Source: Spirochaetota bacterium
GTDB taxonomy: Bacteria > Spirochaetota > UBA4802 > JAFGDQ01
Reading direction: 5' to 3'
DNA length: 64,000 nucleotides
NCBI GenBank assembly: GCA_034190085.1
Contig: JAXHTS010000052.1
Location: forward strand, 62,001-126,000
The notes beneath the pieces are model-generated. The model worked only from the letters and a program-made list of their open reading frames with translations, was not told where the DNA came from and searched no databases. The position numbers were made by a program, and so were the translations under genes. Shown here piece after piece: positions 1 to 64,000 of the stretch. Every line of letters starts with the position of its first letter. The stretch's first letter is position 1.

Positions 1-1
1 G

Positions 2-2761
2 GTAAATATATCATTAACCAGCGGTAACACAAAAAATACCTCCTTTGCGTATGTTGTCTATGGTTTAATATTATGCGGTAGATTGGGGGAAATTGAACTT
101 GGGTATAGATTTGGTAGGCTCGCGTTGGAGCTTGTTTATAGATTTAATGCAGTAGAATTTAAAGCAAAGGTATTTTATGTTTATGGAGATATGATAAATC
201 ACTGGAATAATCATTACAGGGAAGATCTTCCCTATCTCCTTGAATCATACAGAAGCGGCTCAGAAACAGGGGACCTGTCATATGCGTCATATGCTGTGAA
301 CCATCTTATTATTACTTCATTCCTTATGGGTGAGCCCTTAGGTGAATTACGGGAAATGATAGATAAATACTATGAAGTTATACTGAAGTACAAGCAGTTA
401 AGCGTTATTCAGGAGTATAAACTTTGGTACCAGATGGTGATCAATCTCTTGGAGATGAGTGAGGATAAGCTGTTTATTAAGGGTGAGATATGCGATGAAA
501 AGGAGATAGTTCAGGAATGGGAAAGAACAAATATGCTTACTGGTATTGGATATTATACTGTAGCAAAACAAATAATTTTATATTTATATGGCGATTATAG
601 AAATTCCATAACTATATCCGAAAAAGGTGAAAAATCCATAAATACTATGATAGGCATGAATCTTGTAGCTGAATATTATTATTATTATTCATTATCATTG
701 CTTGCTTATTATCCTAGCGCAAGCGATGATAAACAAGCGGATTATCTGGAAAAGGTAGAGTCTAATCAGGAGAAAATGAAGAAGTGGGCTGCACACGCGC
801 CGGAAAATTTTGAGCATAAATATTTGTTTGTTGAGGCGGAAATATCCAGATTATGGGGAGAAATAAAGTCAACTATCAACCTTTATGACGGAGCGGTTGA
901 ATTGGCCAATCAGAATGGATTTATTCAGGATGAGGCCATGGCTAACGAACGCGCTGCTCATTTTTATCTTTCTGAAGGAATGGAGAAGATAGCTCGGGTA
1001 TATATGCAGGAAGCTTATAGAGGATACAGACGCTGGGGAGCTGTTATTAAGGCAACTGATCTGAAGAATGAATATCCTTATCTTTCAGAATTGCATAATC
1101 ATTTACAATCTGATGCAACAATAATGCTTGATTACTTAAGCATTGTAAACTCACTTCAAGCGATCTCCAGCGAGATTGTTTTAGAGGAATTGCTTGATAA
1201 ATTGATGAAGATCGTTCTTGAGGGTTCAAGCGCAAACAGGGGGGTTATAATTCTAATTAAAGACGATAAACCTTTTGTAGAGGCTGAAAGGATAGTGTTG
1301 GATAAAGAGTTATCTATTATTAAAGCTGTACCTCTTGGGGAGAGGGATGACCTGTTAAAGCCTGTTATAAATTATGTAAAAAGATCATTGGATTTTATCG
1401 TTTTAGACGATGCCCCCAACAAAGGAGATTATAGATTCGATGCTTATGTGGTTAAGAGCAAACCGAGGTCTATATTCTGTCTGCCTGTAATAAAACAGGC
1501 AGAATTGATTGGTATTCTTTATCTGGAAAATAATATAACTGCAGGCGCCTTTACCCCTGATCGGGTGGAGCTTCTTCAGTTATTAGCTTCTCAGGCAGCC
1601 ATTTCCCTTCAGAATGCAATGTTGATAGACGATATGAGAAAAGCAGATGAAGCGCTGAGGGAATCAGAGTTTCGTTATCGCACACTTTTCGAGAGAGCCC
1701 CCATTATCATTGGCATTACTGATCATAATGGCAAGATCCTTACATGGAGTGAATATACTCAAAAGTTGTTGGGATACTCCAAGTCCGAGATGGCGAGAGT
1801 TAATGTAAAGGAAATGTATGTGAATATATTAGATCGCGATCATTTAATACAACAATTACAGACCGATAGCATGCTCCCCGGTAGAGAAGTTCAATTTAAA
1901 AAAAAGGATGGATCGTATTTTTATGCAAACCTTTCTTTACTTCCATTTAAATGGGAAGGCAAGGGTGCGATCTTGTTAATGGCACAGGATATTACCGAAC
2001 GGAAGCGAATGGAGGAGAAGATACGTACCCTTAATGTGGAGTTAGAAGAGCGCGTAGAGGAGCGTACAGCAAGGCTTGAAGCCGCTAATAAGGATCTCGA
2101 ATCCTTTTCATATTCAGTTTCGCACGATCTAAGAGCTCCGCTGCGCGCCATCAGTGGGTTTGCTCAAATTATCAGTCGGCGTCACAGGGACAGCCTGAAT
2201 GAAGAGGGTAGGCATTACTTTGATAACATTGTACAGGCAAGCTCTCAGATGGATCAGCTTATTAATGATCTGCTCGATTACTCTCGCGTTGGGCGACAAT
2301 CAGTATCAATTCAACCTATTCCATTAAGTGAAGTTTTTTCCTGGATTAAGAGTAGCCTATCTGACCGAGTAAAAGAAACAGGATCACGTATTTGTGTATC
2401 CGATGATCTGCCGGTAGTATTGGGTGATAAAACCCTTCTTATACAGATTTTTACAAATTTGATCGATAATGCTCTAATCTATCATGACTCTAGCGTTATT
2501 CCTGAGGTCAGGGTAAGCTGGTGTAATGAGTCTGACCGCGCTGTAATTTATGTTTCTGATAATGGCATAGGCATTTCCACTGAATATCATGAAAAAATAT
2601 TTCGCATATTTCAACGGCTTCACAGTCAGGATGAATATCACGGAACTGGCATTGGTTTGGCTATTGTAAAAAAATCTGTGGAGTTGTTGGGGGGGCATGT
2701 AAGTGTGAAGTCGGAGGTGGGAGGGGGTAGCACCTTCATTGTGGAGTTGCTGAGTGTGTAA
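2..2761 (+). CDS. C-terminal part of a large multi-domain sensor histidine kinase (5' end outside the window)
   Basis: The reading frame is open from base 2 with no stop, so the protein begins upstream; a TTG at 83 is only an internal codon. The first ~350 residues are helical TPR-like sequence of the kind found behind the AAA-type ATPase in fused Ser/Thr kinase-ATPase-histidine kinase proteins. Then come a GAF domain (about 1130-1620), a PAS domain (about 1670-2010), a short coiled coil, a HisKA domain with the phospho-acceptor His at codon 2123-2125 (SVSHDLRAPLR), and a HATPase domain with the G1 box DNGIGIS and G2 box GTGIGLAI. It is a cytoplasmic sensor likely autophosphorylating on His; the input signal is unknown. 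The nearby receivers at 5256 and 5870 are candidate partners. The class is certain, the upstream kinase/ATPase part is inferred. Confidence 0.85.
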   Translation, partial: VNISLTSGNTKNTSFAYVVYGLILCGRLGEIELGYRFGRLALELVYRFNAVEFKAKVFYVYGDMINHWNNHYREDLPYLLESYRSGSETGDLSYASYAVNHLIITSFLMGEPLGELREMIDKYYEVILKYKQLSVIQEYKLWYQMVINLLEMSEDKLFIKGEICDEKEIVQEWERTNMLTGIGYYTVAKQIILYLYGDYRNSITISEKGEKSINTMIGMNLVAEYYYYYSLSLLAYYPSASDDKQADYLEKVESNQEKMKKWAAHAPENFEHKYLFVEAEISRLWGEIKSTINLYDGAVELANQNGFIQDEAMANERAAHFYLSEGMEKIARVYMQEAYRGYRRWGAVIKATDLKNEYPYLSELHNHLQSDATIMLDYLSIVNSLQAISSEIVLEELLDKLMKIVLEGSSANRGVIILIKDDKPFVEAERIVLDKELSIIKAVPLGERDDLLKPVINYVKRSLDFIVLDDAPNKGDYRFDAYVVKSKPRSIFCLPVIKQAELIGILYLENNITAGAFTPDRVELLQLLASQAAISLQNAMLIDDMRKADEALRESEFRYRTLFERAPIIIGITDHNGKILTWSEYTQKLLGYSKSEMARVNVKEMYVNILDRDHLIQQLQTDSMLPGREVQFKKKDGSYFYANLSLLPFKWEGKGAILLMAQDITERKRMEEKIRTLNVELEERVEERTARLEAANKDLESFSYSVSHDLRAPLRAISGFAQIISRRHRDSLNEEGRHYFDNIVQASSQMDQLINDLLDYSRVGRQSVSIQPIPLSEVFSWIKSSLSDRVKETGSRICVSDDLPVVLGDKTLLIQIFTNLIDNALIYHDSSVIPEVRVSWCNESDRAVIYVSDNGIGISTEYHEKIFRIFQRLHSQDEYHGTGIGLAIVKKSVELLGGHVSVKSEVGGGSTFIVELLSV

Positions 2762-2899
2762 TTATATATAAGATAAGGCAGGTCATTAATACTGAAGATA
2801 ATTATATAGCTATTCATCTATTTTCGAATTAATTAATGTAACAGGAAAATTAGATATCCTTAGGTTGAACGCTATGAAGTTTCATATTAATGAGGATGT

Positions 2900-5224
2900 A
2901 TGAAATCCAAGGGGATACTCATTACACTTTCAATAATATTTGGTCTGATTGTCTGGTTCATCGATGCTGCTGTTGATTGCTTATTTTTTTATGAGGTGTC
3001 ATTCTGGGACTCTCTGATTCTTGGTATCCCTAATCATGAGATGTTTATGAGATCTTTAATGATGATAAGTCTTACTGCATTTGGTTTAACGATATCAGGA
3101 ATAATTGCAAGTCGTGAAGCTGCAAGGAAGGAGATGCTGGACTCAGAGGCTCGTTGGCATAGGATTTTTGAAAATGTACCATGCGGCATAGGCCTTATCA
3201 CTCAAGACGGTGTGATGCAGTTATGTAATAGGTTTATGCTTAACATGATTGGCTACACTAAGGAGGATATAAATCGAATAAACCTGAGAGATATTTATCA
3301 AAATATAGAAGAGTATGATTCAATGTTGAATCAACTCCAAAGGGACGGTTCCATTCATAGTTATGAAGCTAAATTGAAGCGCAAGGATAGTGCCTTAATG
3401 GATGTTGATGTTTCAATGCATACGCATAATCTTAAGGGGGAGTTGGTAATTATTATTATATTGCGGGATATTACCGAAACTAAGCTGAAGGGGGATCGTC
3501 AGTACTTAGCAACTCAAGTTCTGGAAATACTCAATCAGTACGGAAATAAGCAAGATGTAATACAGAATATTCTTCGAAAGATTAAGGAGATTACTGGATT
3601 TGACGCCATTGGTCTCCGTTTACAGGATGGTGAAGATTATCCATATTACATGATAAATGGTTTTTCAACTCAGTTTGTTGAGGTTGAGAGATATCTTTGT
3701 GCAAGAGACTCAGTTGGGAGGCTGATGCGAGATTCGACGGGCAATCCAGTTTTGGAATGCATGTGTGGCAATGTTATTTGCGGAAGAACTGATCCTTCGT
3801 TGTCATTTTTTACTGAGGGCGGCAGTTTTTGGACAAACAGCACAACTGAACTTATTGCTTCCACTACAGAAGAAGATCGTCAGGCTCGTACCAGAAACCG
3901 ATGTAATGGGGAGGGCTATGAATCTGTTGCGCTTATCCCTCTTCGCTCAGGTAGCGAGATCATTGGTCTTTTGCAATTAAATGATAAGCAAAAGTACAAG
4001 TTTACTCCGGAGATGATCACATTCTTTGAAAAGATTGTAGAGAGCATTGCAATTGCCCTTGCAAATAGAAAGTATCAGGATACAATTCAGAAGGAGAGAG
4101 ATACTACAAGGAAATACCTCGATATTGCAGGAGTGATGTTTGTGGCGATAGATTCAAAAGAGAAGGTTACACTTATTAACAAAAAGGGTTGCGAGATTCT
4201 TGGATATCCTCAAGAGGAGATAATTGGTAAGAACTGGTTTGAAAATTTCCTTCCGGAAAAGTTAAGTGAAAATGTGAAATCAGTTTTCCAGAAATTGATG
4301 TCAGGGGGGATCGAACCGGTTGAGTATTATGAGAATCCAGTATTAACAAAAGGTGGCGAGGTGAGGATCATTGCCTGGCATAACACAATTCTAATAGATG
4401 AGGTGGGAGACATCGTTGGCTCTCTCAGTTCAGGAGAGGATATCACTGAACGCAGAAAAGCGGAGGAAGAGCTGGAGAGGTATCGCGATCATCTGGAGGA
4501 TTTGGTAAAAGAGCGGACAATAAAGCTTGAATTAGCAAACAGGGAGCTTGAATCGTTTTCATATTCAGTATCACACGATCTGAGGTCTCCACTTCGCGCT
4601 ATCAGTGGATTTGCTGAAATAATTAGCCACCGCTATTGGAATGACTTGAATGAGGAGATCAGGCATTACTTTACAAATATAATTCAAGCAAGCTTTCAAA
4701 TGGATCGACTTATAACTGACCTATTGCGTTACTCCCGCCTTGGACGTCGCTCTATAGCTTTTAGACCTGTACCATTAAACGGGGTGTTTGCATTGGTTAT
4801 GGGTAGCCTATCTGATCGATTGACGGATATGGGGGCAACTATTAGCATTCCTGATGATCTACCGGTTGTTATTGGTGATAAGACCCTTCTGATCCAGGTT
4901 TTTTCAAATTTGATCGATAATGCTCTAACATATCATGCCCCTGATGTTATTCCTAATATTATTGTAGACTGGCGCAATAATGCCAAGAGTATTATTGTCA
5001 GCGTGATTGATAACGGCATAGGTGTTCCCATTGAATTTCACGATAAGATATTTCATATATTTCAACGGCTGCACAGTCAGAATGAATACCCAGGCACGGG
5101 CATTGGTTTAGCTATTGTGAAAAAATCATTGGATTTATTGGGGGGGCAGATATGTATAGAATCTGCTGTGGGACAGGGGAGTTCTTTTATTGTAGAGTTG
5201 CCGTTAGAATCATTATTCACATAA
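2900..5224 (+). CDS. Membrane-anchored PAS-GAF-PAS sensor histidine kinase
   Basis: A 774-residue kinase. Two N-terminal hydrophobic segments (about residues 5-30 and 50-70) anchor it in the inner membrane. They are followed by PAS (about 80-195), a GAF domain (about 205-395) with a Cys-containing stretch (ECMCGNVICGRTDPS, later RTRNRCNGEGYESVALIPLR), a second PAS (about 405-525), a coiled coil, HisKA with His559 (SVSHDLRSPLR) and HATPase (DNGIGVP, GTGIGLAI). The ATG at 2900 has a GAGG ribosome site 5 bases upstream. The HisKA-HATPase region is strikingly similar to that of the kinase just upstream, which points to duplication of the catalytic core with different sensor heads. The signal is unknown; the Cys-rich GAF type is common in environmental bacterial kinases. 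Confidence 0.9.
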   Translation: MKSKGILITLSIIFGLIVWFIDAAVDCLFFYEVSFWDSLILGIPNHEMFMRSLMMISLTAFGLTISGIIASREAARKEMLDSEARWHRIFENVPCGIGLITQDGVMQLCNRFMLNMIGYTKEDINRINLRDIYQNIEEYDSMLNQLQRDGSIHSYEAKLKRKDSALMDVDVSMHTHNLKGELVIIIILRDITETKLKGDRQYLATQVLEILNQYGNKQDVIQNILRKIKEITGFDAIGLRLQDGEDYPYYMINGFSTQFVEVERYLCARDSVGRLMRDSTGNPVLECMCGNVICGRTDPSLSFFTEGGSFWTNSTTELIASTTEEDRQARTRNRCNGEGYESVALIPLRSGSEIIGLLQLNDKQKYKFTPEMITFFEKIVESIAIALANRKYQDTIQKERDTTRKYLDIAGVMFVAIDSKEKVTLINKKGCEILGYPQEEIIGKNWFENFLPEKLSENVKSVFQKLMSGGIEPVEYYENPVLTKGGEVRIIAWHNTILIDEVGDIVGSLSSGEDITERRKAEEELERYRDHLEDLVKERTIKLELANRELESFSYSVSHDLRSPLRAISGFAEIISHRYWNDLNEEIRHYFTNIIQASFQMDRLITDLLRYSRLGRRSIAFRPVPLNGVFALVMGSLSDRLTDMGATISIPDDLPVVIGDKTLLIQVFSNLIDNALTYHAPDVIPNIIVDWRNNAKSIIVSVIDNGIGVPIEFHDKIFHIFQRLHSQNEYPGTGIGLAIVKKSLDLLGGQICIESAVGQGSSFIVELPLESLFT

Positions 5225-5255
5225 CAAATACAAATAATAGTAAAAGGAAGATAAT

Positions 5256-5714
5256 ATGGCTAAAGCTGCAAACATTCTTCTTGTAGAAGACAATCTCATG
5301 GATGTGGAGTTGATACTCGACGCCTTTCGAGAGGCACATCTGGGAAATAAAATCAATTATGTTAATTGTGGCAAGGATGCGCTTGACTATCTTTTTGGTA
5401 AAAATAAATATTCAGACAGACAGAAATATCCTATTCCTGACTTGATTCTTTTGGATTTAAAGATGCCTGGTGTTGATGGTCATGAGGTGCTGCAGAGGAT
5501 TAAACAGGCTCATGGTCTTAAGCGAATACCTGTTGTTATACTTACGTCATCTATGGAGGATGGGGACAGGGCTTTAAGTTATGACAATGGCGCAAACAGC
5601 TATCTGGTTAAACCTGTATCTTTTGAAGGTTTTATGGAAGTGATTCGGAAAATAGATGAATATTGGATGCTGCTAAATGTTGGCCCTCCGGATTGGATAA
5701 GTAACAAGGAATGA
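5256..5714 (+). CDS. Stand-alone response regulator receiver (Rcp1-like)
   Basis: A single receiver domain of 152 residues with no output domain. The acidic pocket (E11-D12), phospho-acceptor Asp67 (DLILLDLKMPG), the switch Thr97 (VILTSS) and the conserved Lys (LVKP) are all present. The insert before the Asp67 strand, with DYLFGK and PIPDLILLD, is typical of the cyanobacterial Rcp1 subfamily that receives phosphate from PAS/GAF or phytochrome-like kinases. It starts 31 bases after the upstream kinase gene, with AAGGAAG in front of the ATG, so it is probably the cognate phosphate acceptor of one of the two kinases. With no output domain it must act by protein contact or as a relay. Confidence 0.9.
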   Translation: MAKAANILLVEDNLMDVELILDAFREAHLGNKINYVNCGKDALDYLFGKNKYSDRQKYPIPDLILLDLKMPGVDGHEVLQRIKQAHGLKRIPVVILTSSMEDGDRALSYDNGANSYLVKPVSFEGFMEVIRKIDEYWMLLNVGPPDWISNKE

Positions 5715-5869
5715 TTTTTATGTTTTGTATTTAAGATATGCTTTACCAAAATTAAATTGTTTAATTGTAACGCAATTCCTTCTCTTTTACAGGGGGGAGG
5801 GGTTGTGCATTTTCTTTTGTGGAATTTCATAATTAACAATAGTTGATTGTTTTAGTATAAGGGGAAATT

Positions 5870-7024
5870 ATGAGTAAAATGAATCGTATTCTATATATAG
5901 ATGATAATTCGCTAGATAGAGAACTGGTAAGGGATTCGCTTGAAATTGAGTATGGGAATTTTCAGGTAATCGAGGCTACTTCAATTGAGGAATTCAATAT
6001 TCAGTTGTCAGATGGAGATTTTGATCTCGTTCTGAGCGATTTCAACATTCTAGGTTTCGAAGGGCTGGAGGTGATCGATGCAGTTAAGAGAAAAGATTTC
6101 TCTTTGCCGATTGTAATTGTCACTGGCACAGGATCAGAGGAGATAGCTGTGGAGGCGATGAAGAGGGGGGCTGATGATTATGTTATCAAAACCCCAAGTC
6201 ATATCCGACGGCTTCCGCAGACCATCCATGCTGCTATTGAGAAGAAACGATTACAGGTTGAGCATAAATTGGCAGAGGAGGAACTGGTAAAATATCGCTA
6301 TCATCTGGAGGAACTGGTTAAGGAAAGGACAAAAGAACTGAATGAAGCTCAGGAGAAGCTCATCATAGCTGAACGACTGGCTGTTCTCGGCGAATTTTCG
6401 GGAAATCTATCTCACGAACTCAGGAATCCTCTAGGTATTATTGAGAGCTCTGCATACTATATTCAAACAAAATTATCAGATTCAGATTCAAAATTGAAGC
6501 AGCATATCAATCGTATCAGAGAACAGGTGAGACGCTCAAGAGATATAATTAATAGTCTTGTGAATCTAGCAAATCTGAAGAAGCCAAGGAAAGATAGGAT
6601 TGACCTCACAGTAGCGCTGAATTATGCTATCTCGACATTAAACATACCCAATACAGTGGAAATTAATGTAGATATACAGGATGAGAAGGTGGCGGTTTAT
6701 GGGGATATGGAACAACTCTGTATAACCTTTAACAATATCATTAATAACGCCATTGAAGCGATGGAAGGAAAGGGAAGGCTTGCGATTAAAATGAGGGTCT
6801 CTAATGAAGACGATATTGTCGAAATCATCTTTGAAGATACAGGCCCAGGTATTGCTTCAGAGAATAAAGATAGAATTTTTCGGCCGCTTTTTTCAACAAA
6901 GAATAAGGGCATTGGTTTTGGTCTTTCGATATGTCAGCAGATAATATTGAATCACAATGGAATAATAGAGGTTGAATCAGAACCCGGAAGGGGGGCATGT
7001 TTCATCATACGTCTTCCCATTTAA
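5870..7024 (+). CDS. Receiver-histidine kinase hybrid (REC-HisKA-HATPase)
   Basis: The 384-residue protein starts with a receiver domain (residues about 5-125, phospho-acceptor Asp57 in LVLSDFNILGF), then a coiled coil (about 130-165), a HisKA domain with His182 (SGNLSHELRNPLG) and a HATPase domain (about 265-384; EDTGPGI, GIGFGLSICQQI). There is no membrane segment, so it is cytoplasmic. The order receiver-before-kinase means that phosphorylation of Asp57 probably controls the kinase, making it a relay element downstream of the two sensor kinases. GGGG lies about 7 bases before the ATG. It is the last gene of the signalling block, separated by 155 bases from the stand-alone receiver. Its own output partner is not in the window. 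Confidence 0.88.
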   Translation: MSKMNRILYIDDNSLDRELVRDSLEIEYGNFQVIEATSIEEFNIQLSDGDFDLVLSDFNILGFEGLEVIDAVKRKDFSLPIVIVTGTGSEEIAVEAMKRGADDYVIKTPSHIRRLPQTIHAAIEKKRLQVEHKLAEEELVKYRYHLEELVKERTKELNEAQEKLIIAERLAVLGEFSGNLSHELRNPLGIIESSAYYIQTKLSDSDSKLKQHINRIREQVRRSRDIINSLVNLANLKKPRKDRIDLTVALNYAISTLNIPNTVEINVDIQDEKVAVYGDMEQLCITFNNIINNAIEAMEGKGRLAIKMRVSNEDDIVEIIFEDTGPGIASENKDRIFRPLFSTKNKGIGFGLSICQQIILNHNGIIEVESEPGRGACFIIRLPI

Positions 7025-7517
7025 GAGAAGTATTTATCAAGGGATAACAATTTCATGCTATGTAATTTTAAATATAAATGCTGTCACCTGTTATCTGTAT
7101 TCAAGTATGTGATAAATTATGATGTATGAATTTGGTTTTAATGCATTAGAAAAAATATTTGCTAAGTTTATAACTGAGGAAACTGCGTTGTATCGACTCC
7201 CTTAGTGAATCAGGATATGGGTAAACATCCATTACTCATACATAAAATTATTTCACTCTCCCACCAAAAGATAGTGATTCATTAATCCAACTCAAGACTG
7301 GATGAATGTTATTCAGGTTACAGAGTGCATTACGAAAAGGAACAAAGCTCATGAATTCACTTGACAATGAATATATGTTCTGTGATATGGTTCTATGAAT
7401 TAAAAGATTCTCAATCTTTAATCAGAGTTAATAATTTTAAACCAATCTTAGGGTTTCCATTAGTATACTACTATTGGATTCATCCCTAAATAGTACTTAC
7501 AAAGGAGGATTTGTTAT
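7025..7517. other. Gap between signalling block and hydratase gene
   Basis: AT-rich, no credible coding sequence on either strand. A TTGACA lies at 7361-7366 but no convincing -10 box sits 16-18 bases away. The final bases carry the strong ribosome site AAAGGAGG (7501-7508) of the hydratase gene. Confidence 0.4.
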
Positions 7518-8399
7518 ATGCCTATTGACAGAGAAAAAGCATTAGGTGCAGAGCTGGAAGGCGGAGAGTTTACTTGGGATGCTGACAGGCTCATACTCTA
7601 TGCATTGGGAGTTGGAATTGGGGTTAATCAGAATCAAGTTGATCCTAAAAAGGTGCTTCAATACACCTATGAGAATGGGCTTAAGGCGCTGCCCACTTTT
7701 GGTGTTGTTCCTGTATTCGGGGCCATTGGCAATCTTATTAGTCTGCCTGGTTTAGATATCAATTTGATGATGCTACTTCATGGAGAGCAGTATACTGAAA
7801 TTGTTAAATCTCCCCTGCCAATAAACGCCAAAGTTATTAGTTCAGGCAAGGTGACCGGCATTTACGACAAGGTTAAGGGAGCGCTGCTTGTAATGGATGT
7901 TGATTCCAAGGATGCTGATACCGGTGAAATTATGATAAAAAATACATTCTCGGCATATATTCGTGGCGAGGGTGGATTCGGGAAGCCGGATGATCCTAAG
8001 GCTCCTGAGCCTGGTAATGAACCGCCAGATCGAGAACCCGATAAGGTAATTGAATATCCCACAATGACACATCAGGCAATTCTATACCGCCTATCCGGGG
8101 ATAAGAATCCGCTACATATTGATCCAGAAATGGCTAAAATGGGTGGATTCGATGTGCCCATACTTCATGGGCTCTGTACATACGGAAATGTGGGTCGAGC
8201 TGTAATTGAAGCCTATACGGACAATAATCCCGAGAAATTCAAGAGCATTAAGGTTCGTTTCTCTAAACCAGTATTCCCTGGCGAAACCATTGTTGTTCAG
8301 ATGTGGAAAGAGTCGAATACAGAAATCATCTGTAAGGCAAAGGCTAAAGAGAGGGATATTGATGTTATTACTAATGCAAAGGTAACCCTAACTGGTTAG
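7518..8399 (+). CDS. MaoC-like (R)-specific enoyl-CoA hydratase, hydratase-2 type
   Basis: A 293-residue double-hotdog protein like the hydratase-2 part of peroxisomal multifunctional enzyme 2. The C-terminal hotdog holds the signature YRLSGDKNPLHIDPEMA with catalytic Asp195 and His200, followed by PILHGLCTYG. The N-terminal half (about 1-150) is the degenerate hotdog that forms the acyl-binding tunnel. It should hydrate trans-2-enoyl-CoA to (R)-3-hydroxyacyl-CoA in the cytoplasm. A proline/acid-rich linker (about 155-180) joins the two halves. It stands alone with an excellent AAAGGAGG site 9 bases before the ATG. It may work with the acyl-CoA dehydrogenases at 44880-47242, but this is only inferred from chemistry. 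Confidence 0.88.
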   Translation: MPIDREKALGAELEGGEFTWDADRLILYALGVGIGVNQNQVDPKKVLQYTYENGLKALPTFGVVPVFGAIGNLISLPGLDINLMMLLHGEQYTEIVKSPLPINAKVISSGKVTGIYDKVKGALLVMDVDSKDADTGEIMIKNTFSAYIRGEGGFGKPDDPKAPEPGNEPPDREPDKVIEYPTMTHQAILYRLSGDKNPLHIDPEMAKMGGFDVPILHGLCTYGNVGRAVIEAYTDNNPEKFKSIKVRFSKPVFPGETIVVQMWKESNTEIICKAKAKERDIDVITNAKVTLTG

Positions 8400-8432
8400 T
8401 CTTTTTTGTAATGGTGGTGAAGGAAGAGGCAT

Positions 8433-8474
8433 AACCCATTGGGAATAGCCTCGTTTTATGCTTCCCAATGGGTT
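8433..8474. repeat. 13-bp perfect inverted repeat downstream of the hydratase gene
   Basis: AACCCATTGGGAA at 8433-8445 is exactly complementary to TTCCCAATGGGTT at 8462-8474, with a 16-base loop. An alternative pairing GAGGC (8426-8430)/GCCTC (8448-8452) competes with it. There is no T-run after it, so it is not a standard intrinsic terminator, though it could end or stabilise the hydratase transcript. Confidence 0.6.
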
Positions 8475-8510
8475 GCTGTGAAATGATTGTGCCCTAGGGA
8501 GAAGAAAAAT

Positions 8511-8527
8511 CTCACCCCAAGGGGGAG
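8511..8527. repeat. Short GC-rich hairpin
   Basis: CTCACCCCAAGGGGGAG folds on itself as CTC-CCC against GGG-GAG with one internal A/G mismatch and a three-base loop. It lies between two larger inverted repeats in the same gap and has no T-tail. Confidence 0.45.
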
Positions 8528-8534
8528 AAATTAG

Positions 8535-8620
8535 AATCTATTTCAGTAGGTATCTTTAAACACTTAAATTCAGTATTCTCGTGGGATTTTTTATATCCCA
8601 CCTCCCTGCTGAAATAGATT
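8535..8620. repeat. 12-bp inverted repeat enclosing an inner 7-bp hairpin
   Basis: AATCTATTTCAG at 8535-8546 pairs perfectly with CTGAAATAGATT at 8609-8620. Inside it, GTGGGAT (8581-8587) pairs with ATCCCAC (8595-8601) around a 7-base loop. The arrangement gives a long stem capped by a second hairpin, as in small structured RNAs or short intergenic repeat elements. The sequence alone does not tell which. Confidence 0.55.
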
Positions 8621-9023
8621 TTGAAAATTATTGCAATGGAAGGTTTAACAGTCACAAGGTTGCACATGCAGGGGGGAACATAGAAATAGACTCTGGTTAG
8701 CCCTTTGTATATCTCTATCTTGTAATTTGAAGATATAATTTGTCTAAGCTCCCTTTCTCATTTATGTAAAGAAACATACCTTTGCCAATGGATAATAGAT
8801 CATTAGAAATGACTTTATCGCTCAATGGGGTGTTGAGATATAATTTAAACCCCAACCAGAAAATACATAATAATGCATATTGGATATCATTGTTATAATA
8901 TTAGTATTTCCCTCTATGTATGAAAAAGTCTGGATAAATAATCTCTCTCTTAATCTTTATTAAATCACACATAAGCCTGTTTTATGTATTATCAATTTTT
9001 TTCAAATAGGGAGTATAGCTTTA

Positions 9024-10205
9024 ATGCACATTTCAGCAAAAATTATTGATTCTATTGAGAGGTCTTCATGGATCAGGAGGATGTTTGAGCAGGGTGTTAA
9101 GTTAAAATTGAGGCTTGGCGAAGAGGGAGTTTTCGACTTCAGTCTGGGGAATCCGGATTTGAATCCCCCAGAAGAGTTTTACAGTGTGTTAAGGGGTATA
9201 ATAGAAGATCAGAGTCCTGGTGTTCATGGGTACATGCCAAATGCTGGATTCCCTGATTCCCGTGAGTCGATTGCTAAAAGGGTATCCCTGGACCATGAGA
9301 TCCATATTGATGGGGAGCATGTTATTATCACCTGTGGCGCAGCTGGTGGATTGAATATTATTTTAAAGACGATCCTAAATCCAGGTGAGGAGGTTATTGT
9401 TCCGAAACCATATTTTGCTGAGTATGGGTTTTATATTGATAATCATCAGGGCAGGATGATCCTCGTTGATACTGAGGAGGATTTTTCCCTCAATATTGAA
9501 AAAATTGATAAATCCATAACCAACAAAACAAAAGCAATACTTATCAATTCACCAAACAATCCCACTGGGATTGTATATTCCGAGGATGAGATAAGAGAAC
9601 TCTCAGGATTATTGGAGAGTTATGCCAGGAAGAATAGAATAATCTATCTTATTTCCGATGAGCCCTATAGAGAGATTGTGTATGATGGCATCAAAGTGCC
9701 AAGCATTTTGAAGCAATATGCTCACTCAATTGTTGTATCATCCTTCTCAAAAACATTCTCTATTCCAGGCGAGAGGATCGGATACATCGCTGTAAATCCT
9801 TCAAGCGTTGAGTGTGATATGCTTATGTCAGGTCTCATCCTCAGTAACAGGATTCTTGGGTTTGTTAATGCCCCGGCTCTTATGCAGAGGGTTGTTGTAC
9901 AGATCTGTGATCTCTCGATTGATGTTGATGTTTACAAAAGTAGAAGGGAGCTACTGGTGAACGGGCTGCAAGAGGCGGGATATGAGTTTACAAAACCTGG
10001 AGGGACATTCTACCTATTTTGCAGATCGCCAATTAGTGATGATATTAAATTCGTTGAGCATCTGCAGAAGTATAATATTCTTGTGGTTCCTGGAAGCGGA
10101 TTTGGTGGTCCTGGCTATTTCCGGATATCCTTTTGTGTCTCTGAGGAGGTGATCCGTAGGGCTCTCCCGAAATTTAAGGAGGCCATTGATTCAATAAGGC
10201 GATAA
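9024..10205 (+). CDS. Class I/II pyridoxal-phosphate aminotransferase
   Basis: A 393-residue fold-type I aminotransferase of the aspartate/aromatic group. The Schiff-base lysine is Lys243 (SSFSKTFSIPGERIGY); the phosphate-binding and Asn/Asp/Tyr contacts are in NSPNNPTGIVY and ISDEPYREIVYDG. The C-terminal arginine that binds the substrate carboxylate is in GYFRISFC. It is cytoplasmic; the true amino donor cannot be read from sequence. AGGGAG lies 9 bases before the ATG. The next gene, an envelope protein, begins only 6 bases after its stop, so they are probably co-transcribed, which is an unusual pairing. Confidence 0.88.
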   Translation: MHISAKIIDSIERSSWIRRMFEQGVKLKLRLGEEGVFDFSLGNPDLNPPEEFYSVLRGIIEDQSPGVHGYMPNAGFPDSRESIAKRVSLDHEIHIDGEHVIITCGAAGGLNIILKTILNPGEEVIVPKPYFAEYGFYIDNHQGRMILVDTEEDFSLNIEKIDKSITNKTKAILINSPNNPTGIVYSEDEIRELSGLLESYARKNRIIYLISDEPYREIVYDGIKVPSILKQYAHSIVVSSFSKTFSIPGERIGYIAVNPSSVECDMLMSGLILSNRILGFVNAPALMQRVVVQICDLSIDVDVYKSRRELLVNGLQEAGYEFTKPGGTFYLFCRSPISDDIKFVEHLQKYNILVVPGSGFGGPGYFRISFCVSEEVIRRALPKFKEAIDSIRR

Positions 10206-10211
10206 AGTATT

Positions 10212-11510
10212 ATGAAAGGGATATTAAAAATAGTAGACACAGCTCTTAGGCTTTACCTGATCGCAATACCCTCTCTTCCAGTTTTTGCCTTTTCTTCAAA
10301 TTCCGAAAACATATCTCAAGAGGAGATTCAGAAGAACATTCATTATCTACTTCGTGAATACAGGCAAATCCTTCAGAAGAAGGATTGGAAGGTTGTAATA
10401 GAGACTAATCAACTGAGAGCCTATTATTATAATTATAAATACAGAGAGATCAGAGCACAAATTGAAGTAGCAGAGGAAACAGACCAGATTAAATTTGTTA
10501 TATCCCTTGCTAATGGGGGTCAGCACTGGCAAAGGAATTTTATTATCAAAGAGAAACTCCCACTGGATAATGCTTATGCCAGGAATATGATGCTAGCCTT
10601 CATGTTGAATCCATTATTTTCAGAGGACAGGTCCCAGGTTAATAACCAGATATTTTTTTCACATGTGGCCATAGGATACAACAGAACCCATGATAATAGA
10701 GAGTTTTATCCTCAATGGAAAGAGGGTAGCATATATTTTGCAGGAGAACTGCAATACGATCCTTCAATAAACACCAAGGAGAGGGATATCCCCTTGTCAA
10801 TAGGGGATTATATGTCATTTGACTTTTATGTTGCCTATGATTCACAGATTAGGGAGAATTATTCAAATATTGACATTCTCTTATTTGGCAAGCATAAATA
10901 CGGAATTTCTGATTCCAGCAGTACTAGATCCCTTCATGGCTTTTTCAATGGTATAGAGTATTTCCGACCGAGTTTCAGGGACTCAACAATGCATTGGGAT
11001 CACCAAATATACAAAAAACAGCCCCACATTCAGTTCTTCCTGTATAGAGTCCTCTCGTGGGGATTTATTAGGTCCACAACTGGACAAGGTATATATACAA
11101 CATCATTTATGGCTGGAATTGGTCCTTCAATAAATTCTTCTCTCACTGCCACAGGTATCTCAAGAGCAGAAGAGGATAATCTCAGTCACATCTTTAAATC
11201 ATACCCAGTATATCGAAGACAAAATTTTTATTACAGTGTAGCATTACCCCTGTCTGTTTCATTCTTGGTTGATAAAATCCACAACCTAAGGTTACAAACC
11301 GGATATAACTGGTATCTATTTTATGCTATAGAGAATGAGAGAGCCTATGAAATGCTAAATATGCTAAAATTATCTGTTGGTTACTATTTATTGGATAATC
11401 TTTTATTTGACATAAATTATGAATTCTGGAATATAAACAGCAGAGTAGCAAGTGACACAAAACAGCATCAATGGAATAGGATAGTGCTTGAAATAGAATA
11501 TCTCTTATGA
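10212..11510 (+). CDS. Putative exported outer-membrane beta-barrel protein, unknown function
   Basis: A 432-residue protein with a hydrophobic N-terminus (about residues 12-30, SLPVFAFSS) that looks like a signal peptide. The mature part begins with a helical stretch (EEIQKNIHYLLREYRQIL) and continues as alternating aromatic-rich strands; the last residues (RIVLEIEYLL) resemble the closing strand of an outer-membrane barrel. I recognise no family motif. It is tightly spaced between the aminotransferase (6 bases) and the DUF3943-like gene (32 bases), so the three probably form one transcript. The barrel assignment rests only on composition and strand periodicity. Confidence 0.6.
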   Translation: MKGILKIVDTALRLYLIAIPSLPVFAFSSNSENISQEEIQKNIHYLLREYRQILQKKDWKVVIETNQLRAYYYNYKYREIRAQIEVAEETDQIKFVISLANGGQHWQRNFIIKEKLPLDNAYARNMMLAFMLNPLFSEDRSQVNNQIFFSHVAIGYNRTHDNREFYPQWKEGSIYFAGELQYDPSINTKERDIPLSIGDYMSFDFYVAYDSQIRENYSNIDILLFGKHKYGISDSSSTRSLHGFFNGIEYFRPSFRDSTMHWDHQIYKKQPHIQFFLYRVLSWGFIRSTTGQGIYTTSFMAGIGPSINSSLTATGISRAEEDNLSHIFKSYPVYRRQNFYYSVALPLSVSFLVDKIHNLRLQTGYNWYLFYAIENERAYEMLNMLKLSVGYYLLDNLLFDINYEFWNINSRVASDTKQHQWNRIVLEIEYLL

Positions 11511-11542
11511 TGTTTTATACATCTTAGTATAAACCAAAAGCA

Positions 11543-12703
11543 ATGACTAATTTAAAGAGAATAATGAAATCCTGGGAAATAATATGCATTGTTTGCATAA
11601 TATGTGTATTGATATCCGATATCCTCTACTCCAAGGGTAATCATAACTATAATAGTAGGATAAATCTGATTGATATGGATATAAATTCTCCTGTATTGAA
11701 ACTAATGCAAAATACGGGATTATTCAATTACCATAGCGCTGATGTAAACTATTTATCAGATAGGTATAAATTATTCGACTCTAATGATCAGATAAGCATC
11801 ATAAGCAATTCAAAAAATTACGAAGGGGCGGATTATATCGCCTTTGATATATACTCCAAGGATAATCAAAATCAACAATTTAGGCTTAACTGGGACATAA
11901 GGAATGATATTGAATCGAACTCACTCAGGGATGAGTCAATGAAGAAGATTATGAATTTTGTTATGTCCACACGTGGAAGAGATATAAATGAAGTGATTCT
12001 TAATGACACTATATATTCTAAAGAGATTAAGAATTTCAATTTAGCCTTTTATGATGATGAAGGTGGGAGTCATACAAGTAACTATTCCATTACTTTCGAA
12101 TCAAGTCCATCATTTCAATATCGGTTTTTAAGAACCAGTGTGGAGATTATATTTTTGAATGGCCTCGGTGTTGCAAACTATTGGATAAACAAACATGAAA
12201 ATGAGGTTGATTGGGAATACGGATATAGCTGGAAAGAACAGAAACGGAAGGTGGAAGAGGGATGGTCCTTGGATACAAACAATTTTCGGACGAATACGGT
12301 CTATCATATCTATTCTGGGGCAGTCTATTATCAAGCCGCTAGAAGTAATGGTTTCGGTTATTCAGCATCAACAGCATTTGCCTTTGCAGGAAGTTTGATG
12401 TGGGAATATTTTGGTGAGTTTCATGAACAGGCTTCTGCTAATGATATGATATTCACAACTATGGGGGGCGCAATCCTTGGAGAGGCTTTAAGAAATGCCA
12501 GTATCTATGTTGAAAGAAGGTTTAAAGTGGGTCTCTTTGGTAATATATTTGCCTTTCTGCTTGATCCCCTCAGGATTATTAATAAATACATTGATTCCAA
12601 GATGGGAGATGACTATAATTTTAATGTTACCTTCTCCAACCCTGCTCAAACCATCCTAGGAAGAAATATTGATGATATTGTAACATCCAAAGATGGGAGG
12701 TAA
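11543..12703 (+). CDS. DUF3943-like membrane/envelope protein
   Basis: A 386-residue protein with one N-terminal hydrophobic segment (about residues 10-28), either an anchor or an uncleaved signal. The C-terminal third holds the pattern typical of DUF3943: HIYSGAVYYQAARSNGFGYS, then SLMWEYFGEFHE and, further on, DMIFTTMGGAILGEALRNASIYVE. The conserved acidic and His residues face a helical bundle in such proteins; the function is unknown. The ATG at 11543 lacks a good ribosome site, and an in-frame ATG at 11564 behind AAAGAGA is a plausible alternative. It follows the putative barrel gene by 32 bases and ends just before the convergent oxidoreductase gene. Confidence 0.6.
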   Translation: MTNLKRIMKSWEIICIVCIICVLISDILYSKGNHNYNSRINLIDMDINSPVLKLMQNTGLFNYHSADVNYLSDRYKLFDSNDQISIISNSKNYEGADYIAFDIYSKDNQNQQFRLNWDIRNDIESNSLRDESMKKIMNFVMSTRGRDINEVILNDTIYSKEIKNFNLAFYDDEGGSHTSNYSITFESSPSFQYRFLRTSVEIIFLNGLGVANYWINKHENEVDWEYGYSWKEQKRKVEEGWSLDTNNFRTNTVYHIYSGAVYYQAARSNGFGYSASTAFAFAGSLMWEYFGEFHEQASANDMIFTTMGGAILGEALRNASIYVERRFKVGLFGNIFAFLLDPLRIINKYIDSKMGDDYNFNVTFSNPAQTILGRNIDDIVTSKDGR

Positions 12704-12738
12704 AACATCAAGCTCTTTTGCTGCCCTATTACTAAGGA

Positions 12739-14706
12739 TCAAGCGAGAAGGCCTTCACTCTCAAGTGTTTGAGCCACATCTTTCATATTGAGTTCATTTA
12801 GCTTGGCCTTTGTTTGGAGACCTGTGGATACATCCCAACCCCTGATATCATAATATTCGTCCATCATCTTCTTAAATGCCTCTCTATCAACAACCATACC
12901 CCTTCTTGAAAAGGGTTCTCCATCCTTTCCAGGCACAAGGCATTCTGGATTGCCAAAGTCTCCTTTTAGGGGATCAATGAAATTGAACTCCTCCAGTGTA
13001 TCATACTCTCTTCCCTTGCGTCCCTCTCTATTATGAACCGCTCTTTGTAGATTATAGATTCGTTCACCAATTTTGTATAGTCCATTTTCATCGATCTCCT
13101 GACCCGTTACTGCTGTATAGAGTTGGCTCTCCAGGGTGGGATCGCCCACATGGTCATCAGATACAGCCGAATATAGGATGGGCCATGTGAAATCACATAG
13201 AATGAGACTCTCCTTTGCATATTGACGATCCTGAATCCTGACTCCAGCCATGGCCTTGCCCTCATATGTTGAAAAATCAGCAGCTACCTCGCTTCCCCAA
13301 AACCTTTTGCCAATCCCTCTAATCGCATCAGAGCTGATGCCAATATTTCTCAAGCTGTCTAACATTGAAAATTCTCCAAGGGGAGATTGTGAAGTTGATG
13401 CTTGGGCTTGAATAGCCCACCTAACGGCCAAGGTGCTTACTTCATGAAGGAGTTGGATCGGAAGCCTGGGCTCAGTTGCATAGAATATACCAGTTGTAAG
13501 GTACATCCTTGCCCCATAGACAGGATTGTAACCGGTTTTTGTGATATAATCTGTAATGAGCTTCTCTCCCTCTTCACCTAAAGTACTGGCTGCCTTGTGG
13601 GTGCCTTGGGCAAGCACATCTCCAAAATCCTCTCGATGTGATATCTTTCTTATCAAGGTCTCAATAAATTCCCTGCTTCCGATTTTAGAAATGGGAATGC
13701 CGGTCTGTTCATCTGTTAAAAGCCCTGACTTATAGCATCTGCTCAACCACATTATCATTGTCTCAACGCCATGGGTATCTAGGCCATAATCATCGCACAG
13801 CTTATTTGCCAGATATGGGACCTCATTGTATTCACCATAATAGCGAAATGCTCGAATTTCATAGAATATAGAAGATTGACACATGAACTTGCCCCTCTTG
13901 CCGTCCTCACCAGGAAAGGTCGCGCGTATGCATGCTCCCATACAACCATAGCATATGTTTTTTTTTAGCCTATCTATAGGAATCATTGGAGAGAGAGGTA
14001 AAACCTCCTTAACAGGCCCTCCAATCATTACCAGTATCTTTTCCTTTATATCCCGAATCTTTTGGCGATTAGCTACATGGATCTTGTTCTCCCCCCTTAC
14101 AGCAATAGCCTTTAGGTTTTTAGAACCCATCACAGATGCTAATCCGCTCGATCCGCTGGAGTCGCTGTCCGCTAAGAAGGTGGAAAAGGTTACGCCATTC
14201 TCGCCAGCAGGGCCAATGGCCACTACTCGAACGGAAGAGCCATGTTTTTCCTTTAGTTCTTCACGGCAGGTAATTGCGCCCTTGCCCATAAGGTGAGTTG
14301 CATCCCTTAGCTCTATATCATCTCCATTGATCCAAAGATAGACAGGTTTATCCGCCCTGCCGTGAAGAACCAGGGCATCAAAACCTGCATGCTTCAATTG
14401 AGCGCCCCATGCGCCGCCTAGATTGCAGAATGAGAACTGATTGTGTATAGGTGATTTTCCACAGACCTGCCACCTGGAACCGGCAAAACCTGTAACCGCT
14501 GTCACAGGGCCAGTAGCAAAGATGAGCCTGCTCTCTGGATCAAATGCCTCAACATGGGGGGGGGATTCATCCCAATATATCTTGACAGCGATACCCCTTC
14601 CCCCTAAGTAAAGATCAGCATAGTCTTCTGTAGGGACTCTTTCATTTAAACCTGTCGAAAGATTTACCTTTAGAATACTTCCAGCATATCCTTTCAAGTA
14701 AGTCAT
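12739..14706 (-). CDS. Aldehyde:ferredoxin oxidoreductase-family tungsten/molybdenum enzyme
   Basis: The 655-residue length and motifs fit the AOR family, which oxidises aldehydes to acids with ferredoxin using a bis-pterin tungsten cofactor and a [4Fe-4S] cluster. Cluster ligands are Cys252, Cys255 and Cys259 (ICYGCMGAC) and a distal Cys504 (LILCDFTWP), matching the CxxCxxxC plus distal Cys pattern. The N-terminal pterin-binding domain is marked by LYLGGRGIAVKIYWDE and SGSSGLASVMGSKNLKAIAV. It is an oxygen-sensitive cytoplasmic enzyme, so it suggests anaerobic growth. GGAGA lies 8 bases before the ATG. It follows the antiporter gene by 23 bases on the same strand. The exact substrate is unknown. 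Confidence 0.9.
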   Translation of the reverse strand: MTYLKGYAGSILKVNLSTGLNERVPTEDYADLYLGGRGIAVKIYWDESPPHVEAFDPESRLIFATGPVTAVTGFAGSRWQVCGKSPIHNQFSFCNLGGAWGAQLKHAGFDALVLHGRADKPVYLWINGDDIELRDATHLMGKGAITCREELKEKHGSSVRVVAIGPAGENGVTFSTFLADSDSSGSSGLASVMGSKNLKAIAVRGENKIHVANRQKIRDIKEKILVMIGGPVKEVLPLSPMIPIDRLKKNICYGCMGACIRATFPGEDGKRGKFMCQSSIFYEIRAFRYYGEYNEVPYLANKLCDDYGLDTHGVETMIMWLSRCYKSGLLTDEQTGIPISKIGSREFIETLIRKISHREDFGDVLAQGTHKAASTLGEEGEKLITDYITKTGYNPVYGARMYLTTGIFYATEPRLPIQLLHEVSTLAVRWAIQAQASTSQSPLGEFSMLDSLRNIGISSDAIRGIGKRFWGSEVAADFSTYEGKAMAGVRIQDRQYAKESLILCDFTWPILYSAVSDDHVGDPTLESQLYTAVTGQEIDENGLYKIGERIYNLQRAVHNREGRKGREYDTLEEFNFIDPLKGDFGNPECLVPGKDGEPFSRRGMVVDREAFKKMMDEYYDIRGWDVSTGLQTKAKLNELNMKDVAQTLESEGLLA

Positions 14707-14729
14707 TTAATTTCTCCTGTATGTTTTAA

Positions 14730-16457
14730 TTAAAATTTTCGGAACACAGCCAGTACGTCATTCTGGCTAATGATTCCTTTAAGACGATCAGTCTCATTTT
14801 CATCAACTACTGGGAGATAACTTATATTTTTATGTTTCTTAAAGATTTTGAGGACATCACCTATTGTGCTGTTTGGATGAGTTACTATTTGAACCTCTTT
14901 AACCAGATCGAGCGCTACTATCAAATTTGTAAGAATTGGATCGAATAATACATTACGAATGTCGCTATAATCAATTACCCCCACAAAGCGTCCCTCTTTA
15001 TCTAGGATTGGGAAGCGATCATAGCGACTGTGAGCAATTAAATGCAAAAGTTCGTCAAAAGGAGTGTCTTCATGTATTGTATTCACATTAGTTCGCATTA
15101 TATGCTTCACTAATATATCCTTGGCGTTATCTACACTATGCCCCATGGGTATTCCGATAGAAGATCTGAAGTAGTTGACCACCTGGTGTACTCCCTCAAA
15201 AGAACCAATAGGCGCCTTTTTAGCTAGTAATGTGAGAAGTGGCACCTCCCCGGCTCGAACAAGCCCGAACCGAATGCTTATTGGTCCAATGAGTTCAAAT
15301 ATTACAACCGAACCCAATACTACTGTGCTAATTATTTCTTTGCCAGGCATATTCATATCCCTTAATGAGTGACATAAGCCAATAGCTACTCCTGCCTGGG
15401 CTAGCATCGCAAATCCTGACCAATTCTGTTCAGGATTTTTGAATTTGCCAAATTTAGCACCAAGTCGGCATCCTAATAATTTCCCTATAATTCTAGCCAC
15501 TATATAAGCAAATCCCAATACACCAATATGAGTTAATGCCTCCAAGTGCAAAGTCGCTCCTGCTAATACAAAGAAAATCACATAGAGGGCATAATCGAAC
15601 TGTTTAATAGAGTTTAAAACCTTATCCGCTTGTGGAGAGAAGTTTACAAACAACATCCCACAGGCAAAACTCCCAAGTAAGAAATTATATCCAAATAATT
15701 TGCATAAACCAAGAACAGCTATGTTGCCTCCAAGTGTCAATAACTGAAATTCTGTTACAAGTTCGAGTCGTTGAGCCCAAATACTCATGATGAATCCTAA
15801 AATCCCACCAATTAGAATAGGATTTATAATCTGCGATAATAAATCGAATATGTTGTCTTTAGGGGTTATTAACAAAAAAGTAGCGATAATAAATGCTATA
15901 ATTGTGAAGAGATTATTAAAGCCAATAAGTGTAGTTACTGCATCTGTTACAGGTCCCTCAGATTCGTATTCACGAATTACCATAAGCGTTGCCGCAGGCG
16001 CTGTAGCAATGGCAAAAATGCTCAAGAATATGCTAAGATAAAGTGGAAGGCTAATATCATGCGTAAATCCTTCGATTAAATGTTCAGTATACAGGAGTGA
16101 AGCAACAAGGATACAGAGGAAAACCAGGCTACATGTGATAACTATTTCAGATATCGAGAAGATTATGATGCGACGCTTCCATCGCTGTAACAATTCACCC
16201 CGAAATTGCATAGCAATAGAAAATACAATCAATGTTAAGGCAATTTCCGATATAGTATAAAGCCGATTTAATATATATGCATTTAAGATGGGTTGTATGT
16301 TGAATAAATCAGCAAATGATGGTCCAACAAATAAACCGGTTAACAGATAACCAGTAACCCTAGGAATATGAAGCCTGGCGACAAGTCTGCCGATAAATAG
16401 CGCTAATAGAAATAGAACTGCAAGTAAGACAAATGTTGTGGCTAAAGAGTCATTCAT
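14730..16457 (-). CDS. Monovalent cation:proton antiporter (CPA2/Kef-like) with C-terminal CBS pair
   Basis: A 575-residue protein with 11-13 hydrophobic helices over residues 1-400 (Na+/H+ exchanger fold: RLHIPRVTGYLLTGLFVGP at the first re-entrant segment) and two CBS motifs at about 445-575 (HIMRTNVNTIHEDTPFDELL and later VTHPNSTIGDVLKIFKKHKN). It should exchange Na+ or K+ for protons across the inner membrane, with the CBS pair sensing adenine nucleotides or ionic strength. AGGGGAAT precedes the ATG. A hairpin sits further up in the leader. It is the first gene of a two-gene unit with the AOR-family enzyme, perhaps linking redox metabolism and ion homeostasis. Confidence 0.87.
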   Translation of the reverse strand: MNDSLATTFVLLAVLFLLALFIGRLVARLHIPRVTGYLLTGLFVGPSFADLFNIQPILNAYILNRLYTISEIALTLIVFSIAMQFRGELLQRWKRRIIIFSISEIVITCSLVFLCILVASLLYTEHLIEGFTHDISLPLYLSIFLSIFAIATAPAATLMVIREYESEGPVTDAVTTLIGFNNLFTIIAFIIATFLLITPKDNIFDLLSQIINPILIGGILGFIMSIWAQRLELVTEFQLLTLGGNIAVLGLCKLFGYNFLLGSFACGMLFVNFSPQADKVLNSIKQFDYALYVIFFVLAGATLHLEALTHIGVLGFAYIVARIIGKLLGCRLGAKFGKFKNPEQNWSGFAMLAQAGVAIGLCHSLRDMNMPGKEIISTVVLGSVVIFELIGPISIRFGLVRAGEVPLLTLLAKKAPIGSFEGVHQVVNYFRSSIGIPMGHSVDNAKDILVKHIMRTNVNTIHEDTPFDELLHLIAHSRYDRFPILDKEGRFVGVIDYSDIRNVLFDPILTNLIVALDLVKEVQIVTHPNSTIGDVLKIFKKHKNISYLPVVDENETDRLKGIISQNDVLAVFRKF

Positions 16458-16513
16458 ATACTAATTCCCCTACATGTTGTTGAGCAATAAATGGGAAAAG
16501 GATTTATTTTAGT

Positions 16514-16557
16514 CCCGAAGGAGGATATATATACTCACCATTAGAGTGTTATTCGGG
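16514..16557 (-). repeat. Inverted repeat in the leader of the antiporter gene
   Basis: CCCGAA (16514-16519) pairs with TTCGGG (16552-16557); a smaller ACTC/GAGT hairpin lies in the loop. Read on the minus strand, the loop contains CCTCCTT, an anti-Shine-Dalgarno-like sequence, some 60 bases upstream of the antiporter start codon. It is too weak to name as a riboswitch. Confidence 0.35.
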
Positions 16558-16668
16558 TTTCATTACATTTGTATACATTACACATAATAAATAACATCCT
16601 CTTTTGTGATGGCATTACACAAATAGCCTATAGTTATTACAACCTTCATGCTGGCACAGTTGACACCA

Positions 16669-17448
16669 TTAAGGTTCTTTTGCTCTTTCCCAGATTTCAT
16701 CTAACTCATTAAGGCTCATCTCATCCATCTTTTTCCCAGACTGTAATGTCTCTTTTTCAATATATTGAAATCTCTTTATGAATTTTTGTATAGTCTTTTT
16801 AAGCGCCTCTTCCGGATTGATTCCAATAAAACGAGATATATTGACAAGTGTGAAAAAGATGTCTCCAATCTCCTCATAAATCAATTCTGGATCATTTTGA
16901 GATAGCGCCTCCCTGAATTCTCTGATCTCTTCTTCGAGTTTGATGTTTACATCTTCAATCCTGTCCCAGTCGAAACCAATTCTGGAGACCTTTTGTTGTA
17001 CCCGATAGGCCTTTAGAAGGGCTGGTAGATGTTTGGGTATCCCGTTGAGGATGGATTCCTCTGGTTTTTTTTCTTCTCTTTTAATATTTTCCCACTTCTT
17101 TATAACATCCTTCTTGTTATCAATCCTTTCATTTCCAAATACATGTGGATGTCTACGAATTAGTTTATTGATGATGCCCTTGGCAACATCGTCTATATTG
17201 AAGTTTTTCTCTTCACTGGCCAACTGTGCATGCGCATAAACCTGGTATAGTAGATCGCCAAGTTCTTCTTTTAAATTATCTATGTCACCATTTTCAATTG
17301 CGTCGATAACCTCATAGGTCTCTTCAATGAGGTATGGTTTCAGGGTATTGGAGGTCTGAGCTTTATCCCATGCGCAACCTTTCTCTCCCCTTAAAATTGA
17401 GGCGATATCCTGCAACTGATATAGTGGTTCATTTCTCTTTAACTCCAT
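16669..17448 (-). CDS. mazG: Nucleoside triphosphate pyrophosphohydrolase MazG
   Basis: A 259-residue full-length MazG with two tandem all-alpha NTP-PPase domains. The first has the metal-binding pattern EETYEVIDAIENGD followed by LKEELGDLLYQVYAHAQ; the second has LEEEIREFREAL and YEEIGDIFFTLVNISRF. The CAWDKAQT segment near residue 26 is characteristic. It hydrolyses (d)NTPs to NMP and pyrophosphate, cleaning up aberrant nucleotides or damping ppGpp signalling. GGAG precedes the ATG by 7 bases. It lies 112 bases downstream of acpS on the same strand. Confidence 0.93.
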   Translation of the reverse strand: MELKRNEPLYQLQDIASILRGEKGCAWDKAQTSNTLKPYLIEETYEVIDAIENGDIDNLKEELGDLLYQVYAHAQLASEEKNFNIDDVAKGIINKLIRRHPHVFGNERIDNKKDVIKKWENIKREEKKPEESILNGIPKHLPALLKAYRVQQKVSRIGFDWDRIEDVNIKLEEEIREFREALSQNDPELIYEEIGDIFFTLVNISRFIGINPEEALKKTIQKFIKRFQYIEKETLQSGKKMDEMSLNELDEIWERAKEP

Positions 17449-17560
17449 AAAGCAACTCCAGTATAGAAAAAATATAAGTAATATTCATTTTAATAATAAC
17501 TTATCCCTCAAATTAGCAAGATAAATGATGTCTGTCTAAATAATATCTATAATTAAGCCT

Positions 17561-17941
17561 CTATGGTATTTCAATTATGACTAAGGCAATAGCATAATCC
17601 CTTTCATGGCTTATGCTAATGTTGACAATAGGTTGCCCTGCATCAATGTGTATGGATAGCTTTTCCATAATTATGCTTGTGTTATTAATATAGGGTTTAC
17701 CTTTATGGTCATTTAAGATTTCAATTTCACTATATCTAATATCATGTCTCTCTCCCATGGCTTTAATTATTGCTTCCTTAGCCGCAAATCTTCCAGAAAT
17801 ATAAATATGCTGATTCAGATCATGGAGTTGTTCTATCTCTGCCTTTGATAATATCCTTTGAATAAATCTATTATGATAGATATCAATAAGTCTTTTGATT
17901 CTGTTAATTTGAACGATGTCAATACCAATGCCATAAATCAT
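17561..17941 (-). CDS. acpS: Holo-[acyl-carrier-protein] synthase
   Basis: A 126-residue protein with the AcpS signatures: GIGIDIVQINRI at the N-terminus (Mg-binding Asp8) and ISGRFAAKEAIIKAMG (Glu and Lys of the active site). It transfers 4'-phosphopantetheine from CoA to the serine of apo-ACP, activating fatty-acid synthesis; it works as a cytoplasmic trimer. The C-terminal VNISISHERDYAIALVI is also typical. The start ATG has AGGG seven bases upstream and AT-rich -10-like sequence right behind. It is followed by mazG on the same strand. Confidence 0.93.
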   Translation of the reverse strand: MIYGIGIDIVQINRIKRLIDIYHNRFIQRILSKAEIEQLHDLNQHIYISGRFAAKEAIIKAMGERHDIRYSEIEILNDHKGKPYINNTSIIMEKLSIHIDAGQPIVNISISHERDYAIALVIIEIP

Positions 17942-18243
17942 TAATTGCCCTATAATATAGTAATATATTTTCTTGGAGAAGTGTTCATTATGCCAATCAA
18001 TGCATTGAATGGGTCATCTTTTCTATTGATTTTATAACTGTCACTAGGTTTTTTGTTGATCAAATCGAATTGATACCAAATATGCTTATATCCCTTCCTC
18101 CACTTTACAACCTTATGGATGGTGTTATAATAAAGATGATTTTAGTAATTTTTACTTGACGCTCCCTTTTTGTACTGTAACTTTAATCAACATTGTTGTG
18201 ATGATGGAAAAGTATTGATTTCTTTATTACCTAGGAGGAGTGC
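17942..18243. other. Divergent intergenic region between acpS and the FecR lipoprotein gene
   Basis: About 300 AT-rich bases that must hold promoters for both flanking genes. TTGACG at 18156-18161 could serve the lipoprotein gene, but a matching -10 box is not clear (TTTAAT at 18182 is 20 bases away). CTAGGAGGAG at 18230-18239 is the ribosome site of the lipoprotein gene. Confidence 0.35.
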
Positions 18244-19233
18244 ATGAAACGAGTAATTTCATTTTGTGTTTTACTTTTTATCATTATTGGATTAAACTGT
18301 AAGAAGAAAGACGAATTCATTGATATTAGTGGTATTATTAACTTTATCAATGGAGATGTCAAACTAATTCTTGAGGATGGGAAGATAATCAAGGCTAATG
18401 TGGGTGATGAGATCAGACAGGGGATAACCCTAAAGACTAGCGGTGATAAATCTTTTGTTGATATATATTTCGGAGATAATATTGTAAAGGTCTTAGGAAA
18501 TACTGTTGTTAACATTAAGAGGCTTTTATCTAATGTTAATGCTGATACAGAAGAGTATCAATTCTTTGTTGAAAAGGGGGGGATGTTTTCGAGAGTCAAG
18601 AGAAAACTTGCAAAAGGGGATGTGTATAGCGTTATGACTCCCACAACCACTGCTGGTGTTAGGGGTACAGATTTTCTGGTTTCTGAAGAGGATGGTCAGG
18701 CTAATGTAGCATGTTTATCCGGCCTCGTTTCAGTGTTGAATAATTCATTAACAGATACCGAGCCTGTTGTGTTAGAGGAGAGGGAAGAGACTGATATCAT
18801 TCCTGGGCAGAATATGGTCAAGAAACAGATTTCAGCGGATAGAATGAGAATGTTGAATATTCTTCTTGAAATAAAGGAGATGAGGGAAGAGATAAGAAGG
18901 AAGTTTGAGAAGCAGCGGGAGGAGATCAGGAAGCATGTAGTTGATCAAAGGGAAAAGGACAAGGATATTCTGGATAAACAGAGGGAAAAAGATCGATCCC
19001 TTGTGGAGGATCAGAAGAAGAGAGATCAAGGGTTGATTAAGGGGATCCAGGATGAGACAGAGGGATTGAGGGATGATGTGGTGGGAGATGCTAAGGGGAA
19101 GATGGATGAGGCAAAGGATGTTGATAAGGAATCAGCAAAGAAAAGGGCTGAAGACCAGAAGGAAGCTATGAAGCCAAAAATTGAGAAGTTTAAGTTTAAT
19201 AAGGATCAATTTAAGGGAAAGCAGAAAGAATAA
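18244..19233 (+). CDS. FecR-domain lipoprotein with hendecad-repeat helical tail
   Basis: A 329-residue protein. A lipoprotein signal ends at Cys19 (FIIIGLNC), so it is probably lipid-anchored. Residues about 30-165 form a FecR-type beta domain (GDVKLILEDGKIIKANVGDEI, then TPTTTAGVRGTDFLV, the usual FecR end motif). Residues about 200-329 are a highly charged helix; residues 223-277 consist of five consecutive 11-residue units (KQREEIRKHVV, DQREKDKDILD, KQREKDRSLVE, DQKKRDQGLIK, GIQDETEGLRD). Hendecads usually form right-handed coiled coils. No sigma factor is nearby, so this is likely a surface or periplasmic structural protein rather than an iron-signalling anti-sigma factor. AGGAGGAG precedes the ATG. 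Confidence 0.82.
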   Translation: MKRVISFCVLLFIIIGLNCKKKDEFIDISGIINFINGDVKLILEDGKIIKANVGDEIRQGITLKTSGDKSFVDIYFGDNIVKVLGNTVVNIKRLLSNVNADTEEYQFFVEKGGMFSRVKRKLAKGDVYSVMTPTTTAGVRGTDFLVSEEDGQANVACLSGLVSVLNNSLTDTEPVVLEEREETDIIPGQNMVKKQISADRMRMLNILLEIKEMREEIRRKFEKQREEIRKHVVDQREKDKDILDKQREKDRSLVEDQKKRDQGLIKGIQDETEGLRDDVVGDAKGKMDEAKDVDKESAKKRAEDQKEAMKPKIEKFKFNKDQFKGKQKE

Positions 19234-19242
19234 TTAGCCTTG

Positions 19243-19264
19243 ATCCCTAATATTGATTGGGGAT
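19243..19264 (+). terminator. Hairpin after the FecR lipoprotein gene, possible terminator
   Basis: ATCCCTAAT (19243-19251) pairs with ATTGGGGAT (19256-19264), nine pairs with one G-U, around a four-base loop, starting 10 bases after the stop codon. The following bases are TATATAATTAAG and a T-rich run starts only 20 bases later, so it is a weak intrinsic terminator at best. Confidence 0.5.
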
Positions 19265-19480
19265 TATATATAATTAAGCGCCTTTGTTTTTTATTATTAC
19301 AAATGATGCTATTTTATCAGGATTTAAAAGTGGGATGCAAATCCTTATCCTGCAAGTGTATAAATCTGCTATTGTGATTTGATGAGAAATTATTTGGAAG
19401 TAACAGACTTAAGAGAAAACTAAGCGTAAATAGCTTGACAGAAATTTATATGTAGAGGAAGTGTTGAAAGCAAATTTATT

Positions 19481-19717
19481 ATGACTTTTATTAAAGGGAA
19501 TCTTGGTTTTTTTATAGTTTTTCTGATAATCGGCGGTATTTTGGGTTCAGCAATGGGGACGCTTTTGGCTAAATTGTTCCCAACCTTATCTATTGTAAAG
19601 AGTAATTTGACTGCACCAATTGGATTTAATTTAGAGATTATCAGTTTCAGCATTAGATTGAATTTGGCAGCCATAATAGGCATGATTGTTGGAATTTTTA
19701 TTTATCAGAGGGTATAA
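19481..19717 (+). CDS. Small DUF4321-like membrane protein
   Basis: A 78-residue protein with two hydrophobic helices (about residues 8-30 and 57-76) separated by a short soluble stretch. The first helix is glycine-rich (FLIIGGILGSAMGTLLAKLFP), and a second half reading NLEIISFSIRLNLAAIIGMIVGIFIY fits the DUF4321 family of small bacterial inner-membrane proteins. Its function is unknown. The ribosome site is poor (an AGAGGAAG lies 20 bases upstream). It stands alone between the FecR lipoprotein and rpsB. Confidence 0.65.
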   Translation: MTFIKGNLGFFIVFLIIGGILGSAMGTLLAKLFPTLSIVKSNLTAPIGFNLEIISFSIRLNLAAIIGMIVGIFIYQRV

Positions 19718-20009
19718 TTTATTGAGCTTAGGGCTGTATATCATATATAACAGATTCTTGCTGATAAAGTCGCATCTCCAGATAGGTTAGACATATATTC
19801 CTTATAATTGAAAAATCATTCATAATACAAATGACGTAATTATAATGATGTTGTATGTTTAATGAAATTTAATTGTAATAAGCAGCATAGATATTATGGA
19901 TATAGATTTTTTAAAGGAATGCTAAAAAATAGATACAATTTGAGTACAATGAGCATTTTATTTCATGTGCTTATATAATTAAAAATACTGAAGAGAGGAG
20001 ACAGGTTAA

Positions 20010-21131
20010 TTGGGAGTAACAATGAAGGAGCTTTTAGAGTCTGGTGTACATTTTGGGCATCAGACGAGAAGATGGGATCCCAGAATGTCCTATTATATAT
20101 TTGTAGCTAGGAACGGGATTCACATTATAGATCTTCAAAAGACGATGCAGTTATTGAAGGTCGCTATTAAGGCAATGAAGAATATTGCTGCTGAGGGCGG
20201 TAAGGTGCTTTTTGTAGGCACAAAAAAACAGGCAAAGGCAGCTGTTGTTCAACATGCTGAACGCTGTGGAATGTTTTATATCTCAGAGAGATGGCCAGGT
20301 GGTTTGTTGACTAATTTCCAGACTGTTAAAAAATCAGTCCAAAGATTGAAGGATTTAGAGGGGATGCAGGAGACTGGTGTATGGCAGGCTGAGACTAAAA
20401 AGGAGATTCTTGATCTACAGAGGGAGTTAGCTAAAAAGAACAAGATGCTTTCCGGTATTAAAGAGATGCATAAATTGCCTGACGCCCTTTTTGTAATAGA
20501 TCCCAAGAGGGAGACTATTGCAGTAAGGGAAGCGAGAAAGCTGGGAATACCCATAATTGCTGTTGTAGATTCTAATTGTAATCCAACTGAAATTGATTAT
20601 CCAATACCTGGTAATGATGATGCTATCAGGGCTATTGATTTATACTTAAGCGTTATGGCCAATGCTATAATTGAAGGCATTTCAGCCGGTCAGTTAGTAG
20701 AAGAGAATGAGTTAAAAGAGGAAGGGGATACAGTATCGAGTGGAGAAGCTGATGTGGCTGATAAAGCTAATGCGGAGGCTGTAGAAGGGAGCGCGTCAAA
20801 GGATGTTGTAGCAGGTGTTATTGAAGATGGAGCGGTTAGCGAAGCTGTATCGGAGGTTGCGGAAGGGGAGGTCTCTAATGATGTTGTAGCTGGGGGTGTT
20901 GAGGATCAAGTAGTTGATGATGTTAAAACTGAGGTTGAGGGCGCATCTGAATCTGTAGCAGAGGTTAATGAAGATGAAGTGGTTGGTGAAGTCGCTTCTA
21001 AGGTTGCGGAAGAGGTTTCGCCTAGTGATGCTGTGAAAGGGGTTGAAGAGGAAAGGAAAGCTGATGAGGTTGATGCTGAGGTTGGGGGTGAGGATTCAGA
21101 AGATAGCGCCAATGATGATCAAACTGGTTAG
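20010..21131 (+). CDS. rpsB: Ribosomal protein S2 with a long acidic C-terminal extension
   Basis: Residues 1-230 are a normal S2 ([73 protein letters not shown]), which binds the 30S head near S1. Residues about 231-373 are an extra tail made almost only of Glu, Asp, Val, Ala, Gly and Ser. I take the TTG at 20010 as start: GAGAGGAG ends 9 bases before it, and [12 protein letters not shown] matches S2 N-termini, whereas the ATG at 20022 is 21 bases from the ribosome site. It heads the rpsB-tsf-pyrH-frr operon. The extension is longer than in most bacteria. Confidence 0.95.
20742..21110 (+). repeat. Degenerate repeats encoding the acidic S2 tail
   Basis: The tail coding sequence contains recurring modules of GATGTTGTAGC followed by GGTGTT-GA-GAT and of GTTGCGGAAG, giving repeated protein pieces such as [29 protein letters not shown] and SKVAEEVS. 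Such imperfect tandem repeats are prone to length change. Confidence 0.55.
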
Positions 21132-21208
21132 GACAGTGGTGTTGGGACGAGATATCGGAGAATGAAAATGGGATTTGATGTTCAAAACAACATGTTAGGA
21201 GATATCGA

Positions 21209-21805
21209 ATGGCAGAAATAACAGCTGGAAAGATAAAGGAATTGAGGGCGGCGACTCAAGCAGGCATGCTTGATTGTAAGAAGGCATTGGTTGAGTGTGA
21301 TGGTGATATTGATAAATCAATAGAATATTTAAGGAAAAAGGGTCTTGCCTCAGCCGGGAAAAAGATGGATAGAATAGCAAAGGATGGTATCATTGCTTCA
21401 TATATACACAACAATTCAAGGCTTGGAGTGCTTTTAGAGTTGAATTGTGAGACTGATTTTGTTGCCAAAAATGAGGATTTTGAGGAATTAGCAAGGGAAT
21501 TATGTATGCAAGTAGCTGCAGCAAATCCATTATATGTGTCCATTGATGAAGTTCCTGAAGAGGATAAGGAGAGAGAGAGAGAAATTCTACGAGAACAGCT
21601 TAAGGAGTCAGGGAAGCCACCTGAAATAGTGGAAAAGATAGTGGAAGGGAAGATGAAAAAATTCTATTCTGAAGTCTGCTTGCTAAATCAGGAATATATA
21701 AGGGATTCTAACCAGATAATTGAGGATGTTATTAAAAATAAAATCGCTACATATGGAGAGAATATTTCAGTTGGAAGGTTTGTTCGTTATTCTATAGGGA
21801 ATTAA
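21209..21805 (+). CDS. tsf: Elongation factor Ts, short form
   Basis: 198 residues, the short EF-Ts form that lacks the second half of the core found in E. coli (about 280 residues). The N-terminal UBA-like module (IKELRAATQAGMLDCKKALVECDGD, EYLRKKGLASAGKK) and the core motif LELNCETDFVAKNEDFEEL are complete; the C-terminal EICLLNQEY-type motif appears as EVCLLNQEYIRDSNQ. It exchanges GDP on EF-Tu. GGAG lies in front of the ATG, 77 bases after rpsB. pyrH follows after 3 bases. Confidence 0.95.
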   Translation: MAEITAGKIKELRAATQAGMLDCKKALVECDGDIDKSIEYLRKKGLASAGKKMDRIAKDGIIASYIHNNSRLGVLLELNCETDFVAKNEDFEELARELCMQVAAANPLYVSIDEVPEEDKEREREILREQLKESGKPPEIVEKIVEGKMKKFYSEVCLLNQEYIRDSNQIIEDVIKNKIATYGENISVGRFVRYSIGN

Positions 21806-21808
21806 CAA

Positions 21809-22540
21809 ATGGATAATGAGAATGAGAAGGAACCACCTTCATTTAAAAGGATTCTGATTAAGTTAAGCGGAGAGGCTTTAGCAGGTCAGGATAAGGTTGG
21901 AATTAATACAGATACGATAAAGAGGATAGCTAATGATGTAGTAGACGTCTATAGGCTTGGGATTGAGGTCGCAATTGTTATTGGAGGTGGGAATATATTC
22001 AGGGGGGAGACAGGAAAGGCTCTTGGGTTGGATCGAATTACAGGTGATTACATGGGAATGCTCGCAACTGTGATAAATTCATTGGCATTCCAAGATGTTC
22101 TTGAAAAGATCGGGCTCCCTACCAGGGTAATGACATCAATAGAAATGCATACGGTTGCTGAACCTTACATTCGTAGGCGAGCGATACGTCATCTTGAAAA
22201 GGGTCGAATAGTGCTTCTCTCAGGGGGAAGCGGTAATCCTCTATTTACTACAGATACAGCCGCAGGGCTTCGCGCAATTGAGATAGAAGCCGATATTTTA
22301 ATGAAGGCTACCAGGGTTGATGGCATATATGATAGTGACCCAGAGAAGGTTAAAGATGCGGAAAAAATTGAATCTATATCGTATATAGATGTAATACAGA
22401 GAAAACTAAAGATAATGGATCTTACCGCGATATCGCTTTGTATGGATAATAGTATGCCTATTGTTGTATTTAATCTTTTTCAAAAGAATTCTATTTATAG
22501 GATTGTAAAAGGCGAGAAAATTGGAACAATGGTTTCATGA
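21809..22540 (+). CDS. pyrH: UMP kinase
   Basis: 243-residue bacterial hexameric UMP kinase of the amino-acid kinase fold. Visible motifs: [12 protein letters not shown] at the ATP site, [32 protein letters not shown], and [31 protein letters not shown] in the UMP/ATP pocket; these continue to [11 protein letters not shown]. It phosphorylates UMP to UDP in pyrimidine synthesis. It starts 3 bases after tsf, so translation is probably coupled, and frr follows after 12 bases. Confidence 0.96.
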
Positions 22541-22552
22541 AAAGGGTGAATT

Positions 22553-23110
22553 ATGATTGAGGATATTGTATCTGATGTTGAAGAGAGAATGACTAAGAGT
22601 ATGCAAAACTTGGAGAAGGGATTTGCCTCCATAAGAACTGGAAGAGCGAGCCCTTCCATTTTTGATAATGTTAAGGTTGATGTGTATGATACTGAGATGC
22701 CACTTAATCAGCTTGCTACGATCTCATGCCCTGAGTCAAGATTGGTAGTGATCCAACCCTGGGACAATCAAAATTTGTCTACTATAGAAAAGGCGATACT
22801 TAAATCGGATCTCTCTCTAAATCCTAATAATGATGGGAATCTCATAAGAATTCAGATACCCGATTTAACAGAGGAAAGACGAAAAGAGTATGTAAAGCTG
22901 GCTAAAAAGAAGGCGGAGGAATGCAGAATCGCAATTAGGAATATCAGAAGAGATGGTAATGAAATGGTGAAGGAACTAGAAAAGGATAAGGAGATTTCAG
23001 AGGATGAATCGAGAACAGCTATTAATAGACTTCAGAAGATTACAGATAAAAAAATAGAAGAGATTCAGAGATTAACCGAGAATAAAGAGAAAGATATTTT
23101 AAATATCTAA
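22553..23110 (+). CDS. frr: Ribosome recycling factor
   Basis: 185 residues, the standard RRF length. It carries GFASIRTGRASPSIFDNVKVDVY, LNQLATISCPESRLVVIQPWD, LSLNPNNDGNLIRIQIPDLTEERRKEYVKLAKK and the C-terminal helix of domain I. It splits post-termination 70S ribosomes together with EF-G. The gene follows pyrH after 12 bases with AAAAGGGTG before the ATG, and uppS begins 5 bases after its stop, so both are part of the same operon. Confidence 0.96.
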   Translation: MIEDIVSDVEERMTKSMQNLEKGFASIRTGRASPSIFDNVKVDVYDTEMPLNQLATISCPESRLVVIQPWDNQNLSTIEKAILKSDLSLNPNNDGNLIRIQIPDLTEERRKEYVKLAKKKAEECRIAIRNIRRDGNEMVKELEKDKEISEDESRTAINRLQKITDKKIEEIQRLTENKEKDILNI

Positions 23111-23115
23111 ATTCA

Positions 23116-23832
23116 ATGAAGGACTATAAAAGGTTAATTGATCCGAATAGAGTTGCAGCACATGTGGCAATCATAATGGATGGCAATGGTAGATGGGCAG
23201 AGAAGAGATCGTTACCCAGGTTAGAAGGACATAGGAGGGGGGCAGAAGTAATAGACTCCTTAATGGATGTTGCCGTAGACTTAGGTCTTCAAGTCGTAAC
23301 TCTTTATACATTTTCCACCGAAAACTGGTTGCGTCCCAAAGCTGAGGTTGATGGCTTATGGGAGATAACTGAGTCCTTTATAATTTCCAAAAAGGAAAAG
23401 ATAAAGCAAAATGATTTAAGAATTATCTTTTCAGGAATAAAGAATGGACTTCCAGCCTCAACACTCAGAATTATTGAAGAGTTGATCGAGGAGACAAAAA
23501 ATAATAAAAAGATGACCATTAATTTCTGCGTAAACTATGGTGGGCGCCAAGAGATAGTCGATTCAGTAAATCAATGGATTCAGCACCGCAAACTGAATGA
23601 AAGTTTGACAATCGATAAATTGAATAAATATCTCTACACCTCTGAATTGCCAGATGTTGATTTGATGATAAGAACAGGTGGAGAATATAGAATCAGTAAT
23701 TTTTTGCTATGGCAATTGGCCTATACTGAATTCGTTTTTTTGAAGGTATTATGGCCAGACTTTAAGCCTAATCATCTCTATAAGGCTATTTATGAGTACC
23801 AGAATAGGGATAGGAGATTTGGTGGATTGTGA
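23116..23832 (+). CDS. uppS: Isoprenyl transferase (undecaprenyl diphosphate synthase)
   Basis: 238-residue cis-prenyltransferase. Motifs: VAIIMDGNGRWAEKR with the catalytic Asp, GHRRGAEVIDSLMDVA, TLYTFSTENWLRP, and the C-terminal DLMIRTGGEYRISNFLLWQLAYTEFVF. It condenses isopentenyl diphosphate units onto farnesyl diphosphate to make the lipid carrier for cell-wall synthesis. RTGGE replaces the more common RTSGE. The stop overlaps the GTG start of cdsA, so the two are translationally coupled. Confidence 0.95.
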   Translation: MKDYKRLIDPNRVAAHVAIIMDGNGRWAEKRSLPRLEGHRRGAEVIDSLMDVAVDLGLQVVTLYTFSTENWLRPKAEVDGLWEITESFIISKKEKIKQNDLRIIFSGIKNGLPASTLRIIEELIEETKNNKKMTINFCVNYGGRQEIVDSVNQWIQHRKLNESLTIDKLNKYLYTSELPDVDLMIRTGGEYRISNFLLWQLAYTEFVFLKVLWPDFKPNHLYKAIYEYQNRDRRFGGL

Positions 23833-24710
23833 ATGATGTAAATAGAGTCACAATAACAAGGATATTAAGCGCTGCCATAGCTTTGCCTGTTTATGTTTTT
23901 GCCTTTATATCGGACTACCTGCATTCAATTCCTGTATTGATTGTCTCTATGATAATTTCTATTATTTCACTCTATGAATTTTATCATATGTGTGTTAGAT
24001 CAAATGATGAGAAGCCATTCATTTTTATTGGGTTATTTACTGGCGCAATTGTTAATATTGTGATGTACTATTTTGCATATGGAGAACTCTATCAATCCAT
24101 AAATAGCCAAGTCTTTGATGCTAGAATTATCTTTGCAATAATTATTTTTCTAATAGCTACTATCCTAATCCTACAGCTCTGTAGGAGACCTATCAAGGGA
24201 GGAATATATTCCCTGTCTGTCACTGTCTTTGGAGTAATGTATATTGGATTCTTCTTTTCACATATTATACTAATGAAGGCCCTGCAGGATGGCTTTTTCT
24301 ATATTTTGATATTGAACATCGTTGTAATGCTTAATGATACAGGTGCCTATTTTGGTGGGATCCTGTTGGGTAAACACAAGACAAATTTTGCAGTGTCTCC
24401 TAACAAGACCTGGGAGGGATACGCTTCTGGTATGCTGATTAGCATTTTGTCTATGATAATAACAAATGAAATATTTATGGCTTTTTATAATAAATACCTC
24501 TTCACCTTGATCGAGTCTGTAGTGTTAGGTATATTCTTAAGTATATTTGGGCATATGGGCGATCTCGTTGAGTCCTTAATAAAGAGGGATAGCGTCAGAA
24601 AGGATTCTGGCTCAATAATACCCGGACATGGCGGAATGTGGGATGCCTTTGATGCCCTTATATTTACGTTTCCATTCTTCTATTATTATATTGTTCTAAA
24701 AGGAGTTTAG
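23829..24710 (+). CDS. cdsA: Phosphatidate cytidylyltransferase
   Basis: A 293-residue polytopic membrane protein with about eight hydrophobic helices. The C-terminal CDP-DAG synthase signature is visible as FGHMGDLVESLIKRDSVRKD followed by SGSIIPGHGGMWDAFDALIF; the usual Arg after GG-x-x-D is replaced by Ala (WDAFD rather than LDRFD), a mild departure. It makes CDP-diacylglycerol from phosphatidate and CTP for phospholipid synthesis. The GTG start at 23829 overlaps the uppS stop by 4 bases. dxr follows 17 bases later. Confidence 0.93.
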   Translation: MNDVNRVTITRILSAAIALPVYVFAFISDYLHSIPVLIVSMIISIISLYEFYHMCVRSNDEKPFIFIGLFTGAIVNIVMYYFAYGELYQSINSQVFDARIIFAIIIFLIATILILQLCRRPIKGGIYSLSVTVFGVMYIGFFFSHIILMKALQDGFFYILILNIVVMLNDTGAYFGGILLGKHKTNFAVSPNKTWEGYASGMLISILSMIITNEIFMAFYNKYLFTLIESVVLGIFLSIFGHMGDLVESLIKRDSVRKDSGSIIPGHGGMWDAFDALIFTFPFFYYYIVLKGV

Positions 24711-24727
24711 TACAACATATCGTAACA

Positions 24728-25894
24728 ATGTCCTCTAACGTTACAATACTTGGTTCAACTGGATCGGTTGGTGTTTCTACATTAAGAGTCATCAAATCCT
24801 TAGGCAAAGAATTTCAGGTATATGGTTTAAGCTGTCATCGGAATTTAGATTTGATCAAAGATCAGATACGCGAGTTTGATCCAATAGCTGTTGCTGTTAG
24901 CTCAGATGAGATTATAAAATCAGAGGAGTATATAAAATTTAAAGAAGAGTTCCCTGAGGTTGAATTTTTTGATGGAGAGGCTGGAGTAACTGAACTTGCT
25001 AGCAGGAGAGTCGATATACTGGTTTCTGCGATTGTTGGAGCCGCTGGTCTTAAACCTACGATATCTGCCATACCGAGTGTTAAAAGGGTTGCCCTTGCTA
25101 ATAAAGAGACATTAGTTATGGCAGGCGATATCATTTCACAAAAGGTGAAAGAATATGGGACTGAGCTAATCCCAGTAGATAGCGAACACAATGCTATTTT
25201 TTTCTTATTAGAAAAAGTTAAAATACAAGACATTAAGAGAATTATTCTAACAGCCTCAGGCGGAAGCTTGAGGGATCGATCAATTGCCGAATTGAAAACT
25301 GTTACACCTGAAGAGGCATTAGCTCATCCTACTTGGAATATGGGCGATAAGATAACTATTGATTCGGCCACAATGATGAATAAGGGATTAGAGGTAATTG
25401 AGGCTCATCATCTTTTTGATATTGATTATGATTTTATCGATGTGGTAATTCATCCGGAGAGCATAATCCATTCAATGATTGAAACGATTGATGGTGCAGT
25501 TTATGCATATATGAGTGTTGCTGATATGGCGTTTCCTATCTTAAATGCGCTTACATTCCCAGATAAAAGAGATAATGATTTTGGGGGTTTGGATTTGGTA
25601 AAAATAGGTAATCTTAACTTCCAATCATACGATAATAATAGATATCCAGCATTGGGACTGTGCTATCAAGCAGGGAAAACGGGAGGGACAATGCCTTCTG
25701 TTTTGAACGCCGCTAATGAGGTTGCGGTTATGGCATTTCTGAATGAGGAGATACCCTTTACAGATATTGTAAAAATTGTCGAAAAGATTATGGGACTTCA
25801 TAATACAATATATGAACCAGACATCAATGAGATATTTGAGGCTGATGTATGGGCAAGGGCAGAAGCGAATAGAATAATAAGAGGAAGAGTATGA
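24728..25894 (+). CDS. dxr: 1-deoxy-D-xylulose 5-phosphate reductoisomerase
   Basis: 388 residues with the full DXR architecture: NADPH-binding TILGSTGSVGVSTLRVI at the N-terminus, ALANKETLVMAG, PVDSEHNAIFFLL (metal-binding Asp/Glu), LTASGGSLRD, HPTWNMGDKITIDSATMMNKGLE and VVIHPESIIHSMI. It makes 2-C-methyl-D-erythritol 4-phosphate in the MEP isoprenoid pathway, feeding uppS in the same operon and complementing ispG downstream. Its last bases overlap the start of rseP (ATGATGA). Confidence 0.96.
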   Translation: MSSNVTILGSTGSVGVSTLRVIKSLGKEFQVYGLSCHRNLDLIKDQIREFDPIAVAVSSDEIIKSEEYIKFKEEFPEVEFFDGEAGVTELASRRVDILVSAIVGAAGLKPTISAIPSVKRVALANKETLVMAGDIISQKVKEYGTELIPVDSEHNAIFFLLEKVKIQDIKRIILTASGGSLRDRSIAELKTVTPEEALAHPTWNMGDKITIDSATMMNKGLEVIEAHHLFDIDYDFIDVVIHPESIIHSMIETIDGAVYAYMSVADMAFPILNALTFPDKRDNDFGGLDLVKIGNLNFQSYDNNRYPALGLCYQAGKTGGTMPSVLNAANEVAVMAFLNEEIPFTDIVKIVEKIMGLHNTIYEPDINEIFEADVWARAEANRIIRGRV

Positions 25895-27459
25895 TGACAC
25901 TAACGTATATCTTGGCAGCTATAATCCTTCTAGGATTTTGCATATTCGTTCATGAGTTAGGGCATCTCCTAGGGGGAAAAATGGTTGGCATAAAGGCTAA
26001 AATTTTTTCCATAGGATATGGAAAGGGAATTGTGAAAAAGAAGGTTGGTGATACTACCTATCAAATAACCCTTATCCCTTTTGGGGGATATTGCCAGTTC
26101 TATGGAGAGGATCCTAAGGAGAAGAGGGCTGGGGAGGACTATGAATTTCTATCAGCACATCCATTGAAGAGGATCGTAGTAGTTATAATGGGGCCATTGT
26201 TTAACCTCTTTTTTGGTATTCTTTTATTTTTTATAATGAATACAATTGGTTACCCTACTGAGACAAATCGAGTGAGTATTCCAGATGCCATGAAATCTGA
26301 AGGATTAATGTCACCAGCGTATAAAGCTGGAATCAGGGACGGGGATCGAATTATTGAAATTAATGGCGAAAAGGTATATACATTCTCTGATATTAGAATT
26401 GATACCCTCTTTAGCAAAGGAGAACCCTTAAGGGTCAAGGTGGAGAGGAATAGTAAGAATCTTGATTTTCTTGTTGAGCCAAAAAGATTTTCTGAGAAAG
26501 GATTTTATGCCATGGGAGTAATGCCCTATGGTGAAAGGGTGTTGATTGTTCGAACATTAGAGGATGATGTTGCAGATGAGGCTGGTATTGAGCAATTTGA
26601 TGAGATCAAGAGGATTGATGGAAGAATAATAAAGACTCCTAAGGAATTTACCAAATACATAAGAGCAAATCCAGGGAAGGATGTAAGTCTGCAAATATAT
26701 AGATCGGGTAAGGATATTGATCTTACAATAAAACCCCGATTGAAGGAATTGATTACAATCCAGCATTTTGAGGATAATAGATTTAAGGGGGAAAAATACA
26801 CAACAACGATTGAAAGATTGGATATTATCCGAAATGCAATAAACGATAGGAAATTAAAAATCAATGGCAAGATTATTGCCTCCTTTGGAGATTTTGTAAA
26901 TAACCTCAACAGAAATGCGGGTAGGGCAATTAGGATTGAAAATTCTGGCGGTACATATTATGGGATATGCAAATATGAGAAATTTGGTTTTGTTGGTGTG
27001 GAGACTGCGGTTTCTTCTGAAATGATTGAAGTTAATTACGGCATATTGAGTGGATTTGCAAGGGCGATAGTAGAGCCCTTTGATTTTATAATAATGAATA
27101 TGAAGGCTTTTGGAATGCTGTTCTCCGGTAAGTTGAATGTGAGAGAGAGCATTTCCGGACCAATACGAATTGCTAAGATTGCGGGTGACGTGGCGTATTA
27201 TAAGGGTAGCTCAGCATTTATAATTTTAATGGCAAAGATTTCAATAATATTGATGATAATGAATCTTCTCCCCATCCCAGCAGTGGATGGAAGTTATATC
27301 ATCTTTTTCATCTATGAGACAATTAGAGGAAAACCTATCAATGAAAAGGTGCTTGAGAAGATTCAATTTGTAGGTATCTCAATACTCATTATTTTGGGTG
27401 GATTTGTGATATTTAATGATCTCTCATTTTTTCCTTTTTTCCAGAAGCTCTTCAATTAA
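25891..27459 (+). CDS. rseP: Site-2 intramembrane zinc protease RseP
   Basis: A 522-residue S2P family protein. The first transmembrane helix holds the zinc site HELGH (residues 21-25); the second zinc motif is in the C-terminal helix as NLLPIPAVDG. Two periplasmic PDZ domains lie between them (about 120-205 and 205-285), and there is an extra soluble insert (about 285-365). It cleaves transmembrane anti-sigma factors or leftover signal peptides after a first cut. At 522 residues it is longer than the E. coli protein (450). It overlaps dxr by 4 bases and belongs to the envelope/isoprenoid operon. Confidence 0.94.
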   Translation: MMTLTYILAAIILLGFCIFVHELGHLLGGKMVGIKAKIFSIGYGKGIVKKKVGDTTYQITLIPFGGYCQFYGEDPKEKRAGEDYEFLSAHPLKRIVVVIMGPLFNLFFGILLFFIMNTIGYPTETNRVSIPDAMKSEGLMSPAYKAGIRDGDRIIEINGEKVYTFSDIRIDTLFSKGEPLRVKVERNSKNLDFLVEPKRFSEKGFYAMGVMPYGERVLIVRTLEDDVADEAGIEQFDEIKRIDGRIIKTPKEFTKYIRANPGKDVSLQIYRSGKDIDLTIKPRLKELITIQHFEDNRFKGEKYTTTIERLDIIRNAINDRKLKINGKIIASFGDFVNNLNRNAGRAIRIENSGGTYYGICKYEKFGFVGVETAVSSEMIEVNYGILSGFARAIVEPFDFIIMNMKAFGMLFSGKLNVRESISGPIRIAKIAGDVAYYKGSSAFIILMAKISIILMIMNLLPIPAVDGSYIIFFIYETIRGKPINEKVLEKIQFVGISILIILGGFVIFNDLSFFPFFQKLFN

Positions 27460-27550
27460 TTGTAATATCCGGTAATCAATTTGTTATGAAATTTTTATCC
27501 TTATTATAGAATCAATATTGCTTTGCAGAGGATAATTATAAAGGTGCCAT

Positions 27551-28732
27551 ATGATAAGAAGGGATGAACTCTCCACACTATTTGATGCTGAGTCGGAACG
27601 GCTATCTTATGAGAAGGGTCCATCAAGGCCACCAAGCGAGGCGCGTTCACTGCTTATAAGGATTACTCGTGGGTGTCCATGGCATAGATGTATATTCTGC
27701 TCAAGTCATCGAACGATGAAGTTTAGTTTGAGATCGGTTGATGAGATTAAGGAGGATATTAAGACTGCTAGAAAGATTTATGACAAGATTAAGGAGATAT
27801 CCTGGAAATTAGGATTTGGAGACGATCTAAGACGTGCTGCGGCTTTTGTCTATGATAATCCGTTGAATGAAAGCTATGCTAACGTTGCGATGTGGCTGTA
27901 TTATGGCGAGAATTCTGTTTTTTTGCAGGATGCTGACGCTCTTTCGATGAAGGCTTCAAGATTAGAAGAGGTGTTGAGATTTTTGAAAGAGAATTTTCCT
28001 GAAATAAGCAGGATCACCTGTTATGCTAGATCTACATCAGCCGCTAAGAAGACCTTGGAAGAGTTGAATGCGCTTCATGATGCAGGACTTACTAGATTGC
28101 ATATGGGAATGGAGAGTGGATGCGATGAAGTGCTCGATTTCACCCGAAAGGGGGTTACGGCTGACATTCATATCGATGGCGGGAAGAAGGTTGTTGAATC
28201 CGGAATCTCACTTTGCCTATATATTATGCCAGGACTTGGTGGTAGGCGTTGGTCTTCTGAGCATGCCCATAAGACAGCGATTGTCCTAAATGAAATAAAT
28301 CCTGCCTTTATTCGTCTGAGAAGCATCTCTATTCGAGAGGATATACCATTATTTGAAAAACTTCAGAATGGGGAATATGAATTACAGACAGACGATGAGG
28401 TGGTTCAAGAGATAAGAAGCATAATTAGTGAGTTAGAGGTTACAAGCTATCTCGCTAGTGATCACATAGAAAATCTTTTACAGGAAGTTGAGGGCCAATT
28501 GCCGGAGGCAAAGGAGGGGATGCTGAAGATCATAGATAAATACCTATCAATGCCATCAGCAAAGCGAATAAATTTTCAATTAGGCAGAAGGGCAGGATAC
28601 TATGCGTCTATGGAGGATCTTAATAATCATATCAAGTATGAGCAGATTGAGCAGATGCTTCGGAGTATAAAAGCCGGCGGTGAGGATTTTGAAAGGGTGA
28701 TTTTTAAATTAAAACGTCGTTTTCTTGTATAA
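27551..28732 (+). CDS. Radical SAM protein of unknown substrate
   Basis: 393 residues with an N-terminal [4Fe-4S]/SAM site CPWHRCIFCSSH (Cx4Cx2C rather than the canonical Cx3Cx2C, as also seen in YgiQ/Elp3-like radical SAM enzymes) preceded by LLIRITRGC. Next are the SAM-binding Gly-Glu strand (LHMGMESGCDEVLDFTRKG) and a barrel end reading FIRLRSISIREDIPLFEKL. The substrate cannot be told. It is 91 bases after rseP and 141 bases before ispG, both on the same strand, so it may be part of the same transcript. AAAGGTG precedes the ATG. Confidence 0.85.
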   Translation: MIRRDELSTLFDAESERLSYEKGPSRPPSEARSLLIRITRGCPWHRCIFCSSHRTMKFSLRSVDEIKEDIKTARKIYDKIKEISWKLGFGDDLRRAAAFVYDNPLNESYANVAMWLYYGENSVFLQDADALSMKASRLEEVLRFLKENFPEISRITCYARSTSAAKKTLEELNALHDAGLTRLHMGMESGCDEVLDFTRKGVTADIHIDGGKKVVESGISLCLYIMPGLGGRRWSSEHAHKTAIVLNEINPAFIRLRSISIREDIPLFEKLQNGEYELQTDDEVVQEIRSIISELEVTSYLASDHIENLLQEVEGQLPEAKEGMLKIIDKYLSMPSAKRINFQLGRRAGYYASMEDLNNHIKYEQIEQMLRSIKAGGEDFERVIFKLKRRFLV

Positions 28733-28873
28733 TTAAATAGAACTCATCGTTAATCTTATCTTCTAATTCTTCTACTACCGCAAGGGATAGGGTAACATAA
28801 ATCATATAGCGGTATCTATTGTTTCCCTTCAGCCAATCCTAATGCAGACAATACTTCAGGATTATTATATACA

Positions 28874-29971
28874 TTGAACGAAGAACGAGTTCATACTAAA
28901 AGAATCAATGTAAGGGGCCTTCCGATCGGGGGTGGAGCTCCTGTATCGATACAGTCGATGACCAATCTTCCCATTGAGGAGGTTGAGGCTACTATTAGAC
29001 AGATTGAAATGCTCAGAGATGAAGGAGCAGATCTTGTTAGGTTAGCAGTAAGAGGGGAAGATTCCATCATTTATCTAAAAGAGATAAGGAGTATGATTGA
29101 TATGCCTTTATCTGCTGATATTCATTTTAACTACAGGATTGCAATAAAGGCTATTAAGGCAGGGATTGATAAAGTAAGAATAAATCCGGGCAATATTGGC
29201 GATCAGAAAAGGGTAAAAGAGATTGTTCGGGTTTGCAAGGAATTTAATGTTCCAATCAGAATTGGTGTAAATAGCGGTTCAATTGATAGGAAAAGATTTC
29301 AGGATGTTTCTGCTCAATCTCTTGTGGCCTCGGCATTGGAGCATATCAATATATTAGAGGATAGTGATTTTTATGATATAATAGTGTCTATAAAATCATC
29401 GGATCTATTTCATACTATAGCCGCAAACAGACTCTTTTCCTCACTAAAGGATTATCCTCTTCATATAGGCCTAACAGAGGCTGGATTTGGCGTGAGTTGT
29501 GTGGTACATAGCGCCATAGCGATAGGTTCTCTGCTCCTTGAAGGGATCGGTGATACTATAAGGGTTTCAATGACTGGCGATCCAGTTGAAGAAATAGTAG
29601 TTGCTAAGAGGATTCTTGAATCTGTAGGGATGAGAAATCCTGTAATTAGGGTTATTTCTTGTCCTACTTGTGGGAGAATTGATCCTTCAGTGAATCTCCT
29701 TGATCTTGCAACTGCAATAGAAGAGGAATTAATGTGTAGGTTTGGTAATGTCCTACAGGATGGGAATAGGAATATCACAGTAGCAGTTATGGGATGTGAG
29801 GTTAATGGCCCTGGCGAGGCTTCACATGCCGATGTCGGAGTAGCTGCTTGTAGGGGGGGGGAGATGTTGCTTTTTTCTGAAGGGCAGAGATTAAATAAGA
29901 TTATGAAGAAGGATGCAGTGGCTTCCCTAAAAAAAGAAGTAGAGAAAATTATTTCGCTTTGGAAAAAGTAA
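28874..29971 (+). CDS. ispG: 4-hydroxy-3-methylbut-2-en-1-yl diphosphate synthase
   Basis: 365 residues of the short bacterial IspG form: INVRGLPIGGGAPVSIQSMTN at the start of the TIM barrel, DIHFNYRIAIKAI, and the C-terminal iron-sulfur domain with CPTCGR and GCEVNGPGEASHADVG providing the cluster cysteines. It reduces methylerythritol cyclodiphosphate in the MEP pathway, the same pathway as dxr. The start is taken as TTG at 28874, with AGGA 12 bases ahead; no closer ATG exists in frame. A nine-base G run (29853-29861) is read through as Arg-Gly-Gly-Glu near the C-terminus. Confidence 0.94.
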   Translation: MNEERVHTKRINVRGLPIGGGAPVSIQSMTNLPIEEVEATIRQIEMLRDEGADLVRLAVRGEDSIIYLKEIRSMIDMPLSADIHFNYRIAIKAIKAGIDKVRINPGNIGDQKRVKEIVRVCKEFNVPIRIGVNSGSIDRKRFQDVSAQSLVASALEHINILEDSDFYDIIVSIKSSDLFHTIAANRLFSSLKDYPLHIGLTEAGFGVSCVVHSAIAIGSLLLEGIGDTIRVSMTGDPVEEIVVAKRILESVGMRNPVIRVISCPTCGRIDPSVNLLDLATAIEEELMCRFGNVLQDGNRNITVAVMGCEVNGPGEASHADVGVAACRGGEMLLFSEGQRLNKIMKKDAVASLKKEVEKIISLWKK

Positions 29972-29975
29972 TCAA

Positions 29976-30797
29976 TTGGTAAGGATTGAAGAGCGAGTGA
30001 ATATTGATATAGATAGATATGTAGAAATAGAAAGGGGAAGCTATAGTATCGGTGTATGTAAAGACATTATCGAAAAAATGTCTAAAAAAATTGGATGTGC
30101 TGATATTAAAAGAGAATTTCTTTATAATTCTTATCCCTTGCATGATGTTGAGATAGAGGGATGCCAGATAGCGAAGAGACTAGTGACACTATCAGAGTTT
30201 GAGAGATTTGTTGATGAGAGTGGATATCTGACCGATGCGGAGAGGGATGGATGGGGATGGACATGGGAGGATAGATGGATCAAGAGGAGGGATGTTTATT
30301 GGAAGGCTCCCTTCCATGGAAAAGCAGATGATATATACTATAAGAATAAGAATATCATTCCAGTTTTACAAGTAAGCTGGAACGATGCAATTGCCTATTG
30401 TGGTTGGCTTTCAATGAAGGCCAATTGTGTGAGACTCCTATACGAGAGGGAGTGGGAGGTCTTCGCACAAGTATCTTCTTTTGCAGGGATGGGGGATATA
30501 GATTCAAATAATAACAGAAAGCTGTATAATTGTAAGGTTGATTATTTGAAAGATCTCATCAGTATGATTAATTCCAATCCTGAAGATCATTATCCAGGTA
30601 TGCTTTGGGAATGGAATTATGATTGGTTCGATATCTATCCTAATGGTATTTCTAATAAGGAATATGGCACAGTGTATAAGGTGTTAAGGGGAGGCTCCCT
30701 TCAGAGTTATGCTGTTCAAAGAACGAGAGAGTATAGATTTAGGAGATGCCCGAGTGCAAGGAGTCCCTTCTATGGATTTAGGATTGTGATAGCTTGA
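29976..30797 (+). CDS. Sulfatase-modifying-factor-like (FGE-sulfatase domain) protein
   Basis: A 273-residue protein with the C-type-lectin-like SUMF1 fold seen in formylglycine-generating enzyme and many paralogues: VSWNDAIAYCGWLSMKA, RLLYEREWEVFAQ, MLWEWNYDWF, KVLRGGSLQSYAVQRTRE, and the end motif FYGFRIVIA. The pair of cysteines that binds copper and does the chemistry in true formylglycine-generating enzyme is not present near the RGGS segment; the only nearby Cys is in FRRCPSARSP. I therefore expect a non-FGE member. TTG at 29976 is the likely start, 4 bases after the ispG stop, so translation is probably coupled. The link to isoprenoid synthesis is unexplained. Confidence 0.75.
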   Translation: MVRIEERVNIDIDRYVEIERGSYSIGVCKDIIEKMSKKIGCADIKREFLYNSYPLHDVEIEGCQIAKRLVTLSEFERFVDESGYLTDAERDGWGWTWEDRWIKRRDVYWKAPFHGKADDIYYKNKNIIPVLQVSWNDAIAYCGWLSMKANCVRLLYEREWEVFAQVSSFAGMGDIDSNNNRKLYNCKVDYLKDLISMINSNPEDHYPGMLWEWNYDWFDIYPNGISNKEYGTVYKVLRGGSLQSYAVQRTREYRFRRCPSARSPFYGFRIVIA

Positions 30798-31147
30798 ATT
30801 AAGAATAAGGAATAATTATCAGCATTTTCCCACTACCATTCATACAAGGATTCATTAAGGCACTTGGTAGTTGTACATGTTTAGATAATTACTATGATTA
30901 TGGCAGATTGATGCATGGCTTATTAAGGTTGAGATTTCTCGGTTAGGCATTGAATCAGTTCTTTTGGCACATAGCTATTAGGATTAATCGTGTGTTAATA
31001 TACCTAATCATATTAAAATATAGTGATGAATACAGATGAATCTTCCTACCTGTATTGGATTATTACTAGGCTCCATATATAATACCTAAAATTGATTTGA
31101 ATTTCCATATAAGATAGTGAGTGATGTTCGTGAATATAGAAAAAGTC
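30798..31147. other. Gap after the SUMF1-like gene
   Basis: About 350 AT-rich bases without a credible coding sequence. I see no strong hairpin or other signal except the promoter-like element that follows it. Confidence 0.35.
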
Positions 31148-31176
31148 TTGACAAAGGATAATTGATATTTCTTAAT
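31148..31176 (+). promoter_or_regulatory. Sigma-70-type promoter of the thioesterase gene
   Basis: TTGACA (31148-31153), a 17-base spacer and CTTAAT (31171-31176, four of six consensus bases). The expected start of transcription lies at or just before the ATG at 31184, so the message would have almost no leader. Confidence 0.45.
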
Positions 31177-31183
31177 TGAGTCC

Positions 31184-31600
31184 ATGATTGAATTTGAAGA
31201 TAGCACATGCTTTGGTTGTGGTGAAGAAAATGAGTGTGGACTCAAGCTAAAACTAAAGTATGACAAAGATACTAAAACAACTTATGGCGAGTATGTTGTT
31301 TCACAGAGATTTGAGGGACCACCCAACATCATACATACGGGGATTGTGACTGCATTGTTAGATGAGACGATGATGACAATAAATAAGTATATGGAATTGA
31401 CAGCAATAACAGGCGAGTTATCCATCAGATGTCTTCAGCCAGCCTTTATAAATGAGACCTTACATTTGCGTGGATGGCATGTAAAAAAGAACAAACGGAT
31501 AATAGAGAATAGGGCTGAGATAGAAAATGAAATGGGTAAGATTGTTGCAAGAGCCAAGGGAAAGTACCTTGAGGTTGATGATATTCCCCAACCCGAATAA
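31184..31600 (+). CDS. Hotdog-fold thioesterase (PaaI/YigI-like)
   Basis: A 138-residue hotdog protein beginning with CFGCGEENECGLKLKLKY, a hallmark of a widespread thioesterase subfamily, then a helix containing NIIHTGIVTALLDETM with the acidic catalytic residue, and strands ending VARAKGKYLEV. It should hydrolyse acyl-CoA or acyl-carrier thioesters in the cytoplasm; the substrate is unknown. The ATG at 31184 is the first start codon after an in-frame stop at 31163, and there is no Shine-Dalgarno sequence. Confidence 0.85.
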   Translation: MIEFEDSTCFGCGEENECGLKLKLKYDKDTKTTYGEYVVSQRFEGPPNIIHTGIVTALLDETMMTINKYMELTAITGELSIRCLQPAFINETLHLRGWHVKKNKRIIENRAEIENEMGKIVARAKGKYLEVDDIPQPE

Positions 31601-31828
31601 TTGGGATATAGTGTAACAAAACTCAAGAAGATGCCACTTATTTTAACACATTAGTTTAATGATATAATTCCGATACATTTATTCACAACTAAACTAATTG
31701 ATTGCCATAATCGATAATATTTTGTAAAGATGAAGGAAAGGCAACCAGGGAGGGATCATCTTCATCAATCATATTAAACTGTCTTATATCAATTTTTTGT
31801 AGGTTTGTCTTCAGATTAATTGATTGTT

Positions 31829-31912
31829 GCCGAAGTGGTGAAACTGGTAGACGCAGCGGACTCAAAATCCGCCGGGGGCAACCCCATGAGGGTTCGAGTC
31901 CCTCCTTCGGCA
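31829..31912 (+). tRNA. tRNA-Leu (anticodon CAA)
   Basis: 84 bases. Acceptor stem GCCGAAG (31829-31835) pairs with CTTCGGC (31905-31911); discriminator A at 31912. D-arm TGGTGAAACTGGTAGACGCA, anticodon arm GCGGA-CTCAAAA-TCCGC with CAA in the loop, a long variable arm (type II, typical of Leu), and T-arm GAGGGTTCGAGTCCCTC. The terminal CCA is not encoded. It reads UUG codons. Confidence 0.97.
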
Positions 31913-32166
31913 TATGAGTATATAGGTTTACTTATTAGAATGGGTGAATTATTGCACTATAATGATAAGGGGTATTCTTACTTAAAGATCTGTTTTTTTC
32001 TTGTTTGATTAACCAATGATATATGTTAGAATAGGGTGATTACAGCTAACCTGTTAAGGTGATTAGGTTATTTTAATTAAAATCAATGAAGAAGGAATAG
32101 TGCGTATTTTATTTCTATGATATGATGGAGTCTAAAATTATATAGATAATAATTAAGGTATGAAAG

Positions 32167-33654
32167 ATGTCAACTACTTTATTTGATCCCCAGAAGGAAT
32201 GGGATGAAATGCTTAAAATAAGTTCCGAGAGGATTGCGGAGACCGATGCTGAGACCATCGGTTCCGAATCAGGAAGTAATATTCATGAATCCGACGTCAA
32301 TTTTGATATTAGACCTGAAGAATTGGAGAGTTATTTAAACAAATATGTAGTGGGTCAGGAAAGCGCTGTCGAGATAATAGCGACCAAGGTATGTACCCAT
32401 TTTAACAGGATGAAGTTAGAGGAGTCAATACCAGAGGATGAGAAGATTGTCGGAAATATCAAAAGTAATATGCTCTTGATAGGGCCAACTGGTGTAGGCA
32501 AGACATATATTATTAAGCTGATTGCAAAAAAGATTGGGGTTCCTTTTGTTAAGGCCGATGCTACAAAGTTTAGCGAAACGGGCTATGTAGGAGGAGATGT
32601 TGAAGATTTAGTTAGAGAGTTAGTGCATGAGGCCAATGGTGATATTAGTAGGGCAGAATTTGGAATAATATATCTTGATGAGATAGACAAGATTGCATCT
32701 TCAGGTGGGCTTTATGGTCCGGATGTATCAAGAACCGGTGTTCAGAGGAATCTATTAAAGCTTATGGAAGAGGCTGATGTGGATTTGAAGACACCGCACG
32801 ATTTAGCCTCCCAGGTTGAGGCTGCAATGGAAGCCCAGAGGACAGGACGGGTTATTCGTAAAAAGATAAGGACAAGAAATATACTCTTTATAGTTTCAGG
32901 TGCTTTTAATGGATTAGATGAGATTATAAAGAAGAGATTGAATATGCAGGCCATTGGCTTTGATAAAGCATTTACACCAAGTGAGGAAAGACAGGATGTA
33001 TTAAAGATGGTAAAGACCGAGGATCTCATAGAATTTGGATTTGAATCGGAATTTATTGGAAGACTCCCTGTGACAGTAATTTTGGATAATCTTAATGAAG
33101 AGGGGTTGTACAAAATTCTAAAAAATAAATATAGTAGCGTAGTCATAGGCAAGAAGCTCGATTTTAAGGCTTATGATATTGAACTCGATTTTACAGATGA
33201 TGCATTGAGGTTGTTCTCTCAAAGAGCATACCATGAAAAGACGGGAGCGCGAGGTCTTATTAGTGTATTTGAAAATTCATTAATTAAATTTGAAAAAACA
33301 TTACCATCAACAGATATTAAAAAATTGCAAGTTACCGGAGATTTAGTGGAATCGCCACAATCGTTTCTTAGAAAGATGCTTTTAGCTGATAATATTAAAA
33401 GATTTCAAAAAGAGTATATTTTAAAGCATGAAATATATCTAGAATTTGATAAAGAAGCAATTACTAAAATTCAGGAAATAGCGGTTAATAACCATAAGAG
33501 TATCAAACAGGTATGTGAAGAGCTCTTTCATGATTATCATCATGGGATAAGGCTACTGGGTATGGATAGTTTTGTGATTAAGAAGGAGGCAGTGGAGAAT
33601 CCATCAAAATATCTGGATGAATTTATTCGCAATCATATAAAAAAAGATCAATAG
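32167..33654 (+). CDS. ClpX-like AAA+ unfoldase without zinc-binding domain, with C-terminal extension
   Basis: A 495-residue AAA+ protein. The core (about residues 50-392) is ClpX-like: Walker A GPTGVGKT (106-113), pore loop GYVG (139-142), Walker B IIYLDEID (167-174), second-region QRTGRVIRKKIRTRNILFIVSG, an IGF tripeptide (263-265) at the position of the ClpP-docking loop, EFIGRLPV and sensor-2 GARG (360-363). The N-terminal C4 zinc-binding domain of classical ClpX is replaced by about 50 acidic residues. A helical C-terminal extension of about 100 residues (393-495) is extra. It probably unfolds proteins for ClpP or acts alone. No clpP is in the window; the gene stands alone. Confidence 0.85.
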   Translation: MSTTLFDPQKEWDEMLKISSERIAETDAETIGSESGSNIHESDVNFDIRPEELESYLNKYVVGQESAVEIIATKVCTHFNRMKLEESIPEDEKIVGNIKSNMLLIGPTGVGKTYIIKLIAKKIGVPFVKADATKFSETGYVGGDVEDLVRELVHEANGDISRAEFGIIYLDEIDKIASSGGLYGPDVSRTGVQRNLLKLMEEADVDLKTPHDLASQVEAAMEAQRTGRVIRKKIRTRNILFIVSGAFNGLDEIIKKRLNMQAIGFDKAFTPSEERQDVLKMVKTEDLIEFGFESEFIGRLPVTVILDNLNEEGLYKILKNKYSSVVIGKKLDFKAYDIELDFTDDALRLFSQRAYHEKTGARGLISVFENSLIKFEKTLPSTDIKKLQVTGDLVESPQSFLRKMLLADNIKRFQKEYILKHEIYLEFDKEAITKIQEIAVNNHKSIKQVCEELFHDYHHGIRLLGMDSFVIKKEAVENPSKYLDEFIRNHIKKDQ

Positions 33655-34144
33655 CATCATCCCTAATTACAACTTTCATATTCGTTCGATTCAATTATGT
33701 CAATATGCTGCTGTCTCTTAATATTGAATAGATTATGTTTTAGGGGTTATTCCTTTGTTTTGGGATTAGACTATTATACTTAAGAGCTAAATCTCATTAT
33801 ATATTATTTGTTGGAATTTACATTATTAAATTTCATTGTTTGTAATAATTGCATCACTAATCCGTTATTGAAAGATATTACCTAAATTATCCTCACAATA
33901 TCACACCTATCTGGAATTCAGGGTTTATAAATATTTTCGTATAAAATATCTTTTTATGTTAAATTTCTTTACATTTTCTTCCGATTAATTTATAAGGTAT
34001 ATATACATACTATTAATTGGATATATAATGTTTATTAACAATTAATTAATTATATATCGTTTAATTTATAATTTTATTCAGAGAGCGAAACTAATTTATT
34101 GATTCTATCTTAAAGCTAATAATTATTAATAAAGGAGTGCGACG
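33655..34144. other. Very AT-rich region upstream of the flaA pair
   Basis: 490 bases of extremely AT-rich sequence, with many TTAATT/TATATA-like words from about 33950 to 34130, and no credible coding sequence. It must contain the flaA promoter, but so many boxes resemble TATAAT that no single one can be chosen. AAAGGAG at 34132-34138 is the ribosome site of the first flaA gene. Confidence 0.4.
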
Positions 34145-34891
34145 ATGAAAAGGGAGGTTAGATCTATTCTATTATCAGTTTTAATTGGTTTTACGGTCTT
34201 ATTTATAGGGAGTGGGAATATTACTCTACAGGCTCAAGAGGATGTATCCGGGGCTAAGACAGAGGTAAAGAAACAGAAGACGGGATTAATAGAGGATTGG
34301 TTTAGTGATTTTGAAACCTGTGAAGACTGGAGGGCGGTAGCCACATCTCCTCTTGGTGATACCAAAATAAGAAAGATACCAGGTAAACCCAAACCTGTTG
34401 ATGAATCAGGGAAGGTGGTGGAGTTTCCTAATGAGATTGCAGACGAGAATGGGATAACACATAAGACTGAATATGTTCTTGGAGTGAAGACCTATTATTC
34501 AGATAGAGGTTATGATAGGGTAGAGGTCTTTCCACCCAATGAGTATATTGTAAGGGGTAAAGCGAAGGAGGTTAAGCTTTGGGCATTGGGCCGAAAGTTC
34601 AGGCATACACTGTATATTAAATTTAGGGATTTTCGTGGAAAAATTCATAAGGTAAAGGTCGGCAGATTAGATTTTTGGGGCTGGAGGGAATTGACAACTG
34701 TTGTCCCAGGTTGGATGCCACAGGCATCCCGTTATGCGTTATTGGATAAGAATTTACATTTTGTCTCTTTTTTCGTTGAATCTGATCGTTTTGAGCCAGC
34801 GGGTACCTTCTATTTTTATTTAGATAATTTCAGAATTATTACTGATCTTTCAGAGTTTACTGGAGATCCATCAATAAGAGATACTTGGTAA
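34145..34891 (+). CDS. flaA: Flagellar filament outer-layer protein FlaA (first copy)
   Basis: A 248-residue exported protein. The signal peptide ends near residue 30 (GNITLQA-QE). The mature part reads DWFSDFETCEDWRAVATSPLGD, then YYSDRGYDRVEVFPPNEYIV, AKEVKLWALGRKFRHTLYIKF and GRLDFWGWRELTTVVPGWMPQ, and ends in YFYLDNFRIITD: the galactose-binding-like beta sandwich of spirochaetal FlaA. It forms the sheath around the periplasmic flagellar core and affects filament curvature. AAAGGAG sits 6 bases before the ATG. A second FlaA gene follows, an arrangement known from Leptospira, where the pair is called flaA2 and flaA1. The assignment of copy numbers here is not certain. Confidence 0.9.
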   Translation: MKREVRSILLSVLIGFTVLFIGSGNITLQAQEDVSGAKTEVKKQKTGLIEDWFSDFETCEDWRAVATSPLGDTKIRKIPGKPKPVDESGKVVEFPNEIADENGITHKTEYVLGVKTYYSDRGYDRVEVFPPNEYIVRGKAKEVKLWALGRKFRHTLYIKFRDFRGKIHKVKVGRLDFWGWRELTTVVPGWMPQASRYALLDKNLHFVSFFVESDRFEPAGTFYFYLDNFRIITDLSEFTGDPSIRDTW

Positions 34892-34940
34892 AATACTAAT
34901 ACAATAGTTGATAAATTGATCTTGTATGGGAGGATTTACA

Positions 34941-35786
34941 ATGACTAATAAACACAAATTCCTAATGATGACATTCAGCGCTTTCATTGTTGTTGTAATT
35001 GGACTATTAGGGTATAATAACGCGAATTCAAAGATAATAACAAATATTGAACCAGATATCAGTGCTGAGGAGTGGAAAGCTGTGGTTATTGAGGATTTTG
35101 AAAAGCCGCTTGATTGGAGTCTTGATTCTGTACCCAAGAAAAACACTGAACCCAAAAAGGATCCTACACCAGTTTTAAAATTGAAATATATTCAGGGTGG
35201 ACCCTCGGCTTTAAGACCGGAAAGGTGGACTGCAGACAAGAGGGGTATGGAGAAGAAAACCTGTTTAGGGATTCATTTCAAGTTTAGATATCCTGGATAT
35301 AATTCTATTCACCTATTGCCACCATTAGAAGTGAGTTGGGACGATCCTAACAAAAAGGTTTTAACCTATGATTCAAGAACAGGAAAGGAAATCCAGGAGA
35401 AGGCTATACAACTTCCAGGTAGGGTTAAGGCAATATCTGTGTGGTTTCATGGTAGAGGGAATGACTATAATTTAGAGTGTTGGATTAAGGATCATATTGG
35501 CGAGGTACACATTCTTAAATTCGGATCTTTAAATTTTGTCGGTTGGAGGCCATTAAAGGCGTATATACCTAAATATGTGCCACAAAAAATGGAATCATAC
35601 CCCATGACAAGGGGTTTGAAAATTGTAAGATTTGTTATAAGATCCACACCGGATGCCAAACCTGTAGATGTATATATGTTTTTTGATCAATTAAAGGCCT
35701 TAACTGATACATATGAGGTTAGTTTTGATGGTCAAGATCTTCATAAATCCTTTGAGCAGGGGACTTTGGCGCCTGAAGAAAAATAG
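34941..35786 (+). CDS. flaA: Flagellar filament outer-layer protein FlaA (second copy)
   Basis: An exported FlaA paralogue (281 residues from the ATG at 34941) with a signal sequence (FIVVVIGLLGYNNANS). Similar beta-sandwich motifs: VVIEDFEKPLDWSLDSV, GYNSIHLLPPLEV, VKAISVWFHGRGNDYNLECWI, GSLNFVGWRPLKAYIPKYVP and VYMFFDQLKALTD. I choose 34941 over the ATG at 34926 because GGGAGG (34928-34933) is then correctly placed 7 bases upstream. It lies 49 bases after the first flaA and is followed by a clear terminator, so the two form one transcript. Confidence 0.9.
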   Translation: MTNKHKFLMMTFSAFIVVVIGLLGYNNANSKIITNIEPDISAEEWKAVVIEDFEKPLDWSLDSVPKKNTEPKKDPTPVLKLKYIQGGPSALRPERWTADKRGMEKKTCLGIHFKFRYPGYNSIHLLPPLEVSWDDPNKKVLTYDSRTGKEIQEKAIQLPGRVKAISVWFHGRGNDYNLECWIKDHIGEVHILKFGSLNFVGWRPLKAYIPKYVPQKMESYPMTRGLKIVRFVIRSTPDAKPVDVYMFFDQLKALTDTYEVSFDGQDLHKSFEQGTLAPEEK

Positions 35787-35820
35787 AAAATAGGCTTGAA
35801 TTTTTACATAATATTATTGA

Positions 35821-35850
35821 AAATACCCATCTAATAAGGATGGGTATTTT
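35821..35850 (+). terminator. Intrinsic terminator of the flaA operon
   Basis: AAATACCCATC (35821-35831) pairs perfectly with GATGGGTATTT (35839-35849) around a 7-base loop and runs into TTTT-A-C-TTT. It lies 34 bases after the stop of the second flaA. The A-run on the left also makes it usable from the other strand. Confidence 0.85.
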
Positions 35851-36280
35851 ACTTTGCTGCATCGCAATATGAATGATTTCTGGTTGATGTTTTACTAATG
35901 ATTTTCATTCCTATTCTATATCACCACCATCCACTTGTTCAAGTTATATTAGAAATGCGGTTATTGGATATACATAAACTCAATCTTCCCATCTTTTTTC
36001 CCATTTTTTGAGGATATGATGGAAAATAATGGATTTAGTATAAATGTTCTTAATCCTAGGTATGTATTATATAGAATTTTATCAGTGTATTAGAGATGGA
36101 GGGAACTACCTTATATTATATTCCTGCCTTCAGCTAGTATGAGAGTATATTAACTCCCTTTTCGGGGACCAATCAACAAGTACAAAAGAATAATCCAAAG
36201 ATGGGTTTGTAAATCTTTGTTTATCAAAGATAAAATGCTTATTTGTGACTAACCAATTATATGGTAATCGGGGTATGATT
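35851..36280. other. Gap between the flaA terminator and greA
   Basis: About 430 AT-rich bases with no credible coding sequence on either strand. It should carry the greA promoter, but no clean -35/-10 pair is evident. GGGG at 36270-36273 is probably the ribosome site for greA. Confidence 0.35.
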
Positions 36281-38992
36281 ATGGAAAGAGGGAAAATAGT
36301 AGAAAAGTTGAATTCCTTGTTTAATGAAGAGCAGTGGGGACGAATTGAACCAAAGGATATTGGTATATCTAAGTTTAAAATATTAGATGATCTCTTTAAT
36401 AGTATTGTAAGTGAAGGACTGTTGCAAGAGGTGCTCACTATTTGTAAGGAACATATTGATAATTATTCAGAATCTATTACGGCCTCCTATCTTATTGGAC
36501 TTATTGGACATCATATTGATCAGATTGAGGATACAGTTCAATTGAGAAAATTGATTGATATCTTTATTCGAAATCATAAATGGATCGTTGTAGAGAGAAT
36601 TGCTGAAAAAGTGCTAGAATATGGAGAAAATAGCGTTGCCCTCAAGGCCCTTGCCACAAGTCTTGAGAGAATGGGACGAAATAGAGAAGCGATACCAGTA
36701 TTGGAAAGCCTCCTCAAAATAGATAGATTTGATGCTGATGTTGCTAAAAAGCTTGCCTTTGCGATAATTGAAGATGATTCAGAGAAGAGCATTCAGTATA
36801 TGAAACTCTCTATTGAAGGATTTATTAAAAGCGGGAATTATGAAGAGATAACTGAACTTTGGAGCAAGCTAATATCTGTATCATGGGAAGATATTCAATT
36901 CTTTGAAAGAATTGAGAGGATGCTAATTGAGGCCAGCCAGACTGAAATGGTTTCCAGCCTGCTGAAATTGTTGATGCATAAATACATGGAGCAGGAGAAT
37001 ATTGATCAGTCTATCGATTTATTGAGAAAGATACTTGAATATACCCCAAATGATAATGTAGCAAGGAATGAATTAATAAAATGTTATGAGAAGAAGTATG
37101 GAGAGCATTCTCAATACCAACAATTTTTGAAGATATCAAAATTAAATAACTTTAAGTATTCAGTAAAACATGCGATTCAGAATTTTGAAAAGAATATTGT
37201 TTTTGATAAAGCGAACTATGTTATCCATCGATCATGGGGGATAGGTAAGATAACTGATATTGACAGTGAATATATAACGATTGATTTTCAAGATAAGACA
37301 GATCATAGGATGTCTATTCAGATGTCTCTTCAATCTTTAACCCCTGTTAATAAAGATCATATTTATGTAATGGAGTATGAAGATTTTGGAACAATAGAAG
37401 CAATTTTTAAAGAGGACTTCAGACATTTTTTTGAGTTATTAATTAAGTCATACGAAGGCACAATTACATTAGCTGATATTAAAAAGGAACTGATCCCAAA
37501 ATATATAGATGCAAAGGGTTGGTCAAAGTGGTGGAGCAAGACTAGAGTTGAGCTAAAAAAAGATCCTCATTTCCATTTCTCTGAGAAGAGGAAGGATCTA
37601 ATTATTATGAGGGATAGACCTGTTACCTTTGCTGAGGAATTGTTAAATATCTTTACTAAAGCCGAATCATTTAGTGAAAAATTAGATGTTGCAATAGAAT
37701 TTATAAATAATATTGAGATAGAAGATGGAGCGTCAGTATCTCAATATTTTATAGATTATTATACAGATGAGGGTAAGGATGGCTCCCCAACTAAGCGGAT
37801 TCTATCCTATTTTGTACTGAGAGGCCTTTCAAGGTATATTGATCCCAAGAAGATCAAGATTGACGCCATCAGAGAAAAGGTTGTTCATTTTATTAAAGAG
37901 AGTAACGAGATTCCCTTGATATCCCTGAAGATCAATTCATACGATTATAAAAAGGATCTTGTAAATTTAATAGAGGATGTGAGGGAGGACTGGCCCAATA
38001 TTGTATCTGAGATTCTATTTGAAACACCGGTTAGAATCCACAAATATATATTCAACAACCTGATTAGGGCTCATGAGTATAATATTATAAATAATTTTAT
38101 TGATAGGGTTATAACCGGCGCAAAACAATATCCAGATATTTTTATCTGGGTTGCTAAAAATATTTTAACTAAAAGCTGGGATTATGATTGGTTGGATTTT
38201 TCCAAGGATAGAATGATTCTTACATTTTTCAGATTATTAAATGAATTAAAGAAGATTGAAACCAAGGGAAATCGGCGTAAGAATATGATGATTGATATTC
38301 TCTATGATAATGAATGTACTGTCTTGATTGATATTGTTGATCAAAATGAGGAATCATTCATTAGTAAAATATATGATCTCTTTAGTAGTGTAACCTATAT
38401 AGATGAAACACACATTGAAAAGTTTTATGCTATAATAAAAAATAAATATCCTGAATTTCAAGTGAAGACGCACCTTCAGGTTGCGGAGGATTGGGATATT
38501 GATGTAGAGAAGTTGATAGTCTCACAAGAGGGTTACGACAGGATGAGGGCTGAGTTGAATCGAATGGTGAATGTTGAGATGGCTAGTCTGTCAAAGGAGT
38601 TGGCAAAGGTGTCTGATGTATCCGGGGATATTAAGGAGAATGTGGAATATAATGCATTGATGGAAAAGCAGGCGATATTGAAGATGGCAATTAATAAACT
38701 TGAGGATGAATTGAAAAAGGCTGAGATTTTGAATATAGATAATATTTCAAGGGATGTTGTGGATATTGGGGCTAATGTTATATGTGAGGATATTAAGACA
38801 GGAGAGAGGGATAGTTACATATTGCTTGGTCCATGGGATGCGGATTATGAGAAAAAAATTCTTTCCTACAGATCACCCATAGCTAAGGTGCTATTGGGTA
38901 AGGGTATTGGTGAGGAGATTGATATGAAGATTGGGGATGATGAGAGACGATTGAGGATTTCAGCAATAGAGAGATATACGGAGATAGGATGA
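36281..38992 (+). CDS. greA: Spirochaete-type extended transcript cleavage factor GreA
   Basis: About 903 residues. The last ~160 are a complete GreA: coiled-coil EKLIVSQEGYDRMRAELNRM, tip motif SGDIKENVEYNALMEKQ with acidic residues that stimulate RNA cleavage, and the FKBP-like end with SYRSPIAKVLLGKGIGEEI. The first ~740 are an extension of helical repeats with a beta segment (ANYVIHRSWGIGKITDIDSE) resembling CarD/Tudor RNA-polymerase-interaction domains. Such giant GreA proteins are known from Leptospira and Treponema. I start at ATG 36281, 7 bases after GGGG; GTG 36245 and ATG 36275 are alternatives. A tRNA-Leu gene follows 54 bases later. Confidence 0.9.
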   Translation: MERGKIVEKLNSLFNEEQWGRIEPKDIGISKFKILDDLFNSIVSEGLLQEVLTICKEHIDNYSESITASYLIGLIGHHIDQIEDTVQLRKLIDIFIRNHKWIVVERIAEKVLEYGENSVALKALATSLERMGRNREAIPVLESLLKIDRFDADVAKKLAFAIIEDDSEKSIQYMKLSIEGFIKSGNYEEITELWSKLISVSWEDIQFFERIERMLIEASQTEMVSSLLKLLMHKYMEQENIDQSIDLLRKILEYTPNDNVARNELIKCYEKKYGEHSQYQQFLKISKLNNFKYSVKHAIQNFEKNIVFDKANYVIHRSWGIGKITDIDSEYITIDFQDKTDHRMSIQMSLQSLTPVNKDHIYVMEYEDFGTIEAIFKEDFRHFFELLIKSYEGTITLADIKKELIPKYIDAKGWSKWWSKTRVELKKDPHFHFSEKRKDLIIMRDRPVTFAEELLNIFTKAESFSEKLDVAIEFINNIEIEDGASVSQYFIDYYTDEGKDGSPTKRILSYFVLRGLSRYIDPKKIKIDAIREKVVHFIKESNEIPLISLKINSYDYKKDLVNLIEDVREDWPNIVSEILFETPVRIHKYIFNNLIRAHEYNIINNFIDRVITGAKQYPDIFIWVAKNILTKSWDYDWLDFSKDRMILTFFRLLNELKKIETKGNRRKNMMIDILYDNECTVLIDIVDQNEESFISKIYDLFSSVTYIDETHIEKFYAIIKNKYPEFQVKTHLQVAEDWDIDVEKLIVSQEGYDRMRAELNRMVNVEMASLSKELAKVSDVSGDIKENVEYNALMEKQAILKMAINKLEDELKKAEILNIDNISRDVVDIGANVICEDIKTGERDSYILLGPWDADYEKKILSYRSPIAKVLLGKGIGEEIDMKIGDDERRLRISAIERYTEIG

Positions 38993-39046
38993 TATACCTT
39001 CTTGGTCCGTAAGGACATTAACTGGATATATTAGATATATTTTTAG

Positions 39047-39130
39047 GCCGCGATGGCGGAATTGGTAGACGCGTCAGGTTCAGGGTCTGGTGGGCTTATG
39101 CCTGTGAGGGTTCAAGTCCCTCTCGCGGCA
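39047..39130 (+). tRNA. tRNA-Leu (anticodon CAG)
   Basis: 84 bases. Acceptor stem GCCGCGA (39047-39053) with TCGCGGC (39123-39129), discriminator A at 39130. D-arm GGCGGAATTGGTAGACGC, anticodon stem-loop TCAGG-TTCAGGG-TCTGG with CAG, long type-II variable arm TGGGCTTATGCCTGT, and T-arm AGGGTTCAAGTCCCT. CCA not encoded. It reads CUG codons. Confidence 0.97.
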
Positions 39131-39149
39131 ATTCAAGATAATTAGGGTG

Positions 39150-40196
39150 TTAGAACCACTCGATTACCTTGTTACCTAATAGAATAACCCTATCCTTCAA
39201 CTCTTCGGAGGCAGAGATATTCATATCAAGATCAATGAATACCGCTGAAATATTTTTGTCATGTTTTACAAATTGCATAGCTTTTCTTCCCCCCATAATG
39301 AATAGGGCTGTGGCTAGTGCATCGGACTGCACGGGATCAATGGATATCACTGAAACGGAGGAGAAGGTTTTCGATGGGAAGCCGGTTTTAGGATCGATTA
39401 TGTGATGATATCTCTTATCCTTGTATATGACGTATCTCTCATAATCTCCGCTTGTGGCAATGGATTCCATATCATCAAGGGTTAGGGAAAGGATAATATT
39501 TTTCTCTCTGGGATTCCTAACACCTACGCGCCATGGATTATTAAACTTCTTCCCAATTACTTGAAGATCTCCGCCTGCCTCAACAATAGCGCAATCTATC
39601 CCTATTCTCCTTAAACATTCGATACCCTTATTTATAGCATATCCCTTGGCTATTCCACCAAGACCAATTCGTGTTTTCCTGTTATTTATTTTAACGCTGA
39701 GATTATCAGGATTAAGTTGAATATGTCGATAATCTAACATCGGTAATAGCTTCAAAACCTCATCTCTTCTTGGCGGCACAAAGGGATTTCTACGGAAATT
39801 CCATAGATGGGAAATTGAGGCAAAGGTTATATCAAAACAACCATTAGTTCTAGTGGATGTCTCAATAGAGGTTTCTAATAATGAAAAGGTCTCTTCAGAT
39901 ACAATCACAGGTCTCTTCATGGCAAGGTTGTTTATTCTGTAAACATCGCTCTCCTGTCTGAAGGGACTCATTATTTTCTCTAGGCGACCTATTTCATTGA
40001 ACACAAGTTCAGCAGACCTATTCGCTCTTTTCTCGGAGTCCGTGATTAGTGTAAGATTTACTATAGTCCCGAGGAGAGATGTGTTGTGATTGTAGATGGA
40101 TTTCTTTTTGCATGAGTTGAGTAATAATGAAACCGATAGAAACAATATTATCACCCTACAAGGACTATATCTATATTGTAAGTTAAGGCTGATCAT
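39150..40196 (-). CDS. apbE: FAD:protein FMN transferase ApbE, lipoprotein
   Basis: A 348-residue exported ApbE. The signal ends at Cys29 (LLLNSC), a spirochaete-style lipobox, placing it on the periplasmic face. Enzyme motifs: GTIVNLTLI, FRQESDVYRINN, GCFDITFASISHLWNFRRNP, the Mg/FAD-binding GLGGIAKGYAINKG, VEAGGDLQVIG, ATSGDYERYVIYKDKRYHHIIDPKTG and SDALATALFIMGG. It attaches FMN covalently to Thr/Ser of target flavoproteins, such as subunits of Na+-pumping or Rnf complexes. It starts directly after the stop of the (broken) HAD gene (TAA-ATG), so the two were one operon. Confidence 0.93.
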   Translation of the reverse strand: MISLNLQYRYSPCRVIILFLSVSLLLNSCKKKSIYNHNTSLLGTIVNLTLITDSEKRANRSAELVFNEIGRLEKIMSPFRQESDVYRINNLAMKRPVIVSEETFSLLETSIETSTRTNGCFDITFASISHLWNFRRNPFVPPRRDEVLKLLPMLDYRHIQLNPDNLSVKINNRKTRIGLGGIAKGYAINKGIECLRRIGIDCAIVEAGGDLQVIGKKFNNPWRVGVRNPREKNIILSLTLDDMESIATSGDYERYVIYKDKRYHHIIDPKTGFPSKTFSSVSVISIDPVQSDALATALFIMGGRKAMQFVKHDKNISAVFIDLDMNISASEELKDRVILLGNKVIEWF

Positions 40197-40878
40197 TTAT
40201 CTTAATTCCTTTTCAATTGTTCTAATAATACACGGAATCTTGCTGAATCTATTAACTCTCCATTTTAAGTCTTTGAACTCGTTGTTTTCTGAAAATCCGA
40301 AAGAGCATCCTATAAAGGGAATTCCGTTCTCTATTGCTGCGATCATATCTGACTCCCTATCCCCGATCATTATAAGCAGATTATTTTTAGAAATGGTTTC
40401 CTTATAGTATCTAACAATATCGTTTTTCCCTCGAATCATGTTATCAATGGTTACAATAGGATAGGTGAAATATTTTTTTATATCCTTTGAATTTAGTATT
40501 GCTTCAATATAGTCTATTTTTCCATTGGAAGCAACAAGCATTGTATAACCTCTATTATAAATAGTCTCTAGCGTTACATAGACATCATCAAAGAGTTCCC
40601 CCCCCCCCCTCACATATTATCTGAGCCAAGCCCTGAGTACAGTAATCCACTACACGTTTAAGGTGATGGGCCCCTAATTCAGGAAAGAGTCTCTTAAATA
40701 TTATATCTGTAGGCATCCCGATCATTGACATTATTATATCTTTGTTTGGCAAGGCGATATCCATTGATGATTGTTTATTGAATATAGCAATACCAAGCTG
40801 GAAAGCATCTATAATAATGTCATTACAATCGAATATAGTGCCGTCTATGTCAAAGGCTATATAGGTCATATAATACAT
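40197..40878 (-). pseudogene. HAD-superfamily phosphatase, frameshifted at a 12-base G tract
   Basis: Two out-of-phase pieces together make one HAD hydrolase of about 220 residues. The N-terminal piece (start ATG 40878, or the ATG at 40869) has motif I AFDIDGTIFDCND and the helical cap, ending in IICEGGGGTL and a stop. The C-terminal piece continues in the other frame with GGGELFDDVYVTLETIYNRGY, motif II VASNGKID and motifs III/IV (GDRESDMIAAIENG). The join is at the run of 12 C on the plus strand (40598-40609); 11 or 14 bases would restore one frame. It resembles phosphoglycolate-phosphatase-type (Cof/PGP) HADs. Either a true phase-variable off state or a length error in sequencing. Confidence 0.8.
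40598..40609. repeat. Mononucleotide tract of 12 C (12 G on the coding strand)
   Basis: Inside the HAD phosphatase gene. Coding strand reads GAG, then a G run, then AACTC. A run of 12 gives a stop soon after; 11 or 14 gives an intact frame. It is the longest homopolymer of G/C that I see in the window. Confidence 0.9.
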
Positions 40879-41030
40879 ATTTATTATTACTTACTCTTTG
40901 TTGCAACCAAAATTGTGTTTATACTTCTATAGAAAGGAGAGTGAGGGATTTTATTCCTTGACTGGAATAATTTGATATTGTGTTTATATGTCAATGTATA
41001 AAGACATAAATGATCGTGGGGTATGGCATA

Positions 41031-41969
41031 TTGGATCTATCTATTCAGATAGGGGACTTTAAATTAAAGAATCCTATTTCCCTGGCTTCCGGTACAGCTG
41101 GATATGGGGAGGAGTTAGCTGTATTTATGGATATCTCACGTATTGGCGCTATCTTTACAAAGGGAATCTCGTTAGAGCCAAGAAGGGGTAACAGGGGACC
41201 CAGAATAGTCGAAACACCATCAGGTGTTTTAAACTCCATAGGTCTTGAAAATATTGGTTTGAATAGATTTTTGAAGGAGAAATTACCCTTTCTTTTGGAA
41301 AGGGGAGCAACAGTTATTCCAAATATTGCTGGATATTCTATTGATGAGAATGTGGAATTATGTAGGATATTGTCGAATACCAATGGGATACCTGCAGTGG
41401 AGTTAAATGTATCATGCCCGAATGTTAGCAAGGGGGGTATGGCTTTTGGGAGAGAGATGAATATCTTTTCAAAACTTATAAAGAGGGTAAGGAGAACCAC
41501 GGACAAGGTTTTAATAGTAAAATTATCTCCAAATGTTGCTGATGTTGTTGAGTTCGCTTCTGCTGCAAAAGATTTAGGGGCAGATGCAGTTTCTGCTGTT
41601 AACACATATTTGGGTATGAAAATAGATATAGAGAGAAGGAAGCCGCTTTTTTTTAATAAAGTTGCGGGTCTCAGCGGACCAGCGATAAGACCCCTTGCAG
41701 TAAGGACAGTATATGAGATATTTGATAGAGTCGATATACCAATAATTGGTATTGGCGGGATTACAGATATTGATGATGTTATTGAATTTATAATGGCAGG
41801 CGCTTCAGTAATATCAATCGGCACTATGAATATGATTAATCCAAGGGCGGGGATAGAATGCCTTGAAAATCTTGAAGAATATATGGAAATTCGAGGTATC
41901 AATTCCATGCATGAACTAATCGGATCAGCTCATAAGGGCTTTAATAAGAAACAATGGAGTGAGATATGA
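41031..41969 (+). CDS. pyrD: Dihydroorotate dehydrogenase, class 1B-type
   Basis: A TIM-barrel FMN enzyme oxidising dihydroorotate to orotate in pyrimidine synthesis. Motifs: FKLKNPISLASGTAGYGEE, GNRGPRIVETPSGVLNSIGL, VELNVSCPN with Cys as the catalytic base (class 1; class 2 uses Ser), VKLSPNVADVVE and IPIIGIGGITDIDDVIEFI. Cys indicates the cytosolic NAD-linked 1B form, which normally pairs with PyrK, not seen here. I start at TTG 41031 because GTGGGG (41016-41021) is 9 bases upstream and family members begin MDLS; the ATG at 41010 has no ribosome site. hisC overlaps its end by 4 bases. Confidence 0.92.
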   Translation: MDLSIQIGDFKLKNPISLASGTAGYGEELAVFMDISRIGAIFTKGISLEPRRGNRGPRIVETPSGVLNSIGLENIGLNRFLKEKLPFLLERGATVIPNIAGYSIDENVELCRILSNTNGIPAVELNVSCPNVSKGGMAFGREMNIFSKLIKRVRRTTDKVLIVKLSPNVADVVEFASAAKDLGADAVSAVNTYLGMKIDIERRKPLFFNKVAGLSGPAIRPLAVRTVYEIFDRVDIPIIGIGGITDIDDVIEFIMAGASVISIGTMNMINPRAGIECLENLEEYMEIRGINSMHELIGSAHKGFNKKQWSEI

Positions 41970-43018
41970 GATACTGGAATAGTCGATTACAGAAGATGTC
42001 AGCATATATTCCAGGGGAACAACCTGATAAGATAAATGAGTATATTAAGCTGAATACAAATGAGAATCCATTTTCACCATCAGAGGTGGTTCTGAATGCG
42101 ATAAAGAGTGCATGTAATGAACAACTGAGACTGTATCCCAATGTCACCTCTCAGTCTCTGAGGGAATCCTTTGCAAAGTTGAATAATATCGAAGTGGATA
42201 ATATTTTTGTGGGCAATGGATCTGATGAAATATTTACACTTATATTTAGAGGTTTTATTGATCCAGATGGATCGGCTGCTTTCCCCTATCCATCATATTC
42301 ACTCTATTATACAATGGCAGAGGCAAATGGTATAAAATATGATAGGATAAATCTCACAGATGAAATGGATGTCGATTTTACTAGATTCCTCGAAAAGCAG
42401 TATAACTTAGTAATAGTAGGCAATCCAAACAATCCAACTGGAAAGGGTTGTGATGAGGATGAAATAAGGATTTTTTTAGATCAATTTAACGGGCTTTTGG
42501 TTGTGGATGAGGCTTATGTAGATTTCTATGGCGAGACAGTGATTGAATTAGTCGAGGATTATGATAATCTCATAGTGACTAGATCATTCTCAAAATCCTA
42601 CTCTCTAGCTGGGCTTAGGATTGGTCTTGCTGTAGCAAATAGGGATATAATTAAGGGTTTATTTAAGCTGAAGGATTCTTATAATGTTGACAGACTCGCT
42701 GAAGTTGGGGCAAGGGCCGCATTGCTTGATATTAAGGGATTTGAATATAATATCCGCTTGGTGCTCGATAATAAGGAGTACTTAGAGGAGAATCTCGAAG
42801 AACTCGGTTTTGATATCATACCATCAAAGGCAAACTTCTTGTTTGTCAAACATCCGGAAATGCCTTCCAAGGATATCTTCGAGTTGTTAAAGGAGAAAAA
42901 GATATTGGTAAGGTATTTCGATGGATCAATTCAGTCAGACTATATTAGAATTACTGTTGGCACAATGTTAGAATTGAAAGCACTAATAAAGGAACTAACC
43001 TCTATATTGGAAGCCTGA
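41966..43018 (+). CDS. hisC: Histidinol-phosphate aminotransferase
   Basis: 350-residue class I/II aminotransferase of the HisC group: KLNTNENPFSPSEVV at the N-terminus, VGNGSDEIFTLIFRGF, GNPNNPTGKGC, VVDEAYVDFYG, and the PLP lysine Lys210 in TRSFSKSYSLAGLRIG. It converts imidazole-acetol phosphate and Glu to histidinol phosphate. Its ATG overlaps the pyrD stop (ATGA), so they are translationally coupled although they belong to different pathways. Its 3' end overlaps the convergent lipoprotein gene by 17 bases. Confidence 0.93.
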   Translation: MRYWNSRLQKMSAYIPGEQPDKINEYIKLNTNENPFSPSEVVLNAIKSACNEQLRLYPNVTSQSLRESFAKLNNIEVDNIFVGNGSDEIFTLIFRGFIDPDGSAAFPYPSYSLYYTMAEANGIKYDRINLTDEMDVDFTRFLEKQYNLVIVGNPNNPTGKGCDEDEIRIFLDQFNGLLVVDEAYVDFYGETVIELVEDYDNLIVTRSFSKSYSLAGLRIGLAVANRDIIKGLFKLKDSYNVDRLAEVGARAALLDIKGFEYNIRLVLDNKEYLEENLEELGFDIIPSKANFLFVKHPEMPSKDIFELLKEKKILVRYFDGSIQSDYIRITVGTMLELKALIKELTSILEA

Positions 43019-43622
43019 TTATCTTTCCATCAGTATTGGTGATAATATTTCTTTCAATAAGCTCATTTAGTGTAATCATATTATTTTCATATTTTAGAAC
43101 ATCATTTTTATCTATCCAGATGTTTAGCATCTCAGACTTATCCTTAAACCTCCAGTGAATTCCAAATACAATTCCGATAATTTCATTTTCTATAAAGAGG
43201 GTCTTGCAGGAATTGATGATAAAAAGCATATCCTGGATATTTTCTTTCAGTAAACTAGTCGCCCTTGTAAAATAGGAGGTCTTGGATAACTTTGAATCAG
43301 GGAGTGTTAATATATCAATACCTATATAGAGTTTGTTTTTACTATTATTTTTTTTATCATAATAAAAACCTATGCTATTATTCTTAATAGTTAAGTTTTT
43401 GCCTTCGGTGATAATTCTGGCAATACCAATGAGATGTCGGTAGTATTTTGTATGATAATGAGTTCCATTGGTCGTATATTGCTCAACCTTAACAAGAAAA
43501 CGATCATATTTTTTTATTTCATTATCTGAATAGTCCAATATCGCATTTTCTCTTTGGGACATCGATCCGCAAGTAGCAAAATAAAGCAGAAATAATGAAA
43601 TTAATATTTTTTTTATTATCAT
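43002..43622 (-). CDS. Putative lipoprotein of unknown function
   Basis: 206 residues. The N-terminus KKILISLFLLYFATCGS is a lipoprotein signal with acylated Cys18. The rest is a mixed alpha/beta sequence rich in Ile, Asn and Lys; I recognise no motif. It overlaps the convergent hisC by 17 bases. No ribosome site is evident in front of the ATG (TAATATTATATG). Low GC compared with its catabolic neighbours. Confidence 0.6.
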   Translation of the reverse strand: MIIKKILISLFLLYFATCGSMSQRENAILDYSDNEIKKYDRFLVKVEQYTTNGTHYHTKYYRHLIGIARIITEGKNLTIKNNSIGFYYDKKNNSKNKLYIGIDILTLPDSKLSKTSYFTRATSLLKENIQDMLFIINSCKTLFIENEIIGIVFGIHWRFKDKSEMLNIWIDKNDVLKYENNMITLNELIERNIITNTDGKIIRLPI

Positions 43623-43858
43623 ATAATATTAGTTATTTTCTGTTCAAATAATAAGTATTCTTAAATGTATAATTTTCAAAACATATTAAGATTTTTTCTG
43701 AAGAGACTATAACTAATATTAACATGAAACATATATTAAAAAAACCATTTTTTTGACAAAATGTGATTTATGATATATTGATTTGAATCCTATGGGTTTC
43801 AATAATATATACTAAGATTACTCTTAGATATATCGGAGTTGATTCAAATTCGTAATTA

Positions 43859-44731
43859 TTATGATTTGTTTCGCAGGTTAAGTATCTTTCGTGCTTCAGC
43901 TGGGCTGGCGATATCTCTTCCTGCCTCGCGAACAATATTGGCCAGCGCCTCAACTAACTGCCCATTGCCTGTAGCCTTTTCTCCGTTTGGCAAATAAAAG
44001 GTATCCTCAAGGCCTGTCCTTACATTACCTCCATATTCAACACATTTTCGGTGCAGATCCCATATCTCCTGTCGTCCAATGGCAATCACCTGCCAATGGC
44101 TTCCTTCAGGCATCTCCTCAATTAACAGGGGCAGCCAATTCGGTTTGGCCGGCATACCGCTAGCGACCCCCATCACTAATGAGAGGTGGGCATCACCATC
44201 GAACATCCTGTTTCGCTTATACAACCCTACGCTTCTCACAATTCCTGAATCAAAACACTCGAACTCTGGCACAACACCATTGGCATTCATGACATCCAAG
44301 AATTTTTTAACTTTCTCTACTGAATTATCAAAGAGCATTGGAGGCCATGCCCAGTTGCCATCGCTCTTTAGCTTTAAATAATTGAGTGAGCCTGCGTTGC
44401 ATGCAGCCATCTCCGGTTTGTATTTTTCAATACAAGCTGCTGGTTCGGAAATATCATCACCACCTACGCCAGTACTCATATTAATTATAATTTCTGGAAC
44501 GCGCTTTTTGATAGCCCCCAAGATTTTTCCCACAGATTCAACATCCCAAGTAGGAAGGAAACCCATCCCTTCTCTCTGGTCTCTGAAATGACAGTGAACG
44601 ATAGTTGCACCAGCATTGAATGCCTCCTCAGCCTGTTCAGCCATTTGATCTGGAGTAACAGGCACATTATACACTGCTGGATTAGTCGCAACACCCGTAA
44701 GTGCGCAGGTTACAATTGTCTTAGAACTCAT
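43859..44731 (-). CDS. Beta-keto acid cleavage enzyme (BKACE, formerly DUF849)
   Basis: A 290-residue TIM-barrel enzyme of the family typified by 3-keto-5-aminohexanoate cleavage enzyme (Kce), which splits a beta-keto acid with acetyl-CoA using Zn2+. Motifs: VTCALTGVATNPAVYNVPVTP, AGATIVHCHFRDQREG with two metal His, NMSTGVGGDD, and GSHWQVIAIGRQE. I start at ATG 44731 because GAGGAGGGA precedes it; the upstream ATG at 44764 lacks one. It lies 148 bases downstream of the broken acyl-CoA dehydrogenase on the same strand, and next to an intact dehydrogenase and a PrpD-like gene, suggesting a catabolic route to acetoacetyl-CoA. Confidence 0.9.
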   Translation of the reverse strand: MSSKTIVTCALTGVATNPAVYNVPVTPDQMAEQAEEAFNAGATIVHCHFRDQREGMGFLPTWDVESVGKILGAIKKRVPEIIINMSTGVGGDDISEPAACIEKYKPEMAACNAGSLNYLKLKSDGNWAWPPMLFDNSVEKVKKFLDVMNANGVVPEFECFDSGIVRSVGLYKRNRMFDGDAHLSLVMGVASGMPAKPNWLPLLIEEMPEGSHWQVIAIGRQEIWDLHRKCVEYGGNVRTGLEDTFYLPNGEKATGNGQLVEALANIVREAGRDIASPAEARKILNLRNKS

Positions 44732-44879
44732 TCTTCCCTCCTCATTACATAATAATTGTGACACTATATTTTCTTAAATGATCAGTGACATACGACTATC
44801 ATCATAATATATTATTAACAAGGCAAATTTGATCTTGTTAATATTATACCTTTTTAGAAAGGTATGGCCAGTTTTCTGC

Positions 44880-46012
44880 TTATAATCCTAGCTCTCTGGA
44901 AACTTTCTTTAGATTGAAGTCAGCATCACCAAAGGCGACCTCCCCAGCTTTGGCTCGCCTGAAGTAGAGATGCATGTCCTGTTCATCACAAAAACCCATG
45001 GCTCCATAAATCTGATGTCCCAATATGGTCACTCGATGTGAGGCGCTGCTTGTCCAGGCTTTTGCCATAGCCGCATTCATTGTTGCGGGAAGTCCTTCAG
45101 CAATCATCCATGCCGCCTTATATGTAATAAAACGTGAAGCATCTACATCAGTCACCATATTGGCACAGTGATGCCATATGGCCTGGAAAGCGCCAATGGG
45201 TCGTCCAAACTGCTCGCGTTGTTTTGCATATGTGACGGTCATGTCCAATGCAGCCTGAATAACCCCGAGCATATCAGCACATTTTGCTACTGCCGCCTTT
45301 TCTAAAAGCTTATCCACGACACTCCATCCTCTTCCAACTTCGCCAAGGTGTTGTCCTTTGACACTCTCACATTATCAAAAAACACCTCGCATTGCTTTTC
45401 ATAGGACATGGTCTTGAGCAAGGTTAGTTTAATTCCTGGGCTCTTGCGGTCTACAAGAAATATTGTGAGGCCCTCTTCAGGAGGGTTGCCTTCACTGGTT
45501 CGCGCGACACATATGATATAATCCGCTATATGCGCATTTTCAACAAAGAGCTTCGTCCCATTAATAATGAAATCTTCATTATCAGGTATGGCGCAGGTAT
45601 GGATTCCATCAGCCTGAAACCATGAGTCTGGTTCAGCTAAGGCAAAGGCAAGTATTAGATTTCCGCTAGCTATTTTAGGTAGGATTTCGCGCCTCTGTCC
45701 CTCATTGCCACCAGACAATATGGCTTCTCCCCCAAGCACAACAGTGGAAAAGTAGGGACCTGGCAAACATGATTCACCCATAGCCTCTAGAAGAATTGTA
45801 AGATCAACAAAATTCCCACCAACCCCTCCATATTCTTCTGGAATCACTAAACCCATCCATCCCAAATCTGCCATCTTTTGCCATAGCTCTGTTTGGTAGC
45901 CCCACTCATCATCCCTCATATCCCTAACTATTGACATGGGGCATTCATTTTCCAAAAAGTTTTTAGCAGTATTCTTAAGCATTTCCTGTTCTTCTGTGAG
46001 ACTCATATTCAT
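44880..46012 (-). pseudogene. Acyl-CoA dehydrogenase, second subunit type, frameshifted
   Basis: Two pieces of one ACAD. The upstream piece (start 46012, residues 1-236) holds the N-terminal helical and beta domains (MSLTEEQEMLKNTAKNFL, VIPEEYGGVGGNFVDL) and ends with LAKLEEDGVSWISF-stop. The downstream piece (frame from 45317) continues VDKLLEKAAVAKCADMLG to FGDADFNLKKVSRELGL, the FadE28-like C-terminus. The two frames overlap at 45302-45317. Compared with family members about two residues after the Trp are also missing, which would fit a 7- to 8-base deletion between short GTGG repeats rather than a single-base slip. Function (the alpha-beta partner of the downstream-coded dehydrogenase at 46055) is inferred. 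Confidence 0.75.
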
Positions 46013-46054
46013 ATCATTTTTTCTCCTTTTATTCTAACTAATGTTTGAATAAAT

Positions 46055-47242
46055 TCATTTTCGAGGCAAATTCAATCCCCTCAATGCAATGATGTTTCGT
46101 TGAATCTCTGAGGTGCCGGCTCCAATAGCATTAGCTAATGTCCAAAGATACAATTGTTGAATTTTGCCCTCTAAAGGAGTCCATTTTGAGGGCAATTCTA
46201 ATGGGCCATATAATCCGAGTATCTCCATCCCAATCTTCGCTATGCGTTGGGACATCTCGCTGCCAAAAAGCTTGGAAACAGATGCTTCATGATTAGCGAC
46301 TATGTTTTCATTTGCCATACAACTTAGCCTATAGGCCAGGAGACGACTCACCTCAATCTCCACAGCACACTGTGCCAGTTTGTGTTGGATTAGGGGATCC
46401 TTTGATAAAGGTTCGCCATTTCGTTTTGTCTCCTTAACATAGGTTAGCAGATCTTCTAAAATATGCTGAGAGTCGGCCGTGATATTTATCCCTCCGCCAA
46501 AGGATGTTCTTTCAAGATCTAGGGCAGTGGCAAGTATGTACCATCCATTGTTCTCTCCACCCACTAAACAGTCAGCGGGCACTTTTACATCATCAAAGAA
46601 TACTTCATTAAATGTATGAAAGCCCCGGATATCGATCAGCGGGCGTATTGTGATTCCTGGAGTATTAATATCTACAATGAACATGCTAATACCCTTATGT
46701 TTAGATACATTAGGATCAGTCCTAGCGGCGAGCCAGCAGTAATCTGATTTGTGAGCAAGGCTTGTCCAGACCTTCTGACCATTAACAATATAATGATCAC
46801 CGTCCCTTACAGCTCGGGTTTGAAGGCTTGCCAAATCAGAGCCTGCGTTTGGTTCACTGTAACCCAAGCAGATTTCGATTTCTCCCTTTGAGATGCCTGG
46901 TAGGTACCTATTTTTTTGCTCTTCAGACCCATAGAGTAAAATTGTGGGCCCTACCCAAGTGGTGGCAATACTCATTGCCGGCGCGTTATGATAGGCCATC
47001 TCCTCCATAAATACTAGTTGTTCCATAGGTGTGGCCGACATGCCACCATATTCCTTGGGCCATGACATTGTAAGCCAACCCTTAGCACCAAGTTTTTTCA
47101 TGAAGTTTTTATAGAACTCCCATCCTTCTGGAGCTTGAACTGACTCCTCAAGACCTCCCCATCCATCGGGTAGTTCCTGTTTAAGGAATTCCTGAATTTC
47201 TTTTCGGAAGTCCTCTTCATTTTTTGAAAATTGAAAGTTCAT
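46055..47242 (-). CDS. Acyl-CoA dehydrogenase
   Basis: 395 residues with the complete three-domain ACAD fold: helical N-terminus, beta domain (ICLGYSEPNAGSDLASLQTRA, NGQKVWTSLAHKSDYCWLAAR) and helical C-terminus ending IGAGTSEIQRNIIALRGLNLPR. In most ACADs the residue before the second Gly of YEGTxE is the catalytic Glu; here it is Ala (GAGTSE), so the base may come from elsewhere or from the partner subunit, as in alpha-beta dehydrogenases. It removes two hydrogens from a fatty or dicarboxylic acyl-CoA, passing electrons to ETF. It lies 42 bases upstream of the broken ACAD. Confidence 0.9.
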   Translation of the reverse strand: MNFQFSKNEEDFRKEIQEFLKQELPDGWGGLEESVQAPEGWEFYKNFMKKLGAKGWLTMSWPKEYGGMSATPMEQLVFMEEMAYHNAPAMSIATTWVGPTILLYGSEEQKNRYLPGISKGEIEICLGYSEPNAGSDLASLQTRAVRDGDHYIVNGQKVWTSLAHKSDYCWLAARTDPNVSKHKGISMFIVDINTPGITIRPLIDIRGFHTFNEVFFDDVKVPADCLVGGENNGWYILATALDLERTSFGGGINITADSQHILEDLLTYVKETKRNGEPLSKDPLIQHKLAQCAVEIEVSRLLAYRLSCMANENIVANHEASVSKLFGSEMSQRIAKIGMEILGLYGPLELPSKWTPLEGKIQQLYLWTLANAIGAGTSEIQRNIIALRGLNLPRK

Positions 47243-47300
47243 AATCTCATCCCCCTACCTTGAATTAGAAGGCACAAATTCACCTTCCAGCATATTGTTT

Positions 47301-48662
47301 TTATTTGCTCCCAAAGGTTAGTATTTCCGTCAAATTAGAAATATCATCAATTGACTCAAGGTTTGAAATCATATCAAGGCATGTCTCTACATCCCTTTGA
47401 GATAGGGTTGAGAGAGCGCAATCTCTGAATTTGGCACTTATATTTTCCCAACTGAGAGGATTATGCGCTTCTCCCTTAGGGTAATCAACCTTTTGAGAGA
47501 CAACCCTGCCATCCTTTAGTTTTATTACAACCTCCGAGGCAAAGGGTGTTGAAAGATCCACTGATTCCTCAGAGAGGTGAACATTTTTCACTTTTGGTAT
47601 TAGAGCCTGAGCTTCTTTCTGCATCACCTTTTCATCGGTAAAATGACTCAGTGTTACTTCGCCATCGAGAAGCGCTCTGGCTATGCAGTATTCGTTGCTG
47701 AACTTCCCTTCCAACCCTTTTTTGGGGCGTGAGTGAATAGTTGCGGTGGATAATCCAGGAAGGGTTATAAATTCAACTTCCTCGACATCGCTAGCCTTAA
47801 TGCCATGTTTTTCCCTTAAATGCAATGCAGCTTCGATACTAGTGTGAGTCCCTCCGCAGGATGGCCAGGGTTTTATGACAATGCCATCAATTATGTCATA
47901 ACGCTCTCCCAATCCTTCTCCGATTTTTTCAATCTCAATATCAGCTCCGCCAGCAAAAACCCTACAGAAGCCTTGTGGAGTCTCTAAGATGCTGTCATTG
48001 GCAGTAAAGCCCTTTTTTGCCAATGAAGCTGCAACTATACCATTCCTTGACGCATTCCCAGCGTGAAAGGGTTTAGTCATGGTTCCAAAATTTTCCTTTA
48101 CACCACTAGCGAGAGAGGCCGCAATCCCCAGGGACATCTTAGTCTCCTGAATATTAAGGTTTAACATTTTAGCAGCGGCTGCTGCTGTAGAGATGCTTCC
48201 GATTGTGGAAGTTGTGTGCCATCCTACAAGATAGTGTGTCGCACATGCCGGACCAACCTTTGCTCCAGTTTCAAAGCCAATTATGTAGGATAAGAGCACA
48301 TCTTTTCCGGAGAGATGATATTTCTCTCCTATGGCCAATGCTGTAGGCAAGATTGCAACGGTTGGGTGACCAATAATATAGATCGAATAGTCATCATAAT
48401 CAAGGGCATGAGCCATAGTACCATTGGCCCAGGCTGCTTGTGAAGCAAGGGCCTTGAAACCGCCACCAAAAACACCGGCTTCAGTTTTTCCCTCTTCTTC
48501 CCTCACATATTCTGTAATTATCCTACCACCTGCCTCTTTGCTGCCAGCCAGGGTGACCCCAATACAATCGAGTATTGCCTTTTTAGCATCCTTTATTGCA
48601 GCTTCAGGAATCTCTTCGTAACTAGTTCCCACGATGAAACGGCTAACCTTCTCCGTACTCAT
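47301..48662 (-). CDS. MmgE/PrpD family protein (2-methylcitrate dehydratase-like)
   Basis: A 453-residue protein with the MmgE/PrpD signature: AIKDAKKAILDCIGVTLAGS, ANGTMAHALDYDDYS, GHPTVAILPTALAIGEKY and GYHCG-like region KPFHAGNASRNGIVAASLAKKG. PrpD-type enzymes dehydrate 2-methylcitrate; many relatives in catabolic clusters have other unsaturated acid substrates. I start at ATG 48662, with GGGAGG 8 bases before it, rather than at the upstream ATG at 48767, whose 35 extra residues look non-conserved. It lies upstream of the ACAD pair on the same strand. Confidence 0.88.
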   Translation of the reverse strand: MSTEKVSRFIVGTSYEEIPEAAIKDAKKAILDCIGVTLAGSKEAGGRIITEYVREEEGKTEAGVFGGGFKALASQAAWANGTMAHALDYDDYSIYIIGHPTVAILPTALAIGEKYHLSGKDVLLSYIIGFETGAKVGPACATHYLVGWHTTSTIGSISTAAAAAKMLNLNIQETKMSLGIAASLASGVKENFGTMTKPFHAGNASRNGIVAASLAKKGFTANDSILETPQGFCRVFAGGADIEIEKIGEGLGERYDIIDGIVIKPWPSCGGTHTSIEAALHLREKHGIKASDVEEVEFITLPGLSTATIHSRPKKGLEGKFSNEYCIARALLDGEVTLSHFTDEKVMQKEAQALIPKVKNVHLSEESVDLSTPFASEVVIKLKDGRVVSQKVDYPKGEAHNPLSWENISAKFRDCALSTLSQRDVETCLDMISNLESIDDISNLTEILTFGSK

Positions 48663-48998
48663 ATAATTAACCTCCCAAATTATAATAGAAACGAGATATA
48701 TTTTACTTTTTGCTATTAAATTCGCTGTGATGTAATAAAATAAAAAAGAATATATTAGTGGAAGCATTTAATTAGATAGGTGTTATTAGCAGGATTAACT
48801 TCAACAAGCATTGGTGTATATGTCAAGGAAATAAACCTAAATTGATGATCTCAATATTCCCATAAAATGAGAGTGAAATTCAGAAGTGTGAATAATTTTC
48901 ATCACTATTATAAGTAAATGTGAGTGTGCGGAAGAATTCGTATTGATGGGTTGATGGAGTGTGGCAGTACTCATTGGAACATCTCTTTGAGAGATTAT
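48663..48998. other. Gap upstream of the PrpD-like gene
   Basis: 336 bases without a credible coding sequence. It separates the PrpD-like start from the stop of the B12-binding gene, both on the minus strand, and presumably holds the promoter of the catabolic cluster. I see no clear promoter or hairpin. Confidence 0.35.
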
Positions 48999-49412
48999 TC
49001 AACTTAAAGGCTTTACTGTGGAGAGATCCTCTATGATATTTTGGATATCCTTCACGATTGTCTCCAATGGTGTAAAGGGATGGAATACCCCTCTAATCCC
49101 CAAGTGCTTAATTAGAAGCTCATCTTTTTCTGGAATAATACCCCCAATTACAACCGGTATATTATCAATTCCTCCCTCTCTCATCTTTTCAAATAGGGAT
49201 GGAACTAACACTTTAGGAGATCCCTGCATGATGCGATATCCAATAATATCGACATCCTCCTGGATGGCTGTTGCTACTATCTCCCTTGGTATTTGGATAC
49301 CACCATGGATAACCTCCATGCCGGCTTCCCTTAGGGCATGTATCACTACCCAATATCCTCGCTGATGGTAGAAATCATCCCTGCTCATCAAAAATCTAAT
49401 TGGAATTCGCAT
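48999..49412 (-). CDS. Stand-alone B12-binding-domain protein (methylmalonyl-CoA mutase small-domain type)
   Basis: 137 residues forming only a Rossmann-like cobalamin-binding domain. The normal DxHxxG loop is present as DDFYHQRG, where the His is preceded by Asp at -3, not -2. The GGI(I/Q)-type strand loops follow (HGGIQIPREIVATA, VVIGGIIPEKD). The N-terminal RFLMSRDDFYHQRGYWVV fits the MCM C-terminal domain. No mutase large subunit is nearby, so the partner is elsewhere or it has another role. A nine-G run in the minus strand right before the ATG forms part of the ribosome-binding region. Confidence 0.7.
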   Translation of the reverse strand: MRIPIRFLMSRDDFYHQRGYWVVIHALREAGMEVIHGGIQIPREIVATAIQEDVDIIGYRIMQGSPKVLVPSLFEKMREGGIDNIPVVIGGIIPEKDELLIKHLGIRGVFHPFTPLETIVKDIQNIIEDLSTVKPLS

Positions 49413-49416
49413 ATCT

Positions 49417-49425
49417 CCCCCCCCC
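49417..49425 (-). repeat. G9 tract in the ribosome-binding region of the B12-binding gene
   Basis: On the minus strand GGGGGGGGGAGAT directly precedes the ATG at 49412. The G run with AG acts as the Shine-Dalgarno sequence; changing its length would shift spacing and strength. Confidence 0.8.
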
Positions 49426-49493
49426 TCAACTACATATAGTCTGGAATTGATTAAAATATCTTTTCCAAGATTGAGTACTTTTTGGAATGTCGC

Positions 49494-49718
49494 TTATTCC
49501 TTTAATAATTCCTCATACTCTTCCCAAATTTTTTCTATTTCGTCTGCCTCTTCAGCATCTAACCTTTCGATTACAAAACCAGCGTGAATAATAACCCTAT
49601 CATTCAGTTTTAAATCTGGAACAAGAGAGGTGTTAACCATCGTTTCCACACCTTTGGCTTCAGCTATTGCCATCTCTCCGTCAATCTTAATAATTCTCAT
49701 TGGAATTGCTAGGCACAT
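49494..49718 (-). CDS. hypC: Hydrogenase maturation chaperone HypC
   Basis: A small protein (74 residues from ATG 49718) beginning MCLAIPMRI; the conserved Cys2, exposed after Met removal, binds the Fe(CN)2CO precursor and HypD. An ATG at 49724 would add two residues, but AGGAAG is better placed for 49718 and the Cys must be near the N-terminus. The C-terminal helix DAEEADEIEKIWEEYEEL is typical. It is the last gene of the hypF-hypD-hypE-hypC row, 129 bases after hypE. Confidence 0.93.
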   Translation of the reverse strand: MCLAIPMRIIKIDGEMAIAEAKGVETMVNTSLVPDLKLNDRVIIHAGFVIERLDAEEADEIEKIWEEYEELLKE

Positions 49719-49847
49719 CTCCATGTCTTCCTGTTAAGATTAAAATCTGTTGAATTGTTTCTTTGATGAACGCAATCTGGAATACGACTAAAAATCAATA
49801 TTTATATGCTAGGGCAAATTGAATATCTATTGCTTAGCTAGGCTTTA

Positions 49848-50849
49848 TCAACATATTCTGGGTAATTGTTCTTCAATTAAAAGCGGTAAAATTCTTTTCC
49901 CTCCGATCGTTGTCTCAATGTAAGCCTTGCCGGCATGCTCTTCAGCTATAACGCCAATGATCTTAGCATCGCATCCTTCCTTAACATCTCTCATGATATC
50001 CACAATTTGACTGGCGTCGTCTTCTCTAACAATCAGGAGAACCTTCCCCTCATTGGCAACATACAATGGATCTATTCCTAATAATTCGCATACCCCAATT
50101 ACCTCGTCTCTAATTGGCAAATCATCTTCAAATAATTTAGCTCCGAGATTGCTATTCTTTACGATTTCATTTAACACTGATGCTACTCCGCCCCGTGTCG
50201 CGTCCCGCATGAATTTTATGCTTTTAGGATATGATTCAGTTATTCTATCAATTAAATGATTAAGGGGTGAACAATCTGAGCATAAACCCTTTGAAAAGGA
50301 GAGCTTATTCCTCTCAGCCATTACGGAAATTCCATGATCGCCAATGTGTCCGTTTATGATTATTTTATCTCCACTTTCTATAGGAATTCGCTGAACATTT
50401 TTCTGCATTATGCCGATACCGGAGGTATTTATAAAAATTTTATCAGCGCCGCCTTTCTCTACAACCTTTGTGTCGCCGGTTACTATTTTTATTCCAGCGT
50501 AATCAGCGGCCAGCTTCATTGACGCTAATATTCTCTTGAGCGTGTCAATATTAAAACCTTCTTCTATTACCAGACCGCAGGATAGAAATAATGGTTTTGC
50601 TCCCATTACTGCAATATCATTTACAGTTCCATTTACTGATAATTTACCGATATCGCCACCAGGGAAGAATATGGGTGTAACAGTAAAGGTATCGGTTGTG
50701 AAGGCAAGCCTTTCATTGCCAATGGACAAGATTGCTGAATCATCAAGCTGTACAGAATCGGGTCCTAGCGTCTTTTTGATTATAGTCTCAATCATCTCGT
50801 TCATGAGCATTCCACCGCTGCCGTGTCCTGTTAATATCTTTTCCGACAT
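49848..50849 (-). CDS. hypE: Hydrogenase maturation protein HypE
   Basis: 333 residues. HypE dehydrates the S-carbamoyl group received from HypF to a thiocyanate on its C-terminal Cys, supplying cyanide ligands for [NiFe] hydrogenase. Visible: GHGSGGMLMNEMI, DDSAIL, FTTDTFTVTPIFFPGGDIGKLSVNGTVNDIAVMGA and the essential C-terminal PRIC. ATG 50849 has AGGAGG 5 bases upstream (better than the TTG at 50852). It overlaps hypD. Confidence 0.95.
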   Translation of the reverse strand: MSEKILTGHGSGGMLMNEMIETIIKKTLGPDSVQLDDSAILSIGNERLAFTTDTFTVTPIFFPGGDIGKLSVNGTVNDIAVMGAKPLFLSCGLVIEEGFNIDTLKRILASMKLAADYAGIKIVTGDTKVVEKGGADKIFINTSGIGIMQKNVQRIPIESGDKIIINGHIGDHGISVMAERNKLSFSKGLCSDCSPLNHLIDRITESYPKSIKFMRDATRGGVASVLNEIVKNSNLGAKLFEDDLPIRDEVIGVCELLGIDPLYVANEGKVLLIVREDDASQIVDIMRDVKEGCDAKIIGVIAEEHAGKAYIETTIGGKRILPLLIEEQLPRIC

Positions 50850-51916
50850 CAATGCCTCCTATATTTATAAAAGGCAGCGCATGGCCCCTCTGTTGAGACC
50901 ATGCACGGACCAATAGGGTGTTCCGGGGTGCATGTCTTTGCGAAGAGTGAACATTCATCAGGAGTAATGAGACCCCTGAGAAGTTCTCCGCATTTGCAGC
51001 CGGTTGGCTCTTTTGTTGGTGGCAGAGAGACCGGAAACTTCTTGATGGCATTAAATTCTGAAAACTTTTCTCTTAAAGAGAGCCCGCTCTCTGGTATAAT
51101 GCCAATGCCTCGCCAGTGTGAATGGCACTTTTCAAAAACATGATACATTATCTCCTGCGCCTTTCGATTGCCCTCCTCCTTTACAACGCGTGTGTAAGCA
51201 TTTATAATTTCAAACCTTCCAGTCTTTATTAGATTCAAGAGAATCAGGCTCCCCCTCATCAGGTCATGATTTTCGAATCCTGATATCACACAGGGCTTTT
51301 TGTATTCATTGGATATAAATCTCCAGCCATCCACTCCAATGATTGCGCTAACATGTCCTGGTAAAATAAATCCGTCAATATTTACATCCTCTGAATCCAA
51401 TAGAGCCTTAACAGCAGGCGGTGTAAGTTTGTTGCCTGTAAGGAGAGAAAAATTTTTGGCATTCCTTTTGCGTGCTTCAAGAACTGTTACAGCCTCAGAG
51501 GGTGATGTAGTCTCAAATCCTACGCTGATAAATACTACCTCTCTGTCTGGATAACTCTCAGCTATTCTTACTGCGTCAAGGGGTGAATAGACAACTTCAA
51601 CATCCATACCATTGGACTTTTCCTTACCCAATGAACTGTAAGAGGAGGGGACTTTTATCATGTCCCCAAAGGTAGCTATTATGGCATTATGCCTTTTGCC
51701 AATTTCAATAGCTCTATCTAAATATTCATTCGAGGTTACGCATACAGGACAACCAGGCCCATCAACTAATCGAAGTTGGTCAGGTAAAATATCCCGTACG
51801 CCTGTCCGAAAAAATTCCGTGGTGTGAGTGCCGCACACCTCCATAATACGAACAGTCTCCGGTAGGTCGAGGTTTTGAAATTGTAAAGCAAGCTTTTTGA
51901 TTGCCTCTTTATTCAT
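50849..51916 (-). CDS. hypD: Hydrogenase maturation protein HypD
   Basis: 355-residue iron-sulfur scaffold protein. Motifs: MEVCGTHTTEFFRTG, VDGPGCPVCVTSNEYLDRAI, FVSVGFETTSPSEAVTV-like stretch EVVFISVGFETTSPSE and the C-terminal cluster ligands in GCKCGELLRGLITPDECSLF plus KTCTPEHPIGPCMVS. HypD builds Fe(CN)2CO with HypC and HypE. It overlaps hypF by 8 bases and hypE by 1 base, so the three genes are translationally coupled. Confidence 0.96.
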   Translation of the reverse strand: MNKEAIKKLALQFQNLDLPETVRIMEVCGTHTTEFFRTGVRDILPDQLRLVDGPGCPVCVTSNEYLDRAIEIGKRHNAIIATFGDMIKVPSSYSSLGKEKSNGMDVEVVYSPLDAVRIAESYPDREVVFISVGFETTSPSEAVTVLEARKRNAKNFSLLTGNKLTPPAVKALLDSEDVNIDGFILPGHVSAIIGVDGWRFISNEYKKPCVISGFENHDLMRGSLILLNLIKTGRFEIINAYTRVVKEEGNRKAQEIMYHVFEKCHSHWRGIGIIPESGLSLREKFSEFNAIKKFPVSLPPTKEPTGCKCGELLRGLITPDECSLFAKTCTPEHPIGPCMVSTEGPCAAFYKYRRH

Positions 51917-54182
51917 GTTTTAAAAGCTCCTTAGCAATCGCCAATTGCCCTAGAGCAATGCATCCATCGTTAAAGGGTACTCTCTTGGGATAGTAGATGT
52001 CAAATTCTTTTCTCCTAAGCTCTCTTAAAATTAGCTTAAGCAGAAGTCTGTTTTGAAATACACCTCCACTCAACGCAATCCTCTCTATCCCATGTTCTTC
52101 TCTAATAATATCAGCAACCTTTGCAGTGGCTAATGCAATTGAATGATGAAAGGCGTAGGCAATATCTTCTTTTTCCCTTCCTTCGTTCAAAAGAGTAATT
52201 ATATACTCTGTAAGGGATTCAGTCTGCAATATTAGAGTTTTATCCCTTCTGATTGGAATATCAAGCGGTGAAATGCTATTCCCTATCCCCTTTATCGCTG
52301 CCTCCTCTAGTAGCATTGCTGCTTCTGCTTCAGTGCTGATGCTTCTGGATAATCCTAGTATGCTCGATATTCCATCAAATATTCTACCAATACTGCACGT
52401 TAAAGGTGAGTTTATCCCCTTATCGATTATTTCTAAAATAATCTGGGTCAGAGGAATATCATTCATAATAGGAATATTTGAACCATAACACTTATAGAGC
52501 ATTGATATGCCGATTTTCCAAACATCCTTAATAGCGCTTTCCCCTCCTGGCAGTGGGAAATAAGAGAAGTGCGCTATTCTTTCAAAATTTGATTTGTCTG
52601 CTATTAGAAATTCGCTTCCCCAAAGGGTGCCATCAACACCAAAACCTGTGCCGTCAAAGGAGAGGCCAATTACTCTACCCTCTAATTCTCTATCTTCAAT
52701 TACAGAAGCGATATGAGCATGGTGATGCTGCGCCTTTATTCCTTTAAGCCCTATTCCCTCAAGCTCATCAGCGAAAAGGCGGGTAAAATAGCTTGGATGT
52801 AGATCCGATACAACAACCTCGGGTGAAAAATCATATGTTTTCATAAAATGTGATATTGTTTTCCTATATAACTCATTGCCTGAAGGGGTTGCCAGGTCTC
52901 CAAGAAACTGGCTTAGGATTATTACATCATCCTTTGTAAGAGCAAAGCAGTTCTTCAGATCCCCGCCTGTGGCGAGGATGTGGTAGTCAGTTTTGGTTGT
53001 ATGGATGGGAACAGGCACAAAACCTCTTGATCTACGGATGAAGCACTGATTATCATCCTCAACAAATAAAACGCTATCATCGCTGTGAGCTACGATCTCT
53101 CTGTTAAATATTACTATGTAATCGGCTATCTTGCTAAGATCTTTGAATGCATCATCATCTTTACTTATTATTGGCTCATCAGATACATTCCCGCTTGTCA
53201 TAACAAGAACCATATCCCTGTTATGGGAAAATAATAAATGATGGAAGGGCATATAGGGAAGCATCAATCCATGAAATGATACAAATGGCGCTATATGCCT
53301 GCTGACATAAGGCATCTTCTCCTTTAGTATTACAATAGGCCTCTCCTTTGAAAGAAGCAGGCTCTTTTCAATAGGGGAGATGTAGAGAAACTCCTCGGCT
53401 TTTTCTATCCCTCCAGTCATCATCGCAAAGGGCTTGAAGGGCCTTGATTTCCGATTCCTCAGTTCTAAAACAGCCTTATCATTCGTCGCATCAACAGCAA
53501 TCAGAAATCCTCCAACTCCCTTAATAGCAATGATCTTGCTGTCAGATATATGTTTTAAGGTTATAGAAACTACTGAATCCAAGGTATCAGCAATAAGGGA
53601 ACCGTCACTCTTATATAGTGAAACATGTGGTCCGCATGCCGGGCATGCATTTGGCTGAGTATGAAACCTTCTGTCCGATGGATCATCGTATTCCTTCTGA
53701 CAGATAGAACACATTGTAAACTTATCCATTGATGTGTTTCTTCTGTCGTAGGGAATGTCAGCAATAATACTAAATCGCGGCCCACAGTTTGTACAAGTGA
53801 TAAATGGATATTTGTACCTCCTATCCTTGATGAAAGAAAATTCCATAAGGCATTCACTGCACACTGTAGTATCTGGAGGCAGGAAAGTTAAGCGTTTATT
53901 CGATGTTTCACTTTTTGTAATTCGAAAATTTTCATATCCCTCTCTATCCCTTTCAACTATTGAAATACTCTGTATAGAGGATAGTGGCGGAGGGGCTTCC
54001 CTGATCTCATTGATAAAGGCGTTAATTTGATCATTTGAGCCTTCAGCATGTATTAGCACTCCTTCAGTATCATTTCTCACATATCCATTAATATTGTTCT
54101 CATAGGCTATTCGGTAAATGAACGGCCGAAATCCAACTCCCTGAACAATGCCTTGTATTCTAATTTCAAGATGTTTATTCAT
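51909..54182 (-). CDS. hypF: Carbamoyltransferase HypF
   Basis: 757 residues, the usual HypF length, with four parts: acylphosphatase (residues about 1-90, IQGIVQGVGFRPFIYRIA), two zinc fingers (CSECLMEF...CTNCGPRFS and CSICQKEY...CPACGPH, about 105-185), a YrdC-like domain (about 195-385) and a Kae1-like domain (about 390-757, including HHAHIASV and LSGGVFQNRLLL). It transfers carbamoyl phosphate to HypE for cyanide synthesis. The first gene of the operon; no Shine-Dalgarno sequence precedes the ATG, and a TATAAT lies just 9 bases upstream. Confidence 0.96.
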   Translation of the reverse strand: MNKHLEIRIQGIVQGVGFRPFIYRIAYENNINGYVRNDTEGVLIHAEGSNDQINAFINEIREAPPPLSSIQSISIVERDREGYENFRITKSETSNKRLTFLPPDTTVCSECLMEFSFIKDRRYKYPFITCTNCGPRFSIIADIPYDRRNTSMDKFTMCSICQKEYDDPSDRRFHTQPNACPACGPHVSLYKSDGSLIADTLDSVVSITLKHISDSKIIAIKGVGGFLIAVDATNDKAVLELRNRKSRPFKPFAMMTGGIEKAEEFLYISPIEKSLLLSKERPIVILKEKMPYVSRHIAPFVSFHGLMLPYMPFHHLLFSHNRDMVLVMTSGNVSDEPIISKDDDAFKDLSKIADYIVIFNREIVAHSDDSVLFVEDDNQCFIRRSRGFVPVPIHTTKTDYHILATGGDLKNCFALTKDDVIILSQFLGDLATPSGNELYRKTISHFMKTYDFSPEVVVSDLHPSYFTRLFADELEGIGLKGIKAQHHHAHIASVIEDRELEGRVIGLSFDGTGFGVDGTLWGSEFLIADKSNFERIAHFSYFPLPGGESAIKDVWKIGISMLYKCYGSNIPIMNDIPLTQIILEIIDKGINSPLTCSIGRIFDGISSILGLSRSISTEAEAAMLLEEAAIKGIGNSISPLDIPIRRDKTLILQTESLTEYIITLLNEGREKEDIAYAFHHSIALATAKVADIIREEHGIERIALSGGVFQNRLLLKLILRELRRKEFDIYYPKRVPFNDGCIALGQLAIAKELLKHE

Positions 54183-54190
54183 TATACATA

Positions 54191-54218
54191 ATTATAACAT
54201 AGGTTTATATTGCTGCAA
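54191..54218 (-). promoter_or_regulatory. Candidate promoter of the hyp operon
   Basis: On the minus strand, TTGCAG (54218-54213), a 16-base spacer and a perfect TATAAT (54196-54191). Transcription would start about 54184, only 1-3 bases before the hypF ATG, which itself lacks a ribosome site. Seen from sequence only. Confidence 0.4.
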
Positions 54219-54305
54219 TCAAAAATAGAATGAGGACTCTCCTGTTATTAAGGGTAAAGATGGATTATTCGCTATTGAGTATCAAATCTTTGATATATGA
54301 AAATT

Positions 54306-55736
54306 TTAATTTTCAGGTAATATCTCTTGAGAGGTAATCAGATTTTCTTCAATAACTCGCATGGATTTCCACTTGCCTCCTAAAAAGCGAAACATAAATG
54401 CAAATCCTAGGATTATCGCATAGAGCGACGCAATTGTCCATGCAGCATAAATACCTGCATCAAAGTATGTCATAGCGATGTAGCTTGGGATAATCAACAC
54501 TGTTGAGGAGATGATAACAATCATATACATAACAAAACGCGTGTCGCCCGCTCCCTTAATCGCGGAAGCAAAGATGATATTCAGCGTATCAAATATAGAA
54601 AAGATTGCCAGAAAGCGAAGTAGGATCAGTGTAATCTTTCTAATGGGCTCAAATCTATTGGGATCTGCCTGTGAGGCAAAGGGGGAAATGAATATCTCTG
54701 GCACAATAACATAAGCCAAGGCTATGCAAAGCATATATAAGAATGTGAAGTGCAGTCCTGAATAGGCGCTGCGTTCAGCAAGGAGCGGATTCTTCTTGCC
54801 TAGGTATTGTCCCACAAGGATTGAGACTGTTATGCCAAAGCCCAGCATCGGCATAAAGGCTAAGGTGTTGATGTTGAAGGCAATGTTTGTAGCAGCGAGA
54901 GGGGTGGTTCCTAGGCGTCCAATTAGAAGGATAAAAGCGGAAAATCCGGCAATGTCCAGAAAAAATTGAATACCATTAGGAAGGCCGAAATGTATCAATC
55001 GCCTAAATAAAATTTTGTTAAACATCCATCCCTTAAGTGTATGGTATCGCATGTTATGCGATTTCCTGCAGAGTAGAATGATGTATGATAAAAAACTGAA
55101 ACATGAGGAGAGTACTGTTGCAATGGCAGCCCCCTTTACGCCTAGTTCGGGAAAAAATAGTTTTCCAAATATGAGGCAATAGTTTAGACAAATATTGATG
55201 CATGTGGCAATGATATTTATCCACATTATTATCCAAGTTTTCCCGCGCCCGGAGAAAAAGCCTGCCATAACAGATGATGCAATGAGAGGGGTTGCTCCAA
55301 GACAGAGTACCTGAAAGTAGATTATCTCAAGTCGCTGTACCTCCTGTTGATGTCCGATAAGGTTAAAGAATGTGCCTGCAAAGGGGATCAGGAGCAGATG
55401 TATTATCCCTCCAATAATAGCAATGTAGAGACCCTGCCAGATAATCGGGCCAATTTTGTCATATATCGTTGCTCCATAGTATTGTGCAACGAATGTGTTG
55501 ACATATGATGCTGTTCCCATAAACAAGCTTATGATCGTAAAATTTAGAATACCCGCAGGCATTGCCGCAGCTATTGCTTCCGGGGAATACCATGTAAGGA
55601 ACATCCTGTCCACGAAATGCTGAATAGACCACATGCTAGTTGTTAGGATTAGGGGAATGGCCATTGTCAATAGTTCGCGATATCCTCCTTCGCATTCCCA
55701 GCGTCTTTTTATGTTTTTTAATGTATTCTCAAACAA
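54306..55736 (-). CDS. MATE-family multidrug/cation antiporter
   Basis: A 476-residue inner-membrane transporter with about 12 hydrophobic helices in two six-helix halves, typical of MATE (ELLTMAIPLILTTSMWSIQHFVDRMFLTWYSPEAIAAA and the similar second half FGLPNGIQFFLDIAGFSAFI). It exports organic cations or drugs against Na+ or H+. Start is TTG at 55736; GAGGAGGGG is 9 bases upstream, a strong site. It lies 124 bases downstream of nothing but before hypF on the same strand, with nadC upstream; co-transcription with either is unclear. Confidence 0.9.
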   Translation of the reverse strand: MFENTLKNIKRRWECEGGYRELLTMAIPLILTTSMWSIQHFVDRMFLTWYSPEAIAAAMPAGILNFTIISLFMGTASYVNTFVAQYYGATIYDKIGPIIWQGLYIAIIGGIIHLLLIPFAGTFFNLIGHQQEVQRLEIIYFQVLCLGATPLIASSVMAGFFSGRGKTWIIMWINIIATCINICLNYCLIFGKLFFPELGVKGAAIATVLSSCFSFLSYIILLCRKSHNMRYHTLKGWMFNKILFRRLIHFGLPNGIQFFLDIAGFSAFILLIGRLGTTPLAATNIAFNINTLAFMPMLGFGITVSILVGQYLGKKNPLLAERSAYSGLHFTFLYMLCIALAYVIVPEIFISPFASQADPNRFEPIRKITLILLRFLAIFSIFDTLNIIFASAIKGAGDTRFVMYMIVIISSTVLIIPSYIAMTYFDAGIYAAWTIASLYAIILGFAFMFRFLGGKWKSMRVIEENLITSQEILPEN

Positions 55737-55920
55737 TAATATCAGCCCCTCCTCTGATAAATATGATATTAGAAAGATATTGCATTATGACTGGTTTATA
55801 GATATATCAATTGATGTGAAGAAGGGTTGAAAAAGGCCATATTGGGCATCTTAGGTTAATGGAATGGTTTGATAACTTTCACTTGATAGAATTATTAAAA
55901 CAATATATCAATTCTAAATG

Positions 55921-56763
55921 TCATAGAAATTTCATTGAATAGTCCATTGACCTGACAGAGTGAGTCAGCGCACCCATAGAGATATAATCAATCTTAAGAT
56001 TCCTAATCTTCCTAATCTTCACTTCATCAATATTCCCTGAGATTTCAATTTTGGACCTTCCATCTATTAACTCAATAGATCTTTGCATCAGCTCAGGATT
56101 CATATTGTCAAGCATAATAACATCCACGCCTGATTCAACCGCTTCCTCCACCTCCATGAGGGTTTTACTCTCCACTTCAATTTTATATTTATTACCATGA
56201 GCAGCCCTGACCCGATTTACAGCCTCCTGTATGCTGCCAGCCGCCTTAATATGATTGTCCTTTATCATGACCATATCATAGAGGCCTAATCTGTGGTTAT
56301 GCCCGCCTCCCATTTTAACGGAATACTTATCCAGCAATCTAAAGCCTGGAAGTGTCTTCCGCGTGTCAAAAAGTTTTACGTCGGTTCCCTCTAAGGTCTT
56401 GCAGACACGATGCACTTTAGTGGCAATCCCAGACATCCTTCCAATAAAATTCAATGCCAATCGTTCTCCCATGAGTATGCTTTTGGTATTGCCATCAATT
56501 TCTATTGCCATTTCATCTTTAGATATCAGCGAACCATCCTTTATTTGAATTGATATCTTCAGGTTAGGATCTATTTCATTATATACGCAATTCACTACCT
56601 CTCCGCCACAGAAGATGCTATCCTCTTTTGCATATATTATTGCTGTAGAGATATCCCTTCTCTGAAAAATGGCGCAAGAGGTGATATCCCCATTCCCAAT
56701 ATCCTCCTTTAACGCTAAAATAATTAGAGGTTTAATTTCTTTATATAGCTGATCTATATTCAA
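55921..56763 (-). CDS. nadC: Nicotinate-nucleotide pyrophosphorylase (carboxylating), quinolinate phosphoribosyltransferase
   Basis: 280 residues with NadC motifs: LALKEDIGNGDITSCAIF, GERLALNFIGRMSGIATKV, DTRKTLPGFRLLDKYSVKMGGGHNHRLGLYD and MVMIKDNHI, then VEVE-like KIEVESKTLMEVEEAVESGVDVIMLDN. It converts quinolinate and PRPP to nicotinate mononucleotide. TTG at 56763 is the start, with AGGAG 8 bases upstream inside the end of uvrB; only 4 bases separate them, so it forms an operon with uvrB. No nadA or nadB is nearby. Confidence 0.95.
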   Translation of the reverse strand: MNIDQLYKEIKPLIILALKEDIGNGDITSCAIFQRRDISTAIIYAKEDSIFCGGEVVNCVYNEIDPNLKISIQIKDGSLISKDEMAIEIDGNTKSILMGERLALNFIGRMSGIATKVHRVCKTLEGTDVKLFDTRKTLPGFRLLDKYSVKMGGGHNHRLGLYDMVMIKDNHIKAAGSIQEAVNRVRAAHGNKYKIEVESKTLMEVEEAVESGVDVIMLDNMNPELMQRSIELIDGRSKIEISGNIDEVKIRKIRNLKIDYISMGALTHSVRSMDYSMKFL

Positions 56764-56767
56764 GTGT

Positions 56768-58768
56768 TTAGCTCCTGGCTAGAAGTTTTATCTTTTTATC
56801 TGTCTCAATCATCTGATCCCTTAGCACTGAAGCTTTTTCAAATTCAAGTTCCTCAGCAGCCCTTAGCATCTCTTTCTTGAGATTTTCACTCAGCTTTTTA
56901 AGTGAAGATACGCTGTTGCTTCTAAATTGATTCCTATATTTTGCCACATAGTCTATGTATTTATCGTCGCTCTTATATTCCCTGTTGATAATATCCACAA
57001 TACTCTTGGTAATGGATCTTGGTGTAATATTGTGGTCGATATTGTATTTATGCTGAATCATCCTTCTCCTATTTGTCTCCATTATTGTTTTTTTCATGGA
57101 TTCAGTTGTTTGATCAGCATACATTATTACCAAACCGTTAATATTTCTTGCAGCCCTTCCAGCGGTCTGTATTAGTGATCTTTCAGATCTTAAAAAACCC
57201 TCCTTATCAGCGTCGAGTATAGCGACGAGTGAAACCTCCGGAATATCAAGGCCCTCCCTCAAGAGGTTAATCCCGACAAGGCAGTCAAATACTCCCCTTC
57301 TGAGATCTGTAATCAATTCTACTCTTTCAATGGTTTCAATCTCAGAATGAAGATATTCAGCCCTTATGCCAGCCTTAGTCAGATATTCCACGAGATCTTC
57401 AGCCATTTTTTTTGTTAATGTGGTTACAAGAATGCGTTCATTGTTATTAGCCCTTTTATTGATCTCCTCTATCAGATTGTCAATCTGATTCTTTGCGGTC
57501 CTAATCTCAATATTCGGATCCAGAAGCCCGGTAGGCCTTATTATCTGCTCTACAATCTGCATGCTTTCCTCTATCTCATACTCTGCAGGAGTAGCTGAAA
57601 CAAAAATAATCTGATCAATCATCTCTTCAAATTCGTCAAAATATAGTGGGCGGTTATCCAGGGCTGAAGGTAGCCTAAACCCATGCTCAACTAGGCTTAA
57701 TTTTCTTGATCTATCCCCATGATACATGCCCCTAATCTGGGGTATAGTAACATGTGACTCATCGATAAACATCAAATAATTGCCCTTAAAATAGTCAAGG
57801 AGGCATCCGGGACGCTCGCCAGGCTCTCTCCCTGTTATTATCCTTGAATAATTCTCAATCCCTGTGCAATATCCCATTTCGAGAAGCATCTCCATATCAT
57901 AATTGGTTCTACTCTCAAGCCTTTGCGCTTCCACTAATTTCTCCTCTCTTCTCAGCTCTTCTAACCTTCCCTTCAATTCGTGCCCTATTGATTTAATAAT
58001 ATCATCCATTGACCTCTCATATACAACAAAATGCTTTGCAGGATAAATATATGCACTCTCGACTTCCTCCAGAATTTTGCCAGTAAGCGGTTCAATCCTT
58101 CTGATATTCTCGATCTCGTCGCCAAATAATTCAATCCTTAAGGCCTCTTGGAGATAGGCAGGGAAAACCTCGATTACGTCCCCCCTTACCCTAAAATTTC
58201 CTCTGGTAAAGGATATATCGTTTCTTTCATAGTAGATTGAGACGAGCCTTCTAAGCAGTTCGTCCCTATCCATGTTATCTCCAACATGAACAATAATCGT
58301 CATTCTCTCAAAATCCCCGGGCGTACCCAGACCATATATACATGAGACTGATGATACTACGATTACATCCTCTCTGTCCAATATGGCTGATGTTGCGCGT
58401 AAGCGTAGTCTATCTATCTCATCGTTAATAGAAGAATCCTTCTCAATGTATAGGTCCTGTGATGCGACGTAGGCCTCAGGTTGATAATAATCGTAGTAGG
58501 AGACGAAGTATTCAACCGCGTTATTCGGATAAAATTCTTTAAATTCTCTATACAGTTGCGCGGCTAATGTCTTATTGTGAGTTAGCACCAGGGTGGGTTT
58601 TTGTACCTCTTCAATAATCTTTGCCATTGTATAAGTTTTGCCAGATCCAGTTACCCCTAGTAGTGTCTGGGATTTCATTTCGGATCTGATCCCCTGAGAT
58701 AGGAGTCTTATTGCTTCTCCTTGATCACCTGATGGTTTTAGGCTAGATATAATCTTAAATTTTGGCAT
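56768..58768 (-). CDS. uvrB: Excinuclease ABC subunit B
   Basis: 666 residues of standard length. Walker [15 protein letters not shown], the DNA-clamping beta-hairpin [15 protein letters not shown], motif II FIDESH, Q-rich RAARN region ([15 protein letters not shown]), and the C-terminal UvrC-binding UVR motif ([17 protein letters not shown]). It verifies damage in nucleotide excision repair with UvrA and UvrC. There is no ribosome site in front of the ATG (TTTTTTCAA-ATG), which may mean weak or leaderless initiation. nadC follows after 4 bases. Confidence 0.96.
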
Positions 58769-59047
58769 TTGAAAAAATCGATATCATAAATAAATATGCC
58801 CATATGGTTAGTTTTGGCTGGGAGGGGTTATATTTTCGCCTTCCCTGTATCCCTATTGATAGTACTTTTCATGACCTTTGACGTTGCATTTAATGAAGTT
58901 GGGAAAAATACCATTGATAATGCGATCAAATGAAAAGGTCCTTTGGCATGAATGAAATTATGTGAATAGCTTGTTATTAAATCTTACTGCCTAATATATT
59001 GACAAGTTCTTAGATTAGCAGATAATGCATATTTTTGATCTCCGATT

Positions 59048-59653
59048 TCATTTCTTTATATCTGTCTGGTCGTCATTATTATATCTTTCAGAGAGTGTTT
59101 TTACCATCTTTGTAAAAAGATCATAAAATTCATTTAAATTATCCCTCTTCCTTAGTGGCCTGATTATTGGAAATTTGCCATCAATGATTTCCTGGATATA
59201 TTTTGACATTACCTGTATAGGGCCTGAGATCGTATGAGTTGAGGCGATTAAAGAAAAGTATAAAATAATAATCAGAATAATAAAAAGAACTATAGCGTAT
59301 ATCAGAACAATATTATTTGCATTGATTATTTTTTCTAACTTAACAATATTGCTATCCATTTCAGTGATGCTGGTCTTATGATCATTAGTTATTTTATTGT
59401 AGGCTGGATCCTTTTTAAATTCCTTTTTATTGTTAAATGAATAAAGTAATATGGACTTTACAATATTATCCTGAGTAATAATGATTTCCTTCTGTTTCTC
59501 CACAACCTTGATAAGTTTTTGATTGTTGAATAGAAAATTAGTTCCAATTATTGTAATTATTAATCCTATGATTGTAAAAACAATACCGATAATTGAAAAA
59601 GTAAGCTTTAACTGAAACTGTTTATCGATTATTTTCTGCTTTCTTCTTTTCAT
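59048..59653 (-). CDS. Two-helix membrane protein with HAMP-like segment, no output domain
   Basis: About 201 residues from the ATG at 59653 (GGGG 8 bases upstream; an upstream TTG at 59674 would add seven residues). A cytoplasmic Arg/Lys-rich start leads to TM1 (about residues 15-42), a periplasmic helical region of about 70 residues, TM2 (about 114-136, FIILIIILYFSLIAS) and a HAMP-like stretch (ISGPIQVMSKYIQEIIDGKFPIIRPLRKRDNLNEF). It ends there, so it looks like a chemoreceptor or kinase without its output domain. I recognise no ligand motif. It may act as a dimer that regulates another protein. Confidence 0.6.
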   Translation of the reverse strand: MKRRKQKIIDKQFQLKLTFSIIGIVFTIIGLIITIIGTNFLFNNQKLIKVVEKQKEIIITQDNIVKSILLYSFNNKKEFKKDPAYNKITNDHKTSITEMDSNIVKLEKIINANNIVLIYAIVLFIILIIILYFSLIASTHTISGPIQVMSKYIQEIIDGKFPIIRPLRKRDNLNEFYDLFTKMVKTLSERYNNDDQTDIKK

Positions 59654-59753
59654 TATGATACCCCGTGTGAACAATAAAACTACTCTGGAAGATATTGGTT
59701 AATGTTTTTTTGTTGTAGAATAGGCACAAACTATTAAGATACGTTATACGATA

Positions 59754-61136
59754 TTAAAAGCTGATAATCAGTCCCCCCATGAAAAAATATCTGTTCTCTT
59801 CAGATGAGGGATAAGCGTTGCCTGGGATAAAAATGGCATAATTTACATAAGCGGAAAGGTCATAAAAGATTTTCCATCTTAGCATAACATCATCACCATG
59901 CCCAATATCCCTGCTGTTCAATAAGGCCTCGCCGGAGTTGATTCCTGAATTGGAATCATTTTTATAATAATAGGAATGTTTTATGATCAGATTCATTCTT
60001 TTTAAAAATTGTCGTTTTGAGTTATAAAATGGCAATATTGAGAGACCGCATCTCATAACATGGATATTCGACAGCAGGGGCCTTAAAGCGTACCCTCCAA
60101 CATATGTGCCAAAATAAATGAAGCCGTTATCCTTGCCGGACTCATTTCCTGATGGAGATTGGTAATTGATCCTGTTTTTGTCGCTAGAAGCATAGGCATA
60201 ATTTAGCAACAACACAGGATTATAAGAGAGGTTTAGATAGTATTGAAGGCCAAAAACTGCAGCGAAGGCGTAAATATTTTGCTTTTCATAAAGGCCGGTT
60301 ATTGGATCTGGATCGGATAGATAGCTCTTACCTCTCTCATGAATAAATTCTCCAAAATAGTAGGCATTTTGGAAAACTCCTGTAAAACCAAGGCCATAGT
60401 ATTCAGAATTATATTTACTTTTTATACCTGCTGAATCTTTACCCTTATCTATTTGTGCTAGGCCAAAGAGATATACTTTCTGATTATAGATAATCTTTGA
60501 TATGGTGCCGCCGGTAAAGATTCTTTTTGAGCCATCTGAGATATCCTTATCGCTAAGGTTGTAGGGATTGTTGTCCTTTTTTAAATATCCTGAATAGACC
60601 CCGATTAGTCTAAAGTCTACATATTTCGAGTTGAGATCAAATTGACAGCCATCCCCTCTGCCATTAAATATGAGGCCGGTTCCGATTATGAAGAATTTTC
60701 TTCCGATGTATAATTTAAGTGTGTTGTTTGAATTGGAGATACTCCAGTAACCAACATCGAGGTCAAAAAGATTATCGCTGTTATCGATATCAATATTCTT
60801 CTCCCTTAGTATTCCTGTGTATACATCTTTTACACGAAGATAGATGGCGCTTCTTTCCCATAACCATGACTTTACCCATAATTTCCCTATTGTTATTGAT
60901 GAGAGTAACTCGTTTTTGCCGTCACCATTCCTCTCATCAATGACTATTGGCATTAACCATCCACCATAACTAAATGTGAAGGGCTTTTTCTCAGCCTTTG
61001 GTATAATCATATCCTTATCATTCAGGAAAGCTGGATAAAACATATCATCGGTTTCTTTTATATCACTACCTATTAGAGATGAGGCTAACATTAGTATTAA
61101 GTAAGGAATCGTATAAAGTGCTATTAACCTTTTCAA
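59754..61136 (-). CDS. Outer-membrane beta-barrel, alginate-export/porin-like
   Basis: A 460-residue exported protein (signal peptide to about residue 24, LMLASSLIGS). Aromatic-rich alternating strands and a final Phe (FFMGGLIISF) fit an outer-membrane barrel. YIGRKFFIIGTGLIFNGRGDGCQFDL is the pattern found in alginate-export-family barrels, near the strand where the channel is constricted. It starts inside the end of the 152-residue gene (ATGA overlap), and that gene overlaps the FecR gene the same way, so all three are translationally coupled. It probably forms a channel for a solute. Confidence 0.75.
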   Translation of the reverse strand: MKRLIALYTIPYLILMLASSLIGSDIKETDDMFYPAFLNDKDMIIPKAEKKPFTFSYGGWLMPIVIDERNGDGKNELLSSITIGKLWVKSWLWERSAIYLRVKDVYTGILREKNIDIDNSDNLFDLDVGYWSISNSNNTLKLYIGRKFFIIGTGLIFNGRGDGCQFDLNSKYVDFRLIGVYSGYLKKDNNPYNLSDKDISDGSKRIFTGGTISKIIYNQKVYLFGLAQIDKGKDSAGIKSKYNSEYYGLGFTGVFQNAYYFGEFIHERGKSYLSDPDPITGLYEKQNIYAFAAVFGLQYYLNLSYNPVLLLNYAYASSDKNRINYQSPSGNESGKDNGFIYFGTYVGGYALRPLLSNIHVMRCGLSILPFYNSKRQFLKRMNLIIKHSYYYKNDSNSGINSGEALLNSRDIGHGDDVMLRWKIFYDLSAYVNYAIFIPGNAYPSSEENRYFFMGGLIISF

Positions 61137-61591
61137 TGCTCTACTCCTTGCCGTTCAGACACATTGGTCATTATCTCTATCAACTCGCCTCCGCTGATTA
61201 TATCCCATTCACTGCAAAGATAGTCCATTATACCGTTGGCTACACATGCCTTGAATGCATACCTCTCTATCTCAAAGATCATAAACAATAGGGAATCCCT
61301 TAAATTTAGATATTTTGCAATCATCAGAGATAGAGTGCCCCTTCTTAAGGGTGTGTTTGTCTCTTTGTTAACGCTCTCGACAATTCCCTTGGCGTGCAGA
61401 TATTTTATATTTTTTTCATAAGACCTGGACTTTCTGCCCATTGTCAAAATAAAAAATTTTACGGCATCCCCAAAGGTTGCCGCTTCCTTGTCCGCAACAT
61501 CATTAATGAAGATGATATTATTCATATCTTGTGAGAATAGATTTATCGGCATAAATAGAACGCAGATAATAATTAAGCTATATTTCATCAT
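61133..61591 (-). CDS. Small exported protein of unknown function
   Basis: 152 residues with a signal peptide ending near residue 20 (LFMPINLFSQD). A helical mature part (MGRKSRSYEKNIKYLHAKGIVES, RRGTLSLMIAKYLNLRDSLLFMIFEIERYAF) continues to the C-terminus. It looks helical and could be an adaptor. I recognise no family. It overlaps the FecR gene upstream and the barrel gene downstream by 4 bases each. Confidence 0.6.
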   Translation of the reverse strand: MMKYSLIIICVLFMPINLFSQDMNNIIFINDVADKEAATFGDAVKFFILTMGRKSRSYEKNIKYLHAKGIVESVNKETNTPLRRGTLSLMIAKYLNLRDSLLFMIFEIERYAFKACVANGIMDYLCSEWDIISGGELIEIMTNVSERQGVEH

Positions 61592-62349
61592 TTTACCTTC
61601 TCATCCGGCCATTGGAGTGAAACACTAACGTTAGCATTGCCGCTTGTGAAAGAGCTATAGTAACCAACGTTGGATAGATGCCCAACAGCGCTCTCTGAGT
61701 TGTCTACTATCTCCTCTCCATAGAGTTCATGAAAGCCCCTCTCATCCTTGGTAATATCATTATAGAGGGATATTATAGAAGCATCTCTAACATCGCAAAG
61801 CAGATTTTCTGGCCTTGACTCGTCCGGTCTTAAACGGAAAGTATATCTACCCTTAATGGTATTATTTATCCCATATAAATTTTCTCCCTGAACAGAGCCC
61901 TCAATCACCTTTATTGTCATGCCAGTTTTTGGTCCATAGGATACGACTTCTTCAGTGCCCCTTACGCTTGAAGTTGCGACAGGGGTGGTTATCTTGAAGC
62001 TGGTTTTCAATCGTCCTATCCTCTTGATTCTGGCATTCAGGCTTCCACGCTTCAGACCTAGGTGGGTATATCTGCTCTTTGCTGTTTTAGTATTCCTGTA
62101 TATTTTCATCATTGTCAGTTGTTTCACTTTTAAGGTATTATCGTCAATTTTTATAATAGCAGAGGACCTGACACCTGTGCTTATCTTTGTCCCTTCCGAT
62201 AGTCTCTGCCCTTTTTTTAAGGATTTCCATTGCCTGCCTTTTTTATAGGCAACATCTCCCTTTATGGATACAACAAGGATTTTCGTAAAGGCCTTATCTG
62301 TAAAGAATAAAGTTGCAAAAAGAACTGTTATAATCAGACTCTTTTTCAA
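61588..62349 (-). CDS. FecR-domain exported protein
   Basis: 253 residues with a signal peptide (ITVLFATLFFTDKAF). The FecR-like domain covers about residues 25-145 (VVSIKGDVAYKKGRQWKSLKKGQRLSEGTKISTG, and the closing TPVATSSVRGTEEVVSY). The C-terminal part (about 150-253) is not recognised. In this spirochaete such domains occur without FecI-like sigma factors, so it is probably periplasmic or surface structural. It begins a three-gene coupled operon and is divergent from a lipoprotein gene 294 bases away. Confidence 0.75.
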   Translation of the reverse strand: MKKSLIITVLFATLFFTDKAFTKILVVSIKGDVAYKKGRQWKSLKKGQRLSEGTKISTGVRSSAIIKIDDNTLKVKQLTMMKIYRNTKTAKSRYTHLGLKRGSLNARIKRIGRLKTSFKITTPVATSSVRGTEEVVSYGPKTGMTIKVIEGSVQGENLYGINNTIKGRYTFRLRPDESRPENLLCDVRDASIISLYNDITKDERGFHELYGEEIVDNSESAVGHLSNVGYYSSFTSGNANVSVSLQWPDEKVK

Positions 62350-62643
62350 TTTTTTCCTCCTTTATGTTGATTGGTATATGTATAATTTAGGCTGACGTTA
62401 AATAGTGATTGCTATTTGGGGGGATGTCAATTATTAATTTTTTTATCTCCTGATATTCTTACTCTGTATCTTTAATAGTATTCTTATAAACCACTATCTA
62501 TAACCCTCTGAATAGTTTGGTATAATTTTAAGACTCCTTTTGGAAATATAATTTTGTAATTGACTCATAATTATTATTCATATACTGTTATTGCTAATCT
62601 AATGTATATCAATAATGCTGTTGAAATAGGAAAGGAGATGTTG

Positions 62644-64000
62644 ATGCGTTTCAGGGCTTTTATCTCTATACTTGTAATTATTTTATGCGTTTTAATATAC
62701 CTAGGTTCTTCATGTACAACAAACAATGAGGAGTGTACAATTGTAACCATTGATGTTGGACTAAAGGGGCATGGCAGTTTAATCTCTTCGATTTTGAACA
62801 GGGTGCTTTCTTCTATTCCGCTTTTCAATACCAAAGCATTCGCTGATCCACCTGACGATATTACAGGGATCGCTATAACCATATCTGGATCAGGAATGAA
62901 CACAATTCAGACCACTATACCTGTGGAAACTGGAATCTTAACCCTTGAGGTTCCCTCAGGCTCAGCGAGGCAATTCCAGGTATTGGCAGAAACATCAAGT
63001 GAGGCCTATTACTCAGGTTCAGCGCAGCAGGATTTAGCAGGCGGAATGAATGTTACCGTTTCAATAGCAATGACTCGTTATGAGACAGAACCTGCGCCGA
63101 CAACCTCTAGTGTTACGATCAGTCCCGAGTATCCCCAGGGAGCATCCACAAATATCACAGCCTATACGGTTACCATCACTGGTGCGGATATGGCTGATGT
63201 TGAGCAAAGCTATTCATCAGGGGCTATTACCCTTGAGGTGACTGCTGGAGCTTCGAGAAGCTTTTCTCTTATGGCTGATGTTGATCCCGATGATGTCGGA
63301 ACTGTTAAATCATGGTCAGGAAGCGAGGTTGTAGATCTAACCGCTGGGGAATCGATCTCGTTCACAATTGACATGAGCATTTATGAGACCAAATTGGTGA
63401 TACCTGATCGCCTCTACCCCCCTAATGGTCGATTAGTGCAGGTTGATGATATGGAGGGGAATGGTTGGACACCTCTTAGTGCTTTAGATATTCGTCCTTA
63501 TGATGTTGAGCTTGATTCGATTGGTCGAATTTATGTCGCAGATGATGATAATACTGATAAACGTGTTATTAGGATGGACAATATTTTGCGAGATAATTCA
63601 ATAAGTATAACTTGTGATCCCCCTGTAAGCGGTGCGGTTAGGGCTATTGCAATTGATAGGAATAATAATCTTGTTTATTTCTCAGATGGGAACAATCTTG
63701 CAATATCTGATCTTGATGGTAACAATACAGACGGACTTACAATAACTCTTGGAGTGGAATCCATACAGACTATTAGTGGCATGGCGGTAGATGAAAACGG
63801 TATATTATATATAGCAGGAACTACTGGTGTTATAGCTCCAAGTCCCAGAATATTCCGATATGATCCTTCGGATCAGATTGTTACTACAACATATAATAAT
63901 ACCTCGATTCTTAATACCCCCTGGGATGTTATCGTGAAGCCACCCTATGCCTATGTCGCTAATCTTTATGGCGCTGATGGATATAGGATTCTACAGCTTG
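62644..64000 (+). CDS. Large surface lipoprotein with tandem modules and beta-propeller (3' end outside the window)
   Basis: Open through the right edge; about 452 codons seen. AAGGAG (62632-62637) is 6 bases before ATG 62644 (the ATG at 62638 is too close). The signal ends near a Cys (YLGSSC), a loose lipobox. Two tandem Ig-like modules follow, each of about 90 residues (TGIAITISGSGMNTIQ... ITLEV and AYTVTITGADMADVEQ... ITLEVTAGASRSFSL). Afterwards come NHL-type beta-propeller repeats (DSIGRIYVADDDN, IDRNNNLVYFSDGN, VDENGILYIAGTTG). It is probably exposed at the surface; the ligand is unknown. It is divergent from the FecR operon and may share its promoter region. Confidence 0.75.
   Translation, partial: MRFRAFISILVIILCVLIYLGSSCTTNNEECTIVTIDVGLKGHGSLISSILNRVLSSIPLFNTKAFADPPDDITGIAITISGSGMNTIQTTIPVETGILTLEVPSGSARQFQVLAETSSEAYYSGSAQQDLAGGMNVTVSIAMTRYETEPAPTTSSVTISPEYPQGASTNITAYTVTITGADMADVEQSYSSGAITLEVTAGASRSFSLMADVDPDDVGTVKSWSGSEVVDLTAGESISFTIDMSIYETKLVIPDRLYPPNGRLVQVDDMEGNGWTPLSALDIRPYDVELDSIGRIYVADDDNTDKRVIRMDNILRDNSISITCDPPVSGAVRAIAIDRNNNLVYFSDGNNLAISDLDGNNTDGLTITLGVESIQTISGMAVDENGILYIAGTTGVIAPSPRIFRYDPSDQIVTTTYNNTSILNTPWDVIVKPPYAYVANLYGADGYRILQL

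Follow-up and report, generated by a model that had tools for sequence, protein, structure and literature searches.

A HAD-family phosphatase gene in an uncultured spirochaete is split, as assembled, at a run of twelve G, and we consider it quite likely that the run arose by chance and that its twelfth G reflects either a length change of recent date or an erroneous length in the consensus, with no evolved switch involved. In support of this reading, the homologues are unbroken, the run is not conserved among them, there is no genome-wide pattern of frame-breaking runs, the 3' part of the gene has not decayed, and the neighbourhood is conserved. A recent or technical origin of the change is our inference, and we give about equal weight to a real recent slip and to a length error.

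The split gene and its neighbourhood

Within the window, by which we mean the whole 64,000-nucleotide stretch that was analysed, the run is read as C12 on the plus strand and therefore as G12 in the coding sense of the minus-strand HAD gene; it is exactly 12 bases long and lies where the first-pass annotation had placed it (Table 1). It is the longest G/C run of the 4.27-Mb assembly (86 contigs, 96% complete). The tract region is single copy, and the assembly holds no second copy or alternative contig with a different tract length. Three genomes of the family were compared, and DNA matches to the other two stop short of spanning the tract. A poly-G read-tail artefact was rejected as its source, since the run lies mid-contig with the same gene flanking it on both sides.

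Table 1. Coordinates, in the window, of the G12 run, the two pieces of the HAD gene and the neighbouring genes.
Feature	Position	Strand	Remarks
apbE (FAD:protein FMN transferase family)	39150..40196	-	PF02424, E 2.9e-79; intact separate ORF
HAD gene, 3' piece	40197..40597	-	other frame; SN and GDRxSD motifs; natural stop
HAD gene, 5' piece	40588..40878	-	96 aa; DxDGT motif; stop just past the run
G12 run (C12 on +)	40598..40609	-	codons 90-94 of the HAD gene
pyrD-like (dihydroorotate dehydrogenase)	41010..41969	+	named from sequence; divergent neighbour, arrangement kept in relatives
hisC-like aminotransferase gene	41966..43018	+	named from sequence; after pyrD here and in relatives

The 5' piece of the gene starts MYYMTYIAFDIDGT..., crosses the run into ...CEGGGGTL and meets a stop codon 7 nt past the tract, while a different frame stays open through the rest of the protein, LFDDVYVTLETIYNRGYTMLVASNGK...EKELR. 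The gene is thus divided exactly at the homopolymer, as the first-pass annotation had stated, and its arithmetic was also correct in that a tract of 11 or 14 bases would give one intact HAD frame. The same annotation had this protein joined to apbE, which is wrong: apbE is an ORF of its own, beginning on the base directly after the HAD stop. The two genes are probably co-transcribed.

Both pieces match the Pfam HAD_2 profile (PF13419) above the gathering score, the 5' piece at profile positions 1-67 and the 3' piece at 79-177. The motifs by which the HAD superfamily is recognised occur in the two pieces as listed in Table 1, and in the assembled sequence they are not found on one unbroken chain, the gene being split at the run. 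The NCBIfam models for phosphoglycolate phosphatase and PpaX match far below their cut-offs, and every equivalog cut-off is missed. Judged from its sequence, the product is an ordinary HAD-family phosphatase, to which we assign no substrate.

Beyond the tract, the 3' piece contains no additional stop or shift. Its mean identity to outgroup homologues is 43.0%, close to what the two family members show with their intact genes (44.6 and 45.5%), and the corresponding values for the 5' piece are 39.9% against 40.1 and 38.2%. By these measures the gene carries no sign of decay.

In many relatives hisC and pyrD are likewise divergent from the HAD gene, and in several, among them G002 of the same family, apbE follows the HAD gene. 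The hisC-pyrD / HAD-apbE order (window 39150-43018; loci L086-L102) is conserved across an order of uncultured spirochaetes. With this gene content the locus is housekeeping-like and conserved.

Homologues and homopolymer runs

The search for homologues covered 59 genomes, whose relatedness ranges from the same family to the same phylum. The HAD gene was matched in 34 of them and had no match in 25; the named relatives that carry it are almost all uncultured Spirochaetes/Spirochaetota MAGs. Counting only the homologues that could be aligned cleanly (n=27; rows L053, translated on the wrong strand, and L065, which ends in a stop, were left out), all 27 are unbroken at the tract position, and the window protein aligns to the homologues without gaps when the tract is taken as 11 bases. 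Three glycines are encoded at the site, and Gly-Gly-Gly is present in many homologues, where it is spelled with mixed codons (GGC GGA GGC, GGG GGA GGA, GGC GGG GGT, GGT GGA GGC, etc.), so that no G or C run in any of the 27 genes exceeds 7 bases. The tract is therefore best explained by chance, as one particular spelling of a widespread Gly-Gly-Gly segment. From the glycine codon usage of the window, the probability of three consecutive GGG codons is about 0.008.

Under a first-order dinucleotide model of the window, 0.23 G/C runs of at least 12 bases are expected per genome and about 0.003 per 64 kb, while three runs of at least 10 bases were found in the genome (10, 11 and 12 bases) against 3.8 expected from the dinucleotide model. 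A G12 run is rare at a given spot, yet unremarkable genome-wide. The 11-base run is intergenic, and the 10-base run falls close to where a 94-aa ORF ends. Lowering the threshold to runs of at least 8 bases gives 46 in the assembly, 33 of them in ORFs of 200 aa or more, which they leave unbroken, and 12 elsewhere; the HAD tract is the sole frame break. For frame breaks we used this ORF-based test in preference to a codon-usage frame classifier, which called the HAD tract a 'gene edge', because the score of the classifier is weak on one side of the tract. Over-representation or recurrence of runs in a gene set, a feature that supports phase variation without being obligatory for it, was not found in this genome, and a genome-wide phase-variable repertoire was rejected. 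In the window itself, 9-base G/C runs at 14556-14564 and 29853-29861 lie in long open frames and another at 49417-49425 lies in a 165-aa ORF; none of them breaks a frame.

Among 46 genomes of the order, exact 11- and 12-base G/C runs are scattered, and by the test applied the HAD tract alone breaks a gene. One relative (G045, L156) has an 11-G run that seemed to break a frame; this candidate was rejected, as the run proved to be intergenic, upstream of a GTPase gene, with chance-like ORFs around it. In another relative a near-palindromic C18-T-C11-GA-G12 block (L166 1483-1526; G012:C7, around 272879) adjoins a contig end, and genome G052 has long poly-G runs close to contig ends; both look like assembly or read-chemistry artefacts. 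Loss of mismatch repair was rejected for the genome studied here, where mutS and mutL were both found.

A/T runs of at least 10 bases are mostly intergenic, and several lie unbroken within genes. One A10 run on the minus strand (G000:C54:43014-43023, L128) marks the exact split of a putative cobaltochelatase (TIGR02442) into I-like and D-like ORFs, whereas the counterpart in G002 and in G017 is a single ORF of about 700 aa. Separate cobaltochelatase I and D genes occur in many organisms, and the I/D split here could possibly be a natural separation of subunits. On the comparison of ORFs, the gene may be broken at the A10 run. If it truly is, breaks would be present at two runs that rank among the longest found within genes of this genome, in unrelated enzymes, which would point to a generic indel process (a replication slip or a consensus-length error) and not to a dedicated HAD switch. 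A further apparent A10 break (L117) was set aside, its stop codon starting ahead of the run.

Explanations for the frame break

On the chance reading, the Gly-Gly-Gly that is common in the family happens here to be spelled GGG GGG GGG, and the flanking Glu codons, one ending in G and the other starting with G, add one G at each end, which yields 11 G when the frame is kept. Runs of this kind readily gain or lose a single base. The 12 bases of the assembly would then stem either from a replication slip that occurred recently, and without selection, in the cells that were sampled, or from an error of length in the reads or consensus. Illumina sequencing can yield spurious homopolymer indels, mostly at runs longer than 14 bases, and at most 1% of genes were affected in a metagenomic set (PMC8808543). 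As most such errors fall beyond 14 bases, a 12-base run is near the safe side, which counts against a length error, and so do the many 8-9-base runs that are fine in the same assembly.

The first-pass annotation had taken the tract as a phase-variation switch, and had named as one alternative a length error, which the reading above keeps as one of its two possible causes. In a phase-variation switch, slipped-strand mispairing at the G run would reversibly toggle the HAD phosphatase and perhaps, via coupled translation, ApbE. A 12-G run does lie inside an ORF, with an intact protein at another length, so that ON and OFF frames would be set by tract length as in homopolymer phase-variable genes; poly-G tracts of at least 8 bases mediate switching in Campylobacter jejuni (PMC6321876), and polarity is conceivable from the way the HAD stop adjoins the apbE start. 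The proposal nevertheless finds no support here: no homologue conserves the run, whose retention in homologues would be a supporting, though not obligatory, feature of such genes; runs are not in excess in the genome, where no further G/C run breaks a frame; both MutS and MutL are encoded; and the gene, which is no surface or restriction gene, specifies a conserved enzyme and has housekeeping-type neighbours. We regard phase variation as very improbable, and possible only as a species-specific novelty. A poly-G contingency switch confined to this uncultured spirochaete species, and acquired by its housekeeping HAD phosphatase-apbE operon, appears a shade less probable still; if it were true, a metabolic step, perhaps ApbE flavinylation, would differ between cells.

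A somewhat better, though still unlikely, alternative is slippage rescue, in which RNA polymerase or the ribosome would slip within the G run so that the out-of-frame DNA still yields some full-length protein. The undecayed 3' piece would be accounted for, and there are precedents: an A11 run in Citrobacter tssM restores about 20-25% (PMC4256274), and runs of at least 7 T let the E. coli RNA polymerase slip productively (PMC6260861). These precedents, however, concern A/T runs, and only +1 or -2 would restore the frame here, a -1 shift hitting a stop within 8 codons. Programmed transcriptional slippage would call for a slippery run conserved in orthologues, and none was found among the homologues. 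Least probable of all, in our judgement, is a true, fixed pseudogene, that is, loss of the HAD gene in this species. The lack of a match in 25 of the 59 genomes searched does indicate that the gene is dispensable somewhere, but there is no second lesion, and both halves keep HAD motifs and conserved residues.

The chance-run reading carries a caution, namely that a frame broken at a long G run in a draft assembly calls for comparison with homologues and reads before it is put down to phase variation. Should reads show length variation, an uncultured lineage would offer the unusual case of a contingency switch acting on a metabolic enzyme.

Comparison with known systems

The phase-variable poly-G genes of Campylobacter share with the HAD gene a long coding-strand G run within an ORF, at which one-base changes shift the frame (PMC6321876). 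Their runs exceed chance, number many per genome and vary between relatives; in C. jejuni, poly-G tracts of at least 7 bases are commoner than chance, and a PhasomeIt study of Campylobacter counted 5-81 phase-variable genes per strain (PMC6321876). Here, in contrast, a single run breaks a frame, there is no excess, no homologue has the run, and a single assembled length is known.

The tssM1 gene of Citrobacter rodentium (A11, PMC4256274) resembles the HAD gene in having a stop soon after a long homopolymer, with the continuation open in another frame. The HAD run differs in consisting of G and not A, in being unconserved, and in being known from the DNA sequence alone.

The gene also resembles the HAD_2 phosphatases (PF13419) of the phosphoglycolate phosphatase/PpaX-like kind. 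Unlike them, the assembled gene is split, and it scores far below every NCBIfam equivalog cut-off; what it shares with them are the HAD motifs and the alignment of its two pieces to consecutive parts of one profile.
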